This document shows positions 1 to 37,085 of a stretch of DNA of 37,085 nt, one piece after another; position 1 is the stretch's first letter, and every line of letters starts with the position of its first letter. Made by a program: the position numbers and the translations under genes. The notes beneath the pieces were generated by a model. It searched no databases. It saw only the letters and a program-made list of their open reading frames with translations, and had not been told where the DNA came from. Source of the stretch: Lentisphaeria bacterium (GTDB taxonomy: Bacteria; Verrucomicrobiota; Lentisphaeria; Victivallales; UBA1829); assembly GCA_017629515.1 (NCBI GenBank), contig JAGBXB010000052.1, positions 1 through 37,085 on the forward strand, read 5' to 3'.

Positions 1-2659
1 AATCTCTGACCAAGCAATTTCTTCATACCCAGATTTTCCCGGAAGAAAGTCATTGCTTTATCCATATACTCCTGATTGGAGGAGTTTGCCGGAGCGTTCC
101 GGGACAGCCGGGGAAGGCATAGTCGATTTTTCCTTTGCAGGCGAGCCAGAAAGGTTCCTGCACCAGCCAGGAATAGACCATGTATTTAAGTCCGATCCTG
201 TTGCAGGCTTCCCGGATGAGTCCCTGAACGGCACCGTCCAGTTTGTAGCGGTGAAGTTTCCATTCATTGTAATATTTTTTATAGATCTCCTCATCGCTTA
301 TATTGCTGTTTTCAGGAAGACCGATACTCTTGTAGAATACCTTTTTGCAGTCATTGCAGAAGCAATAGGAACCAAGACCGGTTTTTGCATGCAGGTAGGC
401 ATTGGATGCCTGCCAGGGTTCGGATTCCCAGTTGATCCAGTAGCAGGAAAGTTTGCCGTCAAAGCAGTCAAAATATCTGGTAAGATCGTTTGCCAGGGTT
501 TTGATGAATTCTTCTCTGCCTTTGGTGGTCACATAAGTGGGGCAGTACATGGCGGCTGCCCACCAGTTTTTCTTCAATGTTTTCAGATCCGTGCTGTGAT
601 ACACATTGGCGGGGAAGTCATTAAAGTATCTTGCCCTTGCTCCGGGAGTTTTTTCCACAAAGGAACGCAGTTCACCAGGGCGCAGACTGCCGCGCCATGC
701 AGGGAAGTTGCCGAAATGGGCGATCTGTTTCACATTGGCATCTGCAAGAAGTTTCTTGAAGAGTTTGAAGTAGGGAGTCTGGTTGGTGGTGGGCTGGTGG
801 ATCCAGGTATTGAGTCCTCCTTTGAAGGCTGTTTTCATAAGTTCTGTAAGAGCCTCATCGGAAAGGTGCGCCCCGAAGTAGGGACGGGAGCAGTACATGG
901 AGAGCATGAACTCTTTTGCCATTCTGCCGTTGATGGGGGGGAGAATGGCAACAGGAAGAGTCTGGGTGAGTTCTGTAAAGTTGCCAGCCTGTTTTCTGCG
1001 GAAGTAGAAGGAATCCTTTTCCCCGGGGGTTCTGGAGGAATCCAGTTTTACAGGGAGAATGGTAGGATGTGTATATTTGCTGCTTACATCGTCTGCCGCA
1101 TATTTGAGAACATAGCGGGTATATTTCTTCCCTTTGACAGTAATGGCTTTCTTTGTTACGGAAGTGGGGATACAGTTCATCTTTACTTTGCTGCCCCACC
1201 ATCCGGCAGAGTAAGCGTGTTTCATATCCAGAAGACGGAATCCTGCAGGCAGATCCAGTGTGAATTCATACTCTCCATTGAGATCTTTTACCGGAGGATA
1301 CAACGCAAGAAAGAGAGGTTCTGTGGAATCCAGAGAGAAACCCCATTCCCTTACAAGAGGATTGATACAGCGGTCGGGCCCGTCGTGGGAACGGTTGTAA
1401 AGGATATGCTGACGCAAGAAGAGTTTTTTTGCTCCCTTTTCCCAGAAAAATCCGGTTGTTTTCAGTTCTTTCCACTTGCTGTCGTTAAATGCTCTTTCCA
1501 TCCAGTTTTTCCCGGCGGAAGCGGAATATTTCCAGTTTCCGTCTGTTTCAGGGCAGGAGAGAAGTTTGAGGGCAACTTTGGGGTCGGCACCTTTTGCGGT
1601 ACATTCCACGGCAATGGTGGTAATACCTTCCACAAAGTTTACTTCATATTTCCCAGCGGAATTTTTTGCCAATTCCTTGCCGTCAACATATACTTTGACC
1701 GCGGCATCTTTTGTTCTGATATCGAAAACAGAATTGACCGCAGGTCTGCCAAGTTCGGCAGAAAGTTTTTCGTAGGAGGAGATGAAACTCAATACTTTGC
1801 CCAGATCATTGCTTTTCAGAAGTTTTTTCGCTTCCTGTTTCATGGCAAGGAATTTCTTTGTGGCAGGATCGGTCTTTTCCTTATTGAGGAAATCCTCTTT
1901 CACATATCCCATTTTCCACAATCTCATTTTGCTCCATTTGCCCAAACGGTTCAAACGTTTTTCATCGGAAGAAGTTTCCGCTTTCTTTGCAACGCCTTTG
2001 AAATTCATTTTCACATACTTTGCCGTATTGCCGAAAGAGGAACCCACAAGAGCATAGCAGGAATAGATCTCTTTGGAACGGTTTTTGTTGGCAATGCGGG
2101 CAAGATTGAAATAATAAGGTTTGGTCATACAGTCCTTACCGATACCGGCAAGGGCGAGGGGGATCTTTACTTCTGTCACCCAGGAGTCTTTGCCGATACT
2201 TGCGGCGGCATCCCATTTGTCGGAAGTTCCGTGGGCGGTAAGATTACACCAGCGGCTGCCCTGACTGTTATAAACGAATTGAGCTTTCTGTTTTGCCTTC
2301 AATTCCTTTGCAACGAAAAATTCCAGATGATCGTCAGGATACCAGCCGTCACGGTAATGATTTTTATCGGTTTTGATATTTTTTGTATCCGGTTCGTAGC
2401 ATTTTGCGGCAATATAAAGATTGCCGTTGTAATGACCGATTTTAAAGGTACTCTGTCTTGTGGCAGACAATTTTCCTGTGTACATATCGGCAAAGCCGGT
2501 AGCTTCAGGAATGTCTTTCCATGCCTCATCGGTAAGTTTCCCGTCAAGGACGGGGGCTTTTTTCATTTGATAGACATTGTAGGTGAGATCGTCAGCACTG
2601 CTTGCAAATCCCGTAAGCAATACTGCCGCTGTCAGAAGAAATGAGTGGAGTTTCTTCAT
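1..2659 (-). pseudogene. Secreted CBM9-like / TIM-barrel glycan-active protein, frame-broken and partial at left edge
   Basis: The start at 2659 follows an AAAGGAAAAG ribosome site, and residues 1-22 form a signal peptide ending FASSA. Residues 24-220 resemble the CBM9/DOMON-like carbohydrate-binding fold (APVLDGKLTDEAW opening). The C-terminal third (about 570 on) looks like a glycosidase-type TIM barrel with INWESEP (E745, candidate acid residue) and a CxCxxC cluster (C766, C768, C771). The reading frame ends at 50 with an unnatural tail after G854. Shifting frame by one base near position 86-101 restores a protein-like stretch (NSSNQEYMDKAM and on) that stays open to position 1, so the gene continues outside the window. 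A one-base loss is the simplest reading: either a real mutation or an assembly error. It lies 35 bp downstream of the GH2 gene in the same operon. The glycosidase family and substrate are not recognised; the secreted glycan-binding role is inferred from the domains. Confidence 0.8.
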
Positions 2660-2694
2660 TTCTTTTCCTTTCTTTTTTATATTAATTTAACGGT

Positions 2695-4332
2695 TTATTT
2701 CTCTTTTTCAATGAGGGAGGAATATTTTTCCTTTACCATTTTTCTCAAAAAGGTCCAGGAAAGTTTCGGGCGGCGGAACTCATCAAGGATACCTTTGTTG
2801 TTGTATCCTCTTGCTCTTCCGTAGATGCCGTCACCTGTGATATAACTTCTTGTATCGGCAAAGTGCCAGATGGAAAGACCTGCACACTCATCTTCACCCA
2901 GAGCGTAAGAAGTACATTCCATAAGCAGTTCCGCCTGATAATCTTCCGTCCAGCGTGCCTTTATAGGGTCACGGAATCCCAGAAGAGCCTCTCCGCCGAT
3001 TTCTGTAATGAGATAGGGCTTGTCTTTGGGCATTTTTTCAGAAAGTTCATGGAGAACTCTTCTTACATTATGTATTCCGGAAACCTCTTCATAACAGGCG
3101 TCATACCAACCGGGATAGGGATTCATGGCGATCACATCGGGTATATCCGTACACACATCCTTTTCATAACGGTTGGAGGAGTAGGAGATCAAGGTATATT
3201 TGTCGATGGAACGGATCTTATCATAAAGTGCTTTGATAAGGGGTTTTGTCTCTTCTTTATCACTTTCATTTTCATTAAGATAACCACGGATGATGATGCA
3301 GGGATGATTGAAACTTTTATATGTAAGTTTTTCCGCTTCCTCCAACTGGTCTTTCAGAAATTCTTCTGAATGCAGTTTAGGTGCTTTCACATCCCAGCCC
3401 AAAGTTTCCTCCCATACGAAAAAGCCCATTTTGTTGCAGAGATCCAGAAAGACTTTCCGCTGGGGATAGTGACTGCCCCGGATAAAGTTGAAACCGGCTT
3501 CTTTCAGAAGTTTCAGGTCATAAGCAATGAGTTGAGCGGGCATCGCCGCGCCGAATGTGGGGTGGCTTTCGTGACGGTTCACTCCGTAAAGTTTCACCCG
3601 TCTGCCGTTGACAAGGATGTTTCTTCCTTCTGTCCAAACACTTCTGATGCCAAATGTTTCTGTTTTTTCATCATCGGGCAGTTGTATTGTCACCGTATGG
3701 AGATCGGGGGTATCGGCATTCCACAGTTTGAATTGGGGGAGGGTGATCTCCATTTCCAGTTTTCCGTCTGTAAAATCCCCTTCCGGAGAGAAGCCGGTAT
3801 CAAAAGAGATCTTTGCTTTTCCCGTGTAATTACCGCTTGCTTCCCCCCACAGGCGGATCACGCCTTTTCTGTAATCTTCGGTGGCAACGCGGATTGCTGT
3901 AATGTGGGTGGGGGCAAGTTTTGTGATGGTCACATCCCCATATACTCCGCCGTAACCGAAAAAGTCATTATAGGGGGCGAACTGGGCATTGTACTGGTTG
4001 TTCAGAATGAGTGTGAGAGTGTGTTCTTTTTCTTCCCCGGCATCAAAGATAAAACTTTCCGGCATATAGGCAAACTTCATAAAGCCGATTTTTTTATCGT
4101 CGAAATATACTTCACAGTCAAGTCCTGCTCCGTCAATGAAAAGTTCCACAGTTCCGCCGGTAAAAACTTTTCTGGAAAGAACCGCATAACCTCTTTTTCC
4201 GCAATAGGGTTCCATAAGGTCAAAACAGCCGGGAACAGGCATGAAATCATTCGTTGTCACAGGGGGAATTGGTTTTTCTGCTCCCGTATAGGCAAAATCC
4301 CAGATCCCGTTCAGCGTTTCTGTCTTTCTCAT
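2695..4332 (-). CDS. Glycoside hydrolase family 2, probable beta-glucuronidase
   Basis: This 545-residue protein has the GH2 order: N-terminal jelly-roll (about 1-140), Ig-like domain (140-235) and TIM barrel (235-540). It has no signal peptide, so it should act in the cytoplasm. By alignment from the conserved NHP at 342-344, the acid/base is E354 (N353-E354) and the nucleophile is E444 in LITEIGG. Residues 510-514 (YNNKG) match the N-x-K motif that binds the substrate carboxylate in bacterial beta-glucuronidases (N511, K513), followed by the family-typical RRPK. It is somewhat shorter than E. coli GusA (603). The loop before the acid/base is unusual: RGYLNE in place of MWSIANE. It is the first gene of a leftward operon, with a GAAAGGAAATG start, divergent from the AraC-type gene that probably controls it. 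Beta-galactosidase is the main alternative. Family assignment is firm; the glucuronide substrate is an inference from the motif. Confidence 0.88.
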   Translation of the reverse strand: MRKTETLNGIWDFAYTGAEKPIPPVTTNDFMPVPGCFDLMEPYCGKRGYAVLSRKVFTGGTVELFIDGAGLDCEVYFDDKKIGFMKFAYMPESFIFDAGEEKEHTLTLILNNQYNAQFAPYNDFFGYGGVYGDVTITKLAPTHITAIRVATEDYRKGVIRLWGEASGNYTGKAKISFDTGFSPEGDFTDGKLEMEITLPQFKLWNADTPDLHTVTIQLPDDEKTETFGIRSVWTEGRNILVNGRRVKLYGVNRHESHPTFGAAMPAQLIAYDLKLLKEAGFNFIRGSHYPQRKVFLDLCNKMGFFVWEETLGWDVKAPKLHSEEFLKDQLEEAEKLTYKSFNHPCIIIRGYLNENESDKEETKPLIKALYDKIRSIDKYTLISYSSNRYEKDVCTDIPDVIAMNPYPGWYDACYEEVSGIHNVRRVLHELSEKMPKDKPYLITEIGGEALLGFRDPIKARWTEDYQAELLMECTSYALGEDECAGLSIWHFADTRSYITGDGIYGRARGYNNKGILDEFRRPKLSWTFLRKMVKEKYSSLIEKEK

Positions 4333-4364
4333 TCATTTCCTTTCTGTAACATATTGTTCTGGAT

Positions 4365-4393
4365 TTGAAAAATTCATGTATACAACATATATT
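4365..4393 (+). promoter_or_regulatory. Promoter of the AraC-type regulator
   Basis: TTGAAA (4365-4370), a 17-bp spacer and TATATT (4388-4393). It overlaps the divergent GH2 promoter -10 box, so the two transcription starts could compete. The same TTGAAA-17-TATATT arrangement occurs at 34279. Confidence 0.6.
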
Positions 4394-4418
4394 ATAAACG
4401 AAAAATAAAGAAAAACAA
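4391..4418 (-). promoter_or_regulatory. Promoter of the GH2 operon
   Basis: On the minus strand there is TTGTTT (4418-4413), a 16-bp spacer and a perfect TATAAT (4396-4391), about 60 bp upstream of the GH2 start codon. The direct repeats at 4421-4454 sit immediately upstream of the -35 box, the usual place for an activator of the AraC family. Confidence 0.6.
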
Positions 4419-4420
4419 GA

Positions 4421-4454
4421 GTAAAATTGTAATATAAAAGGGTAAATTTGTAAC
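4421..4454 (+). promoter_or_regulatory. Direct-repeat operator, candidate AraC-type binding site
   Basis: Two near-identical 13-mers, GTAAAATTGTAAT at 4421-4433 and GTAAATTTGTAAC at 4442-4454, are offset by 21 bp, two helical turns, as expected for the two halves of an AraC-family monomer pair. They abut the GH2 -35 box on one side and the regulator start codon on the other. Activation of GH2 and self-repression are inferred. Confidence 0.55.
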
Positions 4455-5264
4455 ATGGAGACTTCTGTTCGGAAAATGGCGTTCTGGGGTGAGGAACATG
4501 CTCTGAAACTGTATGTGCGTTCCTGTGGGGATTTCACCCTTGTTCCGGGAGATCCGGAACTGGAAAGAAATGTGGATTTCGGAGAAATATTCTGGCCTGT
4601 CTCCGGGAGTGGAAAATTTTTTCTCAATAATAAATTTTATACTGTAAAACCCGGTCAGGTCTGGTATTATCCTCCGGGAGCCCTGCATAAATATCATCCC
4701 TTTGAACTCTTTCATTACTGCTGGCTGTGTGTTGCAGGAGAATATGCAAAAACTTTTTTTCAACTCTGTTCCCTTGTTCCGGGGATCAATCCGGCAGGCA
4801 ACTGTCCGGTTCATCTTTTCACTTCTCTGGGAAATGATTTGCAGGTACATACCGCCATGCACCGGGTCAATGCCCTGAATACGGCTTTCCAGATCCTTTC
4901 CCAGATCCCCCTGGGAAAACACTTTTCCGCCCGTCCGGAAAAATCCATGTCGGAGGTGAGAAAACTGATCGAAAGTTCCTTTGCCGATCCGGATCTTTCC
5001 GTAGAACGCCTTGCGGAAAATCTCAATATGCACCGGGGCAGTTTGAGCCGGTCTTTCAGCAAAGCCTATGGGACAAGTATTTCCTCTTACATCATCCATA
5101 CCCGTTTGCAGGCGGCAATGTCCATGCTGAAAAATACCTCTTTATCCGTAGGTGAAATTGCGGAAAACTGCGGTTTTTCCTCCGGAAATTATTTTGCGAA
5201 AGTTTTTTCTGCAAAAACCTCCCACACTCCGAAAGAATTCAGGGCAAAATACAAAACAGAATGA
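4455..5264 (+). CDS. AraC-family transcriptional regulator
   Basis: This 269-residue protein has an N-terminal cupin-like effector domain (about 10-100) with GQVWYYPPGALHKYHPF, the typical ligand-sensing barrel. The C-terminal double helix-turn-helix (about 165-265) includes LSVERLAENLNMHRGSLSR and the signature IAENCGFSSGNYFAKVFS followed by TPKEFR. It is transcribed divergently from the GH2 operon and ends 4 bp from the convergent end of the MFS gene, so it is most likely a local regulator of glycan uptake and breakdown. The start ATG has only a weak AAAAGGG site 12 bp upstream, and that site lies between the two operator repeats, so binding could block both transcription and translation. 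The family is certain; the effector (perhaps a uronic acid or glucuronide) is a guess from the neighbour. Confidence 0.93.
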   Translation: METSVRKMAFWGEEHALKLYVRSCGDFTLVPGDPELERNVDFGEIFWPVSGSGKFFLNNKFYTVKPGQVWYYPPGALHKYHPFELFHYCWLCVAGEYAKTFFQLCSLVPGINPAGNCPVHLFTSLGNDLQVHTAMHRVNALNTAFQILSQIPLGKHFSARPEKSMSEVRKLIESSFADPDLSVERLAENLNMHRGSLSRSFSKAYGTSISSYIIHTRLQAAMSMLKNTSLSVGEIAENCGFSSGNYFAKVFSAKTSHTPKEFRAKYKTE

Positions 5265-5268
5265 GTTT

Positions 5269-6534
5269 TTACAGTTCTTTTGAGATGTTTCTGCCAAAAG
5301 ATTCTTTTGCTTTCCAGCAAAGATACAGCATGGGAAGCACCATAAGAAGAATGATAAACCACAAAAAGAGATAGGCTTTCGGAGGATAATGGATGACTCC
5401 GGAAGCCTGAATACTTGCTTCTGCACGGAAAAGATCCAGAAGCAGACCCGCCAAAAAAGAGAAAAATGCTATGCAGATATTCCCGAAGAAATTCCCTGCA
5501 CCCACGGTAAGGGCTGTATTCTCCTCCGGATTATATTCCTTGACCAATGCCGTGAATATTCCGGAAAAACCGTAACCTGCCGCCATAATGAAAAATGCCG
5601 CGGCAAAAAGCCAGAAGGGACCGTTGAACATGATCCCGCAACTTAACATAAGACAGCTGGCAAGCTGGAATACAGCACTGGAAACAAGAAAGGGTTTGCG
5701 ACGGTTGCCTATGGCAAAACTTACTGTGCCAATAAGGCACATTTCCGTCAAAGTAATGGCGGAGCAGATCAGGATCACATTTGCCGCCTGACCTGATGTG
5801 CATTTTGTCACATCTTCCAGGAACTTTTTCCCTATGACCCCCTGCACAAAAAAGAAGATAGCCATATTGCACGCCATACAGTAATATAATTTCATACAGG
5901 CTCTGTTTTTGAAGACCGCAAGATAGGTTTTCAAACTTATGGGGATCTGTCTGATTGCCGGACGGTCTGTTTTTGTAAAGCAGATGAGAAAGCCGGTAAA
6001 AAATACGGCAATGATCACGGTGATCCCGCCGAATGTCTGCCGCCAGGAGTAGTTTTCACAGAAATACACTAATGGCGTAGTGGAAAGGATACTGCCGGTA
6101 TAGGTCATAAGGTAAACGAGTCCCATGACCATAGCAAAATATTTTCCGGGAAAAATCCTTGTGATTTCCTTTACAACACTCAAATAGATGAAGCCGCATC
6201 CGAATCCGGTAACTAATCTGCTTGCAATAAGCAGCGGCACATTTTTACTGCAAATAAAAAGGATCGAGCCGAGAAGCAGCATACTCACCCCTGCAGTCAG
6301 CACTCTTATTCCGCCGTACTTGTCCGTAAGGGGACCAATGAGAAGCATATCCATAGCGTAAATTACGGTAAAGCATATGCCCAGAGCCGAGATCACCCCC
6401 GCACTTGTGGCAAAATCTCTTTGCAGAATATCAAAAACAGAACCGGGAACACCGGAACGGATAATGGAACTCATGCAATAGATCCCCAACATCGTAATGA
6501 GAGAGAATAATGTAAGAAGCGGTATTTTTTTCAT
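5269..6534 (-). CDS. Major facilitator superfamily transporter
   Basis: This 421-residue integral membrane protein has about twelve hydrophobic segments. It carries the MFS loop 2-3 motif as GPLTDKYGGIRVL (after TM2), and SRLVTGFGCGF in TM4. It starts 20 bp after the alpha-galactosidase stop and is the last gene of the leftward operon symporter, alpha-galactosidase, MFS. A proton-coupled importer for an oligosaccharide, sugar acid or small organic anion would fit, but nothing in the sequence fixes the substrate. It is convergent with the AraC-type gene with almost no intergenic space, and no clear terminator was found there. Confidence 0.88.
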   Translation of the reverse strand: MKKIPLLTLFSLITMLGIYCMSSIIRSGVPGSVFDILQRDFATSAGVISALGICFTVIYAMDMLLIGPLTDKYGGIRVLTAGVSMLLLGSILFICSKNVPLLIASRLVTGFGCGFIYLSVVKEITRIFPGKYFAMVMGLVYLMTYTGSILSTTPLVYFCENYSWRQTFGGITVIIAVFFTGFLICFTKTDRPAIRQIPISLKTYLAVFKNRACMKLYYCMACNMAIFFFVQGVIGKKFLEDVTKCTSGQAANVILICSAITLTEMCLIGTVSFAIGNRRKPFLVSSAVFQLASCLMLSCGIMFNGPFWLFAAAFFIMAAGYGFSGIFTALVKEYNPEENTALTVGAGNFFGNICIAFFSFLAGLLLDLFRAEASIQASGVIHYPPKAYLFLWFIILLMVLPMLYLCWKAKESFGRNISKEL

Positions 6535-6554
6535 TTTTTTCTTTTGCCTTTACC

Positions 6555-8207
6555 TTACTTTTTTATGACCAGTCTGCCGCCGGAGGGGAGAATACAGCCG
6601 GATTTTATCCCCTGTGCATCAAAGGCAACTCCTTCATAAACAGGTATATTTTCCAGAGACATATTCAAAATCGTGAGCTCTCCGGAAAAATCTTCTTTCA
6701 GTACTTTTGCCAAATACTCCCCGTTTGTCAGAATGATGATTTTTTCTTTTTCCGGAATCAAAGTACAGGAAACGGAGGCAGGAAAATTATTACAGAAATC
6801 AAATTCCCAGTGTCCATTGTTCAATATTTTCTGTTTGTCCCGGTAGAAGGTGAGATAATTTTTGATGACCTTTTTATGCTCTTCTCTGATCCCGGACAAC
6901 TCCATGGAGACCATGGGTACACCGGCAAGGGAGGCGACCAGATGCCGCCCCACGGCTTCCACACTTTCCCCGGCATTGAAATAAACCGGATCAGCGTGAA
7001 CCGGGATTTTATCCCCCATCAACAGCCGGATCTGAACACAGCGTGAAAAATTTTCCATATAATCGAAAGGCACATCTCCCGCCCGGAATGCTGTCGCAAG
7101 AGACGCCATCAGGGGAGTGGTGTAACTCTGTCTGAATTCTATGAGAGCGTCTTTTTTGTAACTTCTTACCTTGCTGATCAGATTTTTCAGGGCAGTATAA
7201 GCGATCCGGCAGCGGGGGTTTTCCGTATCCGGCTGTATTTCGTCCACAAAGTCTATTTTCAATCCATCCAGATCCAGTTCCTTATAGACGGAATAGATGC
7301 TCTTCATGACTTTTTCTGTAACAGAACTGTTTTTTACATCATAGATCCTTTCCCCCTCATGCAGTTCTGTCAGATATTCTTCCGTCATGGACGCAAGTTT
7401 ACTGCGTCTTCCGCAGAAGAAGGGAGCCACCCAGAAAAGGCAACTCAATCCGTATTCCCGGAGCTTTTTTACATTTTGCTTTATAGCGGGAAGTTTTTTC
7501 TCCGAATATTCCCAGTCCCCGATATCCCTGTACCAGTCCGGCAGAGTAGAGGGCGTGACCCTTTTAGCTTCATCAAAACACCATCCGTCATCCACAATAA
7601 ATGTGCCGAACCCCAAGTCTGCTGCTTCTTTTCCATTGCGGAGCATATATTCATCCGTAAGAGCGGCATGGACTGCGTACCAGGTGCAATAGACACTTTT
7701 CCAGGCATTTTCCGGATATACGGGAATAGCGGGCATGACCATTTTTCTGTACCGGGAAAGGGTTTCAGAAAGAGTGGATTTTCTACTTCCGGTTGCAGGA
7801 ACATCAACAAAAATTTCAAAGGGTGCTGTCTCTTTTGCTATGACGATGGAAAATGTCAGTTCATAAGCACATGCCTCCTGATTCATTTTTGCTGTTACAG
7901 AGCAATCGTCGATCATATTACTTAATCCGACTGCCGTACTTACAGAACCTTTCTGATCCAGAAAGCATACCAGCGGGAAATTTTTTGTTGCGCCGCAGGA
8001 AAAGGATACCACCCAGGGCAATTTCATTGCAGGCATCGCCGAAAGAGCCGGATACCATACACTTGTGAGTTCCAGAATGGGTACAAGTGTTTTTATTTCA
8101 AGTTTTCCGCCGCTGTTTTTCAACAGTTCTTCATGAAGTTTTACACTTGTTGCGCTCGAAAAATGCTGTAATAAAGCGTTGTTATGCGCATATATATCGA
8201 TTTGCAT
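6555..8207 (-). CDS. Alpha-galactosidase-like glycoside hydrolase (GH36/GH27 clan, melibiase type)
   Basis: I chose the ATG at 8207 (550 residues) because it follows CCGGGAAG and lies 17 bp after the symporter stop; the longer frame from 8261 overlaps that gene. The N-terminal third is beta-rich. The TIM barrel (about 165-480) has DDGW at 206-209, LKIDF with the expected nucleophile D319 of the clan GH-D K-x-D motif, and RAGDVPF with D378 as the likely acid/base. The C-terminus is a short beta domain. It has no signal peptide, so it should cleave imported alpha-galactosides in the cytoplasm. It sits between two transporters in one operon, and the MFS downstream is the natural partner for substrate entry. 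Clan assignment is good; exact substrate (raffinose-type sugars, melibiose or a galactoside fragment) is open. Confidence 0.85.
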   Translation of the reverse strand: MQIDIYAHNNALLQHFSSATSVKLHEELLKNSGGKLEIKTLVPILELTSVWYPALSAMPAMKLPWVVSFSCGATKNFPLVCFLDQKGSVSTAVGLSNMIDDCSVTAKMNQEACAYELTFSIVIAKETAPFEIFVDVPATGSRKSTLSETLSRYRKMVMPAIPVYPENAWKSVYCTWYAVHAALTDEYMLRNGKEAADLGFGTFIVDDGWCFDEAKRVTPSTLPDWYRDIGDWEYSEKKLPAIKQNVKKLREYGLSCLFWVAPFFCGRRSKLASMTEEYLTELHEGERIYDVKNSSVTEKVMKSIYSVYKELDLDGLKIDFVDEIQPDTENPRCRIAYTALKNLISKVRSYKKDALIEFRQSYTTPLMASLATAFRAGDVPFDYMENFSRCVQIRLLMGDKIPVHADPVYFNAGESVEAVGRHLVASLAGVPMVSMELSGIREEHKKVIKNYLTFYRDKQKILNNGHWEFDFCNNFPASVSCTLIPEKEKIIILTNGEYLAKVLKEDFSGELTILNMSLENIPVYEGVAFDAQGIKSGCILPSGGRLVIKK

Positions 8208-8224
8208 AAATCTTCCCGGATATT

Positions 8225-9640
8225 TTATTCCTGATTGATGACCTTGTTTCCTCTTATGCACTTGGGATCACTCTCATCCAGTTTGCCGCTCCAGAGATAT
8301 TTTTTTGTTTCAGCGACAACCACTTTATGCAGAAGAAGCAGACTCAATATGTTGGGAATGACCATGAGCCCATTGGCAAAGTTGGCAAAATCCCATACGG
8401 CAGAAAGAGAGCCGACTGCGCCAAGATACACCACAAGAGTATAAATGATCTTGTATGCCATTATTGCCCGGGGGGCTTTGATAATAAAACGCAGACACTG
8501 TTCCCCGTAATAGAACCAGCCGAAAAGTGTGGTGATGGCAAAGGCGAAGATGGCAAAGGAGAGAAGATATTTTCCTACATAGGGGAGTTGTTCAAAGCAG
8601 CTCTGGGTAAGGAGACCGTCGTTGACAAGTTTCACATGATCCGGTCTGGCAAGATAACCGGAAATGATCACCAGCCCGGTAAGAAAACAGATGATGATGG
8701 TGCAGAATGTTCCGGTATAGGAAACCAGTCCCTGTCTCACCGCATTACGGGTTTGGGCTGTTGCCGCAACGATCGGCTCTGAACCCATTCCCGCTTCATT
8801 GGAAAAAAGTCCTCTTGCCACTCCGTACCGGGCGGCAAGCATAAAACCATAACCCAATGCTCCCCCTGCTGCGGCTTTGGGGGAGAAGGCACTTGTCAGA
8901 ATAAGCATGATGGCGTCATCCAGAAAATGGAAATTCATCACCAGAAGGGCAAAACAGCCTGCAAGATAGGTGAAAGACATGAAGGGAACAAGGATCGTGC
9001 AGACTTTTGCGATGCTTTGAAGTCCGCCGACGATGACAAGTCCCACGACCACCGACACCGCAAGTCCGGTCACTACCGGGGAAACATGATAAGTCTTTTC
9101 CACAATGGTGGCAATGGCGTTACTCTGCACAAGGTTGCCTGTTCCCATAACAGCGATGATCCCCACAATACAGAATGCCACAGCCATCCATTTCCATTTC
9201 AATCCCATGAGGATCGTATACATGGGACCGCCGTGAACTTCTGCATTTCTGTCTCTGACACGGTATTTTACTGCAAGGAGGGATTCTGCATATTTGGTGG
9301 ACATCCCGAAGACTCCGGTAAGCATGCACCAGAAAACTGCACCCGGCCCGCCGAGAGCAATGGCTGTGGCGACCCCGATCACATTTCCTGTCCCGATAGT
9401 GGAAGCCAATGCTACCGCAAGGGCGGCAAAGGGAGCAACATTACCGCTTAATGAATCATCTTTCTGAATGACAAGCCGGAACGCTGTAAGAAGATGTTTC
9501 TGCACAAATTTAAGCCGGAAGGTATAAAAAAGGTGTGTCCCCAGAAGCAGGATCAAAAGCGGCGGACCCCACAAAAACGCATCAGCTTCTTTCAGATAAT
9601 ATGCAAATCCTGCGGTAAATCTTATGAGAAATTCTTCCAT
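8225..9640 (-). CDS. AGCS-family sodium:alanine/glycine symporter
   Basis: Start chosen at 9640 (471 residues, MEEFLIRF), behind AAAAGAAG; the frame can be extended to 9730 but that would lie within the leader hairpin. The protein has many membrane helices and the clear AGCS signatures: VALASTIGTGNVIGVATAIALGGPGA and RGLFSNEAGMGSEPI. It should import alanine, glycine or a related small amino acid with Na+. It is first in the operon before the alpha-galactosidase and MFS genes; an amino-acid carrier there is unexpected and may reflect shared regulation rather than shared pathway. Expression is probably controlled by the structured leader upstream. Confidence 0.93.
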   Translation of the reverse strand: MEEFLIRFTAGFAYYLKEADAFLWGPPLLILLLGTHLFYTFRLKFVQKHLLTAFRLVIQKDDSLSGNVAPFAALAVALASTIGTGNVIGVATAIALGGPGAVFWCMLTGVFGMSTKYAESLLAVKYRVRDRNAEVHGGPMYTILMGLKWKWMAVAFCIVGIIAVMGTGNLVQSNAIATIVEKTYHVSPVVTGLAVSVVVGLVIVGGLQSIAKVCTILVPFMSFTYLAGCFALLVMNFHFLDDAIMLILTSAFSPKAAAGGALGYGFMLAARYGVARGLFSNEAGMGSEPIVAATAQTRNAVRQGLVSYTGTFCTIIICFLTGLVIISGYLARPDHVKLVNDGLLTQSCFEQLPYVGKYLLSFAIFAFAITTLFGWFYYGEQCLRFIIKAPRAIMAYKIIYTLVVYLGAVGSLSAVWDFANFANGLMVIPNILSLLLLHKVVVAETKKYLWSGKLDESDPKCIRGNKVINQE

Positions 9641-9800
9641 GATATACTTCTTTTCTGATCGTACAGATCGTTTGTTTTGAAAAAGTCTGTCTTTTTCCGT
9701 TTTGTTTAATAGAAAAAAACTCCGCCCCATATTCGGGGAGAGTTTTTTTTGTAAAATTTACGGAGCATTTCCAAAGTCATTCTTTCAGAAATCTTCTCCT
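9641..9800 (-). promoter_or_regulatory. Attenuator/riboswitch-like leader of the symporter operon
   Basis: Read on the minus strand, transcription from the promoter at 9835-9807 would begin near 9800. Near the 5' end GGAG (9799-9796) can pair with CTCC (9765-9762). The same CTCCG (9765-9761) is an exact complement of CGGAG (9724-9720), which is the 3' arm of a terminator hairpin with seven T. These are mutually exclusive pairings of the anti-terminator type. I do not recognise the would-be aptamer (about 9799-9761); it lacks the conserved glycine-riboswitch core that often precedes AGCS genes. Confidence 0.45.
9713..9752 (-). terminator. Intrinsic terminator hairpin in the symporter leader
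   Basis: On the minus strand, AAACTCTCCCC and GGGGCGGAGTTT form a stem around GAATAT, followed by a run of T at 9719-9713. It lies before the symporter start, so it would act as a conditional terminator rather than an operon end. A-rich sequence on the other side makes it potentially bidirectional. Confidence 0.6.
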
Positions 9801-9806
9801 GTTATA

Positions 9807-9835
9807 AATATAATGTAAGGAAGTAAAAATTGCAA
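9807..9835 (-). promoter_or_regulatory. Promoter of the symporter operon
   Basis: Minus strand: TTGCAA (9835-9830), 17-bp spacer, TATATT (9812-9807). It places the transcript start near 9800 and leaves a leader of about 160 nt. Confidence 0.55.
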
Positions 9836-9951
9836 GAAAAATATAATTTTTTTATGATAAATATCACATCCGCATAGAATGCCAGGCATGAAACACAACA
9901 TTTTTTTCAGACTTTTGCTGTATAAACACTTCTTTTTTGGATTTTTGGGGT

Positions 9952-9979
9952 TTGACAGGTACTTTTTTTGTGCTATTTT
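9952..9979 (+). promoter_or_regulatory. Promoter of the S24-like regulator
   Basis: TTGACA (9952-9957), 16-bp spacer and extended -10 TGC-TATTTT (9974-9979). The gene's start follows a strong AAGGAG at 10011-10016. The rest of the 9841-9951 gap is AT-rich and shows nothing further. Confidence 0.6.
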
Positions 9980-10022
9980 AAATATTGAATTTGCAAAATA
10001 AACATAACATAAGGAGAAAGAT

Positions 10023-10727
10023 ATGAAGATAACACCCGAATTCCTCTCAGCTCTGGAACTGGCGATCAATGATTCCGGCAGTATATACAAACTTGCGAAA
10101 GAACTGGGAATCTCCCACAGTACCATTTTCTTCTGGCGGACAGGACGCACCATCAATATCCATCACAAGACATGGGCAGGTGGATTGCGGAAAAAATTGA
10201 AACCCTATCTTTCCAATCCTCCCGGTGCTCCCAGTCAGGATGAGCCGGAAGAGGAAAACGGGATGAATCTGGTAAAAGAACCCCGGGCGCTTTACGGGGA
10301 AAGACCCAGAGCGTATCCCTTGGTGACTTTCCGGAAATTGGCTTATTTTGACCCCAATGTAAGATCCACTTCCTCATTTGTCCAGGCATATTCTCTGGGA
10401 AGTTTTTATTTTGTTTCCGACAGCGGTATCACCGCATTTGCTTTGCGTATGGATGAAAGCGTTTCCAATGAGATTTTCAAAGAGGGCAGTACTCTGCTTG
10501 TGGAATGCGGCAGACCTCCCTTTGACGGGGAACTTGTACTTGTGAAAAGTAAGGAACTGCCCCAGGCGCAGCTCTATACTTTCAAGCATGAGGAAGATTC
10601 CTATTGTCTGGTTCCTTTCGGCAGTAAGGAAGCTACTGTACTGCGGTGGGAGCTTACTGCATCCTCTTCCACCATTCTGGACTGGATCTATCCTGTTCTG
10701 GAAGCAAATATTCATTTCTGCAAATAA
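10023..10727 (+). CDS. HTH regulator with S24/LexA-like C-terminal domain
   Basis: This 234-residue protein has an N-terminal helix-turn-helix (about 15-42: GSIYKLAKELGISHSTIFFWRTGR), a variable linker, and a C-terminal half that follows the LexA/phage-repressor S24 fold: FALRMDESV, then EGSTLLVECG, then DGELVLVK, then YTFKHE and CLVPFG. S146 aligns with the catalytic Ser of the GDSM motif and K188 with the catalytic Lys, so the dyad may be intact even though GDSM has become DESV. It is a single-gene unit with its own promoter and terminator. No LexA-type operator palindrome was noticed nearby. It could be a stress or cI-like regulator; its targets cannot be seen here. Confidence 0.7.
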   Translation: MKITPEFLSALELAINDSGSIYKLAKELGISHSTIFFWRTGRTINIHHKTWAGGLRKKLKPYLSNPPGAPSQDEPEEENGMNLVKEPRALYGERPRAYPLVTFRKLAYFDPNVRSTSSFVQAYSLGSFYFVSDSGITAFALRMDESVSNEIFKEGSTLLVECGRPPFDGELVLVKSKELPQAQLYTFKHEEDSYCLVPFGSKEATVLRWELTASSSTILDWIYPVLEANIHFCK

Positions 10728-10787
10728 AGAAGTCGTTTCAGTTGTCTCCGGAATTCTGAAAAGATTTTTTCTTGTTAGTAACAGCAT

Positions 10788-10835
10788 ATTTCCTGTTGTT
10801 GTCCCTCTGTTGGCAGCAGCAGGAAATGTTTTTTT
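10788..10835 (+). terminator. Terminator after the S24-like regulator
   Basis: ATTTCCTGTTGTTGTC pairs with GCAGCAGCAGGAAAT (several G-U pairs), followed by eight T. The remaining sequence up to 11015 is AT-rich with long T and A runs and no recognised feature. Confidence 0.65.
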
Positions 10836-11015
10836 GTGGGATATATCAAAGTTTTTAAAAATCTGAACGGTTTTTCCGTTATTTCTCTCCGTGATTTTTT
10901 TATTTTCCATCCTGTTGTTTTTTTCTTTTTCCCGGAAAAAAACTTTTTTCATGGAGAAAAAGAATCAAAAACACATTTTTTTTTGAAAAACTTCTCTTTT
11001 TTTCTCAATCCCGAT

Positions 11016-11044
11016 TTGACAAACAAAAAAATAAATGCTATTCA
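11016..11044 (+). promoter_or_regulatory. Promoter of the EF-G-like gene
   Basis: TTGACA (11016-11021), 17-bp spacer and extended -10 TGC-TATTCA (11039-11044). It shares the TTGACA and TGC-TATT design of the promoter at 9952. A near-perfect AAAGGAGGT ribosome site precedes the ATG at 11114, which suggests high expression. Confidence 0.6.
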
Positions 11045-11113
11045 TAAAACCAGAGAAGAGATCTTCTGATCTGAAAAAATCATATATGACACCCTAAAAA
11101 AAAGGAGGTAGGT

Positions 11114-13141
11114 ATGAAATTTGAGGCAAAGAAAATCAGAAACTTCGTTGTAGCCGGTCACAGCGGGTGCGGCAAAACAACTCTCTGTGACCTGATGCTC
11201 TACAAAGCGAAAGCCGTTGACAGACCCGGTTCCGTCGATGCGAAGACAAGTGTTTCCGATTTTACTCCGGATGAACAGGAAAAGCGCTCCAGTATTTACA
11301 CCGCGTACATGACATGTGAATGGAATGGTACGCGGTTTTTCTTTTCCGACACTCCCGGTTACGGGCCTTTCATCGGAGATGTGATCCCCGCCTACCGTGC
11401 CAGCGGAGCCGCGCTTGTGGTCATGGACGGGGTAAATGGGTTGGAAGTAGGGGCAGCAAGGGCATTCAAACTTGGAAAAAGTTTTGATATTCCCAAACTT
11501 GCCTTCATCAACCGCCTTGATAAAGAACAGGCAGACTTTTTCAAAGTCGTGGAACAGATGAAAGAAGCCTATGGAAAAAATACAGCAGTCCCCATGACCC
11601 TGCCTGTTGGAAAAGAAGACAAATTTGAACGGGTCGTCAGCGTATTGGATGATCCTGCCAATATTCCTGATGATCTCAAAGATATTGCCGCAGAGTGTAA
11701 AGAAATACTCATGGATACTGTGGCAGAATCCGATGAAGCACTCATGGAACGCTATCTTTCCGGGGAAAAACTTTCCAGTGAAGAGATCCTCCGGGGCCTG
11801 CATGATGCACTCAAAAGCGGTTCACTCATCCCCATTTTTGCAGGAAGTGCCGCAAAAGATATCGGCGTGACGGAAGTGATGAATGGTATCACCGGAGTAA
11901 GTCAGAACCCCCTGGAACGCACCCGTACTGCCAGTGACGGGAAACTGGTTGTTCCCAGTGAAGAAGGGCCTGCCGCCGCCTTTGTATTCAAAACTGTTCT
12001 GGATCCCCATGTGGGGCAGTTCGCTTTCTTCCGTGTCCTTACCGGAAAGATCCGTTCCAACAGTGATATTATCAATCTCAATAACGGAAGCAAAGAACAT
12101 ATCGGACAGCTCATCATTCTTAACGGCAAGACCCAGATCCCCGTGGAGGAAGCCTGTCCCGGCTGTATCTGCGGTGTGGCAAAGCTGAAAAATACCAAGA
12201 CTGGGGATACTCTGGGCGAAAATACCTCCTGCAGTATCATGTCCCCCATGGAATTTCCAGATCCTGTGATCTCTTATGCCATTACTCCTGTAAAGAGCGG
12301 CGATGAAGAAAAGATCGTGATCGGTTTGCAGAAACTTTGTGAATGCGATCCCACCTTGCACATTGAAAGCAATACCGAAACCCACGAAACGCTTTTCAGC
12401 GGTATGGGCGAACAGCATTTGCAGATCGCTTTGCGCCGTCTGAAAGAAATTTCCAAAGTGGAAGTCAATACCGCTTCTCCGAAGATCGCCTACCGGGAAA
12501 CTATCAACGGCAAAGGGGAAGCCTCCTACCGGCATAAAAAACAATCCGGCGGTCACGGTCAGTTTGCCGAAGTACATTTGAGGATCGAACCAAGTCAGGA
12601 AAAATTTGAGTTTGTCAATGCCATTGTCGGCGGTGCCATTCCCAAAAATTATATTCCTGCAGTGGAAAAAGGTGTTCTGGAAGCCATGGCAGTCGGACCG
12701 TTGGCGGGCTGTGTTGTGGAAAATGTGAAAATAACAGTTTTTGACGGCAAATTCCATGATGTGGATTCTTCCGAAATGGCGTTCAAGATCGCTACACGGA
12801 AAGCGTTCCGTATGGCTATGGAAAAAGCAAAACCCATGCTGCTGGAACCTGTTATGAATGTGAAAGTACTTGTCCCCGCAGAATTTATGGGGGATATTAC
12901 CGGCAATCTCAACCAGAAACGGGGCAGGATAATTGGTATGGATACCGAAGATGGTCTGCAGGTACTTCATGTGGAAGTACCCAAAGCTGAACTTGCCAAA
13001 TATGCTACGGAATTGCGTTCCATGACCCAGGGCAGAGGTTCATTCGATATGAGTTTTGCCCGGTACGAACTGGTTCCGCCCAATGTGGCTAATGAGATCA
13101 TTGCAAAATTCAAAGCAACCCAAACAGAGGATGAAGATTAA
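11114..13141 (+). CDS. Elongation factor G-like GTPase (EF-G-2 type)
   Basis: This 675-residue protein has the full EF-G domain order: GTPase domain (1-about 270), domain II, domain III, domain IV (AYRETI near 455, then GQFAEVHL) and domain V ending with LRSMTQGRGSFDM. G1 is AGHSGCGKTT (14-23) and G4 is NRLDK (133-137). The G3 motif reads DTPGY (79-83) where translocating EF-G has DTPGH, and switch I has KRSSI where EF-G has RGIT. These changes match the EF-G-2 paralogue group known from Thermus and others, not the primary fusA product. It would bind the ribosome and GTP, but its exact role is not established. It is monocistronic, with strong promoter, ribosome site and terminator. Confidence 0.88.
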   Translation: MKFEAKKIRNFVVAGHSGCGKTTLCDLMLYKAKAVDRPGSVDAKTSVSDFTPDEQEKRSSIYTAYMTCEWNGTRFFFSDTPGYGPFIGDVIPAYRASGAALVVMDGVNGLEVGAARAFKLGKSFDIPKLAFINRLDKEQADFFKVVEQMKEAYGKNTAVPMTLPVGKEDKFERVVSVLDDPANIPDDLKDIAAECKEILMDTVAESDEALMERYLSGEKLSSEEILRGLHDALKSGSLIPIFAGSAAKDIGVTEVMNGITGVSQNPLERTRTASDGKLVVPSEEGPAAAFVFKTVLDPHVGQFAFFRVLTGKIRSNSDIINLNNGSKEHIGQLIILNGKTQIPVEEACPGCICGVAKLKNTKTGDTLGENTSCSIMSPMEFPDPVISYAITPVKSGDEEKIVIGLQKLCECDPTLHIESNTETHETLFSGMGEQHLQIALRRLKEISKVEVNTASPKIAYRETINGKGEASYRHKKQSGGHGQFAEVHLRIEPSQEKFEFVNAIVGGAIPKNYIPAVEKGVLEAMAVGPLAGCVVENVKITVFDGKFHDVDSSEMAFKIATRKAFRMAMEKAKPMLLEPVMNVKVLVPAEFMGDITGNLNQKRGRIIGMDTEDGLQVLHVEVPKAELAKYATELRSMTQGRGSFDMSFARYELVPPNVANEIIAKFKATQTEDED

Positions 13142-13162
13142 CTTTTTCCTCTGATCCAACCG

Positions 13163-13206
13163 GGACTGCCGTATTCTCTTCATGTGTACGGCAGTCCTTT
13201 TTCTTT
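13163..13206 (+). terminator. Strong terminator after the EF-G-like gene
   Basis: An 11-bp perfect stem, GGACTGCCGTA (13163-13173) with TACGGCAGTCC (13187-13197), is followed by TTTTTTCTTTT. Confidence 0.9.
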
Positions 13207-13259
13207 TGATTTCAGCCGGAAGCGGAAAAGAAATATTGTATGAATTTTCTTCTGTCCTC

Positions 13260-13287
13260 TTGTAAAAAATGCGGATTCTTTTATATT
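13260..13287 (+). promoter_or_regulatory. Promoter of the GT-C glycosyltransferase
   Basis: TTGTAA (13260-13265), 16-bp spacer, TATATT (13282-13287). It argues for translation start at 13320, because the upstream ATG at 13269 falls inside this promoter. Confidence 0.55.
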
Positions 13288-13319
13288 ATTACGGGTTACT
13301 TTATTTCAGGAAAAACAAT

Positions 13320-15158
13320 ATGGATAAAAAAAAGATTTTTTTCTTTTCTGGTTTGCTTGTACTTCTTTGGTGCATTTTGACTTTCTTTACCATTGACTGG
13401 GATCTGCCTTCGCGTTATACTCCGGAAACAGACGGAATAACAGCAAAACTTGATCTTTCCCCAAAGGAAATGATGAAGGCAGATACTTATAAGTATCCAC
13501 CTCTGCAATATCTTATAGTGAAAAGTCTTGCAGAGGATGTTCCGGAAAAAACTCTTGCAAAGGAAAATTTGACTTTCCACAGGAGCAAAAGGATTTTCCT
13601 TTACCGTATGACAAGTTCCGTTATGGGGTTGATGACGGCGTTTCTTCTTGTTGTTTCTGCCGTTGTTTTTCTGAAAATGCCGTTACTTTATGCTCTGGGG
13701 GCAGGGGGGATCTTTCTCCTTTCCCCGCTTGTTCTTTTCTATTCCCAGAGCGCCAATATGGATATGCCATGCACATTCTGGTTCATTCTTTCGCTGTTTT
13801 TTGCAGTGTGTGCTGAATATATTTATGAAAAAAGAGAAGAAAAGAAAAAATATATTCTTTTTCATATTCTTGCAGGTGTTGCCGCCGGATGTGCGTTCTG
13901 CACAAAGGATCAGGTCTATTCCTTATATATATTGCCGGCAATGGGATTTATTTACTGGAAATGGAGAAAAAATAAAGATTTTTTCAAAAGTTTGCTGCCT
14001 GTTCTGTTCTGGGGGGGAGGATTTCTTTTCAGTACACTATTGATCTATTTTCTTATCGGTTTTGAAGTGGTCGTTCCTCATTTTAAATGGATCACAACGG
14101 AAGGCTCTTCCCCTTACGCTGCAACAGGAAAGGGAATAGCAGACCGTTTGAAATTATTGTGGACAAGTTCCCTTTTTCTGGGGAAAGCAATGGATTATCC
14201 TTTATTGATCCTGATGCTTTTTTCTGCAATATATCTTTTCCGGAAAAAAGATATATACAAAAAGGAAAAAGGGGTGATTATTCTCCTGCTTTTATTTTTT
14301 CTCGTGTTTTCTTCCCAGTTTTTCTTTTTCTGTCAGGTGGTCAGGTATTCGCAAATACGGTATTTCCTGCCTGTATTGCCTTTTGTGATCTTGTTTTGCT
14401 TTTTCATATTGTATAAGGAAACGGCAGTTTTTCAAAAGAGGAAAATACTTTCATTGAGCCTTTTCTTTCTCCTTTTCTGGCAGATGGGGATAGCGTGGGA
14501 ATATCTTTATGCTCTTGCCAACAGCCCCCTTGCATCTCTGAAAAAGGAAATCGTTGATTCTTCACTGCATAAAGAATTGCGGATCAATACTCTTATGGCA
14601 CAGGAGGGGGAAAAATATTTACAGAAAACGGATGGAAAAGTGGAAAAACGCAAATGTATCCGTTCCTGGGGTTCTTTCCTCGGATTGGAGGAATACGGGA
14701 TAAATGATTTATTGAATGAAGATCTTTCTTTTTTCCTTATGAAACCGGAACTTGTCATCAGTAATAAAAATTTGGATTCTGCCGGAAAATATTTTTTGAC
14801 TTTACAGAAAGTGTATTCTTCCCCTTTGCGTATTCTTCCCTCTCTTTATGGAGAAAAAAATGAAGAACGTTTTTACCTCTATTCCGCCGGAAGAAAAATA
14901 GATTTTTTACCGGATTTCCGTAAAAAATGTATATCGGAACAGATCATCCGTTTGAATTATCTTCTTCCGTATCACAGCAATTTTTCTTTTGAAGAAATGA
15001 AAATGATCGGCGGAAATCTTGCTCCGTTTACAGTGCCGGATTCCGGCAAATATCTGATAAACAACTATATGTACCGTTTTCTTTTGGATGCTTATACTGC
15101 TTCCGGCAGAATGGAAGAAGCCGGAAAGTGCAGAAAAATGCTTTCGACAGTTTTCTGA
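13320..15158 (+). CDS. GT-C fold membrane glycosyltransferase (ArnT/PMT-like)
   Basis: Start chosen at 13320 (612 residues) because it has an AGGAAAAA site and lies downstream of the promoter. The N-terminus has a first membrane helix, then a luminal/periplasmic loop with WDLPSRYTPETDG; the early acidic residues are typical of the PMT/ArnT catalytic loop. About ten more hydrophobic segments follow, with SPLVLFYSQSANMDMP in the region where PMT_2 proteins carry a conserved acidic residue. The C-terminal about 200 residues are soluble. Such enzymes use a polyprenyl-phosphate sugar to glycosylate lipid A, protein or polymers on the outer face of the inner membrane. The next gene is related to LPS-core kinases, which points to cell-envelope glycoconjugates. 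Donor and acceptor are unknown. Confidence 0.75.
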   Translation: MDKKKIFFFSGLLVLLWCILTFFTIDWDLPSRYTPETDGITAKLDLSPKEMMKADTYKYPPLQYLIVKSLAEDVPEKTLAKENLTFHRSKRIFLYRMTSSVMGLMTAFLLVVSAVVFLKMPLLYALGAGGIFLLSPLVLFYSQSANMDMPCTFWFILSLFFAVCAEYIYEKREEKKKYILFHILAGVAAGCAFCTKDQVYSLYILPAMGFIYWKWRKNKDFFKSLLPVLFWGGGFLFSTLLIYFLIGFEVVVPHFKWITTEGSSPYAATGKGIADRLKLLWTSSLFLGKAMDYPLLILMLFSAIYLFRKKDIYKKEKGVIILLLLFFLVFSSQFFFFCQVVRYSQIRYFLPVLPFVILFCFFILYKETAVFQKRKILSLSLFFLLFWQMGIAWEYLYALANSPLASLKKEIVDSSLHKELRINTLMAQEGEKYLQKTDGKVEKRKCIRSWGSFLGLEEYGINDLLNEDLSFFLMKPELVISNKNLDSAGKYFLTLQKVYSSPLRILPSLYGEKNEERFYLYSAGRKIDFLPDFRKKCISEQIIRLNYLLPYHSNFSFEEMKMIGGNLAPFTVPDSGKYLINNYMYRFLLDAYTASGRMEEAGKCRKMLSTVF

Positions 15159-15188
15159 CATCTGTACGCTTAAAAATCTTTGTTGCTA

Positions 15189-15216
15189 TTGATTTTTTAT
15201 TTATAATGTGTATATT
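15189..15216 (+). promoter_or_regulatory. Promoter of the WaaP-like gene
   Basis: TTGATT (15189-15194), 16-bp spacer, TATATT (15211-15216), identical in both boxes to the promoter at 30062. A TGAGGAAG ribosome site precedes the ATG at 15247. Confidence 0.5.
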
Positions 15217-15246
15217 ATATTTTCTATACTTTGAGGAAGAATATTT

Positions 15247-16068
15247 ATGTGTACCGTTAAAAATCCTGGTTTCAGAAAAAGAAAGCGTTTTATACGTTCC
15301 TGGCATGCTTCTCTGCCTGCATTTTCTTCCGTACTTGCTTCTCTGCGTTCCGGAAAAATGAAAGAAGATGAAAACCATGTTCTTATCAATTATTCCAATG
15401 GGAAATATGTTTATCACGGTAAAGATGCCGGATTTGAGTATGCCTATAAGACACAGAATGGCAAAACTTTCTGGCGGTATATTTTCCGTCATTCCCTGCC
15501 TTTGAGAGAGTGTTATCATTATGAAATTCTGGAAAAACTTTCCATTCCCGTTCCGCAGATCCTCGCCGTAGGGGATACACGGAAATTTTTTGTGCTGAAA
15601 GAATCTTTTCTTATAACATCTTTTCTGAAAGATACCTTTGACGGCAGGATTTTTATGGAGGGCGGTAAATACAGAAACGGACATGAGAATTTGTGTTTTG
15701 CTTATTGCCGGAAAAATCTTCTTTATCTTGCCAAACTGCATGATGCCGGATTTTTTCATAAAGCCGCCCATCCCCGTAATTTTCTTTTCCGTGAAACCGG
15801 AAATGATCATGAGCCGGAAATTTTCTGGATAGATGTGGCAAGATTGCGTAAAAGTTATTGCAGAAAACGCGCTGTTGTAATGGATCTGCATACATTTTTC
15901 CGGGATATGCTTCTTCCTGAAGAAAATGTTCTCCAATTATTGAAAATTTATATGGAAAAAGTGGAAAAGAAAGTGTTTCCTTCTGAAAAAGAACTTTTCG
16001 AGGCTCTTCTCCATTTCAAACGCCGTCCGTTTTCCAAAAAGAAATACAAAATCACTGCCAGAACGTAA
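15247..16068 (+). CDS. WaaP/Kdo-kinase-like protein, catalytic-loop Asp replaced
   Basis: This 273-residue protein resembles the LPS-core/Kdo kinase family, a small eukaryote-like kinase fold. It has LHDAGFFHKAAHPRNFLF (164-181), the catalytic-loop pattern LHxAGxxHxDxxxxNFL, and WIDVARL (195-201), equivalent to the metal-binding Asp of DFG (D196). In this copy the loop reads HKAAHPRN, so A173 occupies the place of the catalytic Asp, which is required in WaaP. It may be a pseudokinase, or another residue may act as base. The N-terminal 45 residues are basic. It has its own promoter and follows the GT-C transferase by 88 bp, so a role in envelope sugar modification is likely but not shown. Confidence 0.65.
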   Translation: MCTVKNPGFRKRKRFIRSWHASLPAFSSVLASLRSGKMKEDENHVLINYSNGKYVYHGKDAGFEYAYKTQNGKTFWRYIFRHSLPLRECYHYEILEKLSIPVPQILAVGDTRKFFVLKESFLITSFLKDTFDGRIFMEGGKYRNGHENLCFAYCRKNLLYLAKLHDAGFFHKAAHPRNFLFRETGNDHEPEIFWIDVARLRKSYCRKRAVVMDLHTFFRDMLLPEENVLQLLKIYMEKVEKKVFPSEKELFEALLHFKRRPFSKKKYKITART

Positions 16069-16137
16069 ATAACAGCATAATACAGGAAGATCCTTCCGGT
16101 AATATCTCTTATTTCTGAAAAAAAAGTCTTTTCTCTC

Positions 16138-16166
16138 TTGACAAGAATAAAAAGCAGTATTATTGT
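16138..16166 (+). promoter_or_regulatory. Promoter of the LacI/pseudopilin/DUF4838 operon
   Basis: TTGACA (16138-16143), 17-bp spacer, TATTGT (16161-16166). The operator palindrome begins 3 bp downstream of the -10 box. No other promoter or terminator was seen between 16207 and 22706, so the four genes are probably co-transcribed. Confidence 0.6.
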
Positions 16167-16168
16167 AT

Positions 16169-16188
16169 TTACTATATCGTTATAGTAA
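16169..16188 (+). promoter_or_regulatory. Palindromic operator at the LacI promoter
   Basis: TTACTATA-TCGT-TATAGTAA is a perfect 8-bp inverted repeat around 4 bp. It covers the expected transcription start and ends 18 bp before the regulator ATG. This is a fitting place for a LacI-family repressor to control its own operon. Confidence 0.6.
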
Positions 16189-16206
16189 CAGGTGCAGGCA
16201 GAGAGT

Positions 16207-17196
16207 ATGACTACATTAAAAGACATAAGCAAGGCTACTTCTTTAAGTCTTTCCACCGTTTCCGCGGTTCTCGGCGGAAGGGCAAAAAAACTTGCCATAA
16301 GTGAAAAGACAATAGAAAAAGTATTGGCGTGTGCGGAAGAACTCAATTATCATCCGGATCTTTCCGCAAGGACTTTACGCAGCAGTGAAAGTAAGATCAT
16401 CGGCTTACTGATGCCCAATATCAAAGTGGAATTCTGGCAGAATATGATCCTTGATCTGCAAAAAGAGATCGGAAAATATGAGGGATATATCCTTTTATCC
16501 GCATTGTGGGATAACCGTACAAGCATAAAAAAATGTATGCGGGATCTTTTGTGCCGGAAAGTGGACGGGATCATTACTTCCCATGCCGTATTTCTGCCGG
16601 AAAATTTCCATTTGCCGGTTGCTTCTTACGATAAGGAGCCTTCAACAAAATTTGATACCGTTCTTTACGGGAAGAAAGAAGCACTGGAAAAATCCCTTGC
16701 CTATGCCGTTTCGCTCGGTCATAAAAGAATCGCACTTGCGGGGGATGCGGAAGGGGACGGCAACAAACTTTTTCTGGAACTTGCCCCGGAATTCGGCATT
16801 ACACCTGTCATACAGGAAAAAGAAAAGATAACACCTCTGGTAGATGAAAGTTTCTACTACCGCAATACTCTTCTTCTGGAAGAACATGATGGAGCAAGAC
16901 CTTCCTTTGTGATCTCATTAAACAATCTTACCACACTCAATATTCTGAAAAGAGCTGCGGAACTTTCGTTAAAAGTACCTGATGATCTTTCCATTCTTGC
17001 CATAGATGATTCCTATATATATCCATTTCTTTCTCCTGCGGTGAGCTCTTTTATCCGTTCAGAGGAGGGATTCCCCCGCATGCTTCTGCAAACTCTTTTT
17101 GAACGGATGAAAAAGAAGGATATGGAACAGAAAATTATTATTCCGGAAGGAAAATTAATAGAACGGAATTCATGTTGCAAATATAATAAAAAATAA
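16207..17196 (+). CDS. LacI-family transcriptional regulator
   Basis: I use the ATG at 16207 (329 residues, [14 protein letters not shown]) because it starts exactly at the LacI helix-turn-helix; a GTG start at 16192 adds five residues and is close to the operator. The HTH and hinge span 1-60 ([11 protein letters not shown], then ARTLRS), followed by a periplasmic-binding-protein-like effector domain (about 62-320, with [24 protein letters not shown], and SILAIDD). Family members usually repress glycan-use genes and bind a sugar. It is the first gene of the operon and is followed 20 bp later by the prepilin-like gene. The sensed ligand is unknown. Confidence 0.92.
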
Positions 17197-17216
17197 ATCA
17201 GAGAAAGGTGGTTTTT

Positions 17217-17945
17217 ATGAAAAAAATGTTTACGCTTATTGAACTTCTGGTTGTTATCGCGATCATCGCCATTCTTGCGGGGATGCTTCTGCCTGCATTG
17301 AATAAAGCAAGAGATATAGCACACGGCGCAAGCTGTCTGAACAGAATGAAACAACTCTACATTATGCACAGCGGATATGCGGATGACTTCAAAGGCTGGG
17401 GGTATGGGGCTACTGTAACGGTCAGCAATAACAATCCTGCTTATTACAACCGTGGGGCGGAGTTTGCCAGTTACTATCTTGCCTATGCAAAAGACCGCCT
17501 GGGGTATGCCTCATGGACTGTTTATGACATAGAACACAGCAACGTGATCAAAGCTTTGCAATGCCCAGTCGCCCAGAGATATTACCCCCACTCCGAGGGA
17601 AGTACGAATTTTGCAAATTATCCTGTCTGCCAGTACCTTGCCTCACCCAATACAAATTATGTAAAAGTACCCTGGGTATGGATCTACAGCGGTACTAATG
17701 GAAAATTCTTTAAACCTTCTACTGTAAAAACAGCCTCCCGGCTTCATTACTCCAACTGTTCCAGTTCTTACAGTGATGGTAACAATGCTGCATGGATATG
17801 GCACAATTTCCGCAGTAACCTTCTTTTTGTGGATGGGCATGCTTCTGTGGAAGACCCCCGTAAATGGGAACTTACATATTCTGTTGATGGAAGACATCCG
17901 AAATACAATTGGACAGGCAAAGTTTATCCCTGTATCGGTAAATAA
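17217..17945 (+). CDS. Prepilin-like protein with H-X9-DG C-terminal motif
   Basis: Start at ATG 17217 (242 residues) behind AGAAAGGTGG; a GTG at 17208 is inside that site. The leader is only four residues, MKKM, followed by the type IV prepilin signature [20 protein letters not shown], with E9 as the conserved Glu at +5. The residue before the cleavage site is Met, not the usual Gly. The globular part has few helices. Near the end, H followed by nine residues and DG ([12 protein letters not shown]) is the H-X9-DG motif of DUF1559-type pseudopilins common in Planctomycetes and Lentisphaerae. It should be processed by a prepilin peptidase and placed in the inner membrane or a pseudopilus. It sits between its regulator and a secreted glycan-active protein. 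Function is not established. Confidence 0.9.
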
Positions 17946-17972
17946 AAAACTTTAAACATAAGGAAAAGAAAA

Positions 17973-20867
17973 ATGAAAAAATTTTTCAGCAAGGTCATTT
18001 GCGGGGCAATGCTGCTTGCGGCAGTTATTGCTGACGGAAAAGAATTGAAATTGACAGACAATGGGAAAATTCTCTGTAAAATTGAATTTTCCAAAGCTCC
18101 GGACGAAGTGGAAAAATATGCTTCAACAGAGTTGGCTGCTTTTCTTTCCAAGATCTCCAAAACAGATAAAAATTTTTCTGCAAGTTCTTCAGCCGTAAAA
18201 ATCAAGTTTGTTCTTAATGAAAAAGATCCTGCTCTGAAAAAAGAGGGATACCGCCTTGCGGTAAATGAAAAAGGGATCGTTATAACTGCAAGACGCTCCA
18301 TTGGTTTTCTCTATGCAGTTTATGGCATACTGCGGGATCACGGCGGGATGCGCTGGCTTTTCCCCGGAGAGGATGGGGAATATTACTCTTATAAGAAAGT
18401 TGTCAGCGTTCCTTTCGGCACCTCCATCCACAATCCCACATTCAATTTCCGTACCATTCATCCCTGCAGTGCTGCTGTCAATTCCCCGAAATGGGCTACT
18501 TTCGACTGGATGGTACGCAACAATATGAGGATCTATGATACCCACAATGTTCTGGAATACCCCAAATTGAAAAAAGGGTTGATCCAGCGTGGTGCGGAAA
18601 CGATAAACGGGGGACATTGCTTCACCCGTCTGGTCAATGGTGTGCATGTGGAGAGAAACTGGAAGGACTCCAATACTTATCTGAAAAAACTCTTTCAGGA
18701 GAAAAAAGAATATTTCCCCCTCATCAATGGTAAAAGGGTCTATCTTGACGGACAGAAATATCAGCCCTGTACGGAAAATGAAGAAGTTGTCCGCCTGATG
18801 TGCGAAAATGCAAAAAAATGGGTGGGAAAAATGGGGACAAGAGATGGTATCTTTGAGATCTCCAATAATGATGGAACCGGCTGGTGCCAGTGTGAAAAAT
18901 GTGTAAAAATCGACACCCCCTACGATAAAAAACACGGTTATTTGACCACCCGCTACTGGACGATCATCAATAAGATCGTCAATGAGTGTTTCAAAGCCTA
19001 TCCTGATTCAGAGATCTGGGGGATCGCCTATCAGAATTTCCAGGCTCCTCCCAAAGATATCCTGCCGGATAAGCGTTTAAGCGTGCTTCTTGCCTTCAAC
19101 AGAAGATGTTTCCGTCATAATATCGACGATAAAAACTGCCTGACCAACCCCCTCTATCTTTCCTGGTACAAAGGCTGGTTCAAACTGGGCTACCGGTACA
19201 CCACATGGGAACAGATCAATGCCAATGGATTTGTTTTTCAGCCTATTGAAAATATATTTTATGAAACTTTGAAGTTCTATAAAAAGAACAATATTGATGG
19301 CTGCTGGATCGAACTTCCCCCGCCGGATGGTAATTACGGAAAACGCTACGATGGAACAATGACCAAAGATACCTGGCGGGGAATGTGGCAGACCGTTTAT
19401 ACCGCAGCACAACTTATGTGGAATATGGATCAGAGTTATGAAAAACTCTATGAGGAAGCCAATAAACTTTTCTATGGAAAAGGCTGGGAAGGGGGAATGA
19501 AAGAATTCCGGAAACTTTTGATCAAAACTGCCCAAAGCACCCCCGGATGTTTCGGTCACGGTCACTCTTCCCCGCTGGGAAGATGTCTGGATGCTCCCGG
19601 CGTACAGGAGAAACTTATTTCACTCCTTGCACAGGCGGAAAAAGCCGCAATGACCGATCCTGACAAACGGGCTCTCAAACACGTGCGGGAAGATATGGAT
19701 ATCTTCCGCCGCACCTGGCTGAAAACAAGAGAAGAATATATCAATAACTACCGGGAAGTACGGGCATACAAAAAGAGTGCCCCTATCAAAATTGACGGAA
19801 ATATCACCGAAAAAGACTGGAAAAATGCCGATATCGTTTCCTCCTTCAAACTCTGCAACGGCAAAGGACTTGCCCCCAACCAGACTTATGTAAGAACGGT
19901 CTATGAGCCGGAAAACATCTACTTTGCCATTGAAGCAATGGAACCGCATCCGGATAAACTGGTCAGCAATATCACGAAAAAGGATGGGCCTGTCTGGGAG
20001 GATAACACATTGGAAATCTTTATTTCCCACCCGGATATGGGAAATAAGTATTATCAGTTCATCGTCAATGCCAGAGGAACGCTTTTTGACGGGATACGCA
20101 CCCCCGGAAGCCGTATAGATCCCTCTTTCGATTCCGGCGCGGAAATCGCAACGAAAATATTGAAAGACCGCTGGGTATTGGAGATCCGTATCCCTTCTGC
20201 ACCTCTGGGTGAAAAATGTATGGAAGGGGAATCCTGGAAGGTGAATATTGCACGGGGAAGAGTTCTTACCACAATGAAATTCCATGACAACGAAAACAGC
20301 ACATGGAGCAATGGTTATCCCCACGATGTGGGCAGATTCCATCCGGTAGCCTTCTGCAGAGACCGGAAAGTTGTGGGCAATGCCCGTGCGGAAGCAGATG
20401 CAAGAGGTTGGAAAAACGGTGCCTTTCAGGAAGTTGGTAAAAGAAGATTTCCGCCCAAATGGGAAACACCGGACGGCATTTTCCCCAAAGACTGGATCTT
20501 CCCGGGAAAAGGCAAGGCGGCAGTAAAGGAAGAAAAGGACGGGAACAGATATCTTGAGATCCGCCAGGGGCGTATCATTCAGAATTTCGATGCACCCTGC
20601 AAAAAAATGAAGATCAATTTCAGAGTCAGAGGAAAAGGGAAACTGCTCCTTGCCGCCTACCGTTATACTGTGCCGGATAAAAATGCAAAAAGAAAGCAGA
20701 TCGGTGCTAAAATCATCAAAACGATTTCTTTGAATTCTGATAAATGGCAGTATATCAAGGAAACTTTTGAACGGCCCACAGAGCAGGAAACAACAGGGAT
20801 CGCCTTTGTGCATCAGGCCGGGCAAATCGATATTGATGATGTTTTTGTTTCCAAAGAACAGAAATAA
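17973..20867 (+). CDS. Secreted DUF4838 protein with CBM9-like domain
   Basis: This 964-residue protein has a signal peptide (1-20, ending AVIA). Residues 25-145 resemble the N-terminal non-catalytic domain of alpha-glucuronidases/hexosaminidases (KYASTELAAFL, then GFLYAVYGILRDHGGMRWLFPG). A DUF4838-type barrel region follows (about 150-590) with NNDGTGWCQCEKC (C305, C307, C310). A CBM9-like domain covers about 607-810 (IKIDGNITEKDW, then WEDNTLEIFIS), and a last beta-sandwich 830-960 may be another carbohydrate-binding module. It is probably a secreted or surface polysaccharide-active enzyme, although DUF4838 activity is not established to my knowledge. It is the third gene of the LacI operon and is followed after 9 bp by an M28-like hydrolase. 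Confidence 0.87.
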   Translation: MKKFFSKVICGAMLLAAVIADGKELKLTDNGKILCKIEFSKAPDEVEKYASTELAAFLSKISKTDKNFSASSSAVKIKFVLNEKDPALKKEGYRLAVNEKGIVITARRSIGFLYAVYGILRDHGGMRWLFPGEDGEYYSYKKVVSVPFGTSIHNPTFNFRTIHPCSAAVNSPKWATFDWMVRNNMRIYDTHNVLEYPKLKKGLIQRGAETINGGHCFTRLVNGVHVERNWKDSNTYLKKLFQEKKEYFPLINGKRVYLDGQKYQPCTENEEVVRLMCENAKKWVGKMGTRDGIFEISNNDGTGWCQCEKCVKIDTPYDKKHGYLTTRYWTIINKIVNECFKAYPDSEIWGIAYQNFQAPPKDILPDKRLSVLLAFNRRCFRHNIDDKNCLTNPLYLSWYKGWFKLGYRYTTWEQINANGFVFQPIENIFYETLKFYKKNNIDGCWIELPPPDGNYGKRYDGTMTKDTWRGMWQTVYTAAQLMWNMDQSYEKLYEEANKLFYGKGWEGGMKEFRKLLIKTAQSTPGCFGHGHSSPLGRCLDAPGVQEKLISLLAQAEKAAMTDPDKRALKHVREDMDIFRRTWLKTREEYINNYREVRAYKKSAPIKIDGNITEKDWKNADIVSSFKLCNGKGLAPNQTYVRTVYEPENIYFAIEAMEPHPDKLVSNITKKDGPVWEDNTLEIFISHPDMGNKYYQFIVNARGTLFDGIRTPGSRIDPSFDSGAEIATKILKDRWVLEIRIPSAPLGEKCMEGESWKVNIARGRVLTTMKFHDNENSTWSNGYPHDVGRFHPVAFCRDRKVVGNARAEADARGWKNGAFQEVGKRRFPPKWETPDGIFPKDWIFPGKGKAAVKEEKDGNRYLEIRQGRIIQNFDAPCKKMKINFRVRGKGKLLLAAYRYTVPDKNAKRKQIGAKIIKTISLNSDKWQYIKETFERPTEQETTGIAFVHQAGQIDIDDVFVSKEQK

Positions 20868-20876
20868 GGAGAAAAA

Positions 20877-22706
20877 ATGCAGTATATCAGAGCTTTTTAT
20901 GATAAACTTGCCGCAAGTGTGGATGAAAACCGCCTGTGGCAGGATATGAAAGAAATTACAGAGTGTGAAGTGGGACAGACTTTTTCCCATTACCGCCTTG
21001 CCGCGGAATGTGCATTGAAAAAGATGCGGGAAGCGGGTTTTTCCCATTGTGAACTTCTGGAAATTCCTGCTGACGGAAAAAGTGTCTTTCTGGATAAGAC
21101 CATGCCTCTGGCGTGGGATGTGACGAAAGGGAAACTTTCTGTTATTTCCGGAGAGGGATTTGAAGTTGGCGAAGTGCTTGCCGACTATGAAAAACACCCT
21201 TTCAGCATTGTAAAAGGTTCTGTGGCGACAAAAGAGGGCGGCGAAAAACTCAAAGTAGTGACGGAAAAAGATTTTCTTGCCGGGAAAGATGTGAAAGACT
21301 CTCTCGTTCTTCTGGAACAGAATACCTGGCCCAGAGCCCATATCCTCAATCCCGTTCTGGAAAAAGGGGGCAGGGGGCTTATTTCCTGCTTCTCCAAAGG
21401 AGCGGAAAAATTTCCGGAGAGTATCCAGTGGGTGGTAGCCTCCACATCCGGTCCGCATTGGCATCCTGTCAAAGGGGATAAGGATTTTATCTCTTTCAGT
21501 ATCTCGCTATCTCTTGCTGAACGGCTGCGGAAAAGTGCTTCGGAGGGGGATTTTTATGTTCTTGCGGAATGTGACGGGAAAAGATATGAGGGGGTTCTTC
21601 CCTTTGTGACCGGGATCATCCCCGGAAAACGCAAAGAGGAAGTCTGGCTTTCCGCTCACTTGTATGAACCTCTTGCCGATGATAACTCCACCGGGGTTTC
21701 CGCTGTGATCGAAAGCGCAAGAACGATTCTTGCAAACGGCACTCCTGAATTTACTGTCCGGCTTCTTTTCGGTATGGAAGTATATGGTTTTGCCGCCTAT
21801 GCCTCCATGCGTGGTCTGCCGTTGAATAAAGATGTGCTTGGCGGGATCAATTATGACGGGGTATGCTGTAAAAAGATCGGTTTCTACCCTGCCGGGGGAG
21901 CGTTGCCCTGGTACGGGAATATCATATTGAAAATGATTTATGATTCCCTGAAAGATCATATAGGTAGTCCCGCACTTGCCTATACCTCCTGCGGCAGATA
22001 TTTTGATGATATATCCATTTCCGATCCCACGGTGGGAGTTCCTGCGGTGTGGCCTCTGAATATGGATATGAGTATTTGGCACAATTCCAGTCAGACACCG
22101 GAAAGTGTGGATAAAAAACTCTTTAAGGATTGTGCTCTTCTCAATATCCTTTTTGCCAATCTTATTGCTTCTCCTGTGAAAGAGATGATGGATTTTGCTG
22201 TGGATTGTATTGTGAAAGAGTTGGAAGATTTCAAGAGTGGTCTGGATAAATATATTTATACATCCCATAAAGAGCGTTTTCTTGCAAAAGCCGCCCTCTT
22301 CCGTAAAGATATGAAGGCATTTTCCATTTCTTTCGGGGAAGAGTTTGTCAATGAAAAACTGAAAATTTTTGATGAAAAAGTTTCAGTTTTGGCTCAAGAT
22401 CTTTCTGACGATCCTGCCGATTTTGCCATTCTGGAGTCTCTGGATAAAAAGATCGCCAGCCGTCTTTCCGCCGGATTGCCCAATGACCTGAAAAAAGTTC
22501 CGCCGGAGGAAAGAAAACCCATTGGAGTCATGTATGACCCCCTTGCCGTGATGTTTGCGGAAGCCGATGGAAGAAGAAGCGTGAAAGAGCTTCTCCTTGC
22601 CGCAGAGTATCAGAGTGATGAGGAATGGGATGAAGAGGGCATAAAAAAGATGCTTGACCGCTTTATGTTCTTTGTAAAATGGGGATATATCGGAATAAAA
22701 GAGTGA
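20877..22706 (+). CDS. M28-like metallohydrolase (DUF4910-related aminopeptidase-like)
   Basis: This 609-residue protein has no signal peptide or membrane helix. The central part follows the M28 zinc aminopeptidase pattern: H261 in LSAHLYEP, D268/D269 in ADDNSTG, E301 in FGMEVYG, D327 in NYDGV and H402 in IWHNSSQTPE. The usual H-x-D has become HLY and the usual EE pair ME, so not all canonical residues are in place. An inserted domain (about 70-240) precedes the metal site, in the position of a PA-like domain. The C-terminal 180 residues are helical with an acidic end. It begins 9 bp after the DUF4838 gene with a GGAGAAAA site. A role in removing an amino-acid or acyl substituent from imported material is possible but unsupported. 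Confidence 0.7.
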   Translation: MQYIRAFYDKLAASVDENRLWQDMKEITECEVGQTFSHYRLAAECALKKMREAGFSHCELLEIPADGKSVFLDKTMPLAWDVTKGKLSVISGEGFEVGEVLADYEKHPFSIVKGSVATKEGGEKLKVVTEKDFLAGKDVKDSLVLLEQNTWPRAHILNPVLEKGGRGLISCFSKGAEKFPESIQWVVASTSGPHWHPVKGDKDFISFSISLSLAERLRKSASEGDFYVLAECDGKRYEGVLPFVTGIIPGKRKEEVWLSAHLYEPLADDNSTGVSAVIESARTILANGTPEFTVRLLFGMEVYGFAAYASMRGLPLNKDVLGGINYDGVCCKKIGFYPAGGALPWYGNIILKMIYDSLKDHIGSPALAYTSCGRYFDDISISDPTVGVPAVWPLNMDMSIWHNSSQTPESVDKKLFKDCALLNILFANLIASPVKEMMDFAVDCIVKELEDFKSGLDKYIYTSHKERFLAKAALFRKDMKAFSISFGEEFVNEKLKIFDEKVSVLAQDLSDDPADFAILESLDKKIASRLSAGLPNDLKKVPPEERKPIGVMYDPLAVMFAEADGRRSVKELLLAAEYQSDEEWDEEGIKKMLDRFMFFVKWGYIGIKE

Positions 22707-22740
22707 TTTTTCCTGTAAAAAATTATAATTACGAAGTATT

Positions 22741-22780
22741 CAGCCCTGAAAGAGCGTTTGCCCTTTCAGGGCTGTTTTTG
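22741..22780 (+). terminator. Terminator between the two converging loci
   Basis: A perfect 12-bp stem, CAGCCCTGAAAG (22741-22752) with CTTTCAGGGCTG (22763-22774), is followed by TTTTT. It ends the rightward LacI operon. The minus side lacks a good T tract, so the leftward operon may rely on another signal. Confidence 0.9.
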
Positions 22781-22821
22781 TATCTGATGTTGTTGCAGCC
22801 CCTTTTTTTATGCTTTATCCA

Positions 22822-24789
22822 TCAACGGAAAAGGGTTTCCGGATTGGTGGAAATAACCGGGGGAAGCGGATCAAACAATGTAATGGCAATAGACCAGAAG
22901 ACATTTTTTACTTCAATATAAAATATTTCCGCTTTGTCTGCATTTTTTCTGGAACATTCAAATGCCTGCATTTCCCCTGTCCGGGTATTTTTTAAAACCG
23001 TTTCCCCTGCAAGACTTCTTACAAGGATCTGTGCTTTCCCGGTTGCTCCGATGGCAAAATTCTTTACACCGGCGGGAACCATAAAATACAATCTTCCGGA
23101 ACTCTGGATCAGATTGAAATTCCCCCTTACATGTGTCAAACCATTTCCCCTGTGGGAGGAAATAATATCTTCCACATTGAAAGATTTTACATAGAGGCGG
23201 TAAATACCTGTTTCCTCTGCGGTAAAGGAAAGAGTTTTGCTTTCTCCGGGTACAAAAGAACCATTTTCCACTTTTTGCCCGGAGGGAGAAGTAAGATTGT
23301 AAGAAATACTGCTGTCATACCCAATGCGTTTGGATTTGATGAGGAGTGTGATCTTCTGACCTTTTTCCGCATATTGGAGAAAGTCGCAGTTACGGAAATG
23401 AAGATTCTCATTTTTCACTCTTGCTGCATCTTTTTCCGGAATGGAAAGTTTCTTTATATCCAGGGGGATGGGACGGTATTTGTAAAGTTTGGCAAAACGG
23501 GTTTTTTCCGCCTTTTTCAAGGCTTCAAAATCAAAGTTCTTTGTGCCGGTGGGAGTGACAATGGCAAGTTCGCCTCCAAGAAGATCACTGAAAAGACTTT
23601 CAGACAAATACCTGACCCGGAAGATCTTCTGTTTATTGATATCGCCGGGGTGATTGAGTTTACAGTTGATGAAACGGATATTGCCCACAGGTGTTTCACC
23701 GGCCATAGCAGAAGTGAAATCAAAATATTCGCTGTTGCGGACAGGAGGATTGAATACACAGTTTTTCAATTCAAAAAGAACAGTCTGCACAGGAGTATGG
23801 AACTGGGTCACAGAGGAAAGAACCATGTTTTCAAGAGTGATTTTGCCGGAAACCGGGGGATAGGGACGGTTTTTGCTGTAATAGGGATGCAGATATAAAT
23901 CAATACCGTTGCGGGAAAATTTGCAGTTCCGCACAGTAACAGAAACTTTTTCGGAAGTATTGTCCAGTTTGGAGGGGGCAACGGAAAGCGCTGCGCCTTT
24001 ATTGTTTTCAAACACACAGTTTTCAATGAGGATATTTTTCAGCATTTCCACATTCTGATTGGGTTCAAGGTCGATACCGCCCTGGGGGGGACAGCCTTCG
24101 GCGTTGACAAAACGGCAGTTTCTGATGATCACATTTTTTCCGGAGATCACAGCGATCCCCAAACGGTTGTGACCGGAAAAATTCACATTTTCCACAAGGA
24201 TATTTTCACAGTACCGTTTTCTTTTGAGATAGCCGCCGAAATAGATACCATCCCCGCCGCTGTCTTCAAGGGAAAGATCTCTGATGGTCACATTGCTCAC
24301 ACTGGCAAAGTTGAAAATATGTCTGTGTTCACTCTGCTGGTAAAGTTTGGGATTACGGTAATCGGCTTTATTCATAATGATACGGCTTCCGCCCATGCCC
24401 CGGATGGTGATATTTTCTCCACCTTCACGTACAAACATGCCCCGTTTCTGGAATGCACCTTTTTTTGCCCGGAGGACAACATTTTTTTCCAGCGTAATGG
24501 TCTGATTGGAACGCAGAGAAATGCGTTTGCCGATAATGTAATCTTTTCCGGTGTAGTCGATCACAACTTCTTTAGCATTGGAGTTGATGGCTTTTTGCAG
24601 ACACTCCGTAGCATCTTCCTCATTGAAGCCGAAAGAAGAGGCTTTCACCTTTTCCGGACGGGGGGCAGCAACTTTTTTTACCTTTTTTTTCACAGTTTTT
24701 CCTGCGGGTGCAGCAGAAAGAGCCCCTTCAAAAAAGAAGAGGGAAGCAAAACAGACACCAGCAAAGATCATTAAAGATTTTGTTTTCAT
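22822..24789 (-). CDS. Secreted right-handed parallel beta-helix protein (copy 1)
   Basis: This 655-residue protein has a signal peptide (1-26, ending ALSAA), a Lys-rich spacer (about 30-42), and a pectate-lyase-3-like opening (FGFNEEDATECLQKAINS) followed by beta-helix coils to about 370 (NITIRGMGG, NVTIRDLSLEDSGGDGI, NILIENVNFSG, NVIIRNCRFVNAEG, GGIDLEPN, NILIENCVFENN). The last 190 residues form a separate beta-rich domain (FLQYAEKGQK, GYDSSISYNL, GIYRLYVKSF, RLYFMVPAGVK) shared with the protein at 26078. It is the last gene of the GntR operon. Beta-helix proteins of this kind are usually polysaccharide lyases, hydrolases or epimerases. GGDGI and GGIDLEP carry candidate acidic residues, but no family-level assignment is possible by eye. 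Confidence 0.85.
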   Translation of the reverse strand: MKTKSLMIFAGVCFASLFFFEGALSAAPAGKTVKKKVKKVAAPRPEKVKASSFGFNEEDATECLQKAINSNAKEVVIDYTGKDYIIGKRISLRSNQTITLEKNVVLRAKKGAFQKRGMFVREGGENITIRGMGGSRIIMNKADYRNPKLYQQSEHRHIFNFASVSNVTIRDLSLEDSGGDGIYFGGYLKRKRYCENILVENVNFSGHNRLGIAVISGKNVIIRNCRFVNAEGCPPQGGIDLEPNQNVEMLKNILIENCVFENNKGAALSVAPSKLDNTSEKVSVTVRNCKFSRNGIDLYLHPYYSKNRPYPPVSGKITLENMVLSSVTQFHTPVQTVLFELKNCVFNPPVRNSEYFDFTSAMAGETPVGNIRFINCKLNHPGDINKQKIFRVRYLSESLFSDLLGGELAIVTPTGTKNFDFEALKKAEKTRFAKLYKYRPIPLDIKKLSIPEKDAARVKNENLHFRNCDFLQYAEKGQKITLLIKSKRIGYDSSISYNLTSPSGQKVENGSFVPGESKTLSFTAEETGIYRLYVKSFNVEDIISSHRGNGLTHVRGNFNLIQSSGRLYFMVPAGVKNFAIGATGKAQILVRSLAGETVLKNTRTGEMQAFECSRKNADKAEIFYIEVKNVFWSIAITLFDPLPPVISTNPETLFR

Positions 24790-24823
24790 GTTTTTTTCCT
24801 TTTTTTAGTATATGTTTCAGTTT

Positions 24824-26044
24824 TTATTTTGTACTTGCAAGCATGACTTTACGCAATGCCAGAGCCCAGCGTTCCAGAACATTTTTTCCGGAATACAAAA
24901 TGGGGTGCATGATGCACATCAGGCGGTTTGCCATGATATCTTCACAGTGGAAGGTATCTTTTTTGATATATCTTTCTTCCGGGATATTCCAGAAGATGCT
25001 TTTATAAAGAGGAACCCCCCAGCCGCTTCCCAGTTGGATACCTTCCGCTTTCAGCATATCGAAAATATCTTTCCTTGTGATGCATTCTTTCAGAAACTCT
25101 TTCTGCAAAAGGAAGGAGAAGAAATAATATCCTCTTTCATCATCACTGAATGCAGATTTCTGCAACTGGATGGAGGGAATATCTTTTATAAATTCCAGAA
25201 TGAATTTTACAGCCTCCCGCCGTTCCTGCATAAGTTCCGCCTGGTGCTGAAGCTGATCGTAAATGACCGCAAGCTGAAATTCTGTCATACGGTATTGATG
25301 ACATTCCAGACCTGTGGGCAGCGGTTCTTCCGGAAAAAGCAGGGATTTGCCGATATGACTTGTACGCAAAGCATAGTCAGCAAGGCGTTCATCGTTTGTC
25401 ACAAGACAACCGCCTTCACCGCCTGTCATAAGTTTTGTCATCTGGAAAGAGAAACTGCCGTAACAGCCCATCGTCCCTGCGCCTTTCCCATGCTGTTTTG
25501 TTCCGTGGGCATGGGCACAGTCTTCAATAACTTTGATCCCGTGTTTTGCGGCGATACGGTTGATCTCATCCATATTGGCAAGTGCGGAATAAAGGTGTAC
25601 GGGAATGACTGCTTTTGTACGGGGAGTGATGGCTTCTTCAAACCTGACAGGATCCATACACATCGTATCCGGGTCAATATCCACGATTACCGGTGTAGCC
25701 CCGATATACAACGGTGCCTGGGCGGTTGCGATCCATGTTACGCCGGGAACGATGACTTCATCGCCTTTGCCGATCCCCAGTGCAAGAAGCGCACATTGCA
25801 AAGTAGTTGTGCCATTGCTCATCCATACAGCATACTTTGCTCCCTGAAATAGTGCAAAGTCCTCCATCAGGAGTTTTTCATATTTGCCACAGGAACTCCA
25901 TTGACGGCTGTTATAGACTTCAAGAAGTCTTTTTTCCGTTTCCGGATAGAGCCGGGGAAAAGGAGGGACAAGAGAAGCACGTTCATTTTCTGCAAAAACA
26001 GCTTTTCCGCCGTTGATGGCAAGAGTGGGATCAGAAGGGAGCAT
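24824..26044 (-). CDS. DegT/DnrJ/EryC1/StrS-family aminotransferase
   Basis: This 406-residue PLP enzyme has the family signature throughout: SNGTTTLQCAL (phosphate-binding, 76-86), PGVTWIATAQAPLYIGATPVIVDID, VIEDCAHAHG with D175 pairing to the pyridine nitrogen, and SFSFQMTKLMTGGEGG with the Schiff-base Lys K204. It has no signal peptide. Family members transfer an amino group to keto-sugars or keto-inositols. In this operon it lies between two secreted beta-helix genes, 34 bp from each, which suggests that the liberated sugar or cyclitol, or a surface amino-sugar, is handled inside the cell. The extended N-terminus (LAINGGKAVF) is like that of the AHBA/scyllo-inosamine branch. Exact substrate unknown. 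Confidence 0.92.
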   Translation of the reverse strand: MLPSDPTLAINGGKAVFAENERASLVPPFPRLYPETEKRLLEVYNSRQWSSCGKYEKLLMEDFALFQGAKYAVWMSNGTTTLQCALLALGIGKGDEVIVPGVTWIATAQAPLYIGATPVIVDIDPDTMCMDPVRFEEAITPRTKAVIPVHLYSALANMDEINRIAAKHGIKVIEDCAHAHGTKQHGKGAGTMGCYGSFSFQMTKLMTGGEGGCLVTNDERLADYALRTSHIGKSLLFPEEPLPTGLECHQYRMTEFQLAVIYDQLQHQAELMQERREAVKFILEFIKDIPSIQLQKSAFSDDERGYYFFSFLLQKEFLKECITRKDIFDMLKAEGIQLGSGWGVPLYKSIFWNIPEERYIKKDTFHCEDIMANRLMCIMHPILYSGKNVLERWALALRKVMLASTK

Positions 26045-26077
26045 TTTTATTCCTTATATATATTTTGAATTTCTGTT

Positions 26078-28057
26078 TTATTTCTTCTTTTTCAGCAAAA
26101 GTGCCGGATCAGGAGAGACCAGCCCGGTAAGGGGGGAATACAGCCGGACATTGACACTCCAGGAGGCTTTCCGTATTTCAATACTCCAGATCTCCTCCTT
26201 TTGAGCGTTTTGCCTCGTGAGTTCCAGAATATCCAGTTTTTCAATCTCCTTCTGCATCACTTTTTTACCGGAAGCATTGTAAATAACAATATTCTGCTTC
26301 GGACTTGCATCAAACCCCAGAGTGAATTTTTTTACCCCGGCAGGAACTGTAAAATACAATCTGCCATCAGGCTGAAGAAGAGCAAAACGCTCTCTTGTCA
26401 CACTCCAGCCAGAACCTTTCTGACCGATAATGGCTACAGAATTAAAGGATTTTGTCTTTACCGTATAGATCCCTGTTTTTTCCGGCACAAAAGAGATGGT
26501 ATCTTCCATACCGGGAACTATATTTTTTTTGTACAGGACATTTCCATCCGGCCCGCAGAGGGAAAGAGAAATACTGCTGTCATATCCATTGCGGTAGGTA
26601 ATTGCCCGGATCGTCATTTTCTTTCCTTTTTCTGCATACTGGAGAAATTCGCCGCCGCGGAAAGGCATGATATTTTTTGCGGGAGGAGCAGTAAATGGTG
26701 TACCTTTTTCCGGCAGAAGCAGATCCTTTTTCTCCGGAGGTGCGGCAGGTATGCAGGGAGCAAATCTTTCAAAGTAGGCCCTGGCATCGCGGGAAATTTT
26801 TTCCAGATCCACCTGAAGAGTTTTCCCGTTTTTATTTTCGGTAAGGGTGCCGGAAAATGCACCGGGAGCAAGGCGTGTTCTGCCTTTGGTTATAAAGTTG
26901 AATATCACAGGGGTGAGAGCTTTGTTTTCAATACGGCAATTTTCAAAACGCACATTTCCCAGAAGGAACTCATGGGGCGTATCGTTGCTGAAAGAAAAAA
27001 TATACTGTTTCATCTTTTTATGTGTGGCAAATACCGTATCCCTGAAAATGATCTGTGTATTTTTTACGCTGTCCCGGAATTGTATTCTGCCTTCAAGACG
27101 GCATTTATCCACAAGAAATGAGCCGCCGGCAGGTTTGGATGCGGCAGTTACTTTGTAATAAGGATGGATGTAAAGATCTTCCCCGTTGTTTTTGAAGGTA
27201 CAGGAGCGTAAAATACAGTTGTCAAGGCGGGATGTGGAATCAAGTTTGGAAGGGGCGTAAGAAAACGCCGATCCTGTATTGTTCTCAAATACACAGTTTT
27301 CAACAAGGATATTGACCAGCCGTTCAAAAGGCTTATTGGGCTCAATGTCAATACCGCCTGCGGGGGGAGTACCGTCTGCATTGATAAAGCGGCAGTTGCG
27401 TACAATGACGTTTTCAACGGAGCCGATCCCCAGTCCCAGACGCATACTGCCGTCAAAAAGCACATTTTCTATGAGGATATTTTTGTTATAACTGTTCTTG
27501 GGATCTGTTCCCTGAAGATCTATGGCATCTCCACCGCTTTCTTTAAGGACAAGATTTCTGAAAGTCAGGTTTTCTGTCCCGATAACAAGGAAGGTATGCC
27601 GGTGTTCACTCTGGGGATAAAGTTTCGGATCCCTGTATAATTTTCTGATATTGATGATAGCGGAATTTTTCCTTCCCTCAACGGTGACGTTCCTGCGGTT
27701 TACGATATAGAACATGGGGCGGGCCGGCCACTTGAATGCACCGGGTTTTGCCCGGATGATCACCCCTTTATCCAGAATAACCTTCTGATCGGAAGCAAGG
27801 CGGATGGTTTTGCTGATGATGTAATCTTTACCGGTATAATCAACAATAAGTTCCCTTGCTCCGGAATTGATCGCTTTCTGCAGACATTCTGTTGCATCAT
27901 CCGCATTGAATCCGAAAGAAGAAGCCTTTACGGTGTGGGGAACCGGAGCATTTTTTTTATTTGCGTTGGCGGCTTTTCCGGCAGACTGTGCAACAAGTTC
28001 ACCTGAAAAAAGCAGCAGTAAAGCGAAAAAAAAGGCACAAAAAGAGTATTGTTTCAT
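26078..28057 (-). CDS. Secreted right-handed parallel beta-helix protein (copy 2)
   Basis: This 659-residue protein has a signal peptide (1-25, ending LVAQSA) and is colinear with the protein at 22822: the same opening FGFNADDATECLQKAINSG, the same coils (GGDAIDLQG, NILIENVLFDG, GGIDIEPN, NILVENCVFENNTGSAFSYAPSKLD) and the same C-terminal domain (FLQYAEKGKK, GYDSSISLSL, GIYTVKTKSF, RLYFTVPAGVK). The Lys-rich spacer of copy 1 is shorter here. The two are clearly paralogues, probably from an old tandem duplication with the aminotransferase gene between them. It starts 47 bp after the prepilin-like gene. Role in polysaccharide breakdown is inferred from fold and context only. Confidence 0.85.
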   Translation of the reverse strand: MKQYSFCAFFFALLLLFSGELVAQSAGKAANANKKNAPVPHTVKASSFGFNADDATECLQKAINSGARELIVDYTGKDYIISKTIRLASDQKVILDKGVIIRAKPGAFKWPARPMFYIVNRRNVTVEGRKNSAIINIRKLYRDPKLYPQSEHRHTFLVIGTENLTFRNLVLKESGGDAIDLQGTDPKNSYNKNILIENVLFDGSMRLGLGIGSVENVIVRNCRFINADGTPPAGGIDIEPNKPFERLVNILVENCVFENNTGSAFSYAPSKLDSTSRLDNCILRSCTFKNNGEDLYIHPYYKVTAASKPAGGSFLVDKCRLEGRIQFRDSVKNTQIIFRDTVFATHKKMKQYIFSFSNDTPHEFLLGNVRFENCRIENKALTPVIFNFITKGRTRLAPGAFSGTLTENKNGKTLQVDLEKISRDARAYFERFAPCIPAAPPEKKDLLLPEKGTPFTAPPAKNIMPFRGGEFLQYAEKGKKMTIRAITYRNGYDSSISLSLCGPDGNVLYKKNIVPGMEDTISFVPEKTGIYTVKTKSFNSVAIIGQKGSGWSVTRERFALLQPDGRLYFTVPAGVKKFTLGFDASPKQNIVIYNASGKKVMQKEIEKLDILELTRQNAQKEEIWSIEIRKASWSVNVRLYSPLTGLVSPDPALLLKKKK

Positions 28058-28104
28058 TGTGGATTTCCTTATTTTATATATTGACGGTCAATCGGTTATT
28101 ACCA

Positions 28105-28866
28105 TTATCTGAAATATCCGCTTGTACCTGTCCAGCAGTGGTGGGGTTTATCTTTCTCCCATGTTTTCAAAGTGAAATACGGTCTGTCTTTGTAAGGGAT
28201 CTTTGTCTGACTTACATGACCATCCATATAAAGGATATTGATAAAGCCATCATGTCTGAAGGGATCAGCCTGACCGGTATTGGCGGAGGTGGATCTCTGT
28301 TCTCTTACTGCAAAACTTCCCTGATTTTTCGGAGAATCGGTATTCAATGCATCCATGGCAAGGTAAATTTTACTTAAAAATTTCAATTCTTTAAGATACT
28401 TTGCCCGTCCCCAGGTACCATCGTCCAGCTGCTGGGAACCGAGTCCGCAATAGTTGTAGCCGTAACCGATATTTCCCGTAGGCTCCCCTTTACCGTTCAA
28501 CTGACCTTTACCTACCGCCGGGTTGTGCGGCAATGCGGAATCCCTGAACACCTTTGCAGTAACATATTTTACCTTGAAGAAATAAGTCTGCCATTGGGCT
28601 TTTGTCATTACTTTATCGGTCTCATTATAATACCAGGTTGAATTATGTGTGGGGAGTGATTCCTTGAAATCTCCGGTGTAGGACATGAAAGCAAGGTAGA
28701 TCTGCTTTTCATTACTTACACAGGAGATTTTCCGTGCCGTCTGTCTTGCTTTGTTCAAGGATGGCAGCAGCATCCCTGCAAGAATGGCGATAATTGCGAT
28801 GACTACCAGCAATTCGATGAGTGTAAAATTCTTTTGCCGGATGCGGCTGAACTTTTCCTGTTTCAT
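28105..28866 (-). CDS. Prepilin-like protein with H-X9-DG C-terminal motif
   Basis: This 253-residue protein has a 13-residue basic leader ending KN, then [28 protein letters not shown], almost identical in this stretch to the protein at 17217. The residue before the predicted cleavage is Asn, not Gly, and E18 is the +5 Glu. The C-terminal motif H, nine residues, DG ([14 protein letters not shown]) defines the H-X9-DG class. A strong AAGGAG precedes the start. It is the second gene of the leftward operon, directly after the GntR regulator (14 bp) and before the beta-helix gene, the same place as its counterpart in the LacI operon. It should be membrane-anchored or built into a pseudopilus; partner and function unknown. 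Confidence 0.9.
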
Positions 28867-28880
28867 AAAAACCTTACTCC

Positions 28881-29957
28881 TTATTTTGTTATTTTTTTTC
28901 TTCTTTCTGTATCTTTATTTTTATTCCTGATGCAGGATAAATCAATCAGCGAAGGCGGAAGTTTCACATTGTGATAGGGGGAATTTTCCCCCTCACATCT
29001 GCGGATCAGAAAAGAAAGCCCCTGCAAAAGCCTTTCTTTCTCATCAAATTTCATCATTCCGCAATTCTCCGGATAGCTCTGTTCCATATTCCCCACAAAC
29101 ACATACTGACAACCGGGAACTTTTTCTGCCGGGGAAAAGGTGCTCTGGACGGGACTTATGAGAATTTCCGGAGGCTCTTCCATTGCAGAAAAATATCTTG
29201 CCGCATCTGTCAGAAATCTCTCTCCGGCATTGCGTCCGTAATTATTTATATAGCACAGACTGGATTCCAGGATATGAAACAATGCCGAATCAAAATCCTC
29301 CTGCAATATTTCCATAAAAACTTTTCTTATGTTTTTAATATAATACCGGTATTCCGGAGGACGGGCAAACTCAATAAATGCGATCCTTTTATATCCCTTT
29401 GCCTGTAATTCTTTCAATAATTTTCCGTAAGCTGCGGCATGATCAAATTCCACTACATCGCAATATTTTGTAAGGGAGGGAACTGCTGCTGTAAAGGGGA
29501 TCCTGTCCCGGATAAGATATTGAAACTGCTCTTTTAACAGACTCGATCCGCGGAAAAGAATACCGTCAAGAGGAAAATTCTGTAAAATTGTCCTGTTTTC
29601 CCGGAAAAGAGTACCGTTGAACTCTATGGTCATAAGCGAATAATTGCTTTCTTCCGCTTTTATCCGCAGTGGACGGAGAAAATCCTCGGTAAGAGGCCCT
29701 ACGGAAATACCGACAATGCCGATAATATTTCTTTTCGGGCGTTTGTTTTTCTTTTCCCGCACAAAAGTACCGGAAGTACCCCTTACTTCAAGAATGCCTT
29801 TTTCCACAAGAAAATGAACCGCCTTTTTTACAGTTTTATGATGACAGCAAAGGAGTTGCGCAAATTTCAACATGCCGGGGATACGCCCGGTATATTGATT
29901 TTGCCGGATATGGTCAAGAATCTTTTCCGCAGTTTCTTTGTAAATTGCCGCACTCAT
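28881..29957 (-). CDS. GntR-type HTH regulator with sugar-binding effector domain
   Basis: This 358-residue protein has an N-terminal winged helix-turn-helix of the GntR type (1-70: [50 protein letters not shown]) and a LacI-like periplasmic-binding effector domain (about 76-340: [31 protein letters not shown]). This HTH/effector combination is typical of AraR-like sugar-responsive repressors. It is the first gene of the leftward operon and its start codon overlaps one of two matching operator-like sites. The ATG at 29957 follows GGAGG with a 10-bp spacer. Ligand unknown, presumably the sugar released by the operon's secreted proteins. Confidence 0.85.
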
Positions 29958-30017
29958 ACGAGTATTGCCTCCAAACTCCTTTTATTATGTTTAATATACC
30001 AACTATGATACTCGCAT
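29956..30017 (-). promoter_or_regulatory. Paired operator-like sites of the GntR operon
   Basis: ATACTCGCAT (plus strand, 30008-30017) and ATACTCGTAT (minus strand, 29965-29956) are two nine-of-ten matching sites in inverted orientation. The first overlaps the -35 edge and the spacer of the promoter; the second overlaps the GntR start codon. This fits self-repression by the adjacent regulator; binding is inferred. Confidence 0.45.
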
Positions 30018-30021
30018 GCAA
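29993..30021 (-). promoter_or_regulatory. Promoter of the GntR/pseudopilin/beta-helix operon
   Basis: Minus strand: TTGCAT (30021-30016), 17-bp spacer, TATATT (29998-29993). Gaps between the five downstream genes are 14-47 bp with no terminator, so they probably form one transcript. Confidence 0.6.
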
Positions 30022-30061
30022 ATTTTTTAAGATTTATTTTTTGAGTTTTGTTTTTTTTGTG

Positions 30062-30089
30062 TTGATTTTTTCTGTTCCATCGTTATATT
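30062..30089 (+). promoter_or_regulatory. Promoter upstream of the small ORF and antiporter
   Basis: TTGATT (30062-30067), 16-bp spacer, TATATT (30084-30089). The GAGGAAAGG that follows supports translation from 30119. Confidence 0.5.
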
Positions 30090-30118
30090 AGAAGTAAAAG
30101 AGGAAAGGAAAAGTTTTT

Positions 30119-30535
30119 ATGGTTAAAGAAAAAAAATCTCTGAAAAAAACTTTTTTCCACTTATTCTTTCTCTCTTTTATTCTTTTCTTTCTCTGTTTTT
30201 CTTTCTTCTTTTTTTCTTCTCCTGCTGATACTTCATCCATCAATAATGAACTGTTTCAATTTATTCTCATCTCCGGACAATACGGGCAAAACGGAGCGGG
30301 CGATTCCCTGGAAAATGCAGAATATTCCGGCTCAAATTGTCTTTCTGTCAGCCGGAGAAGAAAAACTTCCTTCTCTTCTTCCCGTTTGAGGAATCTTCCT
30401 GTAAAACAATATTTTTGTATTTTACCATCTTTTTTCCCTGTGGAATCTTTTTCAAGCGGAAATACTTCTGTATTTTATTTTCCACCCTCCTTATCTTCTT
30501 TCCTTTTTATCAGGGCAGGGCCCGAAAAAGTATGA
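30119..30535 (+). CDS. Unrecognised small protein with Phe-rich hydrophobic N-terminus
   Basis: This 138-residue frame begins with a basic stretch (MVKEKKSLKK) and a very hydrophobic, Phe-rich segment (about 12-35) that looks like a signal anchor or signal peptide. The remaining 100 residues are Ser-rich with no domain I know. Support for it being real is indirect: a good promoter (30062-30089), a GAGGAAAGG ribosome site about 10 bp before the ATG, and a position 51 bp ahead of the antiporter. Against it: T-rich low-complexity sequence and no recognisable family. AGTATGAA (30529-30536) and TTCATACT (30551-30558) make an 8-bp inverted repeat over its stop codon. It could instead be a decayed gene or an untranslated leader. 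Confidence 0.35.
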   Translation: MVKEKKSLKKTFFHLFFLSFILFFLCFSFFFFSSPADTSSINNELFQFILISGQYGQNGAGDSLENAEYSGSNCLSVSRRRKTSFSSSRLRNLPVKQYFCILPSFFPVESFSSGNTSVFYFPPSLSSFLFIRAGPEKV

Positions 30536-30586
30536 AGAAATATTTTTGATTTCATACTGACAGCAAAGCAACAAAAAGGAGAAAAA

Positions 30587-31552
30587 ATGGATATATTGCT
30601 GAATATTTTTTATAGTATCTGTGGCGTGGCAGGTTTGTATTACGGCGCAGAATTTCTTGTAAAAGGCGGTGTTGGGATCGCCAGAAAAGCGGGAATAAGT
30701 CCTCTTGTTATCGGACTTACCCTTGTAGCCTTTGCCACCAGTGCGCCGGAACTTGTGGTAAGCGTCAAGGCTTCGTTAAGCGGGAATGCAGATATTTCCC
30801 TGGGTAATGTGGTGGGGTCCAATATCTGTAATATTGCCCTGATCCTGGGGATTTGTGCCTGTATTACGCCTCTGGCAGTACAGAAACAGCTATTGAAATT
30901 CGATACGCCCATAATGATTGGTGCCAGTATCCTGCTAACCATCTTTTATTTCAGCAGTAAAGGATTGACAAGGTGGCAGGGACTTGTTCTTTTTGCAGGA
31001 TTCCTTGCCTATACATTCTGGAATATTCACGCTTCGAGAAAAAATAATGCGGTAAAGGAAGAGGAAAAAGAGGAAATTGCAGGAGAGAATGGAAAAGAAA
31101 TGCACATTTATTCTGCTGTATTTCTTGTAATATGCGGATTGGCTCTCCTCATCGCCGGTGCGGAATTTTTTCTGCGCAGCGCCGTTTTCTTTGCAAAACT
31201 TTTCAGATTGTCTGATGCCGTTATCGGACTTACCATCGTTGCAGTGGGTACAAGTTTACCTGAACTTGCCACTTCCATTGTTGCCGCCTGTAAAAAAGAA
31301 TCGGATATTGCCATAGGCAATGTGGTTGGGTCCAATATTTTCAATATCCTGGGGATTCTGGGGATTGCTCCCATTATCGCACCTATGCAGAATGCCACGC
31401 TGGATATTGTGGATCTTTCCATGATGCTTCTTACCGGTATTCTGCTTTTACCCATGATGTTTACCGGAGGAAAGTTGTCCAGAAAAGAAGGTGCATTGCT
31501 CCTGGTCATCTATTGCGGATATATTGCCTATCTGCTTATACAGCATACATGA
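30587..31552 (+). CDS. yrbG: Calcium/sodium antiporter, YrbG-type (CaCA family)
   Basis: This 321-residue membrane protein has ten predicted helices in two homologous halves. The alpha-repeats are GLTLVAFATSAPELVVS plus GNVVGSNICNIALILG (first half), and GLTIVAVGTSLPELATS plus GNVVGSNIFNILGILG (second half), with the ion-binding Glu in each SxPEL. An acidic, Lys/Glu-rich cytoplasmic loop (about 150-170) separates the halves. It should export Ca2+ in exchange for Na+ or H+ at the inner membrane. The ATG follows AAAAAGGAGAAAAA. It may be co-transcribed with the small ORF upstream, and a hairpin terminator follows. Confidence 0.93.
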   Translation: MDILLNIFYSICGVAGLYYGAEFLVKGGVGIARKAGISPLVIGLTLVAFATSAPELVVSVKASLSGNADISLGNVVGSNICNIALILGICACITPLAVQKQLLKFDTPIMIGASILLTIFYFSSKGLTRWQGLVLFAGFLAYTFWNIHASRKNNAVKEEEKEEIAGENGKEMHIYSAVFLVICGLALLIAGAEFFLRSAVFFAKLFRLSDAVIGLTIVAVGTSLPELATSIVAACKKESDIAIGNVVGSNIFNILGILGIAPIIAPMQNATLDIVDLSMMLLTGILLLPMMFTGGKLSRKEGALLLVIYCGYIAYLLIQHT

Positions 31553-31580
31553 TAAGGGGCATGGTTTTTTAAGAACAAAT

Positions 31581-31626
31581 ACAGATATCTCATATTTTTC
31601 AAAAATATGGGATATCTCTGTTTTTT
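31581..31626 (+). terminator. Terminator after the antiporter
   Basis: AGATATCTCATATTTTT pairs with AAAAATATGGGATATCT (one G-T wobble) around a one-base loop region, followed by TTTTTT. The stem is long but AT-rich. Confidence 0.75.
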
Positions 31627-31754
31627 GAGGAATTTTTTCCTGATTTGCAAAAAGTTTTTTCTGCTTTCCTGATTTGAAGCAATATAAATCAAATCCGGAA
31701 AAATCTTGTTCACAAGCAAACACAACTGTTCTGAAAAGACAGAAGCTCTGAAAA

Positions 31755-31880
31755 AGAACGCCGTACCGGGTAGAGAACCTCCCATCACACCGGAACCCCA
31801 TACAGGAGCGCCGCAAAGGCGGCAGAATAGAGCAAGGAGTGTCTTTTCCTTCTATCGCACTCGTGGTGCTGTATAAGGCT
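31755..31880. ncRNA. Candidate structured RNA in the antiporter/parvulin intergenic region
   Basis: This stretch is GC-richer than the surrounding AT-rich gap (31627-31971), which holds no credible gene. ATACAG and CTGTAT (about 31801 and 31870) can enclose two hairpins: GCCGC-AAAG-GCGGC, and ATAGA-AGGA with TCCT-TCTAT with a 3-nt bulge. GAGTG and CACTC offer an alternative pairing. Two CCGG elements upstream can pair around a GGG/CCC helix. The strand cannot be fixed. It does not show the conserved cores of tmRNA, RNase P RNA or SRP RNA; a 6S-like RNA or an unknown family is possible. Confidence 0.3.
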
Positions 31881-31971
31881 TAAAAATTTCATTTATCTTT
31901 TTGAGGATTATTTGAAAGGATAAACCTTTTCCTTGCCACAAAAAGTTTTTTTTGATAATTGTGAGAAAAGA

Positions 31972-32013
31972 TAAAAAAGCGGTCCTTGTGCATCGTATTC
32001 AGCACAAGGACCG
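31972..32013 (-). terminator. Terminator of the parvulin operon
   Basis: A perfect 12-bp stem, CGGTCCTTGTGC (31980-31991) with GCACAAGGACCG (32002-32013), is followed on the minus strand by C and six T (31978-31973). It lies 30 bp after the parvulin gene's stop. Confidence 0.9.
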
Positions 32014-32043
32014 TATTTTGTATTCAGAAAGACAATTGATACT

Positions 32044-33252
32044 TTATTTTGCCTTTACTGCTTCTGCTTTTTTGGGAGCAACTTTTGCAGCAGGTTTTGC
32101 AGCAGGTTTTGCAGCAGGTTTTTCTCCTATGAAGGGAGGAATAACCACTTTCAAAACTTTTTTCTGCTGTTCAATATAGCTCTTCAACTGTTTTTCAAGA
32201 GCCTGGGCAATAAGATCTTCTTTGATTGCGGCTTTGAGTTTTGCATCGAGAGGAAGAACTGTGGCTTCTTTCTTTGCATGAAGTTTGATGATGTGGTAGC
32301 CGAAAGGACTTTTCACAACATTGGAGATCCCGCCGGCATTCAAAGCAAATGCCGCATCGAAGTATTCAGGAACAAGCTGCCCCTGTGCCATTTCGCCAAG
32401 CATACCTTTGGCTTTGGCAGAACCGCATTTGCTTTCTTTTTCAGCAATCATACCGAAATCTGCACCTTTTTTGATCTGGGCAAGGAGAGATTCTGCCTTT
32501 GCTTTGGCAGCCTTTTCCTGTTCAGGAGTACCGGGTTTGCCGGGGGTATCGGATGCGGAAATAAGAATGTGGGAGGTGGTGACAGTACGGGGTTGGGTGA
32601 ATTTTGCCGCGCTGTCTTTGTAATATTTTGCGATCTGTGCATCGGTGACTTTGATCTTGCTCTTCAAATTCTTTTCCACCCACAGATTGATGGCAGTCAT
32701 GTTCATGATCTCGGCATTGGTGGTGAATTCCTTTTTGAGATCGTCAATGGTCTTACCCTGTTTGGCAAGTTCCTTTTTCAATACTTCCATCTGGGCAGGG
32801 GGGATGGCTTTGAGTTTTTTGTCAAATTCCGCAATTGCAAGAGCGGCGGAAGGTTTGATGCCTGCTTTTTCCGCAGAAATAAGAAGCAGCTGTTCATTGA
32901 CAAGAGTGTCGATTGCCATTTTGAACTGCTGTTCAAGAAGATTTTTGGGCATCTGGGAAAGAAATTCCGCAGGGACATTGCCCAGTTTTTTGATGAATTC
33001 TGCTTTGGAGATCTTTTTTGTGCCGATGATGGCAACAGGATCAGGCAGGAAAGAAAGGATCTCATCAAGAGATTTTGTTTTAGCTGTCGCCGCAGGAATG
33101 AGGGCAGGATCTTTCTTTTCCTGTGCAGGAGCAATTTTCGCAGTTTTGACTTTTTCCTGTGCCTGGTCGCATGCGGCAGTAAGCGCTGTAAAAGAAAGCG
33201 CAACAGCGGCAGATGCCAGGATTGTCCGGTAGTGGATCATGGATTTTTTCAT
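32044..33252 (-). CDS. Parvulin-type peptidyl-prolyl isomerase (PpiC/SurA-like), exported
   Basis: This 402-residue protein has an export signal (1-28) ending LTAAC, so it may be a lipoprotein (C28), though Thr at -3 is unusual. An N-terminal SurA/PrsA-like helical chaperone region (about 70-215) precedes one parvulin domain (about 218-320: TSHILIS, ADFGMIAEKES, KGMLGEMAQGQLVPEYFDAAFAL, PFGYHIIKLH). The C-terminus has tandem KPAA repeats. It would catalyse prolyl isomerisation and help fold exported or outer-membrane proteins in the periplasm. It starts 62 bp after the lipoprotein-like gene and ends in a strong terminator. Assignment of the family is firm; the client proteins are unknown. Confidence 0.92.
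   Translation of the reverse strand: MKKSMIHYRTILASAAVALSFTALTAACDQAQEKVKTAKIAPAQEKKDPALIPAATAKTKSLDEILSFLPDPVAIIGTKKISKAEFIKKLGNVPAEFLSQMPKNLLEQQFKMAIDTLVNEQLLLISAEKAGIKPSAALAIAEFDKKLKAIPPAQMEVLKKELAKQGKTIDDLKKEFTTNAEIMNMTAINLWVEKNLKSKIKVTDAQIAKYYKDSAAKFTQPRTVTTSHILISASDTPGKPGTPEQEKAAKAKAESLLAQIKKGADFGMIAEKESKCGSAKAKGMLGEMAQGQLVPEYFDAAFALNAGGISNVVKSPFGYHIIKLHAKKEATVLPLDAKLKAAIKEDLIAQALEKQLKSYIEQQKKVLKVVIPPFIGEKPAAKPAAKPAAKVAPKKAEAVKAK
32087..32122 (+). repeat. Three 12-bp tandem repeats encoding KPAA units
   Basis: GCAGCAGGTTTT occurs three times in perfect tandem within the parvulin gene. On the coding strand it yields AAKP units at the protein's C-terminus. Unit number may vary between strains through slippage. 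Confidence 0.9.
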
Positions 33253-33314
33253 TTTTGTTTTCCTTTTTGTTTGGTTATTGTGATACTTCGTTTGTTTATA
33301 TTTCTTCCAGTTTA

Positions 33315-34061
33315 TTACTCTGTAAACAACTCATCCTGAAAAAGTATATGAAATCCCGGAAAGTCCTTCCGGGAACTTCCCAGAATCGCCGCAAGAACAG
33401 GACTGGCAGGATCATCACTTTCTTTCATATCCAGTGCATCCGACCACAGCCCGAAACAGACATATCCCTGTTCGGCAACCTTGAACCTGGCTAATTCAGA
33501 CCGTTTTGCCCTGAGAAAGTTCCTGATTTTCTGTGAAAATTTTATTTTTTTATTCATGGATTCCATGAGGGCAAGTTCTCTGGCAAACTGCGTACTGTTT
33601 ACAGGCGTTTTGAGATTGTTTATTCTTTTTTCCAGAAGAATGAGCGAAGAGATATCCTCTTTCACCTTGCCGGATACTGTGTCCGGTCCGTTCAGTCTTT
33701 CATAATATTCCACTCTTTTAAGCGCATTCTGAAATTGCCCGGCCGTCACAAGAAGATTGATCTCCTCTGTAAGGATATTGAGTCTGGAAGCATTTTCCAG
33801 TTCACCGATAAAGGCACAACTTGGATCAATGGCACGCAAACGCATGAGTTTGGGAAGCATCCCTTTATGATTTCCCTTTTTTGCTTCCGCGGTGATCTCC
33901 AGCAACAATTCCGGATGAGTTTTAGGCAGTTGCCCTGACTTTTTTTCAGAACAGCCGTAACAAAAAGAGAGAAGAAACCCGAAAAAGAACAACAAAACTT
34001 TTTTCCCGCAGGAACACTTGAGTACATTCTGTTCAAGGCAGTTTTCTTTATGTTTTTTCAT
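33315..34061 (-). CDS. Lipoprotein-like protein of unknown function
   Basis: The frame opens at 34085, but the ATG at 34061 (248 residues) better places a basic head before the hydrophobic segment (VLLFFFGFLLSFCYGC). C at the end of that segment is followed by SEKKSG, so a lipoprotein anchor is plausible, although the residues before Cys (CYG) are not a standard lipobox. The rest is helical and Lys/Glu-rich (ITAEAKKGNHKGMLPKLMRLRAIDP, then NLLVTAGQFQNALKRVEYYERL), reminiscent of TPR-like repeats, with no family I can name. It precedes the parvulin gene by 62 bp in the same direction, so a periplasmic role alongside it is plausible. Confidence 0.65.
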   Translation of the reverse strand: MKKHKENCLEQNVLKCSCGKKVLLFFFGFLLSFCYGCSEKKSGQLPKTHPELLLEITAEAKKGNHKGMLPKLMRLRAIDPSCAFIGELENASRLNILTEEINLLVTAGQFQNALKRVEYYERLNGPDTVSGKVKEDISSLILLEKRINNLKTPVNSTQFARELALMESMNKKIKFSQKIRNFLRAKRSELARFKVAEQGYVCFGLWSDALDMKESDDPASPVLAAILGSSRKDFPGFHILFQDELFTE

Positions 34062-34278
34062 TTCTTTGCCAGTCTTTCTTTTCATTAATATAAACCATGG
34101 ACAGAAAACTATAGCAGAAAACTTGGAATTTGCAAATTGTAAAGAAAGTTTTTTTTGAGAAAAAGTGTAAAATAAACATAATGTAATGAAAAAATCCTCA
34201 TTTCCCCTGCTTGCAGGGATACGGAAATGTTCCGGAAAAAGAAAAAACGAAATATTTTTCTTTTCATGGATTTTTGAT

Positions 34279-34307
34279 TTGAAAAATCTTTTCTGCCGGA
34301 ATATATT
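34279..34307 (+). promoter_or_regulatory. Promoter of the DUF1846 operon
   Basis: TTGAAA (34279-34284), 17-bp spacer, TATATT (34302-34307): both boxes identical to the AraC-type gene's promoter. The rest of the 34086-34278 gap contains only a small CCCTGC/GCAGGG hairpin (about 34206-34220) and AT-rich sequence. Confidence 0.6.
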
Positions 34308-34357
34308 ATATTCCCGTATTTGATTTATTATGAGTATCTAATGAAGGCATATAAATT

Positions 34358-35875
34358 ATGAAAAAGACGGGATTTGACAACGAAAAATATTTGCAGGAGC
34401 AATCCGAAGCCATTCTTGCAAGAGCCGAACAGTCCGGCAATAAATTATATCTTGAATTCGGCGGCAAACTTGCCTATGACTATCATGCCGCAAGGATCCT
34501 GCCGGGGTTCGACCCCAATGTGAAACTGAAATTACTGCAAAAGCTGAAAGATAAAATCGATGTTATCATCTGTATTTACGCAGGGGATATCGAAAGAAAA
34601 AAAGTCCGGGCGGATTTCGGGATCGCTTATGACGCGGATACCATGCGTATCATTGACTCCCTGCGGGATAAAGGAATCCTTGTAAAATCTGTTGTCGTAA
34701 CAAGATATGAAGATCATCCCCTTGTAAACAACTTTATCAACAAACTGACCCGCCGGGGCGTCCGGGTTTATAAACACCCTCCCATCAAAGGGTATCCCGC
34801 CGATGTGGAACGGATCGCCAGCGATAATGGTTACGGGGCAAATGAATATATCGAAACCACCAAACCCATCGTCATTGTGACCGGCCCCGGACCCAGCAGC
34901 GGGAAGATGGCTACCTGTCTTTCCCAGGTCTATCATGAACAGAAACGGGGGATCATGGCAGGTTATGCAAAGTTTGAAACATTCCCTGTTTGGAGTCTGC
35001 CGCTGAACCATCCTGTAAATATTGCCTATGAAGCGGCAACGGCGGATATCGGAGATATCAATATGGTTGACCCCTTCCATCTGGATAAATATGGGGAAAT
35101 TGCCGTCAATTACAATAGAGATATTGAAATATTCCCTGTGGTCAACCGTATCTGTGCGAAAATCATGGGCGAAGAAAATGCCTATAAATCCCCCACGGAT
35201 ATGGGGGTGAACCGGGTCGGATTTGCCATTAAAAATGATGATATCGTCCGGGCAGCGGCTTCCCAGGAGATCATAAGAAGATACTTCCGGTACTGCTGTG
35301 ATTATGTTACCGGCTCTGCCGATCAGCAGACTGTGAACAGAGTCAAAAACCTTATGGATAATCTCAATCTCAAAGAGACCGACCGGCCCGTTGTTCTTCC
35401 CGCAAGACAGGCTGCGGAGGAAGCGGCGACTACTCCGGGAAAAGGCAATGACAACTTTTTCTGCGGAGCAGCATTGGAACTTCCTGACGGAACGATCATC
35501 ACGGGGAAAAATTCCCCCCTCATGCACGCTGCAAGTTCCTGTATCCTCAATGCCATCAAACGCCTTGCGGGACTTCCCGATGAACTCTTGCTCATCTCTC
35601 CGGAGATCATACAGAGTCTGGGTTCTTTCAAAAAGGAGATCTGGAAGAGTAAGAAATTAAGTCTTGCACTGGATGAAATGCTTATTGCATTAAGTGTAAG
35701 TGTGCCGGGGAATCCTGCGGCGAAACTTGCGGTGAAGTGTTTGAAAAATCTTGCCGGTTGTGAGATCCATCTCTCCCATATCCCCGCACCGGGAGATGAA
35801 GCAGGATTACGCAGACTGGGGATCAATCTTACTGCCGATGCAAAATTTGCCAGCAGGGATCTTTTCATTGATTAA
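34358..35875 (+). CDS. DUF1846 family protein
   Basis: This 505-residue cytoplasmic protein matches the conserved DUF1846 family: it opens with KTGFDNEKYLQEQSEAI and EFGGKLAYDYHAARILPGFDPNVK. It has an N-terminal nucleotide-binding-like domain with GPGPSSGKMATCLSQVYHE (about 175-195) and a long C-terminal domain (INMVDPFHLDKYGEIAVNYNRDIEIFP, then ADQQTVNRVKNLM). Length is typical of the family. To my knowledge the biochemical role is not established; structures show a multi-domain ATPase-like fold. Start ATG 34358 has only a weak GAAGG site. The beta-helix gene begins 24 bp after its stop and is probably co-transcribed. Confidence 0.9.
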   Translation: MKKTGFDNEKYLQEQSEAILARAEQSGNKLYLEFGGKLAYDYHAARILPGFDPNVKLKLLQKLKDKIDVIICIYAGDIERKKVRADFGIAYDADTMRIIDSLRDKGILVKSVVVTRYEDHPLVNNFINKLTRRGVRVYKHPPIKGYPADVERIASDNGYGANEYIETTKPIVIVTGPGPSSGKMATCLSQVYHEQKRGIMAGYAKFETFPVWSLPLNHPVNIAYEAATADIGDINMVDPFHLDKYGEIAVNYNRDIEIFPVVNRICAKIMGEENAYKSPTDMGVNRVGFAIKNDDIVRAAASQEIIRRYFRYCCDYVTGSADQQTVNRVKNLMDNLNLKETDRPVVLPARQAAEEAATTPGKGNDNFFCGAALELPDGTIITGKNSPLMHAASSCILNAIKRLAGLPDELLLISPEIIQSLGSFKKEIWKSKKLSLALDEMLIALSVSVPGNPAAKLAVKCLKNLAGCEIHLSHIPAPGDEAGLRRLGINLTADAKFASRDLFID

Positions 35876-35898
35876 AAGAACTTGACAGAGAGTGTTGA

Positions 35899-37085
35899 AT
35901 GAAATTTTTTGATCCGAATGATTATACGGGAAGTGACATTGAAAAAATCAATGCCGCTATTTATGAAGCAAATAAGACCGGTTCTTTTGTCCGTATGGGG
36001 AAAAGATTGCCGGATGAAAATTCCTCCAGGGATTTCTGGCTTATTGATTCCGCCATTCTCCTGCCGGAAAATATGACCTTTATCATTTGCAATACACTCA
36101 TCAAACTTTCTGACACATCAAGGGATAATTTCTTCCGTACTGCCAACGCACCCCTTTATAATGACGGTACAGAACCTTCCGTTATAAGTAATGTGCATAT
36201 CATAGGGGAGGGTAAAGCCATTCTGGAAGGGGCAGACCACCCCCGTTCCACCGGAGACAGTGCTAAAACTCTCGGTGTACAGAAAATTACCCCTTATCCT
36301 GCTGACGGAGAAGACAAAAGTAAGCGTATGACCTATGGTACGGACGCCGGAAAAGAGGGGGAAAATCAGAAAGGGGATTGGCGGAATGTCGGTGTGCTTT
36401 TTATTAAAGCAACAGATTTTTCCATTAAAAATATTCTCATACGCAAGGCGCACAGCTGGGGGATCTCTCTGGAATACTGCTGTAAAGGAGTGGTGAGAGA
36501 TATTGAATTTGATACCAGCGAATACAGGATCGTTGACGGCGTGGAAGAACGGATGCTCAATCAGGATGGATTGGATCTGCGCAGGGGATGCAGGGATATT
36601 CTTATTGAAAATATTACAGGATGTTCCGGAGATGATCTTATTGCTCTTACTGCCATTGGTACGAAAGTACGTCCGGCAGGCACTTTTACAAGTATTGAAT
36701 ATTGCGGCGGAAGCAGTGATATAAGAAAGGATGATGTATTCAATATCACGATAAGAAATGTCCGCGGCTATTCCGGCGGAGGGTATTTTATTATCCGTTT
36801 CCTCAACCAGAAAGGTGTGAAAATGCACCATATTTTTGTGGATGGACTTCTGGAAACAGCTCCTCCAAATCATATCGGCTGGGCGGCAATCAAGATCGGC
36901 GCACCCAATTATGCCGGTTCTGCCGCACTTGGGGAAACTTACGCTTTCCAGATCCGCAATGTACGTTGTCAAACCAGACGGGGGATCACTTTTGGTGCGC
37001 CGTTAAGTGATTCGGTTATTTCGGATGTATTGTATTTTAAACTCCGGGAAGACCACTCTATTACCAGTCATCACGGGGAAGGGGA
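35899..37085 (+). CDS. GH28-like parallel beta-helix protein, partial at right edge
   Basis: An open frame starts at ATG 35899 (MKFFDPNDYTGSDIEKINAAI) and runs without stop to the end of the window, at least 395 residues. The opening (SDIEKINAAIYEANKTGS) and the coils (NVHIIGEGKAILEG, FSIKNILIRKAHSWGISLEYC, GVVRDIEF, DILIENITGCSGDDLIAL) are those of a pectin-lyase-like beta-helix. NQDGLD (D223, D226) and GDD (D245, D246) match the catalytic acid blocks of GH28 polygalacturonases; the GHG and RIK blocks are not obvious. No signal peptide is seen, so it would be cytoplasmic unless exported in another way. It is probably an operon partner of the DUF1846 gene. Confidence 0.8.
   Translation, partial: MKFFDPNDYTGSDIEKINAAIYEANKTGSFVRMGKRLPDENSSRDFWLIDSAILLPENMTFIICNTLIKLSDTSRDNFFRTANAPLYNDGTEPSVISNVHIIGEGKAILEGADHPRSTGDSAKTLGVQKITPYPADGEDKSKRMTYGTDAGKEGENQKGDWRNVGVLFIKATDFSIKNILIRKAHSWGISLEYCCKGVVRDIEFDTSEYRIVDGVEERMLNQDGLDLRRGCRDILIENITGCSGDDLIALTAIGTKVRPAGTFTSIEYCGGSSDIRKDDVFNITIRNVRGYSGGGYFIIRFLNQKGVKMHHIFVDGLLETAPPNHIGWAAIKIGAPNYAGSAALGETYAFQIRNVRCQTRRGITFGAPLSDSVISDVLYFKLREDHSITSHHGEG

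Follow-up and report, generated by a model that had tools for sequence, protein, structure and literature searches.

A gene for a sodium:alanine/glycine symporter of the AGCS family in a draft Lentisphaerota assembly (2.9 Mb, 147 contigs) is preceded by a promoter-proximal hairpin with the form of an intrinsic terminator. Such a hairpin is found in four of the five closest species, and its position in the leader makes attenuation of AGCS transcription likely. We analyzed it within a 37,085-nt stretch of one contig (the window), collected AGCS orthologs from 60 related genomes and GTDB contigs, and read their leaders; the titled assemblies among these relatives all come from gut or rumen Lentisphaeria/Lentisphaerae. 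The sequence-only reading of this leader had proposed a riboswitch-like attenuator. The attenuator part stands, as a promoter-proximal terminator kept in the closest relatives, whereas the ligand-sensing riboswitch is not supported, its sensor and switch being unconserved. Rather than a new riboswitch, the sequence suggests an attenuated leader of the ordinary kind. It can serve as an example of leader attenuation for Lentisphaerota, a group in which RNA regulation is little described (few papers in a literature search mention both).

Table 1. Features of the AGCS leader and of the genes behind it (window coordinates)
Feature	Position	Strand	Sequence, evidence or remark
Sigma-70-like promoter	9807..9835	-	TTGCAA (9835-9830), 17-nt spacer, TATATT (9812-9807)
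5' hairpin (presumed sensor)	9762..9799	-	GGAG...CUCC, inner AUUUCUGAA/UUUGGAAAU helix; MFE fold
GGAG	9799-9796	-	
CTCCG	9765-9761	-	
CGGAG	9724-9720	-	inside terminator
24-codon open frame	9706..9780	-	MTLEMLRKFYKKNSPRIWGGVFFY; runs across terminator
Intrinsic-terminator-like hairpin	9713..9742	-	CTCTCCCC-GAATAT-GGGGCGGAG, then U7; arms 9742-9735 and 9728-9720, U7 tail 9719-9713
Hairpin 3' of terminator	9679..9697	-	GAAAAAG-ACAGA-CTTTTTC
GATC repeat	9657..9669	-	GATC-TGTAC-GATC, just upstream of ribosome-binding site; kept in L035, L038, L049
Purine-rich ribosome-binding region	9647..9656	-	AGAAAAGAAG; position before ATG 9640; conserved in alignment A2
AGCS symporter gene	8225..9640	-	471 aa; TIGR00835, 440 bits vs 273-bit cut-off; PF01235
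Melibiase-like (GH36-type) protein	6555..8261	-	second gene of likely operon; PF02065, E 9e-9; same order in L035
MFS transporter	5269..6534	-	third gene of likely operon; PF07690

All elements named in the sequence-only reading are present on the minus strand (Table 1), which confirms the observation itself. The leader in front of the AGCS start codon is about 160 nt long (163 nt in our scan). Judged by a consensus scan alone, the promoter does not rise above chance, but it is conserved in orthologs with and without a terminator hairpin: a TTG[C/T]A...TATATT pair is found at the corresponding position in the close orthologs, in most of the terminator-less ones and in most of those with 69-78% protein identity.

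The terminator hairpin, in which the sequence-only reading noted the CGGAG, is far above chance. Folded with its A/U flanks it reaches -18.1 kcal/mol (z -5.2), and 0 of 200 shuffles were as good; for a hairpin with U-tract anywhere in the 163-nt leader we obtained P 0.003, the lowest value attainable with 300 shuffles. Thus, a stable hairpin with a U-run lies between promoter and start codon, as in a 5'-UTR intrinsic-terminator attenuator. The genomic background was scanned over 311 kb of the same genome (the window and 274 kb of other contigs). Under loose criteria hairpins before U-tracts are common there, with hundreds inside ORFs, so a loose scan alone is no evidence; no other leader examined in the 311 kb carries an equally strong hairpin with such a U-tract. 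Of the near-start hairpins with long U-tracts, two that are about as strong (L066 and L069) were opened, and each proved to mark the 3' end of the gene before it. The AGCS terminator sits in a divergent intergenic region with no gene end close by. A second divergent intergenic region of the window, between the genes at 34085 (minus strand) and 34358 (plus strand), holds two hairpins with T-runs (34186-34278) that, unlike the AGCS case, are seemingly upstream of both promoters.

A hairpin with U-tract occupies the same relative place in L035, L049, L037 and L038 as in the window, in leaders of about 135-165 nt, and its sequence in these relatives differs from that in the window. Compared with shuffled leaders, its P value is 0.010 in L035, 0.013 in L049, 0.086 in L037 and 0.023 in L038, which combine to 1.9e-4 for the four relatives and to 8.5e-6 with the window included, all somewhat flattering because the scan criteria were loosened after the relatives' leaders had been seen. 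A stricter scan, with the stem abutting the U-run, misses the relatives' hairpins; the U-tract of L049 begins 4 nt past the stem, and the hairpin of L037 is weak (-6.3 kcal/mol). RNAalifold on sequence alignment A1 was not meaningful, as the aligner left the hairpins unaligned and broke many pairs. The terminator of L037 is in addition nested in a larger hairpin, about 130-50 nt upstream of the AGCS ATG (L037:1956), where a 12-nt arm, TGTTTATTTTGG, precedes the terminator and is complementary to CAAAATAAACA behind it (79 nt, -24.3 kcal/mol, z -4.1, 0 of 200 shuffles as good); an enclosing hairpin of this type was not seen in the other species.

The fifth close species, L036, lacks the terminator although its AGCS protein is 86% identical, so that at least one species can do without the hairpin. 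The leaders of L036 and of most more distant orthologs measure 45-75 nt and have no strong terminator. In the protein tree, the five terminator-bearing species group with L036 in a single six-member clade (100/100 support), a distribution that would need one gain and one apparent loss (L036). Outside the clade, L040 may represent an independent case: it has a long hairpin followed by U7, although in a leader that is GC/T-rich the P value is only 0.11. We did not count L039 as a terminator, as its hairpin is weak (-3.4 kcal/mol) despite P 0.003.

The most probable interpretation is an attenuator, specific to this clade, that restricts AGCS transcription and works either as a terminator of fixed efficiency or as one relieved by some factor. 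RNA polymerase would start near 9800 on the minus strand, and a fraction would stop at the U-tract and release an RNA of roughly 85 nt, while the remainder would continue into AGCS and the following genes; the terminator would then set the symporter mRNA level downstream of a conserved promoter. That the hairpin really terminates and limits AGCS expression is what we infer from its sequence and position. Read-through may be constant or may be relieved by a ribosome, an RNA-binding protein, a small RNA or a ligand. We favor a constant or a protein- or translation-dependent attenuator over an aptamer because all sequence upstream of the hairpin appears to have diverged beyond recognition. There is also a small chance of a fast-evolving, clade-specific regulated attenuator, in which the terminator is kept and a protein, a ribosome or a tiny ligand pocket in the hairpin regulates it with no conserved upstream aptamer.

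Promoter-proximal intrinsic terminators that act as 5'-UTR attenuators are known, for example, from the E. coli ispU/uppS leader (PMC7815308). The AGCS leader shares with it a promoter, a short leader and a stable hairpin with U-run before the start codon, and likely a short released RNA. E. coli shows widespread premature termination in its 5' UTRs (PMC7815308), so there is nothing unusual in a leader that has a terminator but no aptamer.

One form of relief, in which ribosome progress on a leader ORF across the terminator decides whether the hairpin forms, is unlikely. A 24-codon frame spans the hairpin with an AGGAG upstream, and 5'-UTR termination tied to upstream ORFs has an E. coli precedent (PMC7815308). 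However, the AGGAG lies 15 nt from the ATG at 9780, the frame lacks any series of Ala or Gly control codons, reading the leaders of the relatives by eye revealed no matching peptide, and open frames come easily in an A-rich leader. The frame is probably not a real leader peptide, as neither control codons nor a conserved translated ORF was seen. The Rfam leader-peptide attenuators Thr_leader and Phe_leader score 18.5 and 17.4 bits here, chance-level values that stem from the hairpin and U-run and fall far below the gathering score of 55; the control codons and conserved peptide of such attenuators were not seen.

We are similarly doubtful that an RNA-binding antiterminator protein acts here, or that the leader constitutes a small RNA gene of its own, made up of a promoter, about 85 nt and a terminator. 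Two hairpins precede the U-tract, and every terminator-bearing relative folds something upstream of its terminator; however, these structures have no loop or stem sequence in common. ANTAR targets display an A1/G4 loop, which the terminator hexaloop GAAUAU does not resemble.

It is very improbable that the leader is a new small riboswitch, in which an aptamer of about 40 nt (9800-9761) for alanine, glycine or Na+ would choose between GGAG/CTCC pairing (terminator on) and CTCCG/CGGAG pairing (terminator off). The gene logic fits such a switch, and a glycine riboswitch is established before an AGCS-family gene in Streptococcus pyogenes (PMC5829553). That system concerns the same kind of gene, with termination/antitermination reported in its leader; unlike it, the AGCS leader has no glycine aptamer detected by Rfam, and only about 60 nt separate start site and terminator here, whereas the single aptamer annotated there spans 90 bp and the tandem element is longer. 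In the window, the proposed GGAG/CTCC pairing does form the 5' hairpin in the MFE fold, and the upstream segment folds somewhat more stably than its shuffles (P 0.03). The CTCCG/CGGAG switch is possible on paper, but its conformation reaches only -17.9 kcal/mol, compared with -28.2 kcal/mol for hairpin plus terminator, a deficit of about 10 kcal/mol. The potential of the upstream segment to pair with the arms of the terminator is of marginal significance in the window (P 0.04 for CTCCG/CGGAG and P 0.07, both uncorrected) and does not exceed chance in any relative (P 0.17-0.99).

The sensor shows no significant similarity to any of the four relatives (P 0.09-0.77), whereas promoter, terminator and gene-proximal segment are mostly alike across species in the same test, the terminator similarity being partly forced by the common U-tract. 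Among the relatives, three pairs of upstream segments (mainly L049, L037 and L038) gave P 0.003-0.04, weak and uncorrected values out of ten comparisons. Hence, the conservation or compensatory change that the sequence-only reading required of its sensor and GGAG/CTCCG/CGGAG switch in related leaders was not found, and neither a conserved sensor nor a conserved, mutually exclusive antiterminator, as generally required of a riboswitch, was present. At the gathering threshold, Rfam matched nothing except a tRNA in the window and eight related loci, and a permissive scan of the leader yielded chance-level matches only. The glycine aptamer core was absent from the window and the eight loci at that threshold and from the leader at E up to 10, and no covariance model for the riboswitch classes of Rfam 15 (Na+, Li+, guanidine and others) matched the leader. 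To our knowledge, known aptamers keep conserved cores. A DNA search with the leader in the 60 related genomes retrieved only two matches, of 40-50 nt and 40 bits, on the AT-rich promoter side; the match in L004 precedes a gene that resembles an IclR-type regulator (by reading only) and is unrelated in position. When a leader is purine/pyrimidine-rich, 4-6 nt of switch-like complementarity says little for a riboswitch unless it is kept in relatives.

We give as little credence to the hairpin being an incidental bidirectional terminator or DNA palindrome with no effect on AGCS: A- and T-runs on both sides let it score on the plus strand of the window too and L036 lacks it, but the relatives have the U-tract on the AGCS side only, a pattern that favors a function in the direction of AGCS, and with the divergent gene layout there is no convergent gene whose transcript it could end.

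The downstream half of the leader, with its small hairpin, GATC-N5-GATC repeat and ribosome-binding site, is conserved within the genus. The arms of the small hairpin, GAAAAAG/CTTTTTC in the window, read GAAAAG/CTTTTC in L035 and GAGAAG/CTTCTC in L038, so that L038 provides the one both-sided change among three sequences; the fold of this segment is not beyond its shuffles (z -0.8). The GATC-N5-GATC pattern followed by AGAAAAGAAG is common to the window, L035, L038 and L049, and in the 11 genomes searched its extended form occurs only at this locus, once per species in three species of the genus. This half could be a translation-level element, an mRNA-stabilizing hairpin or a DNA operator; given the few sequences, plain common descent would explain its conservation too.

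The order AGCS, melibiase-like gene, MFS transporter is common, at least in part, to two species of the same genus (L035 and L038), and in L038 an MFS-like C-terminus of the same kind lies behind the melibiase-like gene. The true start of the melibiase-like gene in the window is probably about 8207. In the L038 assembly, its counterpart behind AGCS appears split over several frames (5765-8351), by sequencing error or as a pseudogene. The divergent neighbor of AGCS in the window (10023-10727, plus strand) encodes 234 aa with no Pfam or NCBIfam match; its N-terminus is helix-turn-helix-like, and it could regulate the AGCS promoter at the DNA level.
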